From positions 1-64,000 of the forward strand of contig NZ_BCQT01000006.1 of the NCBI RefSeq assembly GCF_001552215.1: DNA of 64,000 nt, given 5' to 3'. Made by a program: the position numbers and the translations under genes. The notes under the pieces are model-generated. The model had not been told where the DNA came from. It did no database searches and saw only the letters and a list, made by a program, of their open reading frames with translations. Shown here in pieces: positions 1-64,000 of this stretch. The DNA is from Actinomadura macra NBRC 14102. Lineage in GTDB: Bacteria; Actinomycetota; Actinomycetes; Streptosporangiales; Streptosporangiaceae. The number at the start of each line of letters is the position of its first letter. Within the stretch, counting starts at the first letter, position 1.

Positions 1-246
1 AATGGTGACACCAACCAGTGGGGCGGCATGGACACCGTCCTCTGCGTGAACAATCTGTCGCGATTCCCGCAGCCGGTGGAACTGGACCTGCGGCGCTTCC
101 GGGACTCGACCCCGATCGAATGCATGGGCGGCGTGCAGTTCCCCGCCATCGGAGAACTCCCCTACCTGCTGACGCTGCCGGGTCACGGGTTCTACTGGTT
201 CCTGCTCCCGCCGCCGCCCGAGGAGCGGGACGAAGGAGTGATGTAG
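1..246 (+). CDS. treS: Trehalose synthase / maltose alpha-D-glucosyltransferase, C-terminal end (partial)
   Basis: The reading frame is open from base 1 to a TAG at 244-246, so the gene begins before the window. The visible 81 residues end in the C-terminal beta-sandwich of TreS: the stretch VLCVNNLSRFPQPVELDL, then MGG, then FPAIGELPYLLTLPGHGFYWF, is characteristic of this family. TreS interconverts trehalose and maltose and, in the GlgE pathway, supplies maltose to the maltokinase. The stop lies 2 bases before the maltokinase ATG, which fits translational coupling in a treS-mak operon. The catalytic GH13 domain is outside the window, so activity cannot be judged here. Confidence 0.9.
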   Translation, partial: NGDTNQWGGMDTVLCVNNLSRFPQPVELDLRRFRDSTPIECMGGVQFPAIGELPYLLTLPGHGFYWFLLPPPPEERDEGVM

Positions 247-248
247 TC

Positions 249-1721
249 ATGCGGCCGCCCGACCGTTCCCTGACCCGGCTCCTGGCGGGATGGCTGCCCC
301 GGCAGCGGTGGTTCGGCGGCAAGGACAGCCCCATCGACGAGCTCACCATCGACACCTCGACCGAACTCGTCCCCGGCGACCCCGGCCTCCACCACCTCGT
401 CCTCGACGTCCGCCAGAACACCACCACCGACCACTACCAGCTCCTCCTCGGCATCCGCCGCCACCTGCCCGAGCGGCTGCGCCCGCACCAGATCGGGCAG
501 TTCGCCGGAGACACCCCCGGATACCTCTACGACGCGGCCCACGACCCGGAGCTCGCCCGCCCCCTGCTGACGCACATGGCCCGGGAGACGACCGTCGGCC
601 CGCTGCGGTTCCGCCACACGCCCGGCGCGGACATCCGGACGGACCTGGACGGAACGCCCGTCACAGCCGAGCAGAGCAACACGTCCCTGGTCTTCGGCGG
701 GACGTACATCTGCAAGCTCTTCCGGCGCCTGTCCCCCGGCGTGAACCCCGACCTGGAGGTCAACCTCGCCCTGTCGCGCGAGGGCTGCACGCACGTCCCG
801 GCCGTGCACGGCTGGATCGAGATGGAGCCGCCGGACGGTGCGGGCGGCGAGCCCATCACCCTCGCGCTGCTCTCGGAGTTCCTGCGCACCGGGACGGACG
901 GCTGGCGACTCGCGCTCACCAGCGTCCGCGACTGGTTCGCCCAACCCGAGCCGCTGCACGCCCCGCCCGGCTCTCCCGCCGCGCCACCGGGCCCGGCCGG
1001 CGCGCTGACGGTGGGCGACGCGGCGGCGGCCGGAGGCGACTTCGCCGCGGAGGCGGAACGGCTCGGCGCGGCCACCGCGCAAGTGCATCGCGACCTCGCG
1101 GCGGCGTTCGGTGTGACGCGAGCGGCGGCGGACGATCTGCGCGCGATGGCCCGAGGGATGGCCGCGCAGCTCGATCGGGTCGGTGCCGCCGTCCCCGAGC
1201 TGCGCCCGCACGCCCCGGCGATCCGCGCGGTGTTCGACCGGCTCGCGGCGAGCGACGACCCGCTGCCGGTGCAGCGCGTCCACGGCGACTACCACCTCGG
1301 CCAGGTCATGCGGACCGAGTCCGGCTGGGTGCTGCTGGACTTCGAGGGCGAGCCGGCCCGGACCCCCGCCGAGCGGCGCGCCCCCGCGCACCCGCTCCGC
1401 GACGTCGCCGGGATGCTGCGCTCGTTCGAGTACGCCGCGCGGTTCCTGCTGGCCGGAGGTGACGAGATGCCCCCGGAGTCGGCGGACGTGCTGGAGCGGC
1501 GCGCCCAGGTGTGGGCGGAGCGCAACCGGGCGGCGTTCTGCGCCGGGTACGCGGCGGCCGGCGGTCCCGACCCGGCCGCGCACACGGCGCTGGTGCGGGC
1601 GTTCGAGCTGGACAAGGCGGTGTACGAGGTCCGGTACGAGGCGCGGAACCGGCCGTCCTGGCTGCCGGTCCCGCTCCGTTCCCTGGAGCGCCTGGCGGGC
1701 GGTCAGAGGTCGATCGAGTAG
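249..1721 (+). CDS. mak: Maltokinase (maltose 1-phosphotransferase)
   Basis: ATP-dependent phosphorylation of maltose to maltose 1-phosphate, the donor for GlgE in alpha-glucan synthesis. The 490-residue product starts MRPPDRSLTRLL; the N-terminal cap has the family motif RQRWFGGK. The C-terminal kinase lobe has the APH-like catalytic loop HGDYHLGQV (His345, Asp347) and the metal-binding LLDFEGEP (Asp364). The ATG at 249 is chosen because it directly follows the treS stop; an open frame further upstream is only the shadow of treS. The 3' end overlaps the convergent GntR gene by 19 bases. In many actinomycetes glgB follows mak directly; here a regulator on the other strand and a small ORF lie between them. 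Confidence 0.95.
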   Translation: MRPPDRSLTRLLAGWLPRQRWFGGKDSPIDELTIDTSTELVPGDPGLHHLVLDVRQNTTTDHYQLLLGIRRHLPERLRPHQIGQFAGDTPGYLYDAAHDPELARPLLTHMARETTVGPLRFRHTPGADIRTDLDGTPVTAEQSNTSLVFGGTYICKLFRRLSPGVNPDLEVNLALSREGCTHVPAVHGWIEMEPPDGAGGEPITLALLSEFLRTGTDGWRLALTSVRDWFAQPEPLHAPPGSPAAPPGPAGALTVGDAAAAGGDFAAEAERLGAATAQVHRDLAAAFGVTRAAADDLRAMARGMAAQLDRVGAAVPELRPHAPAIRAVFDRLAASDDPLPVQRVHGDYHLGQVMRTESGWVLLDFEGEPARTPAERRAPAHPLRDVAGMLRSFEYAARFLLAGGDEMPPESADVLERRAQVWAERNRAAFCAGYAAAGGPDPAAHTALVRAFELDKAVYEVRYEARNRPSWLPVPLRSLERLAGGQRSIE

Positions 1722-2461
1722 TCGAGGATGACGCGGTCGGCGGGCAGGACGATGTCGCGGCACACCTCCATGACGCCGGCACCCGCCAGCATCCGGCGGG
1801 TGATGGCGAGGACGGGGACGCCGCCGGTCATACGGAGCGCTTCGGCCTCCTCGGGTGTCGGCATGCGCGAGCGGACGGCCTCCTCCACCCGTGTCGGCGG
1901 GTGGCCGAGGTAGGCCAGCTGCGCGAGCGTCCCGCCGGGCCACGGCTCGCGCCCCGGGTCGGAGATGGGAGTATCGCCGACGAGATCCCAGGGCAGGAAG
2001 TTGACGGAGATCTGCTGCGGCTCTCCGCGAGCGTAGAAGACGAACCGGCGGCGCAGCAGTTCGGTGCCGGTGGGCAGCTCGAAGAGCGCGCCCAGGTCGT
2101 CGTCGGCGCGCACGCGGGTGAACTCCTTGTCGAGGCGGTACTCCTCCCAGGTGATCCGCTGGTCCCGGGTGAAGGTCGTCTCGGGCACGGCCATCGGCCT
2201 GGTCACGGCACGGTAGCGGTCCATCGCGACGCGGCGCGCCGGCGGGATGACCCGCACGACGGTGCCACCGCCGCGGCGGGTCTCGACGAGCCCTTGCTGG
2301 CGGAGCAGCGCGATGGCCTGGCGCACGACGATCTCCGAGACACCGTGCATCTCGCACAGCTCCGCCATGGTCGGCAGCCGGGATCCTTGCGGAAGGCTGC
2401 CACCCCGTATCCCCTCTCGCAGCGTGTCGGCGATGCGCAGGTAGGCGGGACGGTCCGACAC
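1703..2461 (-). CDS. GntR-family regulator (HutC/UTRA type)
   Basis: Transcription factor with an N-terminal winged helix (about residues 5-70; RIADTLREGI, then GSRLPTMAELCEMHGVS and VVRQAIALLRQQGLV) and a C-terminal UTRA effector domain (about 90-250). A GTG at 2470 is also in frame, but GGAGG sits about 8 bases upstream of the second GTG at 2461 and directly abuts the first, so 2461 is preferred; this gives 252 residues. It points away from the small ORF at 2700 and converges with mak. Its position between mak and glgB suggests control of alpha-glucan metabolism or of the divergent small gene, but no effector can be read from sequence. Direct repeats lie just upstream. Confidence 0.85.
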   Translation of the reverse strand: MSDRPAYLRIADTLREGIRGGSLPQGSRLPTMAELCEMHGVSEIVVRQAIALLRQQGLVETRRGGGTVVRVIPPARRVAMDRYRAVTRPMAVPETTFTRDQRITWEEYRLDKEFTRVRADDDLGALFELPTGTELLRRRFVFYARGEPQQISVNFLPWDLVGDTPISDPGREPWPGGTLAQLAYLGHPPTRVEEAVRSRMPTPEEAEALRMTGGVPVLAITRRMLAGAGVMEVCRDIVLPADRVILDYSIDL

Positions 2462-2480
2462 CGGCGTCACCTCCCCTTCG

Positions 2481-2516
2481 TTTCGGGCGCTGTTTCGGGC
2501 GCTGTTCCCGGCGCGG
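2481..2516. repeat. Tandem 12-bp direct repeats upstream of the GntR gene
   Basis: Two perfect copies of TTTCGGGCGCTG (2481-2492 and 2493-2504) are followed by a degenerate third (2505-2516). They sit 20-55 bases before the GntR start, in the probable leader or promoter. They could be binding sites for a regulator or a simple slippage product; sequence alone does not decide. Confidence 0.6.
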
Positions 2517-2614
2517 CCCCCCGTGTACGGCCCCCGTGATTCGACGCGGCGTTCGATCCTGACCCCGCCTCACACCCTCATCCATACCTTCTTCGCGCTA
2601 TCTCAAGAGAGACG

Positions 2615-2628
2615 GTCCGCTTACGGAC
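2615..2628. promoter_or_regulatory. Inverted repeat GTCCG-CTTA-CGGAC in divergent promoter region
   Basis: A 14-base inverted repeat with 5-base arms lies between the GntR gene and the small ORF at 2700. A TTGACA at 2632-2637 follows, but no well-spaced -10 is obvious; TATACA at 2663 is 25 bases away. A near-identical 14-mer (one base different) occurs at 36673-36686 upstream of the sigma-like gene. It is a plausible operator, unproven. Confidence 0.35.
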
Positions 2629-2699
2629 AGCTTGACACCTCTTAGACCGAGTAAGACTTTTGTATACAGAAGAGCCGCCTCGGGGAAAGGACGACCTTG

Positions 2700-2909
2700 A
2701 TGGGCGACTTCGAGGATCAGAAGACGGCCATCGAGAGCGACTTCCCCGGCTGGCAGGTGTGGCGCAGCGATGCCGGCCGCTGGTACGCCACCCGCAGCAC
2801 CGACCTGACGGACGCCCAACTCCAGGCGGGATACGCGATGACGGTGGCCGCGGACGACGCGGCCGGGCTGCGCGAGCTCCTGGCGGACCAGGCGCGCGAG
2901 GACCGGTGA
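2700..2909 (+). CDS. Small hypothetical protein (69 aa)
   Basis: Product unknown. The 69-residue acidic protein begins MGDFEDQKTAIESDFPGW and has a tryptophan-rich N-terminal half (FPGWQVWRSDAGRWYA) followed by a helical C-terminus (AAGLRELLADQAREDR). The ATG at 2700 has AAAGGA at 2686-2691, an 8-base spacer; the TTG just before it is less likely. It diverges from the GntR gene and could be its target. Small proteins of this Trp/Tyr-Arg pattern occur in actinomycetes next to GntR regulators, but I assign no function. Confidence 0.6.
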   Translation: MGDFEDQKTAIESDFPGWQVWRSDAGRWYATRSTDLTDAQLQAGYAMTVAADDAAGLRELLADQAREDR

Positions 2910-3276
2910 GGCAGTGATGAGAGCCGCCGCGCGGTCCGGTTCGCACGCGGGAACGGGCACAGACAGGACGAACCGATACGGAAGGTACCTCTGGCGCTGA
3001 GGTGACACAGGAATGGAGGCCAGGGTGGTGGGGTCGATGTCACCCCTGGGCTCAGGAGACGTGACCGCATGGGCGACGCGTTCCGCGCGACCCCCCATCA
3101 AGAGTCGTGGCGCCCGTGCGGTCGCAACACCGGCCCCTGATCCACCACCGGTGACCCGCGTCACCTGAACAAACCGCAATCTCCTGGAAACAGGTCGCCC
3201 TCTCGCGTGAAACGTGCGGATCTCCGGGCACTCCTACTGAGGAACTGCCATCAGTGGACGAGGAGGCCATGACGTC
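2910..3276. other. Intergenic region before glgB
   Basis: No gene is supported in these 367 bases; the open frames crossing it lack ribosome binding sites and domain similarity. It contains the inverted repeat listed at 3150-3165 and a weak hairpin (CCAGGG at 3020-3025 with CCCTGG at 3044-3049). It presumably holds the glgB promoter, because the mak transcript is interrupted by the opposing GntR gene. Confidence 0.5.
3150..3165. promoter_or_regulatory. Inverted repeat GGTGAC-CCGC-GTCACC upstream of glgB
   Basis: Six-base perfect arms with a 4-base spacer, ending 111 bases before the glgB ATG. The size and symmetry suit a dimeric repressor site. No regulator can be assigned. Confidence 0.35.
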
Positions 3277-5550
3277 ATGGCACGGGTGACGCGCGCGGAG
3301 ATCGATCGGCTCGTCGGAGGCGACCATCACGATCCGCACGGCATCCTCGGAGCCCATCCCGACGAGAGTGGCGTGACCGTGCGGGCGCTGAGGCCGCTCG
3401 CCGAACGGGTCGAGATCGTTCTGCCGAACGGCGACCGACATCCGCTCCGCCACGTCCACGAGGGCGTCTTCGCGCACACGCTGCCGGAGGGCGCCTCGCT
3501 CGCCGGTGACAGCGAGGACGATCCGCCCCTCGCGGTGCCCGACTACCGGCTCGCCGTGACGTACGGGGACGGCGTCGAGACCATCCAGGACGACCCGTAC
3601 CGCCACCTTCCGACCCTCGGCGAGCTCGACCTCCACCTGATCAGCGAGGGACGGCACGAGGAGCTGTGGCGGGCACTCGGCGCGCGGGTCCGCACCTACG
3701 CCTCCGCGTTCGGCCCGGTCAACGGGGTCGGTTTCGCGGTGTGGGCACCGACCGCACGCGGTGTCCGGGTCGTGGGCGACTTCAACCACTGGGACGGCCG
3801 CGCCCACCCGATGCGCTCGCTGGGCTCCACCGGCGTCTGGGAGCTGTTCGTCCCGGGCGTCGGCGACGGCGTGTGCTACAAGTTCGAGATCCTCGGCGCG
3901 GACGGCGTGTGGCGCGCCAAGGCCGACCCGCTCGCGCAGGCCACCGAACACCCTCCGGCGACCGCGTCACGCGTGTTCACCTCCTCCTACGAATGGAGGG
4001 ACGACGCGTGGATGGACGGCCGCAAGGGAAACGACTGGCTGCATGAGCCGATGAGCGCGTACGAGGTGCACCTCGGTTCGTGGCGGCCCGGCCTCGGCTA
4101 CCGGGAACTGGCCGAGGAACTGACCGCGTACGTGAAGGACATGGGCTTCACGCATGTGGAGCTGATGCCCGTCGCCGAGCACCCGTACGGGCCGTCCTGG
4201 GGCTACCAGGTGACGTCCTACTACGCGCCGACCTCGCGGTTCGGGAGCCCGGACGACTTCCGGCACCTGGTCGACGAACTGCACCGGGCCGGCATCGGCG
4301 TGATCATGGACTGGGTGCCCGCGCACTTCCCCAAGGACGAGTGGGCGCTCGCGCGCTTTGACGGCACCGCCCTCTACGAGCACGACGACCCCACCCGCGG
4401 CGAGCACCCCGACTGGGGCACGCTCGTCTTCAACTTCGGTCGCGCCGAGGTCCGCAACTTCCTGGTCGCCAACGCCTCGTTCTGGCTGGAGGAGTTCCAC
4501 ATCGACGGGCTGCGCGTCGACGCGGTGGCCTCCATGCTGTACCTGGACTACTCCCGCAACGAGGGCGAATGGTCGCCGAACATCTACGGCGGGCGGGAGA
4601 ACCTGGAGGCCATCTCGTTCCTCCAGGAGATGAACGCGACCGTCTACAAGCGCAATCCGGGCATCGTGACGATCGCCGAGGAGTCCACGGCGTGGCCAGG
4701 CGTCTCCCGTCCCACCCATCTCGGCGGGCTCGGCTTCGGCTTCAAATGGAACATGGGCTGGATGCACGACACGCTCGAATACCTGCGCCACGAGCCCGTC
4801 TTCCGGCACTACCACCACAACGAGATCACGTTCTCGATGGTGTACGCGTTCTCCGAGAACTACGTCCTGCCGCTGTCGCACGACGAGGTGGTGCACGGCA
4901 AGGGCTCACTGCTCAGCAAGATGCCGGGCGACACCTGGCAGCAGTTCGCCGGGCTCCGCGCCCTGCTCGCCTACATGTGGTCCCACCCGGGCAAGCAACT
5001 GCTGTTCATGGGCCAGGAGTTCGGCCAGGGCGCCGAATGGGCCGAGGAGCGCCCCCTGGACTGGTGGCTCCTGGAGAACGCCGCCGAGGGCGCCCTCCAC
5101 CTCGGGCTCCAGAAGCTCGTCCGCGAGATGAACCGCGCCTACAAGGCGGAGCCCGCACTGTGGACGCGCGACAGCGACCACGAGGGCTTCCGCTGGATCG
5201 ACGGCAACGATGCGAGCGGCAACACCCTGTCCTACGTGCGGTACGGGACGGCCGAGACCGGTGATCCCCCCGCCCTCGCCTGCGTCGTCAACTTCGCGGG
5301 TAACCCGCACGAGGACTACCGGCTCGGCCTCCCCTACGAGGGCGGCTGGCGCGAGGTCCTCAACACCGACGCCTATGAGTACGGCGGCAGCGGCGTCGGC
5401 AACCTCGGCCGTGTCGAGGCGACGGCCGAACCCTGGCACGGCCTCCCCGCCTCCGCCGTCCTCCGCATCCCGCCCCTGGGCGCCATATGGCTGGCGCCTT
5501 CGGATTCGATCCCGGCCCAAGAGGGCTCGCCTGGCGGCTCGCCCCCCTGA
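3277..5550 (+). CDS. glgB: 1,4-alpha-glucan branching enzyme
   Basis: GH13 enzyme that introduces alpha-1,6 branches into glycogen or alpha-glucan. In the 757-residue product an N-terminal CBM48 module is followed by the catalytic barrel. Visible active-site segments are the nucleophile Asp415 in [10 protein letters not shown], the acid/base Glu469 in [10 protein letters not shown] and Asp536 in [10 protein letters not shown]; the C-terminal beta domain follows. The ATG at 3277 has AGGAGG at 3261-3266. The last dozen or so residues ([12 protein letters not shown]) are encoded by a dispersed terminator-like repeat (5509-5576), so the native C-terminus was probably altered by that element. Together with treS and mak it forms the polymer-building end of the GlgE pathway. 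Confidence 0.96.
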
Positions 5551-5576
5551 CCGTGCTTGGGCGAGCGCTACAGCGC
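5509..5576 (+). repeat. Dispersed terminator-like element, copy 1 (overlaps glgB stop)
   Basis: About 68 bases that recur, reverse-complemented and with roughly eight mismatches, at 26276-26343. Each copy contains GCTCGCCC and GGGCGAGC arms (here 5537-5544 and 5559-5566) enclosing a 14-base loop. Both copies lie at the 3' end of a gene in the same orientation as that gene. This copy supplies the end of the glgB reading frame and its TGA. A role as transcription terminator or RNA 3'-end stabiliser is inferred. Confidence 0.7.
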
Positions 5577-5639
5577 GTGGGGGCGGAGGTCGCTGGATCT
5601 GAGCTCCGTGGGGGTGGGCCGGGCGAATAGGGTGACGGG

Positions 5640-6005
5640 ATGATCGCCGCCCAGCGCCTGCATATCGTTCCATCCCAGTTCATGGTGGAGCACCTGCCGA
5701 ACGCGACGTTCCCCGAGGACGATGAATGGATCGCGCTCGTGCGGGCACCCGAGGGCCTCACCGTCGTCCGGGACGCCTCGCCGTTCGCGGAGGCGGAGCG
5801 GTGGATCGGCTTCTACGGCGACGCGGGCCACGGCCTGGACACCCCCGGGATGCTGGCGGCGATCGTCGGCCCCCTGGCCGAGGCGGGCGTGCCGGTGTTC
5901 GTCGCGTCCACCTACCACGCCGACCTGGTGCTGGTCCCCGAACATCGGCTGAAGCACGCCACCGACACCCTCACGGACGCCGGTCACCGCGTCACGGCTC
6001 CCTGA
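5640..6005 (+). CDS. ACT-domain protein (ACT_7 / CASTOR-like)
   Basis: A 121-residue protein that matches the pattern of small bacterial paired-ACT proteins: EWIALVRAPEGLTVV followed by GLDTPGMLAAIVGPL, AEAGVPVFVASTYHADLVLV and a final helix EHRLKHATDTL. ACT domains bind amino acids and regulate partners; the ligand and partner are unknown here. The ATG at 5640 has only a weak Shine-Dalgarno (GGGTGACGGG). It runs tail to tail with the Nudix-NYN gene, 3 bases apart. Confidence 0.75.
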   Translation: MIAAQRLHIVPSQFMVEHLPNATFPEDDEWIALVRAPEGLTVVRDASPFAEAERWIGFYGDAGHGLDTPGMLAAIVGPLAEAGVPVFVASTYHADLVLVPEHRLKHATDTLTDAGHRVTAP

Positions 6006-6008
6006 CGG

Positions 6009-6869
6009 TCAGGGGAGGCGGTCGAGGAGCCAGCGGGGACCGGTGACGGCGGCGCCGGCACCCTCACAGCGGGCGCGGAGCCCCCGGTCGGCCGTCACGA
6101 CCAGGTGGACGGTGTCCGGGCGCGGGTCGGTGAGCAGGCCGACGATATGGTCATCACCGCTGCCGGGCGCCGCGACGACGCTCACGCCGTCCCCCTGCTC
6201 GTCGGCCACCTTCCGCGCCGCGCCCTCGACCACCAGGACGACTTCCGGAAAAGCCTGGTCGTAGGAGACGAGCCCTCCTGGCACGCCCTGAACACCCCTG
6301 TTCAGCACCGAAAGCTCGTCACGAAGACGGGCGTTGGCGCCCGCACGGTCCTTCCACCAGCCGTCCGCGCGCGCGCCGACGACGTTCGCCGCGTCCACGA
6401 CGAGGACGAGCTTCTTCATCGCGTCCTGAAGGCGGGGCCAAGAACGGGCGAACGGCGCGAACAGTTTGCGCTCCTCGACCTCCTCGGCGCGCACCCACTC
6501 GGCCCTGCGCGTCTCCCGTGACGCCGGTTCTACATGGACCCGCTCGGGCACGGCGGCCGTCACGGACGTGAACGACCAGCCGCCGTGATCCTCGACGCTG
6601 GTGCCCTGCACGTCCACGTCCCCGGGCGCGAGCGTGCACTCCTCGGACGTCTCCCGGAGCGCGCCGGTCACGGGGTCTTCATGGCTGTGCAGCGCGCCAC
6701 CGAACATGCCCCACGTGCCGCCGCCGAGCCCCCACCAGGCCCGCTGCTGGAGCAGCACCCAGACCTGCCCGTCCGTGTCGCGGTGGTAGGCCAGCAGCCC
6801 GGCGGCGCCGAACCGGCCCCAGTGTGTGTGGCCCTGCCCGCATCCGGCCCAGCCGTCGCCGTCTCCCAT
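6009..6869 (-). CDS. Nudix hydrolase fused to an NYN/PIN-like domain
   Basis: Two domains are visible in 286 residues. The N-terminal Nudix domain (about 15-150) carries the Nudix box GALHSHE, seven residues, then RETSEE, the diphosphate-hydrolysing metal site. The C-terminal part (about 155-286) starts LVLVVDAANVVG and has GSGDDHIVGLL and VVTADRGL, the three acidic clusters of NYN/PIN-like nucleases. The start at 6869 (MGDGDGWAG) is preferred; the open frame extends 26 residues further but lies in the promoter of the divergent kinase and is proline/arginine-rich. Probable roles are nucleotide clean-up or RNA processing; the substrate is unknown. Confidence 0.8.
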   Translation of the reverse strand: MGDGDGWAGCGQGHTHWGRFGAAGLLAYHRDTDGQVWVLLQQRAWWGLGGGTWGMFGGALHSHEDPVTGALRETSEECTLAPGDVDVQGTSVEDHGGWSFTSVTAAVPERVHVEPASRETRRAEWVRAEEVEERKLFAPFARSWPRLQDAMKKLVLVVDAANVVGARADGWWKDRAGANARLRDELSVLNRGVQGVPGGLVSYDQAFPEVVLVVEGAARKVADEQGDGVSVVAAPGSGDDHIVGLLTDPRPDTVHLVVTADRGLRARCEGAGAAVTGPRWLLDRLP

Positions 6870-6972
6870 GGGGCCGACGATATCCGCTGGACGATCCCAG
6901 TACGGTGGAGGCGTCGTTGGGGGGCGACGCCGGTGGACCCTGTCCATGTGAGACAGTCCCGAGGAGCCTGCA

Positions 6973-8415
6973 ATGCCCGTCCTGCCGCTGGATCACGACG
7001 ATCCCCGCGCCGCCGGCCGCTACCGGCTGACCGGCCGGCTCGGCGAGGGCGGTCAAGGCGTGGTGTACCTCGGGGAGGGGCCGTCCGGGGAACGCGTCGC
7101 GGTCAAGATGCTGAAGACCACCGATTCCTCGGCCCGCACGCGCTTCGCGCGGGAGATGCGCGCGGCCCAGCAGGTCGCCGCGTTCTGCACGGCGGCCATC
7201 CTCGATTCCTCGGCCGACGACGAGCTGCCCTACGTGGTCAGCGAGTTCATCGACGGGCCGTCCCTCCAGCAGCGCGTCCTGGAGCACGGGCCGCTGCGCG
7301 GCGGCGACCTGGAGCGGCTGGCGGTCAATACCGCGAGCGCGCTCGCCGCCATCCACGGCGCCGGGATCGTGCACCGCGACCTCAAGCCCGCGAACGTCCT
7401 GCTCGGCCCGGACGGGCCCCGCGTCGTCGACTTCGGCATCGCGCGTGCCATCGACGCCGAGACCCACACCCAGCTCGTCGGCACGCCTGCGTACTTCGCC
7501 CCCGAATGGCTGGACGGGCACCCTCCGACGGACCGCTCCGACGTGTTCGCCTGGGCGGGCACCATGGTGTACGCGGCCACCGGCCATCCGCCGTTCGGGC
7601 CGGCGACCAGCGTCCCGGCCACCCTGCACCGCATCGCCAACGGTGAACCCGACCTCGGCGGGGTGCCGCCGTCCCTGCTCCCGCTGCTCGCCGAGTGTCT
7701 CGCCAAGGACCCGTCCAGACGCCCCGCCGCCCGCGACCTGATGGTGCGGCTCGTCGACCCGTCCGCCGGTCCGCCCACCGTCCCGAACCCGATGGGCGCG
7801 CCGGTCCCGCCGCCGGGACACGGCATGCCGGGACTCCCACCGACCACGGACACCGCCGCCCCCGCGACGGCCCGCGGCCGCGGGCGGCTCGTCGCCGCCG
7901 CCGTCGCCCTGTGCCTCGTCGCGGCCGTGGCGGCGAGCGCGGCGGTGTACGTCCTGACAAAGGACGAAAAGGATTCGCCGTCACGGGCGGGCAGGCCGCC
8001 CAGCGCCACGGCCGGCCGGAACTCGACCACGCCGCCCACCGCCACGGCGGGGTCGACGGGCGGGCCGTCCTCGGCCGGCGGGGTTCCGGCCGGGTTCGAC
8101 GGGACCTGGAAGGGCACGCTGACGCAGACGGGCGGGATCACCATGGGCGACTCGTCCACGACCGCGACGGTGAAGCTGAAGGCGGGCACCAACGGGGGTA
8201 CCTCCGAATACGAGACGTGGGGCTGCCACGACACGCTCGTCGCCACCAGCGTGTCCGGGTCGACGGTCGTGTTCCAGGAGACTCCGCAGGACAGCAACGG
8301 GACGACCGGGTTCTGCATCGGCGGCACGGTGACGCTGAGACTGGTGTCCGGCACGCTGGAGTACACCTCGCCCGGCGTGGGGACGACCAGGGGAACGCTC
8401 CGCCGCGAAGGCTGA
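6973..8415 (+). CDS. Membrane-anchored serine/threonine protein kinase (PknB-like)
   Basis: Eukaryotic-type kinase of 480 residues. The cytoplasmic kinase domain (about 15-275) has the glycine loop GRLGEGGQGVVY, Lys45 in VAVKML, the catalytic loop HRDLKPANVLL (Asp136) and VVDFGIAR (Asp153). A proline-rich linker leads to one transmembrane helix at about 306-328, then a Ser/Thr-rich stretch and an extracellular C-terminal domain of about 110 residues with two cysteine pairs at most; no PASTA repeats are present. GAGGAG lies before the ATG. The extracellular domain is probably a sensor, ligand unknown. Confidence 0.9.
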   Translation: MPVLPLDHDDPRAAGRYRLTGRLGEGGQGVVYLGEGPSGERVAVKMLKTTDSSARTRFAREMRAAQQVAAFCTAAILDSSADDELPYVVSEFIDGPSLQQRVLEHGPLRGGDLERLAVNTASALAAIHGAGIVHRDLKPANVLLGPDGPRVVDFGIARAIDAETHTQLVGTPAYFAPEWLDGHPPTDRSDVFAWAGTMVYAATGHPPFGPATSVPATLHRIANGEPDLGGVPPSLLPLLAECLAKDPSRRPAARDLMVRLVDPSAGPPTVPNPMGAPVPPPGHGMPGLPPTTDTAAPATARGRGRLVAAAVALCLVAAVAASAAVYVLTKDEKDSPSRAGRPPSATAGRNSTTPPTATAGSTGGPSSAGGVPAGFDGTWKGTLTQTGGITMGDSSTTATVKLKAGTNGGTSEYETWGCHDTLVATSVSGSTVVFQETPQDSNGTTGFCIGGTVTLRLVSGTLEYTSPGVGTTRGTLRREG

Positions 8416-8493
8416 GCCCGTGACGAACCGCACAGTGCCGCCCGGTGCTCCGCGCGCATACGCTGCGGGGAGTCTCATGATCAGGGGGATCGA

Positions 8494-9003
8494 GTGAGGG
8501 TCGAGGCGAGCCCGGACCTCTCGTCCGGCGGGGAGACGATCAGCGGGGACGCGGTCGAGCTGTGGAACACGCTCTCGGGGGCGGAGCTGATCCAGGCCAT
8601 GAGCGATGGGCGTTTCCCGCAGATCTCCGACATCAACGACTACATCCGCCAGGTGATCGTGTCCGCGGAGCCGGGCCGGGTGGAGATCTCCTGGACGCCG
8701 CACGAGGGCCTGTGCAACCCCGGCGGGACCGTCCACGGCGGCTACATCGCCATGATCCTGGACAACGCGGTGTGCCTCGCCGCCAGCAGTACGTGCGAGC
8801 ACTTCATGCCGATGCTCACCCTCAACCTGAACATCGACTACCTGCGCGCCGTCAGCGCCGGTGAGACCTACACCGTGACCGGGACGTCCGTGCACCCCGG
8901 AAGCACCCGCATGGTCGCCACCGCGGTCATCGCCGATGCGCGGGGCCGCCCCGTCGCGCAGGCGTCGGGAAGCGTCCTGCCCAACCGCGCCTTCGCACGC
9001 TGA
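8494..9003 (+). CDS. PaaI-family hotdog thioesterase
   Basis: Hydrolyses acyl-CoA or aryl-CoA thioesters. The 169-residue protein has the hotdog signature GGTVHGGYIAMILDNAV (His81 and the following helix), then the strand LTLNLNIDYLRAV and the C-terminal strand VAQASGSVLPN. The GTG at 8494 is preceded by AGGGGG (8484-8489 region), a good ribosome binding site. It lies between the kinase and sppA in the same direction with short gaps; the substrate cannot be inferred from context. Confidence 0.85.
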   Translation: MRVEASPDLSSGGETISGDAVELWNTLSGAELIQAMSDGRFPQISDINDYIRQVIVSAEPGRVEISWTPHEGLCNPGGTVHGGYIAMILDNAVCLAASSTCEHFMPMLTLNLNIDYLRAVSAGETYTVTGTSVHPGSTRMVATAVIADARGRPVAQASGSVLPNRAFAR

Positions 9004-9034
9004 GGGCCCCCTCGCCAGCGCATAGGGTGGGGTC

Positions 9035-10738
9035 ATGGTGGATCCCGGCACAGTCGTCAACGTCATCAAGCAGGCCCGGGACCGGCGGACGGCCCCGCTG
9101 ATCCTGGAGCTGGACCTCACCGAGGGCCTGATGGAGTCCGCGCCCGCGGACCCGATCTCGGCGATCATGTCCATGCGTCGGACGAGCCTGCGCGACGTCC
9201 TGGACGGGCTGCGTCGCGCCCGCTCCGACAGCCGGGTGCGGGCCCTGGTCGTAAAGGTCACCGGCGGGGTCGGCCTGGCGCTCGCGCAGGAACTGCGGGA
9301 GGCCGTCCAGGGGTTCCGCGAGGCGGGCAAGCTCGCCGTCGCCTGGGCGGAGACCTTCGGCGAGGGCGGCCGCGGCACCGTCCCGTTCTACCTGGCCACC
9401 GGCTTCGACAAGGTCTACCTGCAACCCACGGGCGAGGTGGGCCTCACCGGCGTGGCGCTGGAGGAGCCCTTCTTCGCGGGCGCGCTGGAGAAGGCGGGCG
9501 TCCAGCCGCGCTTCGCCAAGCGGTACGAGTACAAGACCATGGCCAACACGTTCATGGAGAAGACGTACACGCCCGAGCACGAGGAGTCGTCCCAGCGGCT
9601 CGTGACGTCGATCGGCGAGCAGATCACCGCGGGCATCGCCGCCGCCCGCGACCTGCCCGTCGACAGGGTCCGCGAGCTCACCGACCGCGGCCCGCTCCTC
9701 GCCGACGAGGCACTGGAGGAGGGCCTGGTCGACCGGCTCGGCTACCGCGACGAGGTGTACGCCGACCTCCGCGAGCAGTTCGGGGAGTCGGTCCAGCTCC
9801 GCTACGTGGCCCGCTACAACCGCACGCACGGCCTCGCCCGCCGCATCCCGCAGCCGGGCCGGCAGGACGTCGTCGCCCTCATCAACGGGCACGGCCCGAT
9901 CCGTCTCGGCCGCAGCGGTCGCGGCGGCCCGCTGCCGAACTCCGGCCCCGCGATGGGCTCGGACACGGTCGGCGCCGCGTTCCGGGCCGCCACCAAGGAC
10001 GACCGCGTCAAGGCGATCGTCTTCCGCGTGAACAGCCCCGGTGGCTCCGCCGTGGCGTCCGACGCGATCTGGCGCGAGGTGGTGCTGGCCCGCCGCGCGG
10101 GCAAACCCGTGATCGTCTCGATGGGCGACGTCGCCGCCTCCGGCGGCTACTACGTGGCGATGGCCGCGGACACGATCGTCGCGCAGCCCGGCACGATCAC
10201 CGGTTCGATCGGCGTCGTCGTCGGCAAGGCCGTCGTGAACGACCTGCTGGCCCGCGTCGGCATCGGCCTCGGCTCGGTCGCCGACGGCGAGCACGCCCGC
10301 ATGTTCAGCGCCACCAAGGACTTCAGCGACTCCGAGTGGGAGCGGATCAACGCCTCCCTCGACCGGATCTACGACGACTTCACGGCCAAGGTCGCCGAGG
10401 GACGCGAGCTGCCGCGCGACCGCGTCCACGAGCTCGCCCGGGGCCGCGTCTGGACGGGCGCCGACGCCAAGGACGGCGGCCTGGTGGACGAGCTGGGCGG
10501 CCTCGACCTGGCCCTCGACCTGGCCCGCAAGAAGTCCGGTCTGGCCGCCGACGCCCCGGTCCGCACCTACCCGCACACCTCGCCGCTGGAGCGGCTGCGT
10601 CCGCCGGAGTCCAGCGAGGACCGCACCGCCGCGTCCGCCCGTTTCGACGGCTGGGGCTCCCTCGGCGGCCTCGCCGCCCGCCTCGGCCTGCCCGCCACCG
10701 GCCCCCTCACCCTCCCGGGTTCCTGGGAGATCCGCTGA
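9035..10738 (+). CDS. sppA: Signal peptide peptidase SppA, 67K type
   Basis: Serine protease of family S49 that degrades cleaved signal peptides. The 567-residue protein has the tandem S49 arrangement of the long E. coli-type enzyme: the N-terminal repeat supplies the general-base lysine (Lys167 in YEYKTMAN) and the C-terminal repeat the nucleophile (Ser369 in GDVAASGGYY), followed by PGTITGSIGV. No N-terminal membrane helix is visible, which is unusual compared with E. coli SppA. The stop overlaps the CTG proposed as start of the next gene (CTGA). Confidence 0.93.
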   Translation: MVDPGTVVNVIKQARDRRTAPLILELDLTEGLMESAPADPISAIMSMRRTSLRDVLDGLRRARSDSRVRALVVKVTGGVGLALAQELREAVQGFREAGKLAVAWAETFGEGGRGTVPFYLATGFDKVYLQPTGEVGLTGVALEEPFFAGALEKAGVQPRFAKRYEYKTMANTFMEKTYTPEHEESSQRLVTSIGEQITAGIAAARDLPVDRVRELTDRGPLLADEALEEGLVDRLGYRDEVYADLREQFGESVQLRYVARYNRTHGLARRIPQPGRQDVVALINGHGPIRLGRSGRGGPLPNSGPAMGSDTVGAAFRAATKDDRVKAIVFRVNSPGGSAVASDAIWREVVLARRAGKPVIVSMGDVAASGGYYVAMAADTIVAQPGTITGSIGVVVGKAVVNDLLARVGIGLGSVADGEHARMFSATKDFSDSEWERINASLDRIYDDFTAKVAEGRELPRDRVHELARGRVWTGADAKDGGLVDELGGLDLALDLARKKSGLAADAPVRTYPHTSPLERLRPPESSEDRTAASARFDGWGSLGGLAARLGLPATGPLTLPGSWEIR

Positions 10739-11217
10739 GCACCGACTTCGTCGAGGCCGTCGCGGGCTTTGCCACAGGCGTGGTCGTGCTGACCGTCCGC
10801 GACGGCCGCGACGACCTCGGTACGACCGTGACCTCGTTCATGTCGGTGTCCCTTGAGCCGCCGATGGTCCTGGCGGGCGTGGCGTCATCGTCCTACCTGA
10901 CCGAGGTCCTGCACCGCCGGGAGCGCTGGGCGGCGACCGTCCTCGCCGTGGGCCAGCGCGCCCTCGCGGGCCGCTTCGCCGCCGAGGGCCGCCCGAGCGC
11001 CCGCCTCCTCCTCGCGAGCGAGCCCCACCACCGCGGCTCCCTCTCGGACGCCCTGCTCCCCGACACCGGACTGGCCGCCCTGGAATGCGAGACCCGCCAG
11101 ACCATCGAGGCGGGCGACCACACCCTCTTCATCGCCGAAGTCCTCGCGGCGGACTACATCACCCGCGGCGAAAAACCACTAATAAGAGTCAATCGCCGCT
11201 ATCTCGGGGGTGAATAG
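10735..11217 (+). CDS. Flavin reductase family protein, apparent CTG start
   Basis: FMN-binding split-barrel oxidoreductase of 160 residues that uses NAD(P)H to reduce flavin, often for a partner monooxygenase. Family features are STDFVEAVAGFATGVVVLTV, TTVTSFMSVSLEPPMVL and the C-terminal GEKPLIRVNRRYLGG. The family N-terminus begins right after the sppA stop and no ATG, GTG or TTG is available there. CTG at 10735-10737 overlaps the sppA TGA, and GGGAGA at 10725-10730 is 4 bases upstream, so CTG initiation by translational coupling is the simplest reading. The alternative GTG inside the first beta strand would truncate the fold. Confidence 0.8.
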   Translation: MSTDFVEAVAGFATGVVVLTVRDGRDDLGTTVTSFMSVSLEPPMVLAGVASSSYLTEVLHRRERWAATVLAVGQRALAGRFAAEGRPSARLLLASEPHHRGSLSDALLPDTGLAALECETRQTIEAGDHTLFIAEVLAADYITRGEKPLIRVNRRYLGGE

Positions 11218-11242
11218 AGTGCCGGATCGCGATGATGGCGAC

Positions 11243-11863
11243 ATGACAGCACACTCGCCGGAACTGCCCTTCGCTCTCACCCTCGACGACTACCTCGCCG
11301 CCGGTGAGGAGAAGTGGAACGACTTCGAGGTGGCAGAGGGCAACCTCGTCCTCCGCGAAGAGCGCAGTCGTCCCCACCAGAAGACGGCGTTCCGCCTCGC
11401 CGGCGCCTTCGAGACAGCGGTGCGAAAGTACCGGTCGACGCACCCGGGGGCCAACGCCCCCTGCTATGAGATCAACACCGAGGTGAACCTCCTGCTCTGG
11501 GAGGTCCCGCTGACGATTCGCAAGCCCGACGTCATCGTCCACCGCTGCCGGGAACAGTTCGAGATGCTCCAGGCAGGGGACGCGATCATTGTCGCCGAAG
11601 TGATCTCCCGTTGGTCGGAATCACGCGACCGCATCCACAAGATGGGCGAATACGCCAAGTCACGCATTCCGCACTATCTCATTATCCAGTTTGATGAGGT
11701 CGGGGCGACAATTGTGGAGCATTATGCCCTGATCGCCTCGGACACCACCTATTCCCGGATCAGCGTCACCCACCGAGACCGGGACATCTGGGCGCTCGAC
11801 ATCACCGTACCCTTCGAGATCCAGATCGGCTGGCAGGACCTCGATGTGGGGCCACCCGTCTGA
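11243..11863 (+). CDS. Uma2-family (DUF820) PD-(D/E)XK nuclease-like protein
   Basis: About 206 residues with the Uma2 pattern: LTLDDYLAAG, a glutamate-containing strand (FEVAEGNLVL), the RKPDVIV motif preceded by a Glu-rich strand, and VAEVISRWSESRDRIHKMGEYAKSRIPHYLII. In this fold the D of KPDVIV and the E of AEVIS are the metal ligands. These genes are numerous in actinomycetes; the biological role is not established. The ATG at 11243 is taken; GTG codons at 11210 and 11219 are also in frame and one overlaps the previous stop, so the start is uncertain. It converges with hutI. Confidence 0.75.
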   Translation: MTAHSPELPFALTLDDYLAAGEEKWNDFEVAEGNLVLREERSRPHQKTAFRLAGAFETAVRKYRSTHPGANAPCYEINTEVNLLLWEVPLTIRKPDVIVHRCREQFEMLQAGDAIIVAEVISRWSESRDRIHKMGEYAKSRIPHYLIIQFDEVGATIVEHYALIASDTTYSRISVTHRDRDIWALDITVPFEIQIGWQDLDVGPPV

Positions 11864-11874
11864 ATGGGGCGGGT

Positions 11875-13041
11875 TCAGACCTTGCGGCCGGCCTTCCAGA
11901 CTGCGGCCACCTGGGGGACGCCAGGACGGTAGGCCAGGTGGATGTGGGACGGGGCGTCCAGCACCAGGACGTCCGCGCGTGCACCGGGGGCCAGATGACC
12001 GACATCGGTGCGGCGCAGGGCGCGGGCGCCGCCGGCGGTGGCGGACCAGACGGCTTCGGCAGGGGTCATGTGCATGTCGCGGACGGCGACGGCGATGCAG
12101 AACGCCATGCTGGAGCTGTAGCAGGAGCCGGGATTGCAGTCGGTGGCGAGCGCGACGGTGGCGCCGGCGTCCAGGAGGCGGCGGGCGTCCGGATAGGGCT
12201 GGCGAGTGGAGAACTCGACGCCCGGGAGAAGCGTCGCCACGGTGCGGGAGGACGCGAGGGCGTCGACGTCGGCGTCGCTGAGGAACGTGCAGTGGTCGGC
12301 GGACGCGGCGTCGAGCTCCACGGCGAGGCCGACGCCGGGGCCCTGGGCGAGCTGGTTGGCGTGGACGCGGGGGGCCAGGCCCGCCTTCATGCCGGCCTGG
12401 AGGACGGTACGGGCCTGATCGACGTCGAAGGCGCCGTCCTCGCAGAAGACGTCCACCCAGCGGGCGTGGGGCGCACAGGCGGCGAGCATGTCGGTGGTGA
12501 CGAGGCCGACGTAGGCGTCGGTGTCGCCCCCGTACTCCGACGGGACCACGTGGGCGCCGAGGTAGGTGACCTCGTCGGCCAGTTCGGCGGCGATGCGGAC
12601 GGCGCGTTCCTCATGCTCGACCGTGAGACCGTAGCCGGACTTGCACTCGACCGTCGTGTTCCCCTGCCGGGCCATCTCGTCCACGAGGCGGCGCAGGTTG
12701 GCGCGCAGATCGTCGTCGGACGCGGCGCGGGTACGGGCGACCGTGGTGCGGATGCCCCCCGCGCCGTAGGGGACGCCGCTCATGCGGGCGGCGAACTCCT
12801 CGGCGCGCTCGCCCGCGAAGACGAGGTGGGCGTGGGAGTCCACGAAGCCGGGGAGGACGGCCCGTCCGGCGGCGTCGAAGGACTCGTCGGCGGCGGGGGC
12901 CTCGGCGGTCGGACCCGTCCAGGCGATCGTGCCGCCGTCGATCACGACGGCGGCGTCGTGGAGGACGCCGAGGGGGCCTTCTCCGGTGCCGGGCTCGTTG
13001 GTGACCAGTTCCCCGATGTTCGTGATGGCGATGCTCACCAC
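11875..13041 (-). CDS. hutI: Imidazolonepropionase
   Basis: Third step of histidine degradation: hydrolyses imidazolone-5-propionate to N-formimidoyl-L-glutamate. The 388-residue amidohydrolase has the metal motif [12 protein letters not shown], the substrate loop [19 protein letters not shown], the conserved SADHCTFL and [14 protein letters not shown]. It is the last gene of the hut operon, 9 bases after hutF. The start is one of two adjacent GTG codons (13041 or 13038). The operon is transcribed from 18954 leftwards. Confidence 0.95.
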
Positions 13042-13050
13042 GGCAGGATC

Positions 13051-14394
13051 TCACGCTCCCGTCACGGTGCTGACGGCGCCTGCCAGGATGGCCGGAACGT
13101 CGTCGATGAGCAGGTGGCGACCGTCGTGGACGATCTGGCGCCCGGAGACGACCACGTGCCGGACGTCGGCCGCGGTGGCGGCGAAGACGGCGGTCTCGGC
13201 GAGATGCCCCGGGCCGGCCCCGGCGGTGCGGACCGAGCCGAGGTCCACGGTGACGAGGTCGGCGTAGGCGCCGGGTTCCAGGCGGCCCGCCTCGGGCCAG
13301 CCGAGGCCGTAGTGGCCGGCGGACGTGGCGGCGGTGATCAATTCCCCGGCCGTCCAGTGCCCGCGGACGCGGGTGCGGAGCCGCTCGTTCAGCTCGACGG
13401 CGCGGGCCTCCTCGAACAGGTCGAGGACGGCGTGCTGGTCGGAGCCGAGGCAGATCGGCGAGCCCGCGTCGGCGAGGTCGCGGGCGGGGCCGATGCCGTC
13501 GGCGAGGTCGCGTTCGGTGGTGGGGCACATGCACACACCGGTCATGGTGGTGCCGAGCAGGCCGATGTCCTCCTCGGTGAGATGGGTGGCGTGGACGGCG
13601 GTGGTCAACGCGCCCAGGGCACCGGCCTCGGCGAGGAGCCGCGTGGGCGTCATGTCGTAGACGTCCAGGCAGTCCTGGTTCTCGGCGGGCTGCTCCGACA
13701 AGTGGACGTGCAGCGGCGCCCGATGGTCGCGCGCCCAGGACGCGACGGCGCGCAGCTGCTCGGGGGGCACCGCGCGGACGGAGTGGATCGCGGCGCCGAC
13801 GCGGGCGTGCAGGCGCGCCTTGTCGGTGTGCTCGTAGAGGCTGTCGACGCGGCGCGCCCAGTTGCCCGCGGTGCCGTCGCCGAAGCGGAGCTGCGGCCCC
13901 TGGAGCGGCTGCCCGATGCCGCCGGTGAGGTAGCAGGTGTCGAGGAGGGTGATCCTGATGCCCGCGTCCCCGGCGGCGGCGATCAGGGCTTCGCCCATCG
14001 CGTTGGGGTCGTCGTAGGGGGCGCCGCCGGGCTGGTGGTGCAGGTAGTGGAACTCGCCGACGCAACTGATCCCGGCGAGGGCCATCTCGGCGAACACCGC
14101 CCTGGCCAGCGCACGGTAGGAGTCGGGGTCGAGCCGGTCGGCGACCTTGTACATCTGGTCACGCCACGTCCAGAAGGTCCCCCGCTGGGTCTGCACACGG
14201 CTGCGCAGGGCGCGATGGAAGGCGTGGGAATGGGCGTTGGCCAGACCCGGCAGGGTCAGGCCGGGCAGGTGGAGCGCGTCCCCCGGGGAGGAGACGTCGC
14301 GGGTGACGCTCGTGATCCGTTCGCCGTCGGCCTCGATGAGCACGTCCGGGGCGACACCGTCACCGAGCCAGGCGAACTGGGCATGCCATTGCAT
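13051..14394 (-). CDS. hutF: Formimidoylglutamate deiminase
   Basis: Converts N-formimidoyl-L-glutamate to N-formyl-L-glutamate plus ammonia, defining the five-step hut route. In 447 residues the amidohydrolase metal site is seen as NAHSHAFHRAL, GEFHYLHHQPGG, VHLSEQPAE, HATHL and GSDQHAV. Its presence means a deformylase is needed to release glutamate; no hutG is visible in the window, which focuses attention on the M20 enzyme encoded immediately upstream. The ATG at 14394 follows the M20 stop by 9 bases. Confidence 0.94.
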   Translation of the reverse strand: MQWHAQFAWLGDGVAPDVLIEADGERITSVTRDVSSPGDALHLPGLTLPGLANAHSHAFHRALRSRVQTQRGTFWTWRDQMYKVADRLDPDSYRALARAVFAEMALAGISCVGEFHYLHHQPGGAPYDDPNAMGEALIAAAGDAGIRITLLDTCYLTGGIGQPLQGPQLRFGDGTAGNWARRVDSLYEHTDKARLHARVGAAIHSVRAVPPEQLRAVASWARDHRAPLHVHLSEQPAENQDCLDVYDMTPTRLLAEAGALGALTTAVHATHLTEEDIGLLGTTMTGVCMCPTTERDLADGIGPARDLADAGSPICLGSDQHAVLDLFEEARAVELNERLRTRVRGHWTAGELITAATSAGHYGLGWPEAGRLEPGAYADLVTVDLGSVRTAGAGPGHLAETAVFAATAADVRHVVVSGRQIVHDGRHLLIDDVPAILAGAVSTVTGA

Positions 14395-14403
14395 ATTGGA
14401 TCT

Positions 14404-15618
14404 CTACCCGCAAGCCAGGTCAGCAAGTACCACGGTTAGTGCCTCCACTCCCGCCAGACAGTCGGCGGGCTCGGCGTGTTCGGCGGGCGCGTGCGAGATC
14501 CCGGTCGGGTTCCGGACGAACAGCATCGCCGCCGGCACGCGGGCCGACAGGACACCCGCGTCGTGGCCCGCCCCCGTCGGCAGGACGGGAACGCCTCCTG
14601 CCTGACAGGAGCCGACGGCCGTGCCGACGCGGTCGCGCAGCGCGAGGTTGAAGTCGACGATCTCGGTGTAGGACTCCTCGGCCAGGTCCACGCTCACCCG
14701 GTGCGCGCGGGCGGCGACCCTGGCCGCCTCGTCCACCTCCGCGACCGTCCGGCGGACGGCCTCGTCGGCGGGTCCGCGCGCGTCCAGCCAGGCGGTGACG
14801 GACGAGGCGATGGCGTTCACCCCGCCCGGCTCGACCCTGACCTTGCCGACGGTCGCGACGGTGCCGTTGCGCTCGGCGGCCTCCCGTGCGGCAAGGACCA
14901 TCCCGGCGAACGGCGGCATCGGGTCGCGGCGGTCGCGCAGCAGGGTCGTCCCGGCGTGGTTGCCCTCGCCGGAGAAGTCGAACCGCCACCGGCCGTGCGG
15001 GACGATCGCGCTCGCCACCCCGACGGGCTGCCGGAGCGCGCGTCCTTGCTCGACATGGAGTTCGATGTAGCAGCCGATGCGCCCGAGGAGGTCCTCATCG
15101 GGTCCGATCGCCTGGGGGTCGAGCCCGGCGTTGTGCATGACCTCGGCGAAGGTGTGCCCGCCGGCGTCGGTGAGGCCGCGGGCCCGCTCCGGGTCGATCG
15201 CCCCCGACAGCAGCCGCGACCCGAGGCACGCGACCCCGAACCGCGCGCCCTCCTCCTCCGCGAAGGCCCCGATCCCGATGGGCCGCCGGGGTGTGGCACC
15301 GCGTTCGCGCAGCGAGTCGACGGCCGCGAATGCCGAGACGACGCCGAGCGGCCCGTCGAACGCGCCGCCGCCGGGCACCGAGTCCAGGTGGCTCCCGGTC
15401 AGGACGGCGTCGCCGCGCGCCCCGCCGTCCGGGTACCACCAGGCGACCATGTTGCCGTTGGCGTCGTGCTCCACCGGCAGGTCGCGGCGGCGCGCCTCGT
15501 CCACGAACCAGGCGCGGCACTCCAGCTCCGGCGGCGTCCACGCGAACCGGTGGTAGCCGCCGGTCGCCTCATCCCGTCCGACGGGCAGCAGCGCCGCCCA
15601 CATCTCCTCGAAGCTCAT
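14404..15618 (-). CDS. M20 amidohydrolase (allantoate amidohydrolase / N-carbamoyl-amino-acid hydrolase family) in the hut operon
   Basis: Metal-dependent amidase of 404 residues. The family features are [15 protein letters not shown] (metal His and Asp), [17 protein letters not shown] with the catalytic Glu pair, [11 protein letters not shown], and the C-terminal PTGAGHDAG with a metal His. Sequence class suggests allantoate or N-carbamoyl-L-amino acids as substrate, but it sits between hutU and hutF and overlaps the hutU stop by ATGA, so it is co-translated with histidine catabolism. I infer that it may hydrolyse the N-formyl or N-formimidoyl intermediate, replacing HutG. The purine operon at 51-60 kb has allantoicase, so allantoate hydrolysis is not needed from this enzyme. 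Confidence 0.85.
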
Positions 15619-17399
15619 GCCGTCTCATTGTGGGGGGACGACCCCCCACTCCCCCCGGACACCCGCGCATCATCGAGGGGGGACGACCCCCCACTCCCCC
15701 CGGACACCCGCGCATCATTGTGGGGGGACGACCCCCCACTCCCCCCGGACACCCTCATGGGAACCCGGACACCCCGCTCGTCCGCCACCTCGACAGCGCG
15801 CTCGTATCCCGCGTCGACATGCCGCATGACGCCGGTTCCCGGGTCGTTGGTGAGGACGCGCCGGAGCTTCTCCCCGGCGAGCGGTGTACCGTCGGCGACG
15901 CACACCTGGCCCGCGTGGATGGACCGTCCGATGCCGACGCCGCCGCCGTGGTGGATGGACACCCAGGTGGCGCCGGACGCGGTGTTGAGCATCGCGTTCA
16001 GCAGCGGCCAGTCGGCGATGGCGTCCGAGCCGTCCGCCATGCCCTCGGTCTCACGGTAGGGGCTGGCGACCGAGCCGCAGTCGAGGTGGTCGCGGCCGAG
16101 CACGATCGGCGCGCTGATCTCGCCGCGCGCGACGAGGTCGTTGAACAGTTCCCCGGCGCGGTCGCGCTCACCGTAGCCGAGCCAGCAGATCCGGGACGGC
16201 AGGCCCTGGAAGTGGACCCGCTCCCCCGCCATCCTGATCCACCGGGTCAGCGGCTCGTTGTCGGGGAACAGCTCCAGGATGGCCCGGTCGGTGCGGGCGA
16301 TGTCCTTCGGGTCGCCTGACAGCGCCGCCCACCGGAACGGGCCCTTGCCCTCGCAGAACAGCGGGCGAATGTAGGCGGGGACGAACCCGGGGAAGTCGAA
16401 CGCCCGCGTGTACCCGGCGAGCTGCGCCTCCCCGCGGATCGAGTTGCCGTAGTCGAACACCTCGGCGCCCGCGTCCTGGAAGCCGACCATCGCCTCGACG
16501 TGCGCGGCCATCGACGCGCGGGCGCGGGTGGTGAAGCCGGCCGGGTCCTTGTCGCGCTCGGCGGCCATGTCCGCGAACTCGACGCCCTGCGGCAGGTACA
16601 TCAGCGGGTCGTGCGCGCTGGTCTGGTCGGTGACGACGTCGATCGGCGCGCCCCGCCGCAGCAGTTCGGGGACGAGGTCGGCGGCGTTCCCCAGCACGGC
16701 GATCGACAGCGGACGCCGCTGCGCCCTGGCCTCCTCGGCGAGCCGGAGCGCCTCGTCCAGGGAGTCGGCCCGCACGTCGCAGTACCGGTGGGCGACGCGC
16801 CGCTCGATGCGGGACGGGTCGCACTCGATACAGATCGCCACGCCCCCGTTCATCGTGACGGCGAGCGGCTGCGCGCCGCCCATCCCGCCGAGCCCTGCGG
16901 TCAGCGTGATCGTCCCGGCGAGGGTGCCGCCGAACCGCTTCTCGGCGACGGCCGCGAACGTCTCGTAGGTGCCCTGGAGGATGCCCTGCGTGCCGATGTA
17001 GATCCACGATCCGGCGGTCATCTGCCCGAACATCGTGAGGCCGAGCGACTCGAGGCGGCGGAACTCCTCCCAGGTCGCCCACTGCGGCACCAGGTTGGAG
17101 TTAGCGATCAGGACCCGGGGCGCCCACTCATGCGTCCGGAAGATCCCGACGGGCTTGCCCGACTGGACGAGCAGGGTCTCGTCCCCCTCCAGATCCGTCA
17201 GGGACCGGATGATCCCGTCGAACGCGTCCCAGCTGCGCGCGGCCTTCCCGGACCCGCCGTAGACGACCAGCTCGTCGGGGTGCTCGGCGACCTCCGGGTC
17301 GAGGTTGTTCTGGATCATGCGCAGGGCGGCCTCCTGCGGCCAGCCCTTAGCGGTCAGCGACGTGCCGCGCGGCGCGCGGACGGGACGGGGACCGGACAT
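15615..17399 (-). CDS. hutU: Urocanate hydratase with a repeat-derived C-terminal tail
   Basis: NAD-dependent enzyme converting urocanate to imidazolonepropionate. The 594-residue product has the family start [22 protein letters not shown], the NAD-binding [12 protein letters not shown], and [17 protein letters not shown] with the conserved cysteine region. The conserved domain ends near [20 protein letters not shown], then about 50 extra residues follow, made of three 15-residue repeats [15 protein letters not shown] encoded by tandem 45-bp units (15625-15759). The family is normally about 550 residues, so this tail is an acquired extension. The stop overlaps the next ATG (ATGA). The gene lies 10 bases after hutH. 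Confidence 0.95.
15625..15759 (-). repeat. Three tandem 45-bp repeats with GC hairpins inside the 3' end of hutU
   Basis: Copies at 15625-15669, 15670-15714 and 15715-15759; the first and third are nearly identical, the second differs at a few bases. Each holds the inverted repeat GGGGGG-ACGA-CCCCCC, extended to 8-base arms GTGGGGGG/CCCCCCAC in the first copy and at the start of the third. The length (multiple of 3) keeps hutU in frame. Three strong hairpins just before the hutU stop could pause ribosomes or RNA polymerase or protect upstream mRNA. Confidence 0.85.
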
Positions 17400-17409
17400 T
17401 GCGGACTCC

Positions 17410-18954
17410 TTAGGAGAGGGGGCCGGTGACGGCCTCGGCGGCGGCGACGAGCGCGCCGTCCCGGACGAGTTCGGTGGTGGCTGCGATCTCGGGCGCGAGG
17501 TAGCGGTCCGGGCCGGGCGGCGGGACGACCTCCCGCAGCCGCGCGACGACGGCGGCGGTCGCCGGGCCGGGGCGCAGCGGAGTGCGCAGGTCCAGGGCCC
17601 GCGCGGCGGTGAGGATCTCGACGGCGAGCACCTGGGTCAGCCCGTCCACCGCCTTGCGGAGCTTGCGGGCCGCGTTCCATCCCATGGACACGTGGTCCTC
17701 CTGCATCGCCGAACTGGGGATGGAGTCGGCGCTCGCGGGGACGGCCAGCCGCTTCAGCTCGGAGACGATCCCGGCCTGCGTGTACTGGGCGATCATGTGC
17801 CCGGAGTCGACGCCCGGGTCGTCGGCGAGGAAGGCCGGCAGCCCGGACGAGCGGCCCTTGTCGAGCATCCGGTCGGTGCGCCGCTCGGACATCGACGCGA
17901 CGTCGGCGGCCGGGACCGCCAAGAAGTCCAGCACATAGGCGACGGGGGCGCCGTGGAAGTTGCCGTTGGACTCCACCCGCCCGTCCGGCAGCACGACGGG
18001 GTTGTCGACGGCCGACGCCAGCTCCCGTCCGGCGACCAACTCGGCATGGGCCAGGGTGTCCCGCGCGGCGCCGTTCACCTGGGGTGCGCAGCGCAGCGAA
18101 TAGGCGTCCTGGACGCGGGTGCAGTCGGGCCCCCGGTGCGACTCCATGATCTCCGAGTCGGCCAGCAGCGCCCGCAGATTCGCGGCCGACGTGGCCTGCC
18201 CGGGGTGCGGCCGAAGTTCCTGCAGGTCGGCGGCGAACACCCGATCGGTACCCAGCAACGCCTCAACGGTCATCGCCGCCGCGACGTCCGCCGCGGTCAG
18301 CAGCCGGTGCAGATCCCCGATGGCGAGGACGAGCATGCCGAGCATCCCGTCCGTCCCGTTCAGCAGGGCGAGGCCCTCCTTGGCGCCCAGCGTCACCGGC
18401 TCGATCCCCGCCGCGGCCAGCGCGACCGCCGCGGGCTTGAGCTCGCCACCGGCGTCCCTGACCGACCCTTCGCCGATCAACGCCAGCGCGACATGCGCGA
18501 GCGGAGCGAGATCCCCCGAACACCCGAGGCTCCCGTACTCGAACACCTGCGGAGTGATGCCCGCATTGAGCAGCGCGGCCAGCGTCTTGGCGGTGGCGGG
18601 CTGCACTCCGGTCCGTCCGGTGGCCAGCGTCCGCAACCTGAGCAGCATGAGCGCCCGGACGACCTCCCGCTCCACCTCGGGCCCCGATCCCGCCGCGTGC
18701 GACCGGACGATGTTCAGCTGCAACTGGGCCCGCTTCTCGGGCGCGATGTGCCGGGTCGCCAGTGCCCCGAACCCGGTCGAGACGCCGTAGACGGGTGTGG
18801 GACGCGCCGACAGTTCCTCGATATGCGCCCGCGATTCGCCGATCAGCTTCAGCGCCTCATCGGTCAGCGCAACCTTCGCACCGTCCCGCGCGACCGCCGC
18901 GACCTGATCGAACGTCAGCGGATCCGGTCCGACGCGGACATCCGTGTCCCCCAT
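17410..18954 (-). CDS. hutH: Histidine ammonia-lyase
   Basis: First step of histidine catabolism, forming urocanate and ammonia. In 514 residues: [11 protein letters not shown] with the catalytic tyrosine, [13 protein letters not shown], the MIO-forming segment [12 protein letters not shown] (Cys145-Ser146-Gly147), [31 protein letters not shown] and MQEDHVSMG. Cys replaces the usual Ala of Ala-Ser-Gly; the essential serine is kept. The start [12 protein letters not shown] at 18954 matches the usual length; the frame stays open for 31 more residues into the iclR promoter and palindrome, which is unlikely to be translated. First gene of the hut operon, divergent from iclR. Confidence 0.95.
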
Positions 18955-19020
18955 AGCGAAACCCATACCCACCATCTGACCCTCTGGCCGGCCCCGAAGG
19001 CAGGGCCGCCCGGCGGCCTC

Positions 19021-19038
19021 TGTCTCGCATACGAGACA
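19021..19038. promoter_or_regulatory. Perfect palindrome between hutH and iclR (candidate hut operator)
   Basis: TGTCTCG-CATA-CGAGACA: 7-base perfect arms around a 4-base spacer, ending 8 bases before the iclR ATG and 66 bases upstream of the hutH start. The place is right for an IclR-type regulator controlling both its own gene and the hut operon. Binding is inferred. Confidence 0.65.
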
Positions 19039-19046
19039 ATCGGACA

Positions 19047-19814
19047 ATGAGCCAGGTCCCCGCCGCCCGCCGGGCCCTCGCCGTCCTGCGCCTCCTGGCC
19101 GGGTCCGCGGGCCCGCTGCCCGCGTCCGCGATAGCCCGCACCCTCGACCTCCCCCGCTCCAGCACCTACCACCTGCTGACCGCGATGGCCGTGGACGGCT
19201 TCGTCGCCTACCTTCCCGAGGAGCGCCGCTGGGGCCTCGGCGTCGCCGCGTTCGAGGTCGGCTCCGCTTACCTGCGTCACGAACCCCTCGAACGCCTGGC
19301 CCGCCCTCTCCTGCGCCGCCTGGTGGACCGTGTCGGCGAGATCGCGCAACTGGGCGTCCTGCACGGCGCCGAGACCCTCTACCTGCTCAAGGAGCAACCG
19401 CCCCGGCACGCCACCCTCGTCACCGACGTGGGCGTCCGCATGCCCGCCCAGCTCACCGCGAGCGGCCGCTCCATGCTCGCCCACCTGCCCCGGGCCCAGG
19501 TCCGCGCCCTGTTCCCCGGCCTCTTCGTCGACCGCACCGGCAAGGGCCCCGCGACCCTGCGCGACCTCCGCCGCGTCCTGGCCGACGACACCCGCCGCGG
19601 CTGGTCGATCGAGGACGGCCACATCACCGCGGGTTTCGCGAGCATCGCCGCCTGCGCCTTCGACCACACCGGCCACCCCACGGCCGCCATCACGGTCACC
19701 TTCCGCCGCGAAGACCGCCCCGAAGACACCTGGCCGGCCCTGGCTGCCCCCGTCCAGGAAACGGCAAGAGCCCTGACGACCCGCCTAACTGGCCGCCCCC
19801 CTCAAATCCTCTGA
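19047..19814 (+). CDS. IclR-family transcriptional regulator, probable hut regulator
   Basis: 255 residues: N-terminal winged helix (about 5-65; RALAVLRLLAG, SAIARTLDLPRSSTYHLLTAM) and C-terminal effector-binding domain (about 80-250; EIAQLGVLHGAETLYLL, MPAQLTASGRSMLAHL, WSIEDGHITAGFASIAACAFDH). Divergent from hutH with a perfect palindrome immediately before its ATG. The likely inducer is histidine or urocanate, by analogy with hut systems; this is inference from position. Confidence 0.88.
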   Translation: MSQVPAARRALAVLRLLAGSAGPLPASAIARTLDLPRSSTYHLLTAMAVDGFVAYLPEERRWGLGVAAFEVGSAYLRHEPLERLARPLLRRLVDRVGEIAQLGVLHGAETLYLLKEQPPRHATLVTDVGVRMPAQLTASGRSMLAHLPRAQVRALFPGLFVDRTGKGPATLRDLRRVLADDTRRGWSIEDGHITAGFASIAACAFDHTGHPTAAITVTFRREDRPEDTWPALAAPVQETARALTTRLTGRPPQIL

Positions 19815-19983
19815 CCGGCGCTCACACATCCCTCGTTGCCGCAAACCCCGGCAGCTTGAACCTCAGCCGCCAGTTACGGGACAGGCACGCGCAGCGAGCT
19901 CTGCGAGCGGAGCGGGCATGCCCGGCGCGCCGCGCCCCCCGCAGCGAGCGCCAGCGAGCGAGGAGGTGGCGAGCCGCGCAGCC

Positions 19984-20007
19984 GGGGGGATTGGGAGGTC
20001 GCCCCCC
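19984..20007. terminator. GC hairpin between convergent iclR and ATPase genes
   Basis: GGGGGG (19984-19989) and CCCCCC (20002-20007) flank a 12-base loop in the 213-base gap between two convergent genes. The surrounding 19880-20030 is repetitive in character (many GCGAGC/GAGCG words, GC runs) with no coding signal. It is probably a bidirectional terminator or an extragenic repeat; there is no T-tract. Confidence 0.45.
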
Positions 20008-20027
20008 AGGAAACAACAGAGCGAGTC

Positions 20028-20453
20028 CTACGAGCGAACACCAGAGGGGAAGGTGGCGCGGACGGTGCGTCCTTCGATGCCTCCTGTCCACGACCAGGTG
20101 GCGGCGAGCGCGTCCACGGTGAGGAGCCCGCGTCCGCCTTCTTCCAGGGCGAAGATGCTCCGCAGGTGCGGCTCCCAAGGCCCGCCCTGGTCGGCGACGT
20201 AGACGATCACGCCGGCGACGTCCATGCTGATGTCCACGGTGAATCGGCCGCCCGCCTGTCCGGAGCGGGTGTGGCGGATCGCGTTGACGGCCAGCTCGTC
20301 CAGGACGAGCAGCACGTCGTCCAGGGAGGGGAAGTCGACCAGCAGATGCCCGGCGAACGCGCGGACGAGCCGGATCTGGTCGGGCCTTCCTTGAAATTCT
20401 CTCCGCCAGTACATCGAGAGGGCAGGTTCCGCGGGAGCAACAGCGAGCAGCAT
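20028..20453 (-). CDS. RsbW-like ATP-binding protein (HATPase_c_2)
   Basis: 141-residue GHKL ATPase of the anti-sigma/serine-kinase type common in actinomycetes. The N-box is VLLVLDELAVNAIRHT, the G1 region IVYVADQGGPW and the G2 region LEEGGRGLLTVDALA. Such proteins usually phosphorylate an anti-sigma antagonist or bind a sigma factor. The ATG at 20453 has GAGGTGA about 5 bases upstream. No partner gene is adjacent; a response-regulator remnant lies upstream on the other strand. Confidence 0.8.
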   Translation of the reverse strand: MLLAVAPAEPALSMYWRREFQGRPDQIRLVRAFAGHLLVDFPSLDDVLLVLDELAVNAIRHTRSGQAGGRFTVDISMDVAGVIVYVADQGGPWEPHLRSIFALEEGGRGLLTVDALAATWSWTGGIEGRTVRATFPSGVRS

Positions 20454-20769
20454 GGGTTCACCTCAAAGGACGGGTGTCATCAGGCAGTTCCAATCCTCGG
20501 CGGCACCGCCACGCCAGTCCGCGAAGCCCCGGCCAGGCCGCCCGCTGCGAGGCCGGGCACACCGCCACCACGAACGTCCCGCCGGTTCACGTGTGTGTGA
20601 ACGGAACTGTTCGCCTACCCAACATTCGCTCGCCGAGCGCTACTGGATTGCCGCGCGCTGGATTCTTTACGCGTTCGATCCGGTCCGGCTATCTCGCCGC
20701 GGCCGCGACCAGCTCCCGACTCGACAGTCCCGCCTTGGCCCGGTCCTTCCGCGGCCGGTGGGGCGCAAG

Positions 20770-20910
20770 GCCGAGGCCGGCACCGCCGCCCAGGTGCCCG
20801 ACGCGGTCGAGCGCCACCGGCCCGACGTCGTCCTGATGGACATCATGCTTCCCGACTCGTCCGGCATCGAGGCCACGCGCACGCTCGGCGAGCGCGCACC
20901 CGACGTGCGC
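20770..20910 (+). pseudogene. Response-regulator receiver-domain remnant (NarL/LuxR type)
   Basis: In one frame about 45 residues match the middle of a NarL-type receiver: EAGTAAQVPDAVERHRPDVV, then LMDIMLPDSSGIEATRTL and GERAPDVR. The Asp in LMDIMLP corresponds to the phosphoacceptor. The sequence before 20767 and after 20910 in this frame does not resemble the domain, and no DNA-binding helix-turn-helix follows, so both ends are lost. It is read as a decayed gene fragment. Confidence 0.65.
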
Positions 20911-21043
20911 CCAGGACATCGGGCGCCGCAAAGTCGACCTCGTTCACATCACCGCCGGTAGCGGCGACGAAGGCGAGGCGGCACGATGCGGTCCGTTCAG
21001 GACGGAGAGAGGCACTCCCGAGTCCTGAGCACTGCGCCGGTCC

Positions 21044-21079
21044 GGCGGTGACCCGCGAGCGGGGGCGCGGGTCACCGCC
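21044..21079. terminator. Strong hairpin, 14-bp perfect arms
   Basis: GGCGGTGACCCGCG (21044-21057) pairs with CGCGGGTCACCGCC (21066-21079) around an 8-base loop. It lies downstream of the response-regulator remnant and 22 bases before a second hairpin. It may be the surviving terminator of the decayed gene. No T-tract is present, as is usual in actinomycetes. Confidence 0.65.
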
Positions 21080-21100
21080 CATTCGCCCGGGTGAAACGTC

Positions 21101-21133
21101 CGTGGGCGCCTCCCGGAGAGGGAGGCGCCCACG
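21101..21133 (-). terminator. Terminator hairpin after the OpuC-type transporter operon
   Basis: CGTGGGCGCCTCCC (21101-21114) pairs perfectly with GGGAGGCGCCCACG (21120-21133) around a 5-base loop. It sits 20 bases downstream of the substrate-binding-protein stop on the minus strand, the end of the four-gene transporter operon. Confidence 0.8.
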
Positions 21134-21152
21134 GAACGTGCGTGGCCCGGAG

Positions 21153-22076
21153 TCAGGCGAGGCCGGACTTCTTCAGCCAGTCCTTGGCGACCGCTTCCTG
21201 GTCGTCCTTGTCGATGGCGACGCGCTTCATCATGTCCAGGAGGTCCTGGGTGGTGAGCTTGGCCGAAACGGCGTTGAGCGCGGCGCGGGCGTCGGCGTAC
21301 ACCGCCGACTTGTTGATGAGCGGCGTGACGTTCTGGGCGCTGAAGACGTTCTGCGGGTCTTCGAGGACGACCAGCTTCTTCTGCTCGATGGTCGGGTCGG
21401 TGGTGAACAGGTCCGCGGCCTGGATCTTGTCCTCGGTCAGCAGCTTGACCAGCGTGGCCTGGGCGCCGGCGTCGAACGGCTGGAACTTCTTGAACTCCAG
21501 ACCGTACTTGGCCTTGAGGCCGACGAGGCCCTGCTGGCGGGTCTTGAACTCGGACGGGCCGGCGATGATGAGCTGGTTCGCGACCGGCTTGAGGTCGGCG
21601 ATGGACTTCAGCTTGTACTTCGTCGCGGTCTGCGGGTTGACGGTGACCGAGTCCTTGTCCTCCGCCTTGGCCGAGTCCAGGATCTCCACGCTCGCCGGCA
21701 GCTTGGCCTTCAGCGCGGCGTTGATCTCCTCGGTGGTGGCGGCGGTGCTGGCCTTGTCCACGGACGTGGTGAGCAGCGCGCCGTTGTACTCGGGCATCAC
21801 GCTGATGCCGCCCTTGACGACCTGGTCGTAGTAGATCTCGCGGGCACCGATGTTGAACTTGCGCTGGACCTTCAGGCCCTTGGCCTCCAGCGCCTGCGCG
21901 TACAGCTCACCGATCAGGCCGCTCTCGGGGAAGTTGGCGCCGCCGACCGTGATCGTGCCCTTCTCACCGCCACCGGACAGCGGGTTCTTGCTATCGTCGT
22001 CGTCCCCGCCGCCGCAGGCGGACAACGCCAGGACCGTTACGAGGCCGAGGGCCGCTCCACGGATGATGTTCTTCAT
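21153..22076 (-). CDS. OpuC-type substrate-binding lipoprotein (glycine betaine/quaternary amine)
   Basis: Extracytoplasmic binding protein of about 307 residues. A lipoprotein signal peptide ends at VLALSACGGG, so Cys is lipidated. The mature part has the OpuAC fold: ITVGGANFPESGLIGELYAQ, then YYDQVVKGGISVMPEYNGALL and the C-terminal lobe LINKSAVYADARAAL. The second ATG (22076) has AAGGA about 7 bases upstream; an ATG at 22082 is also in frame. It is the last gene of the operon, followed by a strong hairpin. Family ligands are glycine betaine, choline, carnitine and, for the EgtU branch, ergothioneine. The ligand here is not readable from sequence. Confidence 0.9.
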   Translation of the reverse strand: MKNIIRGAALGLVTVLALSACGGGDDDDSKNPLSGGGEKGTITVGGANFPESGLIGELYAQALEAKGLKVQRKFNIGAREIYYDQVVKGGISVMPEYNGALLTTSVDKASTAATTEEINAALKAKLPASVEILDSAKAEDKDSVTVNPQTATKYKLKSIADLKPVANQLIIAGPSEFKTRQQGLVGLKAKYGLEFKKFQPFDAGAQATLVKLLTEDKIQAADLFTTDPTIEQKKLVVLEDPQNVFSAQNVTPLINKSAVYADARAALNAVSAKLTTQDLLDMMKRVAIDKDDQEAVAKDWLKKSGLA

Positions 22077-22100
22077 TGTCATTCCTTCTTTCGGGGCCGT

Positions 22101-22787
22101 TCACGACGAACGGGCTGAACCGAGCAGGCCCGGCGAGACGACGAGGCGGCGCAGCGCCGCGAAGATCAGCTGGACGATGACGGCGAGCAGCACGACCAGG
22201 ACCGTTCCTCCGACGACGAGCTGGTAGTCGTTGCGGGCCAGGCCGTCGATGATGTAGCGGCCGAGGCCACCGAAACCGGGGTAGGCGGCGATGGTGGCGG
22301 TGGCCACGACCTGGATCGCGGACGTGCGCAGGCCGAGCAGGATGAGCGGCAGGGCCATGGGCACCTCGGCCCGCCACAGCACCTCCCATTCCGACATGCC
22401 CACCCCGCGCGCGGCGTCCTTGGCGTCGGGGTCGACACCGCGGAGCCCCTCGAAGGTGTTGACGAGGATCGGCGGGACGGCGAGGGCGACGAGGGCGATC
22501 AGCACCGGGGTGATGCTGTACTCGATCACCACGATGAACAGCACCAGGCCGAAGGTCGGTATCGCGCGGGCGATGTTGGCCACGCTGATCGCGAGGAAGC
22601 CGCCCCGGCCGGTGTGGCCGACCAGCAGGCCGAGCGCGAGCCCGATCACGGCCGCGAACAGCAGGGACACCCCGCTGTAGAACAGGTGCTGGAGCAGCCG
22701 GTGCGGGATGCCGTCCTCGCCGTGCCACTGGGACGAGGCGGTCAGCCAGCTCCAGGACAGGTCGATCTGGTTCCACAGATCGTTCAT
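22101..22787 (-). CDS. OpuC-type ABC transporter permease (second)
   Basis: 228-residue BPD-type permease with about six membrane helices, for example LFYSGVSLLFAAVIGLALG and FGLVLFIVVIEYSITPVLIA. The EAA cytoplasmic loop is seen as DAKDAARGVGMSEWEVLWRAEVP. It pairs with the upstream permease and overlaps it by ATGA (22784-22787). The start MNDLWNQIDLSW is given by that coupling. Confidence 0.9.
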   Translation of the reverse strand: MNDLWNQIDLSWSWLTASSQWHGEDGIPHRLLQHLFYSGVSLLFAAVIGLALGLLVGHTGRGGFLAISVANIARAIPTFGLVLFIVVIEYSITPVLIALVALAVPPILVNTFEGLRGVDPDAKDAARGVGMSEWEVLWRAEVPMALPLILLGLRTSAIQVVATATIAAYPGFGGLGRYIIDGLARNDYQLVVGGTVLVVLLAVIVQLIFAALRRLVVSPGLLGSARSS

Positions 22788-23434
22788 GACGCCCTCCCGC
22801 GCGCCCGGGCCCAGGGGGTGAGCAGCCGCTGGACGGTGACCAGGATCGCGTCGGTGACCAGGGCCAGCGCGACGATCAGCACCGAGGCGGCGATGATCTG
22901 GGTCTGGAATTGCAACTGATAGCCGCGGATGATGTCGTAGCCGAGCCCGCCCTGGCCGATGAGCTGGCCCACGGCGACGAGGCTGATGGAGGAGACCGCG
23001 GCGACCCGGACCCCGGCGATCACGATGGGCACCGCGATGGGCAGCTCGACCCGCAGCAGCCGCCGCAGCGTCCCGAATCCCATCGCGATGGCCGCCTGCC
23101 GGACGGGTTCGGAGACCGAGCCGAGTCCGTCCACCACGTTCGGGATGAGCACCGACAGGCTGTAGAGGGTCAGCGGGATCATGACCGTGGCCGCTTCCAG
23201 CCCGGTGTACTGGATGAAGATCATGAACAGCGCGAGCGACGGGACCGCGTAGAACACGTTCGACATGGTCAGGACGGGCGGGTAGAGCCAGCCCCAGCGG
23301 CGGCACAGCACCCCGAGCGGCAGCGAGATCAGCAGGCCGAACAGCACCGGCAGGAGCGCGAGCCGCAGGTGGATGAGCGCGTGGTCGGTGAGCGTGTCGG
23401 TGTGGTCGCCGATCCAGCCCCAGTCGATGTCCAT
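22784..23434 (-). CDS. OpuC-type ABC transporter permease (first)
   Basis: 216-residue membrane subunit starting MDIDWGWIGDHTDTLTDH. Helices include LALLPVLFGLLISLPLGVL and ALFMIFIQYTGLEAATVMI; the EAA loop is PVRQAAIAMGFGTLRRLLRVELP. The start overlaps the ATPase stop by one base (TGATG). Two separate permeases plus a free binding protein is the OpuC/OsmU arrangement. Confidence 0.9.
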   Translation of the reverse strand: MDIDWGWIGDHTDTLTDHALIHLRLALLPVLFGLLISLPLGVLCRRWGWLYPPVLTMSNVFYAVPSLALFMIFIQYTGLEAATVMIPLTLYSLSVLIPNVVDGLGSVSEPVRQAAIAMGFGTLRRLLRVELPIAVPIVIAGVRVAAVSSISLVAVGQLIGQGGLGYDIIRGYQLQFQTQIIAASVLIVALALVTDAILVTVQRLLTPWARARGRAS

Positions 23435-24609
23435 CAGTCGGAGGCACCGTTCTCGGCGGCGGACCCCGGGGCGTCCTGCCCGGCCGCCGGGCGCGCTCCG
23501 GTCTCGCCCAGGCGGTGGTGGCCCGCGCCGTGGGTGGGCACGGCGAGCAACTCGGCCCCGCCGGTCACGCCGACGACAGCGCCGCCCTCGTCGACCCCGA
23601 CCGCGAGTCCGGACGGGGACAGCACGGCGGCGTCCAGGGCGCCGCGCACCGAGTCGGTCCCGACCTCGAACGTCGCGCCGACCGGCGCCAGCGCCTCCTC
23701 CGCGAGCGGGCCGGCGACCTCAGGCCCCCGGGTCCACCCGAGCGGGCGCCGGCCCTCGTCGACGACCAGCACCCATTCCAGGTCCGCGGTGTCCGCGCCG
23801 GTGGCGGTCACCGGGAGGACGAGGTCGTCGCGCAGGCTCAGGTCGGCGGTGTCGGCGAAGGAGAGGCTGCGGATGCCGCGGTTCTGGCCGACGAAGCCCG
23901 CCACGAAGTCGTCGGCGGGGTGGGCCAGCAGGTCCTCGGGGCTCGCGACCTGGACGAGTTTGCCGCCCGTCCGGAACACCGCGATCCGGTCGCCGAGTTT
24001 GATGGCCTCATCGATGTCGTGGGTGACGAACACGATGGTCTTGTGCAGTTGCGCCTGGAGCCGCAGGAACTCGTCCTGGAGTTCGCCGCGGACGATGGGG
24101 TCGACGGCGCTGAACGGCTCGTCCATCAGCATGACCGGCGGGTCGGCGGCCAGCGCGCGGGCGACGCCGACGCGCTGCTGCTGCCCGCCCGACAGCTGGA
24201 ACGGGTAGCGTTTGGCCATCCCGGGTTCGAGCCCGACCCGTTCCATCAGCTCGTGGGCGGTGTCGCGGGCCTTCTTCTTGTTCCAGCGCAGCAGGTAGGG
24301 GACGGTCGCGATGTTGTCCTCGATCGTCCGGTGCGGGAACAGCCCGGCGTGCTGGATGACGTAGCCGATCCCGCGCCGCAGTTCGGCGGGCTTGCGTTCG
24401 CGGACATCCTGCCCGTCGATGAGCACCCGGCCGCCGGTGGGCTCCACCATCCGGTTGATGGTGCGCAGCGCCGTCGTCTTGCCCCCGCCGGAGGTGCCGA
24501 CGAACACCGTGATCTGGCCCGTGGGGCATTCGAGGCTCACGTCGTCGAGCGCGACGGTGCCGTCCGGGTAGCGCTTGGTCACGCTCTCAAAGGTGATCAA
24601 ACGATTCAC
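23434..24609 (-). CDS. OpuC-type ABC transporter ATPase with C-terminal CBS-like region
   Basis: Energises the importer. Walker A GTSGGGKTTALR, Q-loop YVIQHAGLFPHRT, signature LSGGQQQRVGVARAL, Walker B VMLMDEPFSAVDP and the H-loop VFVTHDIDEA are all intact. After about residue 230 a C-terminal region with the pattern of degenerate paired CBS domains (EWVLVVDEGRRPLGW; GALDAAVLSPSGLAVGVDE) suggests osmotic or nucleotide regulation as in OpuA/OpuC. The start is uncertain: GTG at 24609 (MNRLITFESVTKRY) fits the family; an in-frame TTG lies 51 bases upstream without a ribosome binding site. First gene of the operon. Confidence 0.9.
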   Translation of the reverse strand: MNRLITFESVTKRYPDGTVALDDVSLECPTGQITVFVGTSGGGKTTALRTINRMVEPTGGRVLIDGQDVRERKPAELRRGIGYVIQHAGLFPHRTIEDNIATVPYLLRWNKKKARDTAHELMERVGLEPGMAKRYPFQLSGGQQQRVGVARALAADPPVMLMDEPFSAVDPIVRGELQDEFLRLQAQLHKTIVFVTHDIDEAIKLGDRIAVFRTGGKLVQVASPEDLLAHPADDFVAGFVGQNRGIRSLSFADTADLSLRDDLVLPVTATGADTADLEWVLVVDEGRRPLGWTRGPEVAGPLAEEALAPVGATFEVGTDSVRGALDAAVLSPSGLAVGVDEGGAVVGVTGGAELLAVPTHGAGHHRLGETGARPAAGQDAPGSAAENGASD

Positions 24610-24662
24610 GTCCTCGTTGGGCGCCGCAACGCCGATGATCGATTTCGGCCTTTTACCCAACC

Positions 24663-24677
24663 GTAGCCAACGGCTAC
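24663..24677. promoter_or_regulatory. Inverted repeat GTAGCC-AAC-GGCTAC in the transporter/lyase divergent promoter
   Basis: Six-base perfect arms with a 3-base spacer, in the roughly 150-base gap shared by the transporter operon and the divergent lyase gene. A second weaker symmetry (TATG-TTGAG-CATA) occurs at about 24714-24726. A common operator would couple uptake and cleavage; the regulator is unknown. Confidence 0.4.
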
Positions 24678-24759
24678 CGTCGACTCGGAGCCCCGGCGTG
24701 TCCGGAACATCGTATGTTGAGCATAACTATCTGAAATAAGGGGAAAGTAGCGTAGGCCC

Positions 24760-26223
24760 GTGGAGAACAGCCGAATCGTTATCGACGGCACCGCGCTCAC
24801 CTGCGTCCAGGTCGTGCGAGTCGCGCGCGAGGACGTGACGATCGCCATAGATCCGGCGGGGATCGAGCGTGCGCGCGCCGCCTGGCGGGTCGCGCGCGAG
24901 GTATCGGAGACGCAGCCGGTGTACGGGCGGACGACGGGGGTCGGCGCCAACCGCGTCGTGGACGTCGAATGGGAGGACGCCGACGCGCACGGGCTGCGGC
25001 TGCTGCGCAGCCACGCGGCGGGCGCGGGGCCACTGGTCGCCCCGGAGATCGTGCGGGCGATGCTGACCGTCCGGTCGAACCAGATCGCCGCGGGCGGCTC
25101 GGGAGTCGAGAGTGGAGCGCTCCAAGCTCTCGCGGACGTCCTCAACCTGGGGCTTCTCCCTCCGGTGCCGGTGTACGGGGCGATCGGCACCGGTGACCTC
25201 ACGGCGCTGGCGTCCACCGCGCTGTGCCTGCTCGGGGAACGTTCCTGGGTGGCCGGGCCGGACGGCGTGCCCGAACGGGGCCCCGGCTACACGCTGCACT
25301 CCGCCGACGCGCTGGCCTTCATCAGCTCCAACGCCGCCACCCTCGGCGAGGCGGCACTCGCCACCGCCGACCTGCGGGAGATGCTCCGGGCCTCCACCAT
25401 CGTCGCCGCGCTGTCGCACTTCGCCGTCCGGGGTTCGGTGGAGCCGTACGCGCCGCCCGTCCACGACGCGTGCCCGCACCCCGGGCAGCGGGAGGCCGCC
25501 GCCACGATGCGGGCGCTGCTGGCGTTCGAGCCGCCGGCTCCCGCGCGCATCCAGGATCCCTACGGATACCGTGCGTTCCCGCAGGTCCACGGCCCGGCGC
25601 TGGAGGCGGCCGGGTACGCCGAGGAGGTCGTCACCCGCGAGATCAACGCCGCCGCCGAGAACCCCCTCGTGGACGTCACCGGACGGACCGTCTGGCACAA
25701 CGGCAACTTCCACACCGCCTACGTCGGCCTCGCTCTGGACGCGGCACGCGCCGCGCTCTTCCAGACGATGGCGCTGGCCGCCGCCCGGCTCGGCACGCTC
25801 GCCGAGCCGTCCTTCACCGGCCTCTACCCGTTCCAGGGCGCCACCGAGGCGTCGTCCGGGATCATGATCCTGGAGTATGTGGCGCACTCATGCCTCGCCG
25901 ACGTCCGGCGGCTCGCCACCCCCGCGGCGCTTGGCAGCGCGGTGCTGTCACGCGGCGTCGAGGAGCACGCCGGCTTCTCCACCCAGTCGGCCCGCGCGAC
26001 CACCGACGCCGTCGCCGCCTACAGGCTCGGCCTGGGCTGCGAGCTGGTGGCGGCCGTCCGGGCGTTGCGGATGCAGGGCCGCGCACCCTCCGGCGGCCCG
26101 CTCCGATCGGCCTTCGACCAGGCCGGCGCCGTGCTGGACCCGCGCATAGACGACCGCCCGCTGGACGCCGACATCGCCGTGGCCGCGGACCTCCTCCCGA
26201 GCCTGACCCGCCTTCAGTTCTGA
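24760..26223 (+). CDS. Histidine/aromatic ammonia-lyase homologue lacking the MIO-forming serine
   Basis: 487 residues with the fold of the HAL/PAL family: PVYGRTTGVGANR (catalytic-tyrosine loop), LRLLRSHAAGAGP, then QDPYGYRAFPQVHG, AAAENPLVD, HNGNFHTAYVGLALD and VEEHAGFSTQSARA. Where HAL has GSxGASGDLxPL, this protein has YGAIGTGDLTAL: Gly143-Thr144-Gly145 replaces Ala-Ser-Gly, so the classical MIO cofactor cannot form from serine. The known MIO-less member of this superfamily is ergothionase, which eliminates trimethylamine, a leaving group needing no MIO. Divergence from a quaternary-amine importer supports a betaine lyase role (inferred). GTG start at 24760; GGGGAAAG lies a long 12 bases upstream. 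Confidence 0.85.
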   Translation: MENSRIVIDGTALTCVQVVRVAREDVTIAIDPAGIERARAAWRVAREVSETQPVYGRTTGVGANRVVDVEWEDADAHGLRLLRSHAAGAGPLVAPEIVRAMLTVRSNQIAAGGSGVESGALQALADVLNLGLLPPVPVYGAIGTGDLTALASTALCLLGERSWVAGPDGVPERGPGYTLHSADALAFISSNAATLGEAALATADLREMLRASTIVAALSHFAVRGSVEPYAPPVHDACPHPGQREAAATMRALLAFEPPAPARIQDPYGYRAFPQVHGPALEAAGYAEEVVTREINAAAENPLVDVTGRTVWHNGNFHTAYVGLALDAARAALFQTMALAAARLGTLAEPSFTGLYPFQGATEASSGIMILEYVAHSCLADVRRLATPAALGSAVLSRGVEEHAGFSTQSARATTDAVAAYRLGLGCELVAAVRALRMQGRAPSGGPLRSAFDQAGAVLDPRIDDRPLDADIAVAADLLPSLTRLQF

Positions 26224-26275
26224 CCCGATCAACAAGCCTGACCTCGTCTGCGACCTCGTCCCCACGCGAGCGCGC

Positions 26276-26343
26276 GATGACGCGCTCGCCCAAGCACGGT
26301 CAAGGGGGCGAGCCGCCGGGCGAGCCCCTCTGGGCCGGGATTG
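26276..26343 (-). repeat. Dispersed terminator-like element, copy 2 (after lacI)
   Basis: Reverse-complement copy of the element at 5509-5576, with the same arms (GCTCGCCC 26284-26291; GGGCGAGC 26306-26313) and 14-base loop. It begins a few bases after the LacI stop, in the direction of that gene, and also lies in the convergent gap with the lyase gene. Confidence 0.7.
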
Positions 26344-26345
26344 GA

Positions 26346-27347
26346 CTAAACACAGCCCGTCGAGTCGCGCACGCGCAGCGAGGGCTCGCGGACGACGCGG
26401 CGCTTGCGCGGCTTGCCGTCGATGACGTCCACGATCAGCCGGACGGCGGCGTGCACGATGCCCTCGATGTCCCAGTCGACGGTGGTGAGCGGCGGGGTGA
26501 GCAGTGCCGACATCGGATGGTTGTCGTAGCCGCAGACCGCGACATCGCCTGGCACGGCGAGGCCGAGCTCGCGGGTGGCGGCGTAGACGCCGTAGGCGAT
26601 GGAGTCGGCGAAGCAGAAGACCGCCGAGGGACGGTCCGGCCCCCCGAGCACCCGCAGGGCGATCTCGGTGGCCTCGCCCAGCGACTGCGGTGCCACCACC
26701 ACGTCCACGCGCAGCCCGAGCCGCTCGGCCTCGGCGTTGACGTGCACGTCGGCGGGACGGTCGGGGGTGCTCGCCCGGGTCGGGGTGAACACGGTGAGCC
26801 GCTGGTGGCCGAGGTCGCGCAGGTGCTCCAGCGCCAGCGTGACGCCTCGGCGGTTGTCGAACACGACCTCGCCCTGCGCCTGACCGCCGCGCAGCGCGTC
26901 ACCGATGGACACGACCGGGATCGTGTCGGCCAGCTCCGACCACAGCGCGGCGGACGGGTCGAGCGGCTGGACGATCAAGCCGTCCACCCGCTGATCGCGC
27001 AGCCGCCGGGCGAGGGCCAGTTCCCGCTCGGGGTCGCCGCCGGCGTCCACGATCAGGGCGTAGCGGTCGCGGGCGAGCAGCGCGCGGCCGATGCCGACCG
27101 CGAGGGACTGCTGCCAGTAGTCCTCCAGCGATCCGCACAGCATGCCGACCTGGTCGGTTCGGCCGCTGGCCAGGGCGCGCGCGATCGGGTGCGCCTCGTA
27201 GCCGAGTTCCTCGGCCGCCGCGCGGACCCGCTCCTGCGTCTCCTCCGATGTCTGGATGCCGCGCAGCGCATAGGACACGGCGGCAGGCGACAACCCTGTC
27301 GCCTGCGCCACCTCGCGGATGGTCGCGCGCTTGCGCCTGTCTGGCAC
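26346..27347 (-). CDS. LacI-family transcriptional regulator
   Basis: 333 residues: N-terminal helix-turn-helix and hinge (RATIREVAQATGLSPAAVSY, ARALASG) and a periplasmic-binding-like sensor domain (VDGLIVQPLDPS, GDVAVCGYDNHPMSAL, PPLTTVDWDIEGI). It diverges from the amidohydrolase/cupin pair and three evenly spaced operator-like sites lie in between. The ligand is unknown; the context suggests a product or substrate of that pair. Confidence 0.9.
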   Translation of the reverse strand: MPDRRKRATIREVAQATGLSPAAVSYALRGIQTSEETQERVRAAAEELGYEAHPIARALASGRTDQVGMLCGSLEDYWQQSLAVGIGRALLARDRYALIVDAGGDPERELALARRLRDQRVDGLIVQPLDPSAALWSELADTIPVVSIGDALRGGQAQGEVVFDNRRGVTLALEHLRDLGHQRLTVFTPTRASTPDRPADVHVNAEAERLGLRVDVVVAPQSLGEATEIALRVLGGPDRPSAVFCFADSIAYGVYAATRELGLAVPGDVAVCGYDNHPMSALLTPPLTTVDWDIEGIVHAAVRLIVDVIDGKPRKRRVVREPSLRVRDSTGCV

Positions 27348-27407
27348 CCCTCAACCCTAGAGGCCCACGCCGACGAAACCGGGGACGCGACTTGACGACC
27401 CGCCCTC

Positions 27408-27445
27408 TGAACCGGTTCACTGAAACGGTTAACTGATACGGTTCA
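27408..27445. promoter_or_regulatory. Three 12-bp LacI-type operator sites at 13-bp spacing
   Basis: TGAACCGGTTCA (27408-27419, perfect palindrome), TGAAACGGTTAA (27421-27432) and TGATACGGTTCA (27434-27445) start exactly 13 bases apart. The central CG and TGAAnCGnTTCA pattern is typical of LacI-family operators. They lie 60-98 bases from the lacI start and 29-66 bases before the amidohydrolase ATG, so both directions may be repressed. Confidence 0.75.
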
Positions 27446-27473
27446 GTAACGTGGGCGAGAGGAGGGCCCCTGC

Positions 27474-28397
27474 ATGAGGGCGCGTGACGAAACACACATC
27501 GACGTGCACCAGCATCTGTGGAGCGCGCCGCTCGTCGCGGCACTTCGCCGTCGCCCCGCTCCCCCTTACCTGGACGGCTGGAAACTCCATCTGGCCGGAG
27601 AGCCGCCCCACGACATCGATCCCGCCGCCCACGACGTCGCGCTGCGCGCGGCACGCCTCCGCGACGACGACCTCGACCGGGCGCTGATCTCGCTCTCGTC
27701 CCCCCTCGGCGTGGAGTCACTGCCGCCGTCCGAGGCACGCCCGATCCTGGACGCCTACCACGAGGGCGCCGCCGCGCTCCCCGCCCCCTTCGGCGCCTGG
27801 GCCGCCGCCTGCGTCTGCGAGCCCGACCCCGCGTCCCTCGACCGGACGCTCGGTGAGGGGTTCGCCGGGCTCCAACTCCCCGCCACCGCGCTCGCGGACC
27901 CTCGGTCCATGGAACGATCCAGCCCCCTGTTGGCCGTCCTGGAGGACCATGACCTGCCCCTTCTCGTCCATCCCGGACCCGCGCCGCGGGACACGACGGG
28001 CGCGCCGGGATGGTGGGGGCCGCTGGTGCCCTACGTGCAGCAGATGCATGCGGCCTGGTTCGCGTTCCGGGCGTTCGGACGGCCGCGACATCCGAGGTTG
28101 CGTGTCTGCTTCACGATGCTCGCCGGGCTGGCGCCGCTGCACGGGGAACGGCTCGCGGCGCGCGGCGGGGGGCGCGGTGTCGTCGACCCGGACGTGTTCG
28201 TCGAGACGTCGTCCTACGGGCCGAAGGCCGTGGACGCGATGGTCCGCGCCCTCGGCGTGGACGTGATCGCACATGGCACCGACCTGCCGTACGCCGGCCC
28301 CCGCGACCTCGGTCTCGGCGAGGCCGCGCGCCACGCGTTCCGCGTGGCCAACCCGCATCGTCTGTTGTTCGGAGAGGAGCCACACCGTGTCGTCTGA
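27474..28397 (+). CDS. Amidohydrolase-2 family (ACMSD-like) metal-dependent hydrolase
   Basis: 307-residue TIM-barrel enzyme. The N-terminal metal motif is IDVHQHLW, followed by a lid region containing YLDGWKLHL, the barrel strand histidine in LPLLVHPGPAP, and the C-terminal DVIAHGTDLPY with the catalytic aspartate. The family hydrolyses or decarboxylates cyclic and aromatic substrates. GGAGG lies about 10 bases before the ATG. It is the first gene of a two-gene unit controlled by the divergent LacI; the substrate is unknown. Confidence 0.8.
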   Translation: MRARDETHIDVHQHLWSAPLVAALRRRPAPPYLDGWKLHLAGEPPHDIDPAAHDVALRAARLRDDDLDRALISLSSPLGVESLPPSEARPILDAYHEGAAALPAPFGAWAAACVCEPDPASLDRTLGEGFAGLQLPATALADPRSMERSSPLLAVLEDHDLPLLVHPGPAPRDTTGAPGWWGPLVPYVQQMHAAWFAFRAFGRPRHPRLRVCFTMLAGLAPLHGERLAARGGGRGVVDPDVFVETSSYGPKAVDAMVRALGVDVIAHGTDLPYAGPRDLGLGEAARHAFRVANPHRLLFGEEPHRVV

Positions 28398-28911
28398 GGT
28401 CCTGCCCCGCACGCCCGCCTTCGAGGGGCTCCCCGCCCGTACGCTGGACAAGCGCGAGCTGCGCGCGCTGGTCGACGAACTGGCCGGGCGTCCCGGCACG
28501 TGGCGGCAGCACGTGGCGTTCTCCGACGACCGGCGGCACTACGCGTCCCTCTACCGGGACGAGTACGTGGACATCTGGCTGCTCTGCTGGACCCGGCAGA
28601 ACGACACCGGCTGGCACGACCACGACGTCTCCTCGGGGGCGGTCCGGGTCGTCGCCGGGGCGCTGGAGGAGAACAACCCGCGGATCGGCGGCGCCCACGT
28701 GCGGACGGTCGTGCCCGAAGGCCAGTCCTTCTGCTTCGGCCCCGACCACATCCACCGGCTCGTGGGGGCGGCGAACACGAGCGTGTCCATCCACGCGTAC
28801 TCGCCGCCGCTATGGCGGCTCGGCCAGTACTCCATCGACAAGACGGGACTGATGCGCCGCCTCTCGGTCAGCTACGCCGACGAACTGCGCCCGCTGGACG
28901 CGGTGCCCTGA
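28387..28911 (+). CDS. Cysteine dioxygenase type I-like cupin
   Basis: 174-residue thiol dioxygenase-like protein. The metal motif WHDHDVSSGAVRVVAGALEE gives two iron histidines, and GPDHIHRLVGAA the third; SIHAYSPPLW is the conserved C-terminal strand. Known relatives oxidise L-cysteine or 3-mercaptopropionate to the sulfinate. The GTG at 28387 overlaps the amidohydrolase stop by 11 bases and has AGGAG upstream, so the two are coupled. Its partner and the LacI control suggest a catabolic rather than housekeeping role, perhaps on a sulfur-containing intermediate (inference). Confidence 0.82.
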   Translation: MSSEVLPRTPAFEGLPARTLDKRELRALVDELAGRPGTWRQHVAFSDDRRHYASLYRDEYVDIWLLCWTRQNDTGWHDHDVSSGAVRVVAGALEENNPRIGGAHVRTVVPEGQSFCFGPDHIHRLVGAANTSVSIHAYSPPLWRLGQYSIDKTGLMRRLSVSYADELRPLDAVP

Positions 28912-28950
28912 CGTGCCGGTGCCCTGACGTGCGGGTGTCGTGACGTCCGG

Positions 28951-28991
28951 CCTCCGGCGGGCCCGACCGGGGGAGACGGACCCGCCGGAGG
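28951..28991. terminator. Hairpin terminator after the cupin gene
   Basis: CCTCCGGCGGG (28951-28961) pairs perfectly with CCCGCCGGAGG (28981-28991), 11-base arms and a 19-base loop that can itself fold. It lies between two convergent genes and probably serves both. Confidence 0.7.
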
Positions 28992-29065
28992 TGGGCGGTC
29001 GTCCGATGCCCGCTCACATCGGCCGGCCGCCCACACTTCCCTCAGCGACCCCCCGCACAAAAACG

Positions 29066-29971
29066 TCACACATCGGTCCAATCGACCACCCACTGGCGCA
29101 GTTCGCCGAACGCCGCGACCGGATCGGACCGGTAGGCGGCCCAGGGCCGCTCGGTGACGCGGTGGCCGATCAGCTCGAACATCTCCACCGCGGCGGGCAG
29201 TTCGCCGGCCATCACGAAGGCGAACGCGAACGCGTTGTGGATCACCGGCCAGCCGGGACGGGCCTGGTAGGCGGCATGCCAGATCGAGTGGTCCGCCGCC
29301 GAGAGCAGATCGTCGCGGACGGCCTCCTCCGCCATGTAGGGGCCGCGTCCGGCGCGCGGAAGCGACTGCCATAGGCCGATGTGGGCGTTCGCGACGAGGA
29401 TCCCCAGCGGGCTGCCCGCCGGGGATCCGCCGACCGCGTCGCGGGCGAATCCCAACGCCTCGTCGTGGCCGCCCTGCTGTCCGAGATAGGCGAGCATCTC
29501 CGCATGCGCTACCAGATGACCGGGATGGAGGGCCACGACCCGCTCGAAGCGCCACTTCGCCTCCTGGGCGTCGAGCCGTCCGGCGCGGGCCGCCCCGAGA
29601 AGCAGGGCCCAGGCGACGGCATCGTCGGCGTCACGCGCGACGACCGCGCTCAGGCACTCCTCCGCGAGGCCCGGGGCGTTGCGCGACAGAGCGTGCGCGC
29701 CGCGGATCACCATGGGGAGCGTGGCCGCCGGCTGCGCCCGGCACCACTCGGTGATCCAGTCCTGTACGCCGGGCGCGCCCGCGCACACGCCGATGTGGAA
29801 CGCCCGGTCGTCGGGGTCGGTGATCGCCTCGAAGAAGGCGGTCACCTCCGTCCAGTCGTGGCGCCGCATGGCCTCGCGGACCCGGTGCGCCGCCGGGTCG
29901 TCCATGCACGGGTCGAGCACCGCATCCGGCGGCGGATCCAGTTCCGAGCCGTGCCGGCTGAAGGGCGGCAT
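29066..29971 (-). CDS. Hypothetical protein with TPR-like helical repeats
   Basis: Function not recognised. The 301-residue protein is mostly amphipathic helices with TPR-like segments (AVAWALLLGAARAGRL; AKWRFERVVALHPGHLVAHAEML; NAFAFAFVMAGELPAAVEMFELIG), suggesting a solenoid scaffold. No signal peptide or membrane helix is seen. The ATG at 29971 has GAGGAGGTGA about 5-8 bases upstream. It resembles actinomycete proteins of unknown role that contain many Trp/Ala-rich helices. Confidence 0.7.
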   Translation of the reverse strand: MPPFSRHGSELDPPPDAVLDPCMDDPAAHRVREAMRRHDWTEVTAFFEAITDPDDRAFHIGVCAGAPGVQDWITEWCRAQPAATLPMVIRGAHALSRNAPGLAEECLSAVVARDADDAVAWALLLGAARAGRLDAQEAKWRFERVVALHPGHLVAHAEMLAYLGQQGGHDEALGFARDAVGGSPAGSPLGILVANAHIGLWQSLPRAGRGPYMAEEAVRDDLLSAADHSIWHAAYQARPGWPVIHNAFAFAFVMAGELPAAVEMFELIGHRVTERPWAAYRSDPVAAFGELRQWVVDWTDV

Positions 29972-30068
29972 ACATCACCTCCTCGCCTGTGGCCCCGAAT
30001 ACCCAGGTCAGCGTTGACCAGCGCGAAAGCGTACCGCGGGCCCACCTCGCCGAACGGTGGTGCCGCCG

Positions 30069-31223
30069 TCAGTTGCGCACGAGTTCGGCGTCCGGCGGAC
30101 GCGCGGCGGGCACGGATCCGACCGGCGCGGGCGACGCGGAGGACCCCGAGCCGGCCTGCCCGGACTGCGCCGTGGTCTCCCTCATCGGCTGGAGAGAGGC
30201 CAGCAGCCGCGCCCGCATCCACCGCGCACCCGGCTTCTCGATCAGCCGGTGCAGCGCGTACGCGAGCACCAGCGACGCCGTGATCGCGACCGCGAGCGCC
30301 GCCCACCTGTTCAGGCCCGGGTACACCGCGTCCAGCAGGGGAAGCGCGAGCTGCGAATGGACGAGGTAGAGCGGGTAGGTGAGCGCACCGAGCACCGTCA
30401 GGCCGCTCCAGCTGACGCGGCTCAACCGCCCTGTCGCGACCAGGATCATGACCAGGAAGATCCCCGTGACGACCACGGAGACGACCAGGTCGTCCGCCCC
30501 CTTGAACGCGTTCCCCGCCCGCCATGCGCCCCAGTGCAGCGCCAGCAGCCAGGACGCCGCCACATACCCCCACAGCAGCAGCGTCGGACCGAACCGGTGG
30601 ATCATGTAGAGCGCCATGCCCGCGATGAAGTACGGACTCCACGTCGGCACCAGCATGATCTGCAGCAGTTCGTTCCCGGCCTCGTCGGCGAACACCCCGC
30701 CGAACATCCACGCGGCCATGAAGATCAGGCAGGACCGGTAGGTGATCCCGATGCCCGCGAGGACGGCGACCAGGACGTAGAAGTGCATCTCGACCCAGAG
30801 CGTCCAGTACACGGCGTCCACGTTCCGGAGGCCGAGCCCGCCCTGCATCATCGTCATGTTGGGCACCACCAGGCCAGGGACCCCGTTCCCCTCCCGGAAC
30901 ACCGCGTACACGGCCGCGCCGAGCAGCACGCTCGCCCAGTACGCGGGCATCAGCCGGACCAGCCGGGAGATCCCGAACTCGCCGGGCCCGCGTCCCCAGG
31001 CGCTCATCAGGATGACGAACCCGCTGATCACGAAGAACAGGTCCACGCCGAGGTATCCGTACCGCGTGATCCCGTCCAACTCCGGGAAGACGTTCCGCGC
31101 GGGCTCGGGCCACGGCCCGCCTCCGCCGAAGCCGGTGAAGTGGTAGAACACCACCGCCAGAGCCGCCACGAAGCGGAGTAGATCGAGTTCGCGCAGCCGC
31201 GCACGCCGGGTCACCCGCGGCAC
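30069..31223 (-). CDS. Acyltransferase-3 (OafA/YrhL-like) membrane protein
   Basis: 384-residue integral membrane O-acyltransferase with about ten helices. The N-terminal LDLLRFVAALAVVFYHF carries the conserved Arg and His; GYLGVDLFFVISGFVILMSAW and the arginine loop ISRLVRLMPAYW are typical. Such proteins acetylate extracellular sugars or lipids. The GTG at 31223 lacks a strong ribosome binding site. Many relatives have a fused SGNH domain; here a separate SGNH lipoprotein is encoded divergently next door. Confidence 0.88.
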   Translation of the reverse strand: MPRVTRRARLRELDLLRFVAALAVVFYHFTGFGGGGPWPEPARNVFPELDGITRYGYLGVDLFFVISGFVILMSAWGRGPGEFGISRLVRLMPAYWASVLLGAAVYAVFREGNGVPGLVVPNMTMMQGGLGLRNVDAVYWTLWVEMHFYVLVAVLAGIGITYRSCLIFMAAWMFGGVFADEAGNELLQIMLVPTWSPYFIAGMALYMIHRFGPTLLLWGYVAASWLLALHWGAWRAGNAFKGADDLVVSVVVTGIFLVMILVATGRLSRVSWSGLTVLGALTYPLYLVHSQLALPLLDAVYPGLNRWAALAVAITASLVLAYALHRLIEKPGARWMRARLLASLQPMRETTAQSGQAGSGSSASPAPVGSVPAARPPDAELVRN

Positions 31224-31405
31224 TGTCCCGGTGCCCGGTTGCGGTGTCCCGGCCGGGGGGTGAGGGCGCGGTGAACGGCGGGTGTAGGAAACGATGCGGT
31301 CTCGATCGGGGGAGGAAGCGCCCAGTCGGCGTGGACGGCCACGGGTTCGCGGCCCGGATCAGTAGGATGCCCGTACATTCCCCCCGGAACACTTGGTGGT
31401 CCTCC

Positions 31406-32173
31406 ATGACATCTCGCCGCGCCCGACGCGGCGCGGCGATCCTCATGCTGTGCCTGAGCTTGCCCGTCGGCCTCTCGCTGGCAGGCTGCGGCGGGCTCGC
31501 GGGGCCGGTGCACCGGTCCGCCGCGGCGGCGGGCCCGGCCAAGGGACCGGGCCGATCCGTCCCGCCGGTGGTGATGTTCCTCGGTGACAGCTACACCGTC
31601 GGGGAGCGGGGCGCGGTCCCCGAGACCACCTACGCGCCGGCCACCGCGCGGCTGCTCGGCTGGCAGGTCATCGTCGGCGGCCGCGCGGGCACCGGGTTCG
31701 TCGCGCGGGGCGGGCAGGCGCACCGTGAGGCGTTCCTGGAGCTGTTCGAGAGCCAGCTCGGATGGCGGCCCGCACCCGACCTGCTCATCGTGTCCGGCGG
31801 GCACAACGACTGGCGTTTCCCGGCCACGAGGGTCGCGGTGGCGGCCCACATCGTACTGGAGCGCGCCCGGCAGCGCTGGCCGGGCACGCGGCTGGTGCTG
31901 ATGGGCCCGTTGTGGGGCAACGGGAACCCGCCGGCGAGCGCGCTCGCCATCCGGGACGGGCTGAAGGCGCTGGCCACGCAGCTCGGGATCCCGTTCATCG
32001 ACCCGATCGGCGAGCAGTGGATCACCGGCAGCCGGTTGTCCGGTCCCGGGAACGCGCACCAGTTCATCCGCGGTGACGGCACCCATCCGAACCAGGCGGG
32101 CCACCGCTACGTGGCGACCCGCCTGGTCGGCGACCTCACCCGGCTGAACCTCACCCGTCCCGCTCGCGGCTAG
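31406..32173 (+). CDS. SGNH/GDSL-family lipoprotein hydrolase
   Basis: 255 residues. A lipoprotein signal (LPVGLSLAGCGG) is followed by the SGNH blocks: MFLGDSYTVG (nucleophile Ser), GRAGTGF (Gly), SGGHNDWRF (Asn) and GDGTHPNQAGH (Asp/His). It is a probable extracytoplasmic esterase or acetyl-transferring hydrolase. The ATG at 31406 gives a standard signal peptide; ATG at 31367 is also possible. Divergent from the acyltransferase and convergent with egtD. Confidence 0.82.
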   Translation: MTSRRARRGAAILMLCLSLPVGLSLAGCGGLAGPVHRSAAAAGPAKGPGRSVPPVVMFLGDSYTVGERGAVPETTYAPATARLLGWQVIVGGRAGTGFVARGGQAHREAFLELFESQLGWRPAPDLLIVSGGHNDWRFPATRVAVAAHIVLERARQRWPGTRLVLMGPLWGNGNPPASALAIRDGLKALATQLGIPFIDPIGEQWITGSRLSGPGNAHQFIRGDGTHPNQAGHRYVATRLVGDLTRLNLTRPARG

Positions 32174-32194
32174 TCGTCGCGGCTACTCGCGCAA

Positions 32195-33151
32195 CTAGTC
32201 GACTGTGGGGCGGGCCAGCGTCAGGGAGAAATCGCCGGCCTCGTCCGTCCAGAACGCGGCCAGTTCGAGGCCGGAGGCCGCGAGTTCGGACTCCATCCGC
32301 TCGCGCCGGAACTTCGAGGAGACCTCGGTGCGCATCTCCTCACCCGCCGCGAACGACACGTCCAGGTCGAGCCCGGCGACGCGGACGCGCTGGTCGCGGG
32401 TGGAGCGCAGCCGCATCTCGATCCACTCCTCGGCGGGGTCCCAGCGGGCGACGTGCTCGAACGCGGACGGGTCGAAGTCGGCGTCCAGTTCCCGGTTGAT
32501 GACGCGCAGCACGTTGCGGTTGAAATCGGCGGTCACGCCGGCCGCGTCGTCGTAGGCGCGGACGAGCCGTCCGGTGTCCTTGACGAGGTCGGCGCCGAGG
32601 AGGAGGAAGTCGCCCTCGCCCATGGTGGCGCGCAGGCCGCCGAGGAAACCGACGCGGGCGGCCGGCGGCATGTTGCCGATCGTCCCGCCGAGGAAGGCGA
32701 TGAGGCGCCGCTCCCCCGCGGGCAGCAGGTGCAGGTGCTGCTCGTAGTCGGCGACGACGGTCCGGACGACGAGGTCGGGGTGGTCGGCGGCGATGCCCGC
32801 GGCGGCCTCTTCGAGGAAGTCGCCGCTGACGTCCACCGGAATGTAGGAGTGCAGGGTGCCGTCGAGGGCGTCCAGGAGAAGGCGGGTCTTCTCACCGGAG
32901 CCCGCGCCGAGTTCCAGCAGCGTCCGGGCGCGGGTGGCGGCGGCGATCTCGGGAGCACGCGCGACGAGGATCTCCCGTTCACGGCGCGTCGGGTAGTACT
33001 CCGCCAGCCGGGTGATCTCCTCGAAGAGCGCGCTGCCGCGCTCGTCGTAGAACCACTTGGGCGGCAGTGTCTTGGGCGTGCCGGTGAGCCCCTCCCGGAC
33101 GTCCTGGCGGAGCGTCTTGGCGAGGTCGTCGGCGGTCAGGAACCTGTCCAC
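32195..33151 (-). CDS. egtD: L-histidine N-alpha-methyltransferase
   Basis: Trimethylates histidine to hercynine with SAM, the first committed step of ergothioneine synthesis. The 318-residue protein shows [18 protein letters not shown], the SAM motif [28 protein letters not shown] and the substrate-binding region [16 protein letters not shown]. The GTG start at 33151 has GGAGA upstream; the open frame beyond is the shadow of egtC. Last gene of egtABCD, 11 bases after egtC. No egtE follows. Confidence 0.95.
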
Positions 33152-33162
33152 GCGGTTCTCCT

Positions 33163-33897
33163 TCAGAGCGGGTCGATACGAACGCCGGACGCGAGCGCGG
33201 CGGTGACGAGCGACCGGTCGGGGACGGCCTGCCAGCCGGGATCGCCGTCGAGCGGCTCGGAGGCGATCTGGATCTCGTCGTCGCCCTCGCGGACGAACAG
33301 CGAGTCGCCCCAGGTGGTGGCGGCCAGGGTCGTTCCGTCCGAGGCGAGCAGGTTGTAGCGGCCGGGAGCGAGCGTGGTGATGGTGTCGACGGCCGCGGCG
33401 AGGCCCTCGGCGAGCGGGTCGCCCTCCTCCCACTGCCGCGCGGCCAGGCCGAACAGCGGGGCGGAGTCGAGCGGCGCCCGCACGTCCGGGACGTCGGCGA
33501 GGTCACCGGCCAGCTCGCGCAGCTTGCCCTCCACCCCGGCGTAGCCTTCGATCTTGCCGTTGTGGCTGAACAGCCGCTTCCCTGCGCGGAACGGCTGCGC
33601 GCACGACTCGTCGACGGGGAACCCCACGGTCGCCGAGCGGATCGCCGCGACCACGCAGGTCGTCCGGATGGCGCCGGCGACCTCACGGAACGACTGGTCC
33701 GTCCAGATCGGCTGGGCACGCCGGAACCGGATCGCCGCGCCTTCCTGGTACCAGCCGACGCCGTACCCGTCGGCGTTGAGCAGGTTCCCCTGGGTCATGC
33801 GCGGCGCGTACGCCTGGTGCTCCAGGGAGTGCTCACCCTCGTAGATGAGCGAGTGGAGCGTCCGCTCGGGACCGAGGTATCCAAGGTGACGGCACAT
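33163..33897 (-). CDS. egtC: Gamma-glutamyl-hercynylcysteine S-oxide amidohydrolase
   Basis: Class-II glutamine-amidotransferase-fold hydrolase that removes the glutamate after EgtB action. The 244-residue protein begins MCRHLGYLG with Cys2 as N-terminal nucleophile; [10 protein letters not shown] and the RSATVG and SHNGKIEGY loops are conserved. It starts directly after the egtB stop (TGA then ATG, no gap). Confidence 0.94.
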
Positions 33898-35253
33898 TCA
33901 GATCCCCTCCCCCGCCGACCTCGCGCAGCGGAAACCGCAGAAGATCTGGCGTCGGATCGGATAGTCCCAGTTGCGGAAGGAACCGCGTACGGCGAGCGGG
34001 TGCGTCGCCCAGGAGCCGCCTCGCAGGACCTTGTATTCGGGCCCGAAGAAGACCTCCGAGTATTCCTTGTAGGGGAAGGAGCGGAACCCGGGATATCCGT
34101 GGAAGTCCGACGACGTCCATTCCCACACGTCCCCGAGCAGGCGCCTCACCCCGTACGCCGACGCACCGGCGGTGTAAGAGCCGCTGTTGGACGGGTGGAG
34201 CATCTGTTGCCCCAGGTTGGCGCGTCCCTCCTCGTACACCTCACCCCAGGGGTAGCGCCGCGAGTGCTGTGCGGCGGGATCCCAGCGGGCGGCCTTCTCC
34301 CACTCGGCCTCGGTCGGAAGCCGCTTCCCGGCCCACCGCGCATAGGCGTCCGCCTCGTACCAGCACACGTGCTGGACGGCTTCCTCGGGCGGGACGGGTT
34401 CGAGGCGTCCGAATCGGCGCCGCACCCACTGGTCGCGTTCGCGGGCCCAGAAGCCGGGGGCCTGTTTGCCGCTGGAGTTGCGCCACTCCCATCCCGCGGG
34501 ATCCCACCAGCGCGGGTCGTCGTATCCACCGGCTTCGATGAACGCCGTGTACGCGGCGTTCGTCACGGGCTCGACGTCGATGTAGAACGCAGGGACGTCC
34601 ACCAGATGGACGGGGCGCTCGTTGTCGTAGGCCCATGGGTCATCCGAGGTGCCCATCTGGAACGGGCCCGCCTCGACCAGCACCTCGTCCGTACCGCTGG
34701 GTCCGCCAGGTTTCTGCAGGGGCTCGGCGGGCGGGTCGAGAAGCGCCGGGGCTCCCTTGCGGAGCTGGTGCGTGGCCAGCATCGTCTCGTCGTGCATGTG
34801 CTCGTGCTGGACGACCATGCCGTAGACGAACCCGCCGGACGTCAGCGGGTTTCCGGGGTCGAACCGGACGGACGACAGCGAGTCGAGCACCTTGGCGCGG
34901 ACGGTCTCGATGTAGGAACGCGCCTCGCCGGGCGGCAGCAGCGGCAGGGACGGGCGCTCGGCGCGCGGATGCTCGAACGCGTCGTAGAGGCCGTCGATCT
35001 CCGGGCGCATCGGCTCGATCCCGGCGGCCGCGCGGAGCAGCCACAATTCCTCGTAGTTGCCGATGTGCGCGAGGTCCCACACGAGCGGCGACATCAGCGG
35101 CGAGACCTGCGCGGTGAGGTCGGTCTCCGGAAGGACGTCGGTGGTCAGGCCCAGGCTGCGGCCGCGGACCGCGCCGAGCTCGCGGGCGATCAGTTCCTTG
35201 AGCGCGTCCTCGTCGTGCTCGGCGGTCGAGCCCGGGGATCTCATTGGGGCCAT
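33898..35253 (-). CDS. egtB: Hercynine oxygenase (gamma-glutamyl-hercynylcysteine S-oxide synthase)
   Basis: Non-haem iron sulfoxide synthase joining hercynine and gamma-glutamylcysteine. In 451 residues the N-terminal DinB-like domain supplies the iron ligands: His63 in DLAHIGNYEE and the HX3HXE motif His150/His154 in QHEHMHDE. The C-terminal FGE-sulfatase-like domain shows PVHLVDVPAFYIDVEPVTN, GKRLPTEAEWEKAA, GDVWEWTSS and LRGGSWATHP. The ATG at 35253 has GAGGAGG about 8 bases upstream and overlaps egtA by 13 bases; an ATG at 35244 would give ATGA. Confidence 0.95.
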   Translation of the reverse strand: MAPMRSPGSTAEHDEDALKELIARELGAVRGRSLGLTTDVLPETDLTAQVSPLMSPLVWDLAHIGNYEELWLLRAAAGIEPMRPEIDGLYDAFEHPRAERPSLPLLPPGEARSYIETVRAKVLDSLSSVRFDPGNPLTSGGFVYGMVVQHEHMHDETMLATHQLRKGAPALLDPPAEPLQKPGGPSGTDEVLVEAGPFQMGTSDDPWAYDNERPVHLVDVPAFYIDVEPVTNAAYTAFIEAGGYDDPRWWDPAGWEWRNSSGKQAPGFWARERDQWVRRRFGRLEPVPPEEAVQHVCWYEADAYARWAGKRLPTEAEWEKAARWDPAAQHSRRYPWGEVYEEGRANLGQQMLHPSNSGSYTAGASAYGVRRLLGDVWEWTSSDFHGYPGFRSFPYKEYSEVFFGPEYKVLRGGSWATHPLAVRGSFRNWDYPIRRQIFCGFRCARSAGEGI

Positions 35254-36458
35254 GCTGAGTCCTCCTCGGACATCGGGGAATGGGGGGCGGCGTCGTCGGC
35301 GGGGCTGCGGCCACGTTCGACGTAGCGGACGGCGTACTCCTCCACCAGCGGGACGAGCCTGGGCGCGCCGAGCCGGGGCAGCGCGTCCAGTGCGGCGCGG
35401 AAACACGTCCGCGCGGCGCCGGCCAGCGCGGCGTGGGCGAGACCGCACCGCGCGGCCTCCGTCCACAGGTGCGCGACCGGCTCGGTGGCGGCCTCGGCCG
35501 TGTCCGCCGCGACGGGGTCGTCCAGCAGCGCGGTGGCGACAGCGACTGGAACCGGCCAGTACGGGCCGGGCAGCGCGTCGATCATCCTCAGCTCCAGCCA
35601 TCCGCGCGGGCGGACGGGCGGGAACAGCGTGGACAGGTGGTATTCCAGGTCCTCCTCGTCGGGCTCGCCCTTGTCGAGCCACTCCCGGAAGGACATCCCG
35701 GGATGGGACACCCATTTGCCCTCAGCCGTGTGGACGAGCATGACCTGCGCGTCCAGCGCGTAGCGCATCCACGCCTCGGCCGGGTCGGTGTCGGTGCCGA
35801 GGCGCAGGACGGGCAACGTGCGGCACGGGTCCAGCTCCGTCCAGATGCCCTGCCGCGACGAGCGCAGCCCGGTGCGCCGGCCGGAGTGCAGCGGCGAGTT
35901 GGCGAACGCGGCGACCAGTACCGGGCCGAGCGCGTGCGCGAGGCGCCAGCGCCGGAGCGCGTCGGCGTCGTCGTTGCCGATGTCCAGGCACACCTGGACG
36001 GACGCGGTGGAGCACATCATCGCCAGGCCCACGTCGGCGAAGCCGCCCGACACGTAGTAGTCGCGCATGCACTGGTAGCGCGGGTGCTCGGCCTGGAAGT
36101 GCGGGCGCCGCACCGGGTCGACGCCGTGCCCGGCGAGCGCGAGCCCGGCCGGTTCCAGCGCGTCCTCGATGTGTGTGATGTCCCCCTGGAGCGCGCGGTG
36201 CAGCCGCTTGAGACCGCGGAACGGGGCGGAGCTGAGCTCCAGTTGGCCGCCGGGCTCGTAGGTCACCTTGCTCCCGCCGGACGGCGGGCCGGCCGCCTCC
36301 ACGAGGTCGCGCACCCGCTCACCGGGGACATGCGCGGCGGGGTCGCGCGCATCGACCACGAACCACTCGGTCTCCGCGCCGACCGTGCCGGGCGGGCCCG
36401 TCTTAAAACAAACGCCGCATATGTGCTGGTAGACATCGTCCACCGTCAACCGGGTCAC
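35241..36458 (-). CDS. egtA: Glutamate-cysteine ligase of the ergothioneine operon
   Basis: Forms gamma-glutamylcysteine, the sulfur donor for EgtB. The 405-residue GCS2-type protein has GAETEWFVVDARDP, VTYEPGGQLELSSAP, MCSTASVQVCLDIG and RPRGWLELRMIDALPGPYW. First gene of the operon egtABCD, all on the minus strand. Its promoter should lie in 36459-36730, a region shared with the divergent sigma-like gene. Confidence 0.94.
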   Translation of the reverse strand: MTRLTVDDVYQHICGVCFKTGPPGTVGAETEWFVVDARDPAAHVPGERVRDLVEAAGPPSGGSKVTYEPGGQLELSSAPFRGLKRLHRALQGDITHIEDALEPAGLALAGHGVDPVRRPHFQAEHPRYQCMRDYYVSGGFADVGLAMMCSTASVQVCLDIGNDDADALRRWRLAHALGPVLVAAFANSPLHSGRRTGLRSSRQGIWTELDPCRTLPVLRLGTDTDPAEAWMRYALDAQVMLVHTAEGKWVSHPGMSFREWLDKGEPDEEDLEYHLSTLFPPVRPRGWLELRMIDALPGPYWPVPVAVATALLDDPVAADTAEAATEPVAHLWTEAARCGLAHAALAGAARTCFRAALDALPRLGAPRLVPLVEEYAVRYVERGRSPADDAAPHSPMSEEDSAWPQ

Positions 36459-36672
36459 CCTCGACTCCTCCGAAATTCGATCACGGGTTCGAATCCTTCC
36501 CTGCTGAACCGGATCAGGAATCCGACAAATTTCGGGAACTTCCTTAAATCTCCATGAACGTCACTCTCCGCTGGTAGGCCGCATACCATTCGCGCCCGCG
36601 AGGCCTTCCCACCCGTCCCCCGGCGTCGCAGCTCTTGACGGGAGCCGCTAGAGTCCCGGTACCCGGCGGTAT

Positions 36673-36686
36673 GTCCGCTTGCGGAC
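36673..36686. promoter_or_regulatory. Palindrome GTCCGC-TT-GCGGAC between egtA and the sigma-like gene
   Basis: Six-base perfect arms with a 2-base spacer, 47 bases before the sigma-like ATG. It differs by one base from the 14-mer at 2615-2628. Candidate operator for either divergent gene. Confidence 0.4.
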
Positions 36687-36733
36687 GTTCGACACCGGCA
36701 GCGATACCACCGACCACAATTCCGGGAGGTCAC

Positions 36734-37948
36734 ATGCGCGGGGACCTTGGCTCCCTCTACGACGCGCACGCCGCCCGCCTCTACGCCTACTGCTGGTCAC
36801 TGGTCGGCGACAGGGAGGCGGCCGCGGCGGTCGGCGACACCTTCGCCGCGGCGGTGCACCAGCCCCCGCGGGGCGACCGCGTGCTCTGGCTGTACTCGCT
36901 GGCCCGCACGGCCTGCGCCGGGGGCGACACGACCGACCGCATGTCCGGGCAGCTGTCCGGCGGACGTGGCACGCCGCTGTTCAGCGGCTCCGACCCGCTG
37001 CTGCGCGCCGCGGGCGGCCTGCGCTCCGACCACCGCGAGGTCCTGCTCCTCTGGGCGGGCGAGTGGCTCGAACCGCACGACATCGCCCGCGTTCTCGGCA
37101 TCGCGCCCGACACCCTGGCCCAGTTGCTGAACGCCGCCCGGACGCGGCTGGAGCGGGCCGTCCTCGACACTCTCATGCGCGGGGCGCCGCACCTCGACCT
37201 CATCACCGCGTTCGAGAAGGGCACCCTGCCCCGGCTGCTCGCCCAGCGCGCGCCGTCACGCCCGCCCGGCTGGCTGCGCGACCAGGTCCTCGCCGCCTGC
37301 GAGGAGGAGGCCGTCCGGCCACTGCCGAGCGTCGCCGCGCCGAGCCCGCTCGTCGTCATCGGCCCCGACCGCAGGACCCGCCAGAACCGCGGCGGTGGGC
37401 TGTCCAAGGGCGCCGGAGCGGTCGCGGGCCTCGCCGCCTCGGCGGCCGCGGTCCTCGGACTGCTGGCGACCTGGCCGTCGGCGAAGGGCGGCAGCGCCGC
37501 GTCCCTGATGCCCACGGCCAGCACCGGTCACACCGAGCAGGCGTCGACGGGCGCGAACGGCGCCCAGGGCCGGCCGTCCGGCCTGACGGGCGCCGAGCGC
37601 GGCACGCACCCGGGCGCACCGGCCACGACCGAGCACGGGAATCCGGCTCAGCCGGTCGGCACATCTCCCGGCGGCACCACGCCGGGAGCGCCCGCCCGCT
37701 CCCCGTCCGGCACCCCCGTGCCGAGCGAGGAGCCGGTGACGTCCAAGCCGTCCAAGCCGAAGCCCTCCACTCCGGCGCCGGGCACGCCCACCACGTCCCC
37801 GACCGGCCCCACCGGCCCGACGACCCCACCGGGACCCACCGACCCGACGACGCCCCCGGGGACTCCGACCGACCCGCCCGCGCAGGAACCGGGCACGTCG
37901 AGCCCGAGCCCCACGGCCAACCCGGCACCGAGCCCCGGGCAGGGCTGA
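36734..37948 (+). CDS. Membrane-tethered sigma-70-like protein with a Pro/Thr-rich tail
   Basis: 404 residues. The N-terminus resembles an ECF sigma factor: region 2 as SLYDAHAARLYAYCWSLVGD and region 4 as SDHREVLLLWAGEW then PHDIARVLGIAPDTLAQLL and ARTRLERAV. The linker and region 2 are degenerate. A single membrane helix follows at about 227-247 (GAVAGLAASAAAVLGLLATW), then about 155 residues of Pro, Thr, Ser and Gly predicted outside the cell. A sigma-like domain on the same chain as a membrane anchor may be stored at the membrane and released by proteolysis. GGGAGGT precedes the ATG. The last 301 bases overlap the opposite-strand rhomboid-like gene. Confidence 0.75.
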   Translation: MRGDLGSLYDAHAARLYAYCWSLVGDREAAAAVGDTFAAAVHQPPRGDRVLWLYSLARTACAGGDTTDRMSGQLSGGRGTPLFSGSDPLLRAAGGLRSDHREVLLLWAGEWLEPHDIARVLGIAPDTLAQLLNAARTRLERAVLDTLMRGAPHLDLITAFEKGTLPRLLAQRAPSRPPGWLRDQVLAACEEEAVRPLPSVAAPSPLVVIGPDRRTRQNRGGGLSKGAGAVAGLAASAAAVLGLLATWPSAKGGSAASLMPTASTGHTEQASTGANGAQGRPSGLTGAERGTHPGAPATTEHGNPAQPVGTSPGGTTPGAPARSPSGTPVPSEEPVTSKPSKPKPSTPAPGTPTTSPTGPTGPTTPPGPTDPTTPPGTPTDPPAQEPGTSSPSPTANPAPSPGQG

Positions 37949-38574
37949 GCGTCCTTCTCCGGACGGCGGCGCTCGCGTGCCAGCAGTACGGCACCGACGA
38001 GCGCCCCGGTGAGCATGGCGACCAGGTGCCCGACGGCCGCGACCTCCAGCGCGGGCAGGCCGTCGAAGAGCACCGGCGCCAGCGCGCACCAGCCCGCCAG
38101 GGGCAGCAGCCGCCGGTACCGGCCGGGCCCGTAGAGGACGGCCGCGACGAGTGCCGCGCACAGCACGTACGACGGCCCGACGTCGGGAACAGTGCGAACG
38201 GACTCTGACAGCTGGCCCAGCTCGATCCGGACGAGCGCGATCCCCTGGCTGACCAGCGTTCCGAGGACGTGCGACAGGCCGACGAGCAGCACCGCGCGCG
38301 CATTGCCGAACCGGCGTGTCGTCGGGAACAGACCCAGCGCCGCGACGACCAGGAGCACGCCCTGCGCGCCCGGCGATCCAGACGAGGTCACGAACGCCGA
38401 CGCGACCATCGTCCCGACCGGGTTCACCGCCAGGTTGGCGAGGTTCGTGCTGGCCCACGCGACGAGCGCGTCTCGCGCGTCCGGTGGCAGGAGCAGGCCC
38501 TCCACCAGCCACATCGCGGCGCACAGACCGAGGAAGACCAGCGGCATCGGATATCGCCTGACGAACCCGCCCAT
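37648..38574 (-). CDS. Rhomboid-like membrane protein, 3' end antisense to the sigma-like gene
   Basis: 308 residues in frame. The first 210 contain about six membrane helices with rhomboid-like arrangement (PLVFLGLCAAMWLVEGLL; DVGPSYVLCAALVAAVLYG; EVAAVGHLVAMLTGALVGAVL). The GxSG serine motif is GPSY, so classical protease activity is doubtful; the last-helix His is present. From about residue 215 the frame becomes Gly/Val-rich (VGSVGPGGVVGPVG), which is simply the antisense of the Pro-rich tail of the opposing gene. The true protein may end near ARERRRPE with the stop lost. GGGAG precedes the ATG at 38574. Confidence 0.65.
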   Translation of the reverse strand: MGGFVRRYPMPLVFLGLCAAMWLVEGLLLPPDARDALVAWASTNLANLAVNPVGTMVASAFVTSSGSPGAQGVLLVVAALGLFPTTRRFGNARAVLLVGLSHVLGTLVSQGIALVRIELGQLSESVRTVPDVGPSYVLCAALVAAVLYGPGRYRRLLPLAGWCALAPVLFDGLPALEVAAVGHLVAMLTGALVGAVLLARERRRPEKDAQPCPGLGAGLAVGLGLDVPGSCAGGSVGVPGGVVGSVGPGGVVGPVGPVGDVVGVPGAGVEGFGLDGLDVTGSSLGTGVPDGERAGAPGVVPPGDVPTG

Positions 38575-38635
38575 GACTCCCGCAGCCTATGTCCTCGCGA
38601 TGTCAGGTGCTTGTAGGCAGGTGCCCGTGAAGCGA

Positions 38636-38681
38636 CGCGGTACGCCGTCCCGGGGCGGCATTCATGGGACGGCGTACCGCG
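38636..38681 (-). terminator. Terminator hairpin of the MFS gene, 16-bp arms
   Basis: CGCGGTACGCCGTCCC (38636-38651) pairs perfectly with GGGACGGCGTACCGCG (38666-38681), loop 14 bases. It begins 5 bases after the MFS stop on the minus strand. Confidence 0.8.
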
Positions 38682-38685
38682 GGTC

Positions 38686-40296
38686 TTACGCGACGGCGGC
38701 GCCCTCGACGGGGGACACGCCGCGGCGGACGAGCAGGGCCGCCAGGATCGCGACCAGGGCGACGGCCCCCGCGACGGTCAGGGACGTCTGGAAGCCGTCC
38801 ATGAACGCGAGGTGGCTGCCGGTCGTGATGGCGTCGGCGGCCGGTGCGGGGGTGCCCGGCGGGACGGGCGCGACGCCCTGCGCGACGAGCCCGCCCTGCC
38901 CGGACAACCGCTCCGCCGCGGGCCCGGGCAGGCCCTCGCCCGTCAGCCGGCTGACCAGCACGTCCCCGACCTTGGTGGACATCAGCACTCCGAGCACCGA
39001 CGTGCCGAGCACGCCACCGACCTGCGCGGCGGTCTGCTGGAGGCCGCCCGCGACCCCGGCGAGATGGGCCGGGGCGTTGCCGACGATGGCCTCGGTCCCC
39101 GCGACGATCACCATTCCGAAGGCCAGGCCGACCAGCACGAACCACGGCCAGAGCTGAACGTACGGGGCGTCCACCCCGATGCGTGACAGGCCGAACATCG
39201 CGGTCGCGGTGAAGGCCATCCCGAGGACGAGCGGCAGCCGCGGCCCGTACCGGTTCGTCAGCGCGCCCGCCACCGGGGAGGCGACGATGAAGATGCCGGT
39301 CATGGGCAGCATCCGGACGCCCGCGCCGACCGGGCTCATCCCGTGCACCTGCTGGAGGTACAGGGTGATGAAGAAGATCGTCCCGAACATCCCGAAGAAG
39401 CCGAGGACGATGAGGCCGGTCGCCGCCGACAGCGACACCGACTTGAAGAGTCCGAGCGGCAGCAGCGGGCGCTCGACGCGCAGTTCGTTCCACACGAACG
39501 CCGCGAATAGCACGACCGAAGCCGCGAACGACACCAGCGGCACCGCGTCGCCGAACCCGTTCTCACCGGCCTTGATCAGACCCCAGACCAGCGCGAACAG
39601 CGCGCCGGTCAGCAGCGCGACGCCGGGCAGGTCGAACGAGCCCGTGGACTCCTCGTCCCGGGACTCGCGGATCACCCACAGGCCCATGACGAGCGCGAGC
39701 AGGCCGAGCGGCGCGTTCAGGAAGAACACCGACTCCCAGTTGACGTTCTCCACCAGCAGCCCGGCGACGATGGGGCCGCCGGCGATGGAGATGCCGACCG
39801 TGGAACCCCAGATGCCGATCGCGGCGTTGAGCTTGGCGGGAGGGAAGGTGTTGCGCAGGATGGCCAGGCTGGCGGGCTGTAGGAGTGCCCCCGCGAACCC
39901 CTGCACGACGCGCCAGAAGATGACCATGCCGAGGCCGCCGGACAGCCCGATCAGCACCGAGGAGACGGCGAAGCCGATCACTCCGGCGAGGAAGGTGCGC
40001 TTGCGCCCGAACCGGTCGGCGATCTTTCCGGCCGGGATCAGCGTGACGGCGAGCGCGAGGAGGTAGGCGTTGGTGACCCACTGCAGGCCGGACAGGCTCG
40101 CCCCGAGGTCCTTGGCGATGGCGGGGTTGGCGATGGAGACCACCGTGGCGTCCAGGCCGACCATCATGACGCCGAGCGCCACGGCGACGAGCGTGAGCCA
40201 GGGGTGCCCGTGCCCCGATCTTGTGCGCCGTCCGGGCGGCGCGGCGGGCTGGGAGGCACTCGGGTGGAGCACCTCGGCGCCCTGCGGCTGAGTCAT
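38686..40296 (-). CDS. DHA2-family MFS efflux transporter
   Basis: 536-residue drug:H+ antiporter with 14 predicted helices. Signature segments are LDATVVSIANPAIAKDL, LQWVTNAYLLALA, GKIADRFGRKRTFLAG, GSTVGISIAGGPIVAGLLV (motif C) and NWESVFFLNAPLG. The ATG at 40296 has GGAGG about 7 bases upstream. It diverges from a TetR gene with a cluster of TGTCGT/ACGACA sites between them, the standard layout for an exporter repressed by its TetR neighbour. The exported compound is unknown. Confidence 0.93.
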   Translation of the reverse strand: MTQPQGAEVLHPSASQPAAPPGRRTRSGHGHPWLTLVAVALGVMMVGLDATVVSIANPAIAKDLGASLSGLQWVTNAYLLALAVTLIPAGKIADRFGRKRTFLAGVIGFAVSSVLIGLSGGLGMVIFWRVVQGFAGALLQPASLAILRNTFPPAKLNAAIGIWGSTVGISIAGGPIVAGLLVENVNWESVFFLNAPLGLLALVMGLWVIRESRDEESTGSFDLPGVALLTGALFALVWGLIKAGENGFGDAVPLVSFAASVVLFAAFVWNELRVERPLLPLGLFKSVSLSAATGLIVLGFFGMFGTIFFITLYLQQVHGMSPVGAGVRMLPMTGIFIVASPVAGALTNRYGPRLPLVLGMAFTATAMFGLSRIGVDAPYVQLWPWFVLVGLAFGMVIVAGTEAIVGNAPAHLAGVAGGLQQTAAQVGGVLGTSVLGVLMSTKVGDVLVSRLTGEGLPGPAAERLSGQGGLVAQGVAPVPPGTPAPAADAITTGSHLAFMDGFQTSLTVAGAVALVAILAALLVRRGVSPVEGAAVA

Positions 40297-40350
40297 CTTC
40301 GGCCTCCGTACGAGGGTGAGCGGCTGTGAAGGCTCCAAAACTGTCACAGC

Positions 40351-40407
40351 ACGACACTTGTCGTCAAATGCCTGTCGTCAGGCAACGACATGATTCATAT
40401 CACGACA
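40351..40407. promoter_or_regulatory. TetR operator cluster (ACGACA/TGTCGT repeats)
   Basis: ACGACA-CT-TGTCGT at 40351-40364, TGTCGT-CAGGCA-ACGACA at 40373-40390 and a further ACGACA at 40402-40407. Five copies of one hexamer in alternating orientation lie 54 to 111 bases before both divergent starts, as expected for two TetR dimers or more. Confidence 0.65.
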
Positions 40408-40460
40408 GTATCCGGCAACGGCCGGTTGGCCTGAGGTCCACCGCTCGTTACACTTCGCAC

Positions 40461-41132
40461 ATGACCGCGACTGCCCCCGAGGCCCAGTCCGCGTGCCACG
40501 GCACCCCGCCCCCGGGCAGGCGCGAACGCAAGAAGCAGCGCACCCGGGAGGCGCTCGTCGACGCCGCGTTCACCCTCTTCGCAGAGAAGGGGTTCGACGC
40601 GACCACCGTCGAGGAGATCGCCGACGCCGTGGACGTCTCGTCCCGGACCTTCTTCCGCTACTTCGCCTCGAAGGAGGACGTCGCGCTCACCTTCCAGGAG
40701 GAGCAGACCCGCGCCGTCATGGCGGCGCTGGCCGACCGCCCGGCCCACGAGCCGATCATGACGGCGCTGCGCCACACGGTGGTGGAGATCGCCGGCGCCT
40801 GCGAGCGCGGCGAGCTGGGCTTCAAGCCCGAGCGCTTCCAGTGCCTGCTCAGCATGATGGCCGACAGCCCCACCCTGATGGCGGGCAGCCTGGAACACGC
40901 ACAGAGGAAGCAGCTGCTGCTGACCCAGATCATCGCCGAGCGGATGGGGTTGGACCCCGCCTCCGACCTGCACCCGCACGTGGTCGCCGCCGCCGCGACC
41001 TGCGGCTTCCAGGCGGCGGCCGACGCCACCCGCCGGCACGAGGCGGCCTTCGGCTCGCTCGCGGAGGCGGTCGACCAGGCGTTCGCCATCCTGGAGCGCG
41101 GCCTCAACACCCCGCCCGACAAGACCTGCTGA
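40461..41132 (+). CDS. TetR-family regulator of the adjacent exporter
   Basis: 223 residues with the N-terminal helix-turn-helix RTREALVDAAFTLFAEKGFD, then TTVEEIADAVDVSSRTFFRYF and SKEDV, and a variable ligand-binding C-terminal half. Divergent from the DHA2 transporter across the ACGACA/TGTCGT cluster. Probably a repressor relieved by the exported compound (inferred from layout). Confidence 0.9.
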   Translation: MTATAPEAQSACHGTPPPGRRERKKQRTREALVDAAFTLFAEKGFDATTVEEIADAVDVSSRTFFRYFASKEDVALTFQEEQTRAVMAALADRPAHEPIMTALRHTVVEIAGACERGELGFKPERFQCLLSMMADSPTLMAGSLEHAQRKQLLLTQIIAERMGLDPASDLHPHVVAAAATCGFQAAADATRRHEAAFGSLAEAVDQAFAILERGLNTPPDKTC

Positions 41133-41154
41133 CGCCGGCGCGCGCCGAGGCTCG

Positions 41155-41475
41155 TCAGGACGAGACCGCTGGTGGCACGCTCGTTCCCACCACGACGATG
41201 ATGTTGCGCATGTCCGGTACCGAGCCGGCCGAGGCGCCGCGCCACTGGCGGGCGGCCTCGGCCACCCCGTTCATGCCGTGGATGTACGCCTCACCCAGCT
41301 GACCCCTGCGGGGGTCGGCCGGGAGCCTGCCGCCGAGCTCAATGCCGCCGTCCCTGATGTAGTTCTTGACCTCACCCCGCCCGCCAGAACCCCGGTTCTT
41401 CACACTGAACCAGGACGAACGGGGTGAAATGATCGTAGAGGATCGCGGCCCGCACGTCATCGACCGACAGGCCGG
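41155..41475 (-). pseudogene. Truncated, frameshifted thiolase / lipid-transfer protein (Ltp-like) C-terminus
   Basis: Two minus-strand frames together give a thiolase C-terminus. The upstream frame reads SVDDVRAAILYDHFTPFVLV then QCEEPGFWRAG and stops; after a frameshift the next frame continues GEVKNYIRDGGIELGG, GQLGEAYIHGMNGVAEAARQ and a final GTSVPPAVSS. The usual NTHGGQ is DPRRGQ. The N-terminal two thirds are missing. It lies directly downstream of the acyl-CoA dehydrogenase pair, where cholesterol-catabolic clusters carry ltp2. Confidence 0.75.
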
Positions 41476-41487
41476 ACCGCCGCCCTC

Positions 41488-42660
41488 TCAGCGCGGGGCG
41501 CGGGGCAGCCCGAGACCGAGCATCGCGATCAGCTCACGCTGGATCTCGTTCACGCCACCGCCGAACGTGAGGACGACCGCGCCCTTCACCCGGTGGTCGA
41601 GCACCTCGATGAACCGGGCGGTCGCCGGGTCGCCGGGGTCGCCGTACCGGGCGAGCACGTCGCCGAGGATCCGGCCGACGTCCTGCATCCGCTCCGAACC
41701 GTAGATCTTGGTGGCGGACGCGTCGGCGGCGCCGAGCCAGCCGAGGTCCTGGTTCGCGGCGACCTGCCAGTTGAGGAACTCGTTGACGCGCAGGTAGGCG
41801 TAGACCCGCGCGACGGCGCGGCGGACGGCGGGTTCCTCGATGAGCGGGCGGCCGTCCGGGCCGGAGGTGGTGCGGGCCCAGTGCGCGAACCGGTCGTGCA
41901 GGTGGCCGATGTTCCCGGCGGGGCCGAGCGTGACGCGCTCGTGGTTGAGCTGGTTGACGATGAGGTCCCAACCCTTGTTCTCCTCCCCGACCAGCATGTC
42001 CGCGGAGACGCGAACGTCCTGGTAGTAGGTGGAGTTGGTGTGGTGCCGCCCGTCCATCGTGACGATCGGCGTCCAGGAGAACCCCGGATCGGCGCAGTCC
42101 ACGATGAGTATCGAGATGCCCTGGTGCTTCCTCGCGGCGGGATCGGTGCGGGCGGCGAGCCAGACGTAGTCGGAGTGGTGCGCGCCCGAGGTGAAGACCT
42201 TCTGGCCGTTGACGATGTAGTGGTCGCCGTCCTTGGCGGCGATGGTGCGCAGGGACGCGAGGTCGGTGCCGGCGCCAGGCTCGCTGTACCCGATGGCGAA
42301 GTGGCACTCCCCCGCGAGGATGCGCGGGAGAAAGAACTCCCTCTGCGCGTCCGTCCCGTACTGCAGGATCGTCGGCGCGACGGAGTTCAGCGTGATGAGC
42401 GGGTACGGGACCTCGGCGCGGGCGATCTCGTTGGCGAAGATCTGCTGCTCCATCGGACCATAACCGCGCCCGCCGTACTCCACGGGCAGCGCGACGCCGA
42501 GCATCCCGTCTCGGCCGAGGCGCCTGCAGTGCTCCATGTAGGACGCGCCGAACGGGTCGCCGGCGATGGCGGCGCGCTGATCCTCGTCAAGGCAGCCGTT
42601 GAAGTACTCCCGCAGTTCGGCGCGGAGCCGCTGCTGCTCGCCGGTCAGGTCGATGAACAT
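41488..42660 (-). CDS. Acyl-CoA dehydrogenase, FadE29-like subunit
   Basis: 390-residue FAD-dependent acyl-CoA dehydrogenase. Family motifs are LPVEYGGRGYGPMEQQIFANE, CHFAIGYSEPGAGTDLASLRT and VNGQKVFTSGAHHSDYVWLAART; the C-terminal helices contain FGGGVNEIQRELIAMLGLGLPR. Coupled to the preceding dehydrogenase by TGATG at 42660. Adjacent unequal ACAD genes in actinomycetes often encode alpha2beta2 heterotetramers acting on steroid side-chain CoA esters. The KstR box upstream supports that. Confidence 0.87.
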   Translation of the reverse strand: MFIDLTGEQQRLRAELREYFNGCLDEDQRAAIAGDPFGASYMEHCRRLGRDGMLGVALPVEYGGRGYGPMEQQIFANEIARAEVPYPLITLNSVAPTILQYGTDAQREFFLPRILAGECHFAIGYSEPGAGTDLASLRTIAAKDGDHYIVNGQKVFTSGAHHSDYVWLAARTDPAARKHQGISILIVDCADPGFSWTPIVTMDGRHHTNSTYYQDVRVSADMLVGEENKGWDLIVNQLNHERVTLGPAGNIGHLHDRFAHWARTTSGPDGRPLIEEPAVRRAVARVYAYLRVNEFLNWQVAANQDLGWLGAADASATKIYGSERMQDVGRILGDVLARYGDPGDPATARFIEVLDHRVKGAVVLTFGGGVNEIQRELIAMLGLGLPRAPR

Positions 42661-43763
42661 CAGGCCTCCTGTGCGACGAGCGCGCCCAGGGTGTCGAGGC
42701 GGTCTTCGGCGCCGCCGAGCAGGTGCCCGCAGTGTTTCGCCCAGGCGAAGTAGCGGTGCAGCGGGTACGTGACGTCGAGCCCGATGCCTCCGTGCAGGTG
42801 CTGGCAGGTGTAGAGCGCCCGCACGGCGGGGTCGCAGGCGTTGTAGGCGGCGATGGCGAGGACCTCGTCGACGTCGTCCGCGCCCTCGGCGAGGCGCCAC
42901 ACGCCCGCCCAGACCGCCACGTCCAGCGCGCGCTTGGCGATGTAGACGTCACCGATCTGCATCGTGACCGCCTGGAACTGCGCGAGCACCCGTTCGAACT
43001 GCTCGCGGGAGTTGACGTACTCCCTGGTGAGGTCGAGCGCCCCCGCGACGACACCGGAGGACAGGGCGACCGCGCCCGCGACGGCGGAGCGGCGGAGGGT
43101 CTTCCAGGCTGCGCTGTCGGCGGCGCCGAGCAGCGCATCGCGGCCGACCCGTGCGCCGCCGAGCGCGAGACGCGACAGCGGCTCGGCCGTCGCGGACGGT
43201 TGTGGAGTGATCGACACCTCGGACGGCTCGACCACGAACACCCCGACATCCGCGCCCTCGACGCGAGCGGGAATCAGGATTCTTGACGCCTCCCGCGCGT
43301 ACGGGACGAACGTCTTGACGCCGTCGAGCACGTAGCCGTGGCCGTCCGGACGAGCCGTCGCGGCGACCGCCCCGGCCGGTCCGACCTCGCGGTAGGCGGC
43401 CGTCAGGACGATCTCCCCCTCGGCGAGCGGGGCGAGCAGCGCGCGCTGGGCGGGGGTACCGTGCCGTCCGATCGGGAGTGCCGCGAGCGCGAGCGACGCG
43501 TACACCGGAACGGGTGCGACCCGCGCTCCGACCTCCCGGAGGAGGACCGCCAGCTCGATCGGGCCGAGCCCCGCGCCGCCCGCGTCCTCGGGGAGCACGG
43601 CGCCGAGCAGCCCCGCCCGCGCGAGCGCCCGCCAGATGCCGGCGTCATAGGACCCGCCGCCCTTCTCGAACGCCTTCAACCGTTCCGGCGTGGCCTCACG
43701 CGTGAGCACGTCGGCGGCGAGCCCGCGCAGATCTTGCTGGGCCTCGTCCAGGTCGAAGTCCAC
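42660..43763 (-). CDS. Acyl-CoA dehydrogenase, FadE28-like subunit
   Basis: 367 residues, start GTG at 43763 with GGGAG upstream. The N-terminal helical domain (DFDLDEAQQDLRGLAADVL) and AVLPEDAGGAGLGPIELAVLLRE are typical, while the FAD-binding YxxxEPxxGSD region is degenerate (LTAAYREVGPAG), as expected for the partner subunit of a heteromeric ACAD. The C-terminal HLHGGIGLDVTYPLHRYF is conserved. First gene of the operon; KstR-like box at 43830-43847. Confidence 0.87.
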   Translation of the reverse strand: MDFDLDEAQQDLRGLAADVLTREATPERLKAFEKGGGSYDAGIWRALARAGLLGAVLPEDAGGAGLGPIELAVLLREVGARVAPVPVYASLALAALPIGRHGTPAQRALLAPLAEGEIVLTAAYREVGPAGAVAATARPDGHGYVLDGVKTFVPYAREASRILIPARVEGADVGVFVVEPSEVSITPQPSATAEPLSRLALGGARVGRDALLGAADSAAWKTLRRSAVAGAVALSSGVVAGALDLTREYVNSREQFERVLAQFQAVTMQIGDVYIAKRALDVAVWAGVWRLAEGADDVDEVLAIAAYNACDPAVRALYTCQHLHGGIGLDVTYPLHRYFAWAKHCGHLLGGAEDRLDTLGALVAQEA

Positions 43764-43829
43764 TCGTCCGCTCCCTCTCCCGCTACGCTCGCGGGGCCGC
43801 CACCGTCCCGGCGCGCCTCTCGGCCAGAA

Positions 43830-43847
43830 ACTAGAACAGATTCTAGT
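43830..43847. promoter_or_regulatory. KstR-like box between the ACAD operon and the KstR-like gene
   Basis: ACTAGAA-CAGA-TTCTAGT, a palindrome with 7-base perfect arms and a 4-base spacer. Its core TAGAACAGATTCTA matches the published KstR consensus TnnAACnnGTTnnA at all but one fixed position (GTT is ATT). It lies 67-84 bases upstream of the ACAD start. Confidence 0.65.
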
Positions 43848-44060
43848 CTGTGTCCAGAGGTGTTGCCGGCACAAGTAAGTCCCCACTTCGCCTCGTACAC
43901 AGGTGCCCGGCGCCCGTTTGCCACACCACCAGACGCGCCGGTATCGGACGATCAGATAACAGGTTCTCGCGAGGGCGGTACGCTGGATCACGAATCGGGC
44001 AGGGTGAACGGCGCGGGCCCGCCGAGCAGGGCGGGGCCCGTCCACGAAGGGAAGACGACC

Positions 44061-44699
44061 GTGACCGCAGATCCGACGGTGACCGGGGACGGGACCTCAC
44101 GTCAGCCTGCGGCGGAGCGGGCGGCGGGGCAGAGCGTCCGCTCCCGCAGCCAGCACCAGCGGCGCAAGCGCATCGTGCAGGCCGCCGCCGCGCTGGCCTC
44201 GCGCGGCGGCGTCGAGGCGATGCAGATGCGCACCGTGGCGGAGCGGGCCGGGGTCGCGCTCGGGACCCTCTACCGCTACTTCCCCTCGAAGATGGACCTG
44301 GTCGTCGCTGTGGTCGGCGAGGAGCTCGACCTGCTGGAGAGCAGCATCGAGCGCCGCCCGCCACGCGCCGGAGCGCGCCCGCAGCGCGCCGTGGACGTAC
44401 TGATGCGCGCCACCCGCGGCCTGATGCGCGAGCCAGAGCTGGCGGAGGCGCTGATCCGGTCGCTGCTGCTGTCGGACGTCCAGACCGACTTCGGCGACCG
44501 GATGACCGGGTTGCTGCTGCGCGCCGCCGTGGGGCCCGAAGCAGACATTCCGGCCGATGACCCGCGCCGCGTCGTGGCCAGGGCGCTGGCCGGCATCTGG
44601 ACGATGGAAATGATCGAGATGCTGCGCGGGCACGCCACCGCCGAAGAGATCCAGAGCCGGCTGGAGATCTCCGCCGCGCGCCTGCTCACCGACGTCTGA
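44061..44699 (+). CDS. kstR: KstR-like TetR regulator
   Basis: 212 residues. The DNA-binding domain HQRRKRIVQAAAALASRGG, then VEAMQMRTVAERAGVALGTL and YRYFPSKMDLVVAVV closely follows mycobacterial KstR, the repressor of cholesterol catabolism that responds to steroid CoA esters. It diverges from the FadE28/29-like pair with a KstR-like palindrome between. GTG start at 44061 with AAGGGAAG upstream; the long open frame before it is an antisense shadow of the ACAD gene. Confidence 0.8.
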   Translation: MTADPTVTGDGTSRQPAAERAAGQSVRSRSQHQRRKRIVQAAAALASRGGVEAMQMRTVAERAGVALGTLYRYFPSKMDLVVAVVGEELDLLESSIERRPPRAGARPQRAVDVLMRATRGLMREPELAEALIRSLLLSDVQTDFGDRMTGLLLRAAVGPEADIPADDPRRVVARALAGIWTMEMIEMLRGHATAEEIQSRLEISAARLLTDV

Positions 44700-44994
44700 C
44701 GCCGGGCCGGGTGGGAGCACCCGCCGCGGATCAGGGCCGCTCACCGGCTCGTCGACGACACCCGCGCGAGCCGCGTACCCGAGGCCTCTCCTCCGCCGAC
44801 GCCCCGCCGCGCGCCGGCGCTGCCCTTCTCGACCTCTTCGCTCCCCCTGTCCGAATCCATTCGACTAGAACGCAATCAACACTGAAAAACCACTTTAGAG
44901 CGATGAATTGTGGCCATTCTGACGTGGCCGTACAGTCCGGGCAGGGCAGCCCTTTTCTCTCCCCACCCCCCGCCACCACCCCCAGGAGAGTGAC
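44700..44994. other. Intergenic region before the protease gene
   Basis: 295 bases without a supported gene. The stretch 44853-44915 is unusually AT-rich for this genome (CGACTAGAACGCAATCAACA and following) and probably holds the protease promoter. A CTAGAA word at 44872-44877 resembles half of the KstR-like box but lacks its other arm. Confidence 0.45.
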
Positions 44995-46434
44995 ATGTCC
45001 CGCAAACACCTTGTGCTGGGCATAGGTGCCGCGGCCGGTCTCGTCGCGGCGCTGGTGACCCCAGCGCAGGCCGGCGAACCGGCCTTCCCGGCCGCACGTC
45101 AACAGGCCGCACCGGCCGCGCCCGTCGCCCCCGGCCCCGGCGACCGTGCGGCACGCGTGCAGAAGCAGCTCCGGCTGAGCCTCGGCGCGAAGTTCGGCGG
45201 TGCCTGGATCGCGCAGGGATCACAGGTCGTCGTCGCCACCACCGACGCGTCCGCCGTCAAGAAGATCGAGGCCGCCGGCGCACAGGCGAAGGTCGTGACG
45301 TACGCCGAGGCGAAGCTGACCTCCGTCCAGGCGGGACTGAACCGGCACGCCGCCTCCGCCGCCAAGACGGTGACCTCGTGGCGCGTCGACACCACGAGCA
45401 ACCGGGTCGTCGTCAACGCCTCCTCCACGGCCGCCGCGAAGCGGTTCGTCGCCGCGAGCGGCGTGGACGCCAGCACGGTGAAGATCGTCCGTTCCACCGC
45501 GCAGCCCCGGCTCGTCCACGACATCGTCGGCGGCGAGCGCTACTGGACGACCCAGTACGGCTGCTCCGTCGCCTTCTCCGTCACCGGCGGATTCATCAGC
45601 GCGGGCCACTGCGGCAAGACCGGCGAGACGACCAAGGGCTCCAACCAGGTCGCGCAGGGCACCTTCGGCGGCTCGTCCTTCCCCGGCGACGACTACGCCT
45701 GGATCGACACCAACAGCCAGTGGACGCCGACGCCCAAGGTCACCAAGTGGAACGGCTCGTACGAGACCGTCCGCGGCGCGACCGACGCGGCCATCGGCGC
45801 GCGTACCTGCCGCTCCGGCGGCACCACGAACACCCAGATCTGGTGCGGCCCGATCCAGGCCCGGAACGTCACCGTCAACTACCAGGAAGGCGCGGTCAAC
45901 GGCCTCATCCAGGCCAACATCTGCGCCGATCCCGGTGACTCCGGCGGCGCACTGATCACCGAGACCGGCGGCCAGGCGCAGGGCATCACCTCGGGCACCT
46001 CGGGCTCCTGCAAGAACGGGCAGGACTCCCAGGACACGACCTACTTCCAGCCGGTCGACGAGGTTCTGCAGATCATCGCCAAGAACGGCCGCCAGCTCAT
46101 CACCCAGGGCAGCGGACCGGTCAACCCATGCGACGGCTTCCAGACCAAGGCCGCCGGGTCGCTGACCTCCGGCTCCAGCAGCTACCAGCCGGGCGGCAGC
46201 TACGCCACGACCGCCGCCGGCACCCACACCGCCTGCCTGGACGGCCCGGAAGGCGTCGACTTCGACCTGTACCTGCAGAAGCAGAACGGCGGCACCTGGA
46301 CGACGGTCGCCAGTTCCACCAGCCCCAACCCCGACGAGAGCATCACCTACAACGGCGCCGCCGGCACCTACCGGTACCGCGTGCACTCCTACGACGGCAC
46401 CGGTGAGTACACCCTGGGCTTCAGCAAGCCCTGA
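44995..46434 (+). CDS. Secreted S1 (streptogrisin/alpha-lytic) protease with C-terminal PPC-like domain
   Basis: 479-residue pre-pro-enzyme. Signal peptide LVLGIGAAAGLVAALVTPAQA; a propeptide of about 145 residues for folding; the chymotrypsin-like catalytic domain starts near DIVGGERYWTTQYGCS, with His205 in AGHCG, Asp233 in DDYAWID and Ser316 in DPGDSGGAL. A C-terminal beta domain (about 380-479; TTAAGTHTACLDGPEG, VDFDLYLQKQ, YRYRVHSYDGTGEYTLG) is of PPC type and probably binds substrate. The Shine-Dalgarno AGGAGAG lies before the ATG. Confidence 0.95.
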   Translation: MSRKHLVLGIGAAAGLVAALVTPAQAGEPAFPAARQQAAPAAPVAPGPGDRAARVQKQLRLSLGAKFGGAWIAQGSQVVVATTDASAVKKIEAAGAQAKVVTYAEAKLTSVQAGLNRHAASAAKTVTSWRVDTTSNRVVVNASSTAAAKRFVAASGVDASTVKIVRSTAQPRLVHDIVGGERYWTTQYGCSVAFSVTGGFISAGHCGKTGETTKGSNQVAQGTFGGSSFPGDDYAWIDTNSQWTPTPKVTKWNGSYETVRGATDAAIGARTCRSGGTTNTQIWCGPIQARNVTVNYQEGAVNGLIQANICADPGDSGGALITETGGQAQGITSGTSGSCKNGQDSQDTTYFQPVDEVLQIIAKNGRQLITQGSGPVNPCDGFQTKAAGSLTSGSSSYQPGGSYATTAAGTHTACLDGPEGVDFDLYLQKQNGGTWTTVASSTSPNPDESITYNGAAGTYRYRVHSYDGTGEYTLGFSKP

Positions 46435-46463
46435 CCGGCACGCCTGTCCGGCGCCTCCTGATC

Positions 46464-46502
46464 GTCCCCGGCCGTCCCTCCCCACACTGGGCGGCCGGGG
46501 AC
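46464..46502 (+). terminator. Terminator of the protease gene
   Basis: GTCCCCGGCCG (46464-46474) pairs with CGGCCGGGGAC (46492-46502), followed by TGCTTTT. An 11-base stem with a T-rich tail is the nearest to a classical rho-independent terminator in this window. Confidence 0.85.
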
Positions 46503-46577
46503 TGCTTTTCCAGTGGCGCGGGTCCCGCTCCCACTAGCCTTGGCGGTATCCAGGAGCCGGGACGAAGAAGGTGTGCA

Positions 46578-46814
46578 GTGACCGAGCAGGAACCGATCCT
46601 CAGCGACGGGGTCATCATCGAGTTCGTCGATGGCAAGGACGTGCCCGTCCAGCACAAGGACTTCGGTGAGCGGGCCGTCGTGATGCGCGACGCCAAGAAC
46701 CCCGAGGGGCCGATCCTCTACTTCACCGAGGCCGAGTGGGACGCCTTCATCGCGGGCGTCAAGGACGGCGAGTTCGACGACCTGCTGGAGGAGGAACCCG
46801 CCGAAGGGGCCTGA
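46578..46814 (+). CDS. DUF397 family small protein
   Basis: 78-residue acidic protein with the DUF397 C-terminal pattern AVVMRDAKNPEGPILYFTEAEWDAFIAGVKDGEFD. Such proteins are abundant in Streptomyces and Actinomadura, usually beside helix-turn-helix regulators; the molecular function is unknown. GTG start at 46578 preceded by GAAGAAGG. No XRE-type partner gene is adjacent, which is less usual. Confidence 0.8.
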   Translation: MTEQEPILSDGVIIEFVDGKDVPVQHKDFGERAVVMRDAKNPEGPILYFTEAEWDAFIAGVKDGEFDDLLEEEPAEGA

Positions 46815-46823
46815 CGACCAGCG

Positions 46824-46849
46824 CCCGCGGCTCCGCCACGGGCCGCGGG
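46824..46849. terminator. Hairpin between convergent DUF397 and GntR genes
   Basis: CCCGCGGC (46824-46831) pairs with GCCGCGGG (46842-46849), loop 10 bases, in a 45-base convergent gap. Probably bidirectional. Confidence 0.5.
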
Positions 46850-46859
46850 GCCGTCACCG

Positions 46860-47633
46860 TCACCGGTGGGCGGCACCGGCAACGCTCAGTTCATATCCGG
46901 CTTGGGCGGAGAACTGGGCGACCACCTCGAACCGGTCACCCCGCACCAGCGTGCGGCGCCATTCCAGCGGGCGCCGTCCCTGCACGGCGAGCCGGTCGAC
47001 CGCGAAGGCGGCGACACCGGCCTCGACACCGAGCAGCCGACGCTCGGCCGACGTGGGCACGACCGCGCGAATGTGTTCGCGCCCCCCGGTCGGCCGGACG
47101 CCACAACGCTTCGCCAGCTCGTCGTACAGACCGGTGTGGGCGAAATCCGCGTCCAGCAAAGGCGCGGCGACGCGAGCGGGAAGCCACACGCGGTCGAGGG
47201 CGAGCGGCTCCTCGTCGGCCAGGCGCAGCCGCTCCAGATGGAGCAGCGGCGTGGACTCCTCCAGCCCGAGCCGCGCGGCGACCACCCCGTCCGCCCGGAC
47301 GTCGAGGACGCGAACGACGCTGCGCTGGTGCTGCCCGGCCGCCTCCACCGACGCGAACAGGCTGTACAGGGCGCCGACCGGCTGCTCGATCGCGACCGGC
47401 TCGGCGAGCCGGGGCACCCGACCGCGCTCGCCGACCACGATCCCGTCCGCCCGCAGGCGCCGCACCGCCTCCCGCACCGTGTGCCGGCTCACCCCGTACT
47501 CGGCGACCAGGGCCAGTTCGCCCGGGAAGACCCGCTGGAACTCCTCGTCCTCCAGCCGGCGGACCAGATCGGCGTGCAGCTGGGCCCACAGCGGCAGGGC
47601 GCTGGAGCGGTCAACCGCCCGTGCCCCCGGCAT
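46860..47633 (-). CDS. GntR-family regulator (UTRA type)
   Basis: 257 residues; winged helix (LPLWAQLHADLVRRLEDEEF, VAEYGVSRHTVREAVRRLRADGIVV) and UTRA domain (SLFASVEAAGQHQRSVVRVL; TGLYDELAKRCGVRPTGGRE). The start MPGARAVDRSS at 47633 is uncertain; GTG codons up to 47702 are in frame. It faces the persulfide dioxygenase gene across a perfect 14-base palindrome, its likely operator. Confidence 0.85.
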   Translation of the reverse strand: MPGARAVDRSSALPLWAQLHADLVRRLEDEEFQRVFPGELALVAEYGVSRHTVREAVRRLRADGIVVGERGRVPRLAEPVAIEQPVGALYSLFASVEAAGQHQRSVVRVLDVRADGVVAARLGLEESTPLLHLERLRLADEEPLALDRVWLPARVAAPLLDADFAHTGLYDELAKRCGVRPTGGREHIRAVVPTSAERRLLGVEAGVAAFAVDRLAVQGRRPLEWRRTLVRGDRFEVVAQFSAQAGYELSVAGAAHR

Positions 47634-47673
47634 CCTTGACCCCCCATCCCCCACTCGCACCACGATTGCGCAT

Positions 47674-47687
47674 AATGTACGTACATT
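47674..47687. promoter_or_regulatory. Perfect 14-bp palindrome AATGTACGTACATT (candidate GntR operator)
   Basis: Uninterrupted palindrome 20 bases before the CstB-like gene ATG and 41 bases from the GntR start. The GTAC-containing symmetric core is typical of HutC/GntR sites. A repressor here would block the downstream gene directly. Confidence 0.75.
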
Positions 47688-47707
47688 CGGACCTTTAGGC
47701 AACAGGG

Positions 47708-48994
47708 ATGGACATCGTGGACGTCGAGACCATCGAGACCGCGTCGCTGGGCGACCGCAGCTACGTCGCGCATGACGGCGAGCAGGCGATCGTCGTGGAC
47801 CCGCAGCGCGACCTGGACCGCGTCCGGCGCCTGCTGGACGACCGGAACCTGCGCTGCGCGCTTGTGCTGGAGACGCACATCCACAACGACTACGTGTCCG
47901 GCGGCCTCCACCTGGCCCGCTCGACCGGCGCGACCTACGCGGTGTCGGCAGCCGCCCCCGTCGCCTTCGTCCGAAGGCCCGTCGCGGACGGCGACGCGCT
48001 GCGGGTGGGCGACCTGTGGATCCGGGTGGTCGCGACTCCCGGGCACACCGAGAACCACCTGGCCTACATCGTGAACGAGTCCGCCGTGTTCACCGGCGGG
48101 TCCCTGCTGTACGGCAGCGTGGGCCGCACCGACCTGGTCGACCCCGCCCGCACCGACGCGCTGACCCGGGCGCAGTTCCGCTCCGCCCAGCGCCTCGCCG
48201 AACTCTGCGAGGACGACGCGCGGGTGTACCCGACGCACGGCTTCGGGAGCTTCTGCTCGTCCGGCTCCATCACGGACGGCGCGTCCGTCTCCACCATCGG
48301 CGAGGAGCGGACCCGCAACGACGCGCTGGTCGAGACCGACGAGGACGCCTTCGTGTCACGCCTCGTGGCCGGGCTCACCGCCTACCCGCGCTACTACGCC
48401 CACATGGGTGCGCTGAACCTGGACGGTGCCGGCCCCGCCGACCTGTCACCCCCGTCGCCCGTGGCGCCCGAAGACCTCGCCAAGAGGATCGTCGCCGGCG
48501 ACTGGGTCGTGGATCTGCGCAGCCGCACCGCCTACGCCGCCGGGCACCTGCTGGGCACCATCGGCATCGAGCTCGGCCAGAACTTCGCCACCTACCTCGG
48601 CTGGCTGATCCCGTGGGGCACGCCGCTCACCCTGCTCGGCGACAGCCCATCCGACGTCGCGGACGCGCAGCGCCAGCTCACCCGCATCGGCATCGACCGC
48701 CCGTCCGCCGCCCTCGGTCTACCGCCCGCGGACCTGCGCGGCTATCGCACCGCCACGTTCGCCGGCATCCCGCCCGGCGCCAACGTCCTCGACGTCCGCC
48801 GCGACGACGAACGCGCCGCCGGCTCCCTCCCGGGCTCGACGCACATCCCCCTGCACTCCCTCACGTCCCGGCTGGACGAGGTCCCGCCCGGCGAAGTGTG
48901 GGTGCACTGCGCGACCGGCTACCGAGCCTCCATCGCCGCAAGCCTCCTCGACCGCGCCGGCCGCGAAGTCGTCCTCATCGACGACACCTACTGA
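47708..48994 (+). CDS. CstB-like persulfide dioxygenase-rhodanese fusion
   Basis: 428-residue three-part protein: a metallo-beta-lactamase domain (about 1-230; metal motif THIHNDYVSGG, PGHTENHLAY, GRTDLVD, PTHGFGSFC) of the ETHE1/persulfide dioxygenase class; a first rhodanese domain without its cysteine (about 255-350); and a C-terminal rhodanese with active loop CATGYR in VHCATGYRASIAASLL. This matches the CstB architecture, which oxidises persulfides to thiosulfate or sulfite during sulfide stress. Controlled probably by the divergent GntR via the palindrome at 47674, unlike the CsoR-type CstR of staphylococci. Confidence 0.87.
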   Translation: MDIVDVETIETASLGDRSYVAHDGEQAIVVDPQRDLDRVRRLLDDRNLRCALVLETHIHNDYVSGGLHLARSTGATYAVSAAAPVAFVRRPVADGDALRVGDLWIRVVATPGHTENHLAYIVNESAVFTGGSLLYGSVGRTDLVDPARTDALTRAQFRSAQRLAELCEDDARVYPTHGFGSFCSSGSITDGASVSTIGEERTRNDALVETDEDAFVSRLVAGLTAYPRYYAHMGALNLDGAGPADLSPPSPVAPEDLAKRIVAGDWVVDLRSRTAYAAGHLLGTIGIELGQNFATYLGWLIPWGTPLTLLGDSPSDVADAQRQLTRIGIDRPSAALGLPPADLRGYRTATFAGIPPGANVLDVRRDDERAAGSLPGSTHIPLHSLTSRLDEVPPGEVWVHCATGYRASIAASLLDRAGREVVLIDDTY

Positions 48995-49148
48995 CAACGA
49001 CCGAAGGTCCTTTATGGGCGTCGCCGAAAATGCAGCCGCCCCCGCCATTCAGAGATCGCAAATAGAACTTTATCGACATTCGCAACCAGCCCACACTTTC
49101 CGGCGTCCGAAGAAAGGAACGGCACTCCGAGGAAGGGAGATCCCGCAC

Positions 49149-49838
49149 ATGGAGCGTCCTCCCCCGGAGCCGGGCGGCGTGCTGGTCGAGCGGATCGAGG
49201 GCGCGTTCCTGGGGGTGTACCTGACCCTGATCAGCATGATCCAGGGCGTCGGCCTCAGTGTCCTCGCGGAGCGCGCCTCGGCGTCGCCGTCCCCGGCGCC
49301 CCACGAGTGGATCGGCTACGCGATCTGCCTGATCGCCCTGATCGTCGTGTGGCAGGAGTACATGGTCGGCTCGGTCCAGTTCGCGTGGACGCCCACCATC
49401 CTGGACGCCGTCGTGCCGTTCACCGTCGGGATCATCGAGTTCATGCTCATCGCGTCCGTCCGCAAGTCGGCCGGCACCTTCCTGGTGTTCTATGCGGCCT
49501 TTCTCGGAGCGGGCATCGTCGGCTACCTCAACTGGCTGATCCACGCCCAGCGCGGCGCCCCCATGAACCGCACGTCGTACCCGCAGCTCAAGTGGTACAT
49601 CTGGTTCGGCACCGCCGTCTGCGCGCTCGGATTCATGAGCACCATCGGCCTCATCGGCCTGCACGCCGCCGCCCCCGACCTGGCGGAGGTCTACCTGATG
49701 ATCGCCGCGCTCCTGATCATCCTGCCGCTCTTCCTGCACTCCCTGGTCACCTGGACGCTGCCGCTCTACACCTTCCACCGCCGGCGCACGGACCCCGACT
49801 GGAAGTTCCGCCCCTGGCCCCGCCGCCGCCCGACCTAG
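49149..49838 (+). CDS. Six-helix integral membrane protein of unknown function
   Basis: 229 residues with about six hydrophobic segments: GAFLGVYLTLISMIQGVGLS, IGYAICLIALIVVWQEYMVG, AVVPFTVGIIEFMLIASV, FLVFYAAFLGAGIVGYLNW, YIWFGTAVCALGFMSTIGL and MIAALLIILPLFLHSLVTW. No recognised family. The ATG at 49149 has AGGAAGGGAGA upstream; an ATG at 49014 would add an unconvincing basic extension. It follows the CstB-like gene by about 150 bases. Confidence 0.75.
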   Translation: MERPPPEPGGVLVERIEGAFLGVYLTLISMIQGVGLSVLAERASASPSPAPHEWIGYAICLIALIVVWQEYMVGSVQFAWTPTILDAVVPFTVGIIEFMLIASVRKSAGTFLVFYAAFLGAGIVGYLNWLIHAQRGAPMNRTSYPQLKWYIWFGTAVCALGFMSTIGLIGLHAAAPDLAEVYLMIAALLIILPLFLHSLVTWTLPLYTFHRRRTDPDWKFRPWPRRRPT

Positions 49839-49870
49839 GCGCGCCGGACCACCGAACGGCCCCCCGCACC

Positions 49871-50110
49871 TCAGGCGAAGACTTCGCGGAGAGCCTCAGC
49901 TGTGGCAGCACGCCGTCCCCACTCGGCGAGTTGCCGCTCGTCAACGCAGGTCGTGATCCGCTCACGCATCTCGTCCGACACGCAAAGCCCACGCCCCTCC
50001 AACACAAGAAGCAACATCTTGGCCTGGCCTATGGCCTGGCCTCGGGCCTCGCCTATGGCCTGGTTGCGGAGGGCGAAGTCGCTCTTGAACCTGTAGTCGG
50101 CGGTACTCAC
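49871..50110 (-). pseudogene. Duplicated C-terminal fragment of the neighbouring repeat protein
   Basis: 79 codons that duplicate the C-terminus of the gene at 50114-51049: MSTADYRFKSDFALRNQAI, one and a half GEARGQAI units, MLLLVLEGRGLCVSDEMRER and ITTCVDERQLAEWGRRA. Nearly identical DNA in the two copies indicates a recent tandem duplication. It lacks the N-terminal domain. An in-frame start exists at 50110, so it could be expressed as a small protein; it is treated as a fragment. Confidence 0.7.
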
Positions 50111-50113
50111 GGC

Positions 50114-51049
50114 TCAGGAGAAGATGTCGTCGGCGGATTCGGCTGTGCCGGCACGCCGTCCCCACTCGGCGAGTTGCCGCTCGTCAGCGCAGGTCGTGAT
50201 CCGCTCACGCATCTCGTCCGACACGCAAAGCCCACGCCCCTCCAACACAAGAAGCAACATCTTGGCCTCGCCTATGGCCTGGCCTCGGGCCTCGCCTATG
50301 GCCTGGCCTCGGGCCTCGCCTATGGCCTGGCCTCGGGCCTCGCCTATGGCCTGGTTGCGGAGGGCGAAGTCGCTCTTGAACTTGTAGTCGGCGGTACCTG
50401 TGGTCACGAGCTCCTCCAGGATCTTCCGGGCGGCTTGTGGGAGCACGCCGAGCACCATGTCAGTGTACAGCGTGGCGTTTTCGTGCCCTGTGTTCTCGAT
50501 GGTCGCCAGGGCGGCGTGGGTGATCTCCAGGGACTCTTCTGTGTGGGGGCTGACGTTGGTCAGGGCCGCGACGATGGTCAGTTCCGGCATCTCGGCCGCC
50601 TGGGCCGTGGACGTGACGAGGGGGCCGGTGCCGGGGCCGACCACGAGGGGGGTGAGGGTGAAGCCGGGGTGGCCGATGACGACGGGTTTGCGGGCCCAGT
50701 CGGCGACGCGGCGGGCGGGGCAGAAGACCAGGAGGTAGCTCGGGCAGCCGGATCTCGCGTGGAGGGCCGTCAGGTAGACGGGCCAGCTGCGGCATTTCCT
50801 CGGATCGACGGCGCGCTGCGTCTCGGCGACGACACTGATCTTCGGGGTGGGGGAACCCCGTTCGCGGATCTCGACGACGTTGTCGGCGCGGTAGGCGGCC
50901 GGGGTGATCTGGGTGAAGTCCTCCGAGACCGTCCGGACCACGATGTCGTCGGGCACCTTGATGTCGAAGGCGGTGCGGAGTAACTGCACGAGGACCTCGG
51001 GGTGGTCGCGGACGATCTGGATCGGCGACTCGTGTTCGACGGTGACCAT
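50114..51049 (-). CDS. Rpn/PD-(D/E)XK-like hypothetical protein with GQAIGEAR repeats
   Basis: 311 residues of a family common in Actinomadura and relatives. The N-terminal half (SPIQIVRDHPEVLVQLL; KISVVAETQRAVDPRKC; WPVYLTALHARSGCPSYLLV) has the alternating strand/helix and Glu-Gln pattern seen in Rpn-type recombination nucleases, but I cannot confirm a catalytic site. The C-terminal half holds four octapeptides GQAIGEAR/K from 24-bp repeats, then a helical tail MLLLVLEGRGLCVSDEMRER. The downstream fragment at 49871 is its duplicate. Confidence 0.65.
   Translation of the reverse strand: MVTVEHESPIQIVRDHPEVLVQLLRTAFDIKVPDDIVVRTVSEDFTQITPAAYRADNVVEIRERGSPTPKISVVAETQRAVDPRKCRSWPVYLTALHARSGCPSYLLVFCPARRVADWARKPVVIGHPGFTLTPLVVGPGTGPLVTSTAQAAEMPELTIVAALTNVSPHTEESLEITHAALATIENTGHENATLYTDMVLGVLPQAARKILEELVTTGTADYKFKSDFALRNQAIGEARGQAIGEARGQAIGEARGQAIGEAKMLLLVLEGRGLCVSDEMRERITTCADERQLAEWGRRAGTAESADDIFS
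50269..50360 (-). repeat. 24-bp tandem repeat tract (VNTR) encoding GQAIGEAR
   Basis: Three exact 24-base units (50269-50292, 50293-50316, 50317-50340) and a partial fourth. The duplicate gene fragment has only about 1.5 units at 50022-50060, so copy number already differs between the paralogues, the mark of slippage. Confidence 0.85.
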
Positions 51050-51118
51050 GCGCAGAACGCTACGTTGCGACCAGCATTGGATACCGTCACTATTGAATGA
51101 CTCTACGTGTGGTCTATG

Positions 51119-52117
51119 TCACGTTCCGTGGCAGAGTTCTTGCCACCAGGTGGTGAGGTGCCGCTCGGCCTCGGGGGTCAGGTCACCCCACAGGCGGAGG
51201 CGGGAGATGCCGCCGTCCGGGTGGATGTCCAGGCGGACGTGGGTGACCTCGGGGGACGTGAGGCGGAAGCGGTGGCGGGTGTCCGGCTGGAGGGGGGTCC
51301 GGGGCAGGAGGGGGGTGGTGGTGCCGTGTTCGTCGATGCCGGTGAGGGCGAAAGCGGCGGGGGCGTTGAATTTCAGGTGGGTGGTGTCGATCTCGGCGAG
51401 GCGGATGATGCCGGGGGCCGCGAGGGCGATCAGGGCCCAGTCGTTGGCGCCGTCGCGGCGGCGGGCGGTCTCCCATCCCTCGGCCTGGTTGCGGGCCAGG
51501 CCGGGGAACAGCATGTTGTCGGGGGACGAGTAGAACATGTTGGAGCATTCGGTGACGCGCGCGCCGTTCTCCAGGGCGGCCAGGTCGACGGTGAGGCCGG
51601 CCAGGTACGTGGGGTCCGGGACCACCTCGCCGTGGACGCGGAGCCGTGCGATACCGCCGTCCGGGAACATGTTCAGCCGGACGTGGGTGACCAGGCGGCC
51701 GTTGTCGACGAGGAAGGAATGGGCGGTGCCGCCCTTGAGGGGGGACCTGGGGACGATCTCGCGCCAGTCGGCGGCGGCGAGTTCCGCCGGGGAGGGGTGG
51801 CCGTCCAGGGCGCATGCCTCCACGGACGCGTGGGTGGGGAAGTTGCCCTCGAACCAGGCGGTGTCGATGACGACGCCGTGGACGATGCCGGGCAGGCCGA
51901 GGCGGATGAGGGCCCAGTCGTGGTCCCCGTCGCGGCGGCGGGCGGTCTCCCAGCCGTCGTACTCCTGACCCTTGGGGCCGAACGTTTCGGGGCGGAACGC
52001 CGGAGTCCAGGGGTTGAGCAGGTTCTCCTTGGCCGCGAAGGACTCGTCGCTCGCCGCGATGACGGATCCTCCGAGGGTCCGGACGGCGAGGTCCGGGAGC
52101 GTGGTGAAGCCGGTCAA
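51119..52117 (-). CDS. alc: Allantoicase
   Basis: Hydrolyses allantoate to ureidoglycolate and urea. 332 residues made of two homologous beta-sandwich repeats: ENLLNPWTPAFRPETFGPKG, GWETARRRDGDHDWALIRLG, GIVHGVVIDTAWFEGNFPTH in the first and NMFYSSPDNMLFPGLARNQA, GWETARRRDGANDWALIALA in the second. The likely start is TTG at 52117, overlapping the allantoinase stop (TTGA) with GGAG 6 bases upstream. Last gene of the purine operon. Confidence 0.94.
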   Translation of the reverse strand: MTGFTTLPDLAVRTLGGSVIAASDESFAAKENLLNPWTPAFRPETFGPKGQEYDGWETARRRDGDHDWALIRLGLPGIVHGVVIDTAWFEGNFPTHASVEACALDGHPSPAELAAADWREIVPRSPLKGGTAHSFLVDNGRLVTHVRLNMFPDGGIARLRVHGEVVPDPTYLAGLTVDLAALENGARVTECSNMFYSSPDNMLFPGLARNQAEGWETARRRDGANDWALIALAAPGIIRLAEIDTTHLKFNAPAAFALTGIDEHGTTTPLLPRTPLQPDTRHRFRLTSPEVTHVRLDIHPDGGISRLRLWGDLTPEAERHLTTWWQELCHGT

Positions 52118-53414
52118 GGTGTCTCCGTTCGGCTGAGCAGGCGTCCGCCGGGCACGTCGCCAGCGGGGGTGCCGCGCAGCCAGGTGGCTCGGACGGCACC
52201 GGTGAGAGTGTGGCCCTCGTACGGGGTGACGGGGTGGCGGTGGTGGAGGGACGCGGGGTCCACGGTGAACGCGGCGTCGGGGTCGAAGGCGACGAGGTCG
52301 GCGTCGCGGCCGGGGGCGATGCGGCCCTTGGGGAGGCCGGCGAGGGCGGCGGGCGCCTCGGACATCCAGCGGACGACGGCGGCCAGGTCGTGGCCGCGGG
52401 CGCGGGCGGCCGTCCAGACGACGGGAAGGCCGAGTTGGAGGGAGGAGACGCCGCCCCAGGCGGTGGCGAAGTCGCCGTGTTTGAGGTCGGGCGTACAGGG
52501 TGAGTGGTCGGTGACGACGCAGGAGATCACGCCGGCGGCGAGGCCGAGCCAGAGTTCGTGGCGGTTGGCGGCGTCGCGGATGGGCGGGCAGCACTTGTAG
52601 GACGGCCCGCGCACCTCCTCCGCGGACAGGGTCAGGTAGTGCGGGCAGGTCTCCGCGGTGACGCGCAGGCCCGCGGCCTGGGCCTCCGCGAGGGGGATGA
52701 GGCAGTCGGCGGCGGACAGGTGCAGGATGTGCGCGCGGACGCCGGTCTCCTCCGCCAGCCGGATGACCCGTTCGACCGCCAGGCGCTCCGCTGAGGGCGG
52801 GCGGGAGGTCAGGAAGGCCGCGTATCCGCCGTCGGACGGTGTCCCGAGGGCGGCCGGGTCCTCGGCGTGCACGATGACGAGGCCGTCGAACGAGGCGATC
52901 TCGTGGAACGCCTCGCGCATTCCGGGGAGGTCGAGCGGCGGGAACTCCGGGACGCCGGAGTCGGAGGTGAAGCACTTGAACCCGAACACGCCGGCTTCGT
53001 GGAGCGCGCGCAGATGCGGGACGTTGCCGGGGATCGCCCCGCCCCAGAAGCCGACGTCCACGGAGCACTTCCGGTCGGCCGCGGCGCGCTTGACGGCCAG
53101 GGCGGACGGGTCGACCGTCGGCGGCAGCGAGTTCAGCGGCATGTCGATCAGGGTCGTGACGCCTCCGGACGCGGCGGCGCGGGTCGCGGTGGCGAAGCCC
53201 TCCCACTCGGTGCGGCCGGGTTCGTTGATGTGGACGTGGGTGTCGACGAGTCCCGGCAGCAGGGCCGTCCGGCCGAGGCTGACCTCGGACCTGGCGGGCA
53301 GAGGGGCGTCGTGGTCGGCGACCTCGGCGACGCGGCCGTCCCGGACGGCGACCGCGGCGGGGCGCTCGCCGTCCGGCAGGACGGTCCTCAGGGACCTGAT
53401 GACGAGATCGTGCG

Positions 53415-53418
<4 letters not shown>
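52114..53418 (-). CDS. allB: Allantoinase
   Basis: Opens the hydantoin ring of allantoin to allantoate. 434-residue cyclic amidohydrolase: metal motif VDTHVHINEPGR, the lysine region GFKCFTSDSG, HILHLSAAD, ETCPHYLTL, TDHSPCTPDLK. The start overlaps the upstream xanthine dehydrogenase stop by ATGA (53415-53418). Confidence 0.95.
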
Positions 53419-55735
<2,317 letters not shown>

Positions 55736-55736
<1 letters not shown>

Positions 55737-57088
55737 CAGAGGACCTCCTCAGCGAGTGCCATCAACCGGCGGTGTGCGGCGGCGCCGCGCCGTCCCGCCT
55801 CGTCTTGCGGGACGGTGACGAGGGCGTCATCGCGCACGATCGTCCGGCCGCCGACGAACAGGCGCCGCAGCGGCGGGGTCTGCCCGAAGGTGAGGGCGAC
55901 CACCGGGTCGTCGAGCGCGGCGTGGAAGCCGTCGACCCGCCACAGCGCGATGTCGGCGAGCTTGCCCGGCTCCAGGGAGCCGATCTCGCCGTCGCGGCCG
56001 AGGCAGCGGGCGCCGCCGAGGGTCGCCATCTCCAGGGCTTGGCGCGCGGTCAGCGCGTCCGGACCGTAGCGGGCGCGCTGCATGTAGATCGCCTGCCGCA
56101 TCTCCCCGGCGAGCGGGACCAGTTCGGCGGACGCGGGCCCGTCCACGCCCAGCCCGACCGGCACGCCGGCCTCCAGCAGGTGGGACACGCGGGCGATGCC
56201 GGATCCGAGCCGGGCGTTGGAGCTCGGGCAGTGCGCGGCGCCCGTGCGCGTCTCGGCGAGGCGCTTGATGTCAGCGTCGTGCAGGTGAACGCAGTGGGCG
56301 AGCCAGACGTCGGGGCCGAGCCAGCCGATCGAGTCCATGTACTCGGCCGGGGTCATGCCGAACTGCTCGGCGGTGTGCTCCTCCTCGTCGAGGGTCTCGG
56401 CGAGGTGGGTGTGGAGCCGGACGCCCCGGTCGCGCGCCAGCTCCGCCGACCTGACCAGCAGTTCCCGGCTGACGGAGAACGGGGAGCAGGGGGCGACGGC
56501 GACGCGGAGCATCGAGCCGGGCGAGGGGTCGTGGTAGCGGTCGATGGCGGCGCCGGTCTCGGCGAGGATCGTGTCGAGGTCCTCGACGACCTCGTCCGGG
56601 GGGAGCCCGCCGTCGGACTCGCCGCGGTCCATCGAGCCCCGGCAGGGGTGGAAGCGCAGGCCGAGCTCGGCGGCGGCGTGGATCTCGGCGGCGAACAGGT
56701 CGCCGCGCCCCTTGGGGAAGATGTAGTGGTGGTCGGTGGAGGTGGTACAGCCCGACTTGGCGAGCCAGGCGAGCCCGGCGGTGGCCGCGCCCGCGGCGAT
56801 CTCCGCGTCCATCTTCGCCCAGGGCTTGTAAAGCGTGGTCAACCACTCGAACAGCGTGCCGCCGGTGGCGATGCCCTGGCTCGCCCACTGGTAGAGGTGA
56901 TGGTGGGTGTTGACCAGCCCCGGCGTGGCGAGGCAGCCGCGGCCGTTGACCCGCTCGACCCGGCCGGCGGTCGGGGCCGGTCCCGGTCCGACGGCCGTGA
57001 TCCGGTCGCCGTCGATCACGATGTGCCCGGTGGGGTACTCCTCCCCCGACACGGTGACGACGTGGGCGTTCTCGATGACGACCGTCAT
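55736..57088 (-). CDS. 8-oxoguanine deaminase / guanine deaminase-like amidohydrolase
   Basis: 450 residues of the ATZ/TRZ amidohydrolase type. LVNTHHHLYQWASQGIA, TLFEWLTTLYKPWA, TSTDHHYIFPKG, LHTHLAETLDEEE, WLAHCVHL and GVDGPASAE match the 8-oxoguanine deaminase subgroup, which yields urate directly from 8-oxoguanine; guanine to xanthine is the other option. It is nested between the Fe-S and Moco subunits of xanthine dehydrogenase and overlaps both neighbours (ATGA at 57085-57088; TGATG at 55736). Confidence 0.88.
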
Positions 57089-57570
57089 GGACGCGCCGCC
57101 TTCCGGCGGGCCGCCAGCCGGACCGCGTCCAGGATCTTCTCGTAGCCGGTGCAGCGGCACAGGTTCCCGGCGAGGGCCTCGCGGATCTCGGCGTCGGACG
57201 GCGTGGCGTTCCGCTCGATCAGGTCGTGCGCCTGGACGATCAGTCCCGGCGTGCAGAACCCGCACTGGACGGCGCCCGTCTCGACGAACGCCTCCTGGAC
57301 GGGATCGAGCCGCTCCTCGCCGGACGGCCCCTCCGCGAGGCCCTCCACGGTGCGGACCTCCCGCCCCTCCACCTGGCCCGCGGCGACCAGGCACGCGCAG
57401 GCGGGAATGCCGTCCAGGTAGACGGTGCAGGAGCCGCACTCGCCCTGCTCGCAGGCGTTCTTGGAGCCGGGCAGGCCCATCCGCTCCCGCAGCATGTACA
57501 GCAGGCTCTCGCCCTCCCACACGTCGTCGACGGTCTCCGCGGAGCCGTTGATGGTGACGGTGACGCGCAT
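57085..57570 (-). CDS. Xanthine dehydrogenase, [2Fe-2S] subunit
   Basis: 161 residues. Plant-type ferredoxin motif CEQGECGSCTVYLDG and the second cluster motif QCGFCTPGLI with NLCRCTGYEKI, together binding two [2Fe-2S] clusters. The final residues are Arg/Ala-rich. Start overlaps the FAD subunit stop by one base. Confidence 0.94.
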   Translation of the reverse strand: MRVTVTINGSAETVDDVWEGESLLYMLRERMGLPGSKNACEQGECGSCTVYLDGIPACACLVAAGQVEGREVRTVEGLAEGPSGEERLDPVQEAFVETGAVQCGFCTPGLIVQAHDLIERNATPSDAEIREALAGNLCRCTGYEKILDAVRLAARRKAARP

Positions 57571-58448
57571 CAGGAAGCCTCCTCGGCCGGAATGCCGGTT
57601 CTGTAGTCGTTCCAGGCCCAGGTCAGCGTGCGGCGCGCCATCACCGACAGGGCGTGCCGGCGGTAGTCGGCCGTCCCGCGGACGTCGTCGATCGGCGCGG
57701 CGGCCTCTTTGACCAGCTCACCGAACCGCTGGGACAGCGAGACCGACAGCGGGCCCCGGCCCTCCCAGTCGAGCTCGCCCGAGAGGAACTCCTCGGCGGC
57801 GGTGGCGCGGCGCGGCGTCGGCGCGGCGGAGCCGACGCCGGTGCCGACGCGGCGCTCGGCCGGGTGCAGGGCGAGGGCGAACGAGCACACCGCGATCACC
57901 ATCGCGTTCCGTGTGCCGATCTTGGAGAAGTACTGCGGGCCGGAGGCGGGGGCCGTCCAGAACGCGCGGATCAGCTCGTCCGGCTCCAGCGCGTTGCGCT
58001 TCACGCCGAGATAGAAGTCGAGCACAGGGATCATCCGGACACCGCGCGCGGCGGACTCGGCCTCGATCACCGCGTCCCCGGCCAGCAGCGGCGGGTGGGT
58101 GTCCCCGGCGGGCGAGGCGGCGCCGAGATTCCCGCCGACCGTGCCCCGGTTGCGGATCTGCGGCGAGCCGACCGTCCGGGACGCCTGGGCGAGGCCGGGC
58201 AGCCGGTCCCCCAGCTCGGCGATCAGCCGGGCGTACGGGACGCCGGAGCCGACCCGCAGCCGCCCGTCCACCGGCTCCCAGTCCGCCAGTTCGCGGATCT
58301 GGTTCAGGTCCAGCAGCGCTCCGGGACGACGCACGTCGAAATTGATCTCGACCATGACGTCGGTGCCGCCCTGCAGGGGCAGCGCCTCCGGCCGCTCCGC
58401 CTTGGCGGCGAGCGCATCCGCCCAGGTCAGCGGTCGCAGAAAGTCCAT
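57570..58448 (-). CDS. Xanthine dehydrogenase, FAD-binding subunit
   Basis: 292 residues of the CO-dehydrogenase-flavoprotein type: LQGGTDVMVEINF (FAD loop), LDLNQIRELADW, VGSPQIRNRGTVGGNLG and the C-terminal domain ISKIG-like YFSKIGTRNAMVIAVCSF. Transfers electrons from the Fe-S clusters to NAD+. 30 bases after uricase. Confidence 0.94.
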   Translation of the reverse strand: MDFLRPLTWADALAAKAERPEALPLQGGTDVMVEINFDVRRPGALLDLNQIRELADWEPVDGRLRVGSGVPYARLIAELGDRLPGLAQASRTVGSPQIRNRGTVGGNLGAASPAGDTHPPLLAGDAVIEAESAARGVRMIPVLDFYLGVKRNALEPDELIRAFWTAPASGPQYFSKIGTRNAMVIAVCSFALALHPAERRVGTGVGSAAPTPRRATAAEEFLSGELDWEGRGPLSVSLSQRFGELVKEAAAPIDDVRGTADYRRHALSVMARRTLTWAWNDYRTGIPAEEAS

Positions 58449-58478
58449 GGTTTGGGTGTTCCTCCTCGGTACGTACTG

Positions 58479-59345
58479 TCAGTGCCAGGCGGACGGGACG
58501 GGTGGGGCGTCGTCGGTGAGCACGCTGCCCTCGATGAGCCCGTACGGGCGGTCCGCGGCATAGAAGACCTCGTTGTCGTTGTGCAGGCCGAACGGCTCCA
58601 GATCGACCGCGAAGTGGTGCTTGTTGGGCATCGACATCCGCACCTCGCAGAGTTCGGGCAGCTCGTGGAGAACGCGGCGGCCCATCTGGTAGAGCGTCTG
58701 CTGAAGGGACAGGCTGTGCGTCTCGGCAAACGCGGCCAGCAGCGCGGTACGGGCGGCGCGGTAGGACTCGCCCCAGCGCGCGTCTGTGCCGCGGTGCCGC
58801 CACGACGCGGTCACGGCGGTGGCCAGGACCCGGTCGTTGGTGGGCGCGAGGGTCGTGTACCGGTCCTCGATGAAGCCGTGGAACTCGCTGCCGGTCGAGT
58901 TGAGGACGACCAGGTCCGTCAGGCCCGACACCACCGACTCGGGTCCGTCCGAGCCGTCGCTGTGGACGAGCGCGGTGCGGACCTCGCCACCGTCGCGGAC
59001 GAACGAGTGCGGCCCGGAGATCCGGCTCCAGCCGTACTCGCGGATCTCGACGCGCGCGTGGGTGATCGTCGGCTGGGAGTCCACGAAGTGCCGGGCGAGC
59101 AGGAGCCCGAAGTCCTCGATCTCGTCGATCCCGTGCTTCCCGGCGAACGCGAACACCGTGTTCTTCTGCGCGTCCGTGGTCAGGACGGCGGAGTTGTCGC
59201 CGGTCAGGTGCACCTCGTCCATGGCGCCGGAGAGCGACACGCTCACGTTGAGGTCCTTGATCCGGTGGACGCCGCCGTCCTTGCCGACCCGGACGACGCG
59301 CGTCTCCGCCTTGCCGTAGCGGTTGGGGCCGAGCACGATGGCCAT
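58479..59345 (-). CDS. uox: Uricase (urate oxidase)
   Basis: Cofactor-free oxidation of urate to 5-hydroxyisourate. 288 residues: NRYGKAETRVVRV (charge-relay Lys), VLTTDAQKNTVFAFAGKHG, FHGFIEDRYTTLAPTNDRVL (substrate-binding Arg) and the C-terminal MPNKHHFAVDLEPFG. Starts 7 bases after the HIU hydrolase stop. Confidence 0.96.
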   Translation of the reverse strand: MAIVLGPNRYGKAETRVVRVGKDGGVHRIKDLNVSVSLSGAMDEVHLTGDNSAVLTTDAQKNTVFAFAGKHGIDEIEDFGLLLARHFVDSQPTITHARVEIREYGWSRISGPHSFVRDGGEVRTALVHSDGSDGPESVVSGLTDLVVLNSTGSEFHGFIEDRYTTLAPTNDRVLATAVTASWRHRGTDARWGESYRAARTALLAAFAETHSLSLQQTLYQMGRRVLHELPELCEVRMSMPNKHHFAVDLEPFGLHNDNEVFYAADRPYGLIEGSVLTDDAPPVPSAWH

Positions 59346-59352
59346 GCGGTTT

Positions 59353-59667
59353 CTAGCTCCCTCGGTAGGTGGAGTAGGCGAACGGGCTGAGCAGCAGCGG
59401 GACGTGCAGGTGCCGCCCCGGGTCCTCGATCGTGAAGGCCACCGTGACCTCGGGATAGAACTCCGAGAGGCCGGCGGTGTCGAAGGTCAGCCGGTGCACC
59501 CCGGCGTCCGGATCGGTGCCCCAGTCCCCGATCCGGCCGTCCGCGTCGGTGTGGGCCACGGCGAGAACGGTCCAGCGGCCGTCGGGCTCGTAGCGGTCCA
59601 GCCGGACGGCCATCCCGGCCGCCGGCCGGCCCCGCGCCGCGTCCAGCACGTGCGTCGACAGGCTCAT
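59353..59667 (-). CDS. 5-hydroxyisourate hydrolase (transthyretin-like)
   Basis: 104-residue transthyretin-fold enzyme converting HIU to OHCU. MSLSTHVLDAARGRPAAGMA at the start and the C-terminal tetrapeptide YRGS, preceded by LLLSPFAYST, are the family signatures; His6 and Arg in DRYEP are expected active-site residues. Start overlaps the OHCU decarboxylase stop by ATGA. Confidence 0.95.
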   Translation of the reverse strand: MSLSTHVLDAARGRPAAGMAVRLDRYEPDGRWTVLAVAHTDADGRIGDWGTDPDAGVHRLTFDTAGLSEFYPEVTVAFTIEDPGRHLHVPLLLSPFAYSTYRGS

Positions 59668-60215
59668 GCGGGCCCCCCTTCCCCGTCGCCCGGTCCCCCG
59701 TCGCTTCGTTCCCCGTCGATAAGTCTTCCCAGGCGCAGGTCGACAATCTTGGCGAGCTCCCGGCGGACGATCATCCGTTCCCTCCAGACGTCGTTGCGGA
59801 GGCGGTCGCGGAGCGCGGCGAGCATCTCGGCCGCGCCGAGGCCGGTGGCGCAGATGAGGAACACATGGCCGAAGCGCTCCTCGTAGGCCCGGTTGCCCGC
59901 CGTGAGGGCGTCCCGCAGGTCGTCGGCCGCGCCGTCCACGCCGGACTGCTCGTCCCGCGACCAGGCGGCCTCCCGTTCGTCGCCCCGGACCCGGTCGCCG
60001 ATGCGGGGGTGCGCGGCGAGCGCCTCCTCGATCCCGGCCCAGTCCTGGAGGGCGAGGGCCGCCGCCGACGCCGAGCGCAGCGCGGCGGGGTCGGCGTAGG
60101 GGCGTCCCGCGATCAGCTCGTCCGCCCAGCGGCGGGTCGTGCAGCAGGTGACCAGCTCGGCGCGGGCGGCCTCTGGGTCCAGCGCGTTCATCGACGTCAG
60201 CCATCCCGTCGTCAC
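59664..60215 (-). CDS. OHCU decarboxylase
   Basis: 183 residues; produces S-allantoin from 2-oxo-4-hydroxy-4-carboxy-5-ureidoimidazoline. HPRIGDRV with the catalytic His, SRDEQSGVDGA and FGHVFLICATGLGAAEML are characteristic. First gene of the purine operon; GTG start at 60215 with GGGGGAAG 5 bases upstream (ATG at 60191 is an alternative). Divergent from pucR over about 140 bases. Confidence 0.94.
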   Translation of the reverse strand: MTTGWLTSMNALDPEAARAELVTCCTTRRWADELIAGRPYADPAALRSASAAALALQDWAGIEEALAAHPRIGDRVRGDEREAAWSRDEQSGVDGAADDLRDALTAGNRAYEERFGHVFLICATGLGAAEMLAALRDRLRNDVWRERMIVRRELAKIVDLRLGRLIDGERSDGGPGDGEGGPA

Positions 60216-60343
60216 TGGAGCTTCCCCCGTCTCACCGTCACCCGCTGCACATCAGCAGTACACACAGGGGGTCATATCCCCGTCGAGAGACAGGAGATCC
60301 GAACTGTGCCGGGGCTCGGTGTCAGGTTTTCGTGCGATGCTCC

Positions 60344-60352
60344 AGTTAACTA
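60344..60352 (+). promoter_or_regulatory. AGTTAACT palindrome / possible -10 for leaderless pucR
   Basis: An 8-base palindrome (60344-60351) contains TAACTA (60347-60352), 6 bases before the pucR ATG at 60359, and no Shine-Dalgarno is present. This geometry suits a -10 box of a leaderless transcript. A -35 is not clear. Confidence 0.35.
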
Positions 60353-61876
60353 GTGGCCATGAAGCTGCGTGCGCTGCTCGCCTTGCCGGATTCGCGGCTG
60401 GAGCTCGTCACCGGGCGGGACGAGCTCGACCGGTTGGTCAGGTGGGTCGTCACCACCGACCTGCCGGAACCCGGCCGGTACCTGCGCGGCGGAGAGCTCG
60501 TCCTGTCGGGGCTGATGTGGCGGTCCGGCCCGGCCGACTCCGAGGCGTTCGTGCGGACGCTGGCCGAGGCGGGCGTGTCCGCCCTCGCGGGCGGCCTGGC
60601 GCGCGGCGCCCTCCCGGACGATCTTGTGGAGGCGTGCCGGCGGTACCGGATGCCGCTGTTCACAGTGCCCGAGGACGTGGCGTTCGCGACGGTCACCGAG
60701 GAGGTCGTCCGCCACCTGTCGGGCGCCCGCGCCGCCGACCTGACCGCCGTGCTCGACCGGCACCGCAGGCTGGTCGCGGGCGTGGGCGAGGGCGAGGGGC
60801 TCGGCGCCGTGCTGGATCTGCTGTCGGGCGATCTCGGTATGCGGTGCTGGGTGCTGACCCCCACCGGACGGGTGGTGGCGGGCCCCGAGCCCGCACCCGC
60901 GGGCGAGGAGCTGGCCCGCGCGTTCCTGACCGCGCCGCGGCTGCCGCACCTGCACGGCGGCATGACGATCTTCCCGGTCGCCGCCGAGGCGGTGCCCCTG
61001 TCCCGGGCCGCGGACTGGTTCCTCGCCTTCGAGGGCGACGCGCGGGACTGGCCGGCCGAGCGCCGTGCCCTGACCGCCGAGCTGGCGGCGATCGTCGCGC
61101 TGGAGCGGGCCCGGCTGGACGACCGGCTGAGCGTCGGGGGGCGGCTGGCGCAGGAGCTGATCCGGCTGGTCGTCTCGGCGGCGGGGGCCGGGGAGATCGC
61201 GTCGCGGCTGGAGCTTGCCGGGCTGGACGCCGGCACCCCGTTCGCCGCGGTCGCCGCGTCCGGCGGCCGGGCGCCGCTGCGCCCGGACGAGCTGCGCGCG
61301 GTGCTCGGCGAGGTGCTCCCCGTCCCCCGGGCGGTCGTCGGCCTGCTGGACGAGGAGGCCATCGCCCTGCTTCCCGTCGAGGAGGCGGAGGAGGACGTGG
61401 CGGGCCGGATCCAGACGGCGCTGGCGGCGCTGGCCCCGGGGCTCGCGGACAGCGGCCTCGCCGTCGGGGTCAGCGATGTCGTCGTGGCCGGAGAACTGCG
61501 CGGCGCCGTCGAGGAGGCCCGGTACGCGCGCCGGCTGGCGGCCCAGCGCGCCGATCCGGTGGGCGTGGTGCGCCATGACGAGCTGGCCACGCACGTGCTG
61601 CTGCTGGCCAGCGTCCCCGACGACGTCCGCGACATGTTCCGACTACGGCTGCTGAACCCGCTGCGCACCTACGACGAGGTCCACCACGCCGATCTGGTCC
61701 GGACGCTGGAGACGTTCCTCCAGAACTCCGGGTCGTGGACGCGCTGCGCCGAGCGGCTGCACCTGCACGTGAACTCCGTCCGCTACCGGATCCAGCGCAT
61801 CGAGGAGCTCACCGGCCGCGACCTGTCCCGCCTGGAGGACCGGGTCGACTTCTTCCTGGCGCTGCGTCTCGGCTGA
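60353..61876 (+). CDS. pucR: PucR-family purine catabolism regulator
   Basis: 507 residues (505 if the ATG at 60359 is the start). N-terminal PucR domain (about 5-125; LVRWVVTTDLPEPGRYLRGG, GELVLSGLMW), a central GGDEF-like region, and a C-terminal HTH_30 (ETFLQNSGSWTRCAERLHLH, VNSVRYRIQRIEELTGRDLS). Divergent from the purine operon, so it is very probably its regulator, activated by a purine or allantoin-type effector as in Bacillus (inferred). Confidence 0.93.
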   Translation: MAMKLRALLALPDSRLELVTGRDELDRLVRWVVTTDLPEPGRYLRGGELVLSGLMWRSGPADSEAFVRTLAEAGVSALAGGLARGALPDDLVEACRRYRMPLFTVPEDVAFATVTEEVVRHLSGARAADLTAVLDRHRRLVAGVGEGEGLGAVLDLLSGDLGMRCWVLTPTGRVVAGPEPAPAGEELARAFLTAPRLPHLHGGMTIFPVAAEAVPLSRAADWFLAFEGDARDWPAERRALTAELAAIVALERARLDDRLSVGGRLAQELIRLVVSAAGAGEIASRLELAGLDAGTPFAAVAASGGRAPLRPDELRAVLGEVLPVPRAVVGLLDEEAIALLPVEEAEEDVAGRIQTALAALAPGLADSGLAVGVSDVVVAGELRGAVEEARYARRLAAQRADPVGVVRHDELATHVLLLASVPDDVRDMFRLRLLNPLRTYDEVHHADLVRTLETFLQNSGSWTRCAERLHLHVNSVRYRIQRIEELTGRDLSRLEDRVDFFLALRLG

Positions 61877-61886
61877 CCCCTGCTCT

Positions 61887-62939
61887 TCAGCTGATCCAGG
61901 CGCGGTAGGCGGCGGTGAGGAAGGCCCGCCGGTCGCCGGAGGTCAGGACGTCCACGCTGTCGATCCACTGTTCCACCGAGCCGACGCCAGGCGGCAGCGC
62001 GGCGACCTCCGGGTCGCGGACCTCGGCGAGGAGGCCGGTCCAGAGCCGGTCGTGCACGGTGCGGAACGGCCTGTCCCAGAAGGAGGTCACGGCGGAGTCG
62101 GGGGCGGGGAGCCCCCGCCGCCGTTGCAGGGCGCAGAGGGTCTCGGCCGCCTCCGCCAGTCCTTCCTCGCGCTCCCGCCAGTGCGACGCCGAGACGGCCG
62201 CCGCGAGCGGCCCGTCCAGTGACGGCGCGATGTCCAGGCGCCCGAAGGCGGTGCCGCGCCACTTCGGGTACGGCGCCCACTCGCGCGAGAGCGCGAACGC
62301 CAGGCGGCACAGGTCCTCGGCGATGCGGACGCTCAGCACCCGCGACCCTGTCTCGTCGCCCCGCGAGGCAGTGCGCCCGACCATCGGCATCCACTGCGAC
62401 ACGCGTCCCCACCAGGCTGCGAGGACGTACCGCTCGATGTCGGGCGGGTAGCGGCGCAGCGTCTCGCGGACGGGCGCCAACGTCGCCGTCGCGTCCTGGA
62501 AGACCGGGCCGGCGGTCACCTCCAGGACGGACTGGCCGGTGAGGCACAACCAGTCCACCGCCGACAGCCCGCGGGTCGGGTCCAGGCCGAGCCGGCTGCG
62601 GCAGAAGTCCGCGACGGTCGCGACCTCGACCTTGTGCGTGTCGGTTTCGTCCCAGGACACGGGGAACCGGATGGGATGCCCCCGGTACCGGGCGGGCAGC
62701 GCGCGTTCGAGGAGGCGGTCGATCTCGGGCACCGCGTCCGCGTCGTCGACCAGCAGCGTGAGCCGGCAGCCCCAGTCGTGGTCGCGGCTCAGCGCGTCGT
62801 CGAACCCGAGCACGTCCGATCCGGAGCCGAGCCGAGCCGCCGCGTACCTGAGCCGGGGCATGGCCCTGGCCAGCAGTGGCCGGACGACGTCCGCGTGGTA
62901 GGCCCGCGCGAGCGCGGCCCCGCCCGGTTGATCGTTCAC
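61887..62939 (-). CDS. DUF4037 nucleotidyltransferase-like protein
   Basis: 350 residues. The N-terminal LGSGSDVLGFDDALSRDHDW resembles the active site of pol-beta-type nucleotidyltransferases (GSxxxG...DxD), and the C-terminal DUF4037 region contains VDWLCLTGQSVLEVTAGPVF and AYPKWRGTAF-like (APYPKWRGTAFGRL). The substrate is unknown; the family is common in actinomycetes. Convergent with pucR, 10 bases apart. Confidence 0.85.
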   Translation of the reverse strand: MNDQPGGAALARAYHADVVRPLLARAMPRLRYAAARLGSGSDVLGFDDALSRDHDWGCRLTLLVDDADAVPEIDRLLERALPARYRGHPIRFPVSWDETDTHKVEVATVADFCRSRLGLDPTRGLSAVDWLCLTGQSVLEVTAGPVFQDATATLAPVRETLRRYPPDIERYVLAAWWGRVSQWMPMVGRTASRGDETGSRVLSVRIAEDLCRLAFALSREWAPYPKWRGTAFGRLDIAPSLDGPLAAAVSASHWREREEGLAEAAETLCALQRRRGLPAPDSAVTSFWDRPFRTVHDRLWTGLLAEVRDPEVAALPPGVGSVEQWIDSVDVLTSGDRRAFLTAAYRAWIS

Positions 62940-62978
62940 ATCCTCACCCCACCAGAGGTCTCCGGCGGGGGCGAGCGG

Positions 62979-63860
62979 TTATCCGTCCGCGGTGATGCCG
63001 GAGGTGTGCTGGAGGATCGCGGGGACGACCACGTCCCAGGTCCTGCGGGGCAGCTCATTACCCATTCCCGGGACGGTGAGCAGGCGCGCGCCGGGGATCT
63101 CGGCGGCGAGGGCCCGGCCGTTCCCCACGGGAAAGAACGGGTCCTCCTCCCCGTGAACGACCAGCGTGGGCGCGGCGATGTCGCCGAGCCGCTCGCGCCA
63201 GCGATCGCCGCTGTCCAGCGCGGCGAACGCGATCGCCATCTGGTTCGCGCGGTGCGCCTTGCCGGGGTCGCCGTCCGGGACGACGGTGCGGTCGGCGATC
63301 TGCTTGACGCGCTCGCGCGCCTCCGCCTCGTCGAACTCCGGTCCGGTGAGATGGCGCGCGTTCTCGACCATGAACGCCACGACGGACGCACGGTCGGACC
63401 AGTCGACCGGCGGCGGGTTCATGATGTGGGACATCAACTGCGGGGCGTGCTCGGGGAGGTCGGCGTCCGCCGGGCCGGGCGCGGTCGGCCGGGTCGCGAT
63501 CAGGGTGAGGGTCGCGACCCGGTCCGGGTGGTCGAGCGCGAGGAGCTGGGCGATCCAGCCGCCCACCCCGAAGCCCGCGACGTGCGCGCGGGGCAGGTCG
63601 AGGGCGTCCAGCAGCCCGGCGGCGTCGGCGACCAGGTCGCGCAGGGTGTAGTCGGGGGCGTCGGGGTCGGCGGCGGTGGAGCGTCCGGTGCCGCGCAGGT
63701 CGTACCGGACGACGAACCGGCGCAGGTTGCCGAGGCGCTCGCACAGCTCGTCCGGCCAGGTCAGCATCGTGTTGCCGACGAGGAGGAGCGGTGGGTCGGC
63801 GCGGTCACCGAACGTCTCGGCGCACAGCTCCACGCCGTTGGCCTTGATGAGGTTCTCCAT
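62979..63860 (-). CDS. Alpha/beta-hydrolase-fold protein missing the catalytic Ser and His
   Basis: 293 residues with the complete fold (ELCAETFGDRADPPLLLVGN; RFVVRYDLRGTGRS; LVVHGEEDPFFPV). The nucleophile elbow reads GFGVGGW instead of GFSxGGW, and the final histidine loop GMGHELP is GMGNELP. With Ser replaced by Gly and His by Asn, normal hydrolase chemistry is impossible, while the acid Asp in GEEDPFF remains. The rest of the sequence is well kept, so this looks like a selected pseudoenzyme or a cofactor-free enzyme of altered chemistry rather than a decayed gene. Confidence 0.85.
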   Translation of the reverse strand: MENLIKANGVELCAETFGDRADPPLLLVGNTMLTWPDELCERLGNLRRFVVRYDLRGTGRSTAADPDAPDYTLRDLVADAAGLLDALDLPRAHVAGFGVGGWIAQLLALDHPDRVATLTLIATRPTAPGPADADLPEHAPQLMSHIMNPPPVDWSDRASVVAFMVENARHLTGPEFDEAEARERVKQIADRTVVPDGDPGKAHRANQMAIAFAALDSGDRWRERLGDIAAPTLVVHGEEDPFFPVGNGRALAAEIPGARLLTVPGMGNELPRRTWDVVVPAILQHTSGITADG

Positions 63861-63898
63861 ACCGGGTTGGACCAGAGCCGCGCCCGGAACTCATCGCC

Positions 63899-64000
63899 TC
63901 ATCGCTGCTGCGCGGCGATGGCGTCCACGGCGGCGATGATCGTCGTCTCGGCGGCGTCCTTGCGGACGCCGACGCCCGAGAGCACTCCCGTCCCGTCCTC
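63899..64000 (-). CDS. C-terminal end of an unidentified protein (partial)
   Basis: The last 33 codons of a minus-strand gene that enters from beyond the window: GTGVLSGVGVRKDAAETTII then AAVDAIAAQQR and TGA. The spacing of GVGV before a helix of alternating Ala resembles the C-terminal regulatory domain of 2-isopropylmalate-synthase-like enzymes, but this is too little to name it. Confidence 0.45.
   Translation of the reverse strand, partial: EDGTGVLSGVGVRKDAAETTIIAAVDAIAAQQR

Follow-up and report, generated by a model that had tools for sequence, protein, structure and literature searches.

An in-frame tandem array of a dispersed Actinomadura palindrome at the 3' end of hutU

The 3' end of hutU in Actinomadura macra NBRC 14102 carries a repeat feature that we interpret, with good confidence, as a three-copy tandem array of a dispersed, insertion-prone Actinomadura palindrome, which landed at the junction of hutU with the following gene and was amplified locally. 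The stretch of DNA analysed (the window, 64,000 nucleotides) carries on its minus strand hutH, hutU, an M20 amidohydrolase gene, hutF and hutI. In the text below G000 is this genome and the other G numbers are genomes of the genus. The hutU junction contains the following features.

15615–17399, minus strand: hutU, urocanate hydratase with an in-frame tail (residues about 550–594); TIGR01228, 923.8 bits, residues 6–548 of 594
14404–15618, minus strand: M20-family amidohydrolase gene, downstream of hutU; best NCBIfam model NF006770 'allantoate amidohydrolase', 626 bits (cut-off 372)
15615–15618, minus strand: ATGA overlap of the hutU stop and the M20 gene start
15710–15754, minus strand: repeat unit 1, 45 bp (Tandem Repeats Finder and phasing by hand)
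15665–15709, minus strand: repeat unit 2, 45 bp (Tandem Repeats Finder and phasing by hand)
15620–15664, minus strand: repeat unit 3, 45 bp (Tandem Repeats Finder and phasing by hand)
15722–15746, minus strand: palindromic core of unit 1, G6-AGT-G6-TCGT-C6, the exact dispersed core
15677–15701, minus strand: palindromic core of unit 2, G6-AGT-G6-TCGT-C6
15632–15656, minus strand: palindromic core of unit 3, G6-AGT-G6-TCGT-C6

Tandem Repeats Finder reported a repeat at 15625–15754 with a period of 45, 2.9 copies and 95% matches, and the three units obtained after phasing by hand showed pairwise identities of 43/45, 40/45 and 42/45. The hutU frame passes through all three units (15620–15754) and ends in the ATGA overlap with the M20 gene. 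These results confirmed the claim of an earlier sequence-only reading that hutU is extended by three in-frame 45-bp repeats up to that overlap. The same reading had put the added tail at about 50 residues. HutU consists of 594 aa and the urocanase model TIGR01228 stops at residue 548; counting from RHVDAGY, 69 residues remain to the end of the protein, compared with 22–28 at 46 of the 49 other genus junctions (the exceptions having 32, 37 and 48). Because the end lengths were compared in this way with the genus junctions, we place the extension at about 44 residues rather than 50. AlphaFold gave pLDDT values below 50 for residues 550–588 and 590–594 (a mediocre model, mean 67.4, from 18 sequences), and the tail is predicted to be disordered. 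The nearest named hutU is that of Actinomadura darangshiensis, at 93%. The GGGGGG/CCCCCC stem-loop that had been proposed for each unit is present as a stem that closes on a TCGT loop, its arms being the second G6 and the C6; the first G6 lies outside this stem as an extra run. The 45-bp unit of the window contains a TGA in one sense frame, other than the hutU frame, and the genus core is without a stop codon in all six frames. The palindrome can be translated without a stop in several ways, of which the Ser/Gly peptide at the end of HutU is one, and copies read through in several frames give a 17-residue peptide or RGVWGVVPP. Elsewhere in the window, at 50264–50354, a perfect 24-bp repeat of 3.8 copies with a repeated GQAIGEAR was observed in a 311-aa minus-strand ORF (50114–51049).

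The unit is not confined to hutU. A search of the genome with the 25-mer core GGGGGGAGTGGGGGGTCGTCCCCCC, which answered a check proposed in the sequence-only reading, detected it at 21 places with up to 3 mismatches, and the reversed control gave 0. With a shorter core 34 matches were found compared with 3 in the control, a count that takes some palindromes twice, once per strand. The genus scan (up to 2 mismatches) detected the core in 63 of 65 genomes, at 0–77 copies each, with one control hit overall; in an order-level draw it was detected in 114 of 297 genomes, made up, as counted by eye, of 54/56 of the genus and 60/241 from elsewhere. The core pattern was used in place of a loose stem pattern, G6-N9-C6 (up to 2 mismatches), for which the window contained 12 matches where 29.5 were expected. 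The repeat occurs far beyond chance; it was also found inside unrelated genes and in antisense, and two further tandem arrays, with 54-bp units, are present in this genome. A hutU-specific origin was rejected, since copies occur genome-wide.

Among 194 distinct copies, the additional G6 run three bases before the hairpin was kept in 168. Just outside the G6/C6 stem, Watson–Crick pairs were observed at position 1 in 131/194 copies (100.8 expected from column composition) and at position 2 in 176/194 (137.5 expected), and we conclude that the palindrome is maintained because these two pairs covary. No covariation was detected at position 3 in the same 194 copies (80 Watson–Crick pairs, 86.9 expected). 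The sequence to the left of the core varies by genome: one 54-bp array here has ATGAGCGAAGCGAATC, many copies of G005 have CCGACGAAGTCGG, and G002 and G003 have others.

Comparison of sites with and without a copy demonstrated that the palindrome inserts into genes. At four in-gene sites of this genome, in the genes for an error-prone DNA polymerase, atpH (ATP synthase delta), a Dyp-type peroxidase and a DUF4032 protein, the copy amounts to 45 bp relative to orthologues that lack it. The in-gene length was taken from these four sites, and other in-ORF copies (L004, L024 and L026 here and those in G005) were left out. In the polymerase gene, 25 of 25 anchorable other loci (of 29; 30 loci were compared and 4 were not anchored) are shorter by 45 bp; its best model by score, NF004225, fell under the cut-off because only part of the polymerase protein was given. 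The atpH copy measured 45 bp against empty orthologues in G014 and G059, the peroxidase copy a clean 45 bp against G014 and G038, and the DUF4032 copy 45 bp in 3/3 comparisons; the copies in the peroxidase and DUF4032 genes are in antisense orientation. Departures from a net 45 bp were found in the peroxidase gene against G058 (39, and 6 the other way), in the polymerase gene against G014 (29+25), and in atpH, where G048 against G042 gave 42 and G047/G022 against G049 gave 48, each one codon off. Outside genes the length of a copy varies (54, 56, 57 bp and more), and 45 bp is not universal. No consistent target-site duplication was observed at the compared sites, where the boundaries can be shifted by as much as about 5 bp; a direct repeat, CGCTCATGAG, was seen at one hutU site and none was clear at the polymerase site.

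The atpH locus showed presence and absence of a copy at a single site. It could be read in 30 of 65 genomes (including L288–L294, L307 and L316; 3 of the 30 failed the length anchor and were scored as without core), and the copy was present in 5 of the 30 (G000, G021, G048, G047 and G022), scattered on the tree. On the tree of the adjoining 1.9 kb, this distribution requires 5 gains or losses, of which at least 4 are forced by well-supported branches. Filled sites stand beside empty ones in the pairs G000/G014, G021/G059 and G048/G042, and in G047 and G022 with G049. This pattern could arise by recurrent insertion, by recurrent precise loss, or by strains exchanging a short segment.

We also compared hutU 3' ends in relatives, a second check that had been proposed, by reading the hutU junctions of 50 of the 64 genomes with a match. 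Members of the family were found at 4 of the 50 (this genome, G033, G026 and, degenerate, G012), and only in this genome does hutU read through them. At this junction G033 holds a clean 56-bp insert between two copies of CGCTCATGAG and G057 is without the insert; the exact pre-insertion state of the hutU studied here was found in no relative among the 50 junctions. The idea that the Ser/Gly tail was selected at the protein level, because it serves HutU as a linker or in localisation or assembly, agrees with the intact frame and ATGA overlap, but the tail is present at 1/50 junctions only, other copies are translated in other frames and the peptide is predicted to be disordered; we regard this idea as very improbable. 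The closest relative by hutU, G014 (L171), has a hutU with a different 13-residue tail of its own, ASGGPSPAGGGTA, encoded by another small hairpin, CCGGCGGGC-CGTC-GCCCGCCGG (identified by eye). A different 48-bp palindrome, TGCGGCGTGTTGTTGTTATG...CATAACAACAACACGCCGCA, was observed right after the hutU stop at 7 of the 50 junctions (L172, L178, L182, L183, L187, L190 and L268, hutU-M20), and its arms co-vary, for example TGTCGTCCTTAA with TTAAGGACGACA.

The position of copies relative to genes was determined for 78 clusters in four genomes, namely this genome and the first-listed places of G005 (40 regions), G003 (16) and G002 (4), and 35 of the 78 were dropped because the coding signal was weak on at least one side. 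At the 43 clear sites, the copy runs along both flanking genes at 35, against them at 7 and is convergent at 1 (35 vs 7: p = 1.5e-5, the sites being not fully independent). At 19 of the 35 along-gene sites the core begins no more than 40 bp after an upstream stop, and a script scored 7 as having an open frame across the copy. ATGA was found at several other copy sites besides hutU.

The sequence-only reading had suggested a role for the hairpins as a regulatory device of the hut operon, either stabilising hutU mRNA or tuning translation of the coupled M20 gene. The covariation outside G6/C6, the predominance of copies along genes (35 vs 7) and the occurrence of a different palindrome directly after the hutU stop at 7/50 genus junctions are consistent with such a role. 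Against it, the unit is dispersed genome-wide, lies in unrelated genes and also in antisense, and the family is missing from 46/50 hutU junctions. The predicted RNA fold of units or array was not stronger than that of dinucleotide shuffles (z = −0.81, +0.43 and −0.93 for single units and −1.55 for the array) and is ordinary for the composition; enabling G-quadruplexes in ViennaRNA made no change, and the best structure of unit 2 is not a plain hairpin. A role specific to hutU was not borne out, the unit being a dispersed repeat, and we consider the regulatory explanation unlikely.

Retention of the reading frame, which had been read from the array at hutU, is real and non-random across the genus. 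Two scans of the genus for exact cores lying next to each other (in one of which 5 of 35 pairs were dropped for skipping a middle copy) yielded 95 arrays with periods of 39–57 bp in 36 genomes, and in 83 of the 95 all periods are divisible by three. Compared with the expectation of one-third this gives p about 1e-27, and with one array per genome (32/36 divisible by three) p about 7e-12, values that are too small because arrays in related genomes may share descent. The periods step through 45, 48, 51, 54 and 57, which is what selection for frame predicts. Arrays with long periods (72–96 bp) gave a similar result, 17 of 21 being divisible by three. In G055 and G062 (e.g. L419) arrays were seen to consist of longer 72–96-bp units with GGAGCGGAGCGC-type segments between the cores, and G062 contains up to six exact cores spaced 96/87 bp.

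Arrays were further examined for their context at 59 classifiable loci, some of which show the same array twice and 12 of which are unclear on both sides. At 17 of them the array comes after an upstream stop and has an open frame into the downstream gene; at 8 it is contained in an open frame; and at 2, one being that of the window, it extends the upstream gene. In-frame context tracked a 3n period (25/29 compared with 2/7, Fisher p = 0.0056) in a set of 36 of 60 loci from which repeats of one array and unclear flanks had been removed by hand, an association that is in part a mechanical effect, given that all frames are exposed by an array whose period is not 3n.

One further match had to be considered, on the opposite strand of the array.

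15630–15691, plus strand: Rfam guanidine-II match RF01068, antisense to hutU, in units 3 and 2; 36.0 bits (gathering 32)

The match, with E = 0.0016 for the whole window, would have the plus strand encode a guanidine-II (mini-ykkC) riboswitch. It comprises two hairpins with ACGA tetraloops on G+C-rich stems, whose letters resemble the crystallised Gloeobacter violaceus hairpins as given in excerpts of PMC5486947. A guanidine-II leader would precede a guanidine-related gene in sense orientation, but the match lies antisense within hutU, in a dispersed repeat family, and no adjoining plus-strand target gene was identified. Only 2 of 20 other array loci scanned passed, both antisense to the element, and the coding strand mostly bears the TCGT and not the ACGA loop (35 vs 7). 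Because the match is antisense to the operon and so few of the other array loci pass, it is probably a look-alike, as judged from sequence, and a true riboswitch at this site appears highly improbable.

We place at the same low level the explanation that the array is an assembly artefact, or a product of purely local slippage unrelated to a mobile repeat. Sequencing through six consecutive G or C is difficult, and the G000 assembly is a draft of 55 contigs; the array, however, sits within a 977-kb contig, and the same kind of array is present in single-contig genomes, for example G002, G007 and G008. A purely local origin is excluded because dispersed copies exist.

The behaviour of the Actinomadura palindrome can be read, by analogy, as like that of Rickettsia palindromic elements (RPEs) and mycobacterial MIRUs; it is likened to both by behaviour, not sequence. 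According to excerpts of PMC2229807, RPEs are dispersed palindromes of 105–146 bp with stop-free frames that lie in frame inside conserved protein genes. The Actinomadura family resembles them in being a palindrome dispersed in many copies (21 places here, 63/65 genomes), in having stop-free frames and in its in-frame insertion into conserved genes whose orthologues lack it (four genes, 45 bp, with the exceptions listed above). It differs in its length within genes, 45 bp, and in often forming tandem arrays, with 3n periods, at gene junctions. MIRUs, as described in parts of PMC12548453 and PMC4213456, are small repeats of an actinobacterial genus that occupy −4-coupled stop/start junctions and in some cases are tandem; those at senX3-regX3 measure 77 and 53 bp. 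Insertion at an overlapping stop and start that keeps the coupling was observed here also, in G033 compared with G057 (the 56-bp insert flanked by CGCTCATGAG), whereas the Actinomadura family has a G6/C6 hairpin core and is found inside genes as well.

REPs, in the available text of PMC3733652, are likewise short dispersed palindromes that are mostly beside genes, some being inside ORFs including DnaE2 genes. They are tagged by GTAG or CGTC, whereas the Actinomadura hairpin has TCGTC in its centre; no GTAG/CGTC tag was found at the hairpin end in the aligned copies, where the hairpin foot is NGT/ACN or similar. A search for the Y1 (RAYT) transposase, PF01797, gave 0 matches in G000 and none in the copy-rich G005 and G055, and detected it in 19 of 65 genus genomes. 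Mobilisation by a RAYT/REP system was rejected, since PF01797 is missing from this genome and its occurrence among the 65 genomes does not follow copy number. The palindrome may be moved by a dedicated enzyme; no mobilising enzyme was found. A literature search, mostly without subscription papers, gave nothing recognised as the Actinomadura repeat.

For the tandem array of a dispersed palindrome at hutU, the following course of events is proposed. The element would insert at or close to stop/start junctions and, in its 45-bp form, within genes, and one copy would have arrived at the overlap of the hutU stop with the M20 start. Amplification, presumably through slippage, would then have added whole units of 45 bp (15 codons) at a time. 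Since each unit comprises 15 codons and is open in the frame of hutU, ribosomes would read through it and HutU would acquire a flexible tail, and the ATGA overlap, able to couple translation of the M20 gene, would be retained. Selection for the reading frame would purge insertions and expansions that disrupt hutU or the M20 gene. For HutU itself the consequence is most likely close to neutral. A stronger proposal, which we put forward tentatively and consider somewhat doubtful, is that the family is an active, codon-phased mobile palindrome, forming 15-codon modules in coding DNA and whole-codon arrays at stop/start junctions, repeatedly gained or precisely lost at atpH, without a known REP transposase, and that it keeps adding peptide modules to housekeeping proteins.

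Palindromes lodged in bacterial proteins have been described in Rickettsia and in a small number of other groups. In Actinomadura, one short family is seen empty, filled and tandemly amplified within a single genus, in genes and at coupled stop/start junctions, and the divisibility of its periods by three provides a simple and strong statistic. Two questions can thereby be put to the test: by what means such elements move when no transposase is obvious, and how large a peptide insertion is tolerated by conserved proteins. There is a warning for annotation too: in such genomes some N- or C-terminal Gly/Ser/Pro extensions may be repeat insertions, and the same may be true of some guanidine-II riboswitch calls, which are perhaps false.
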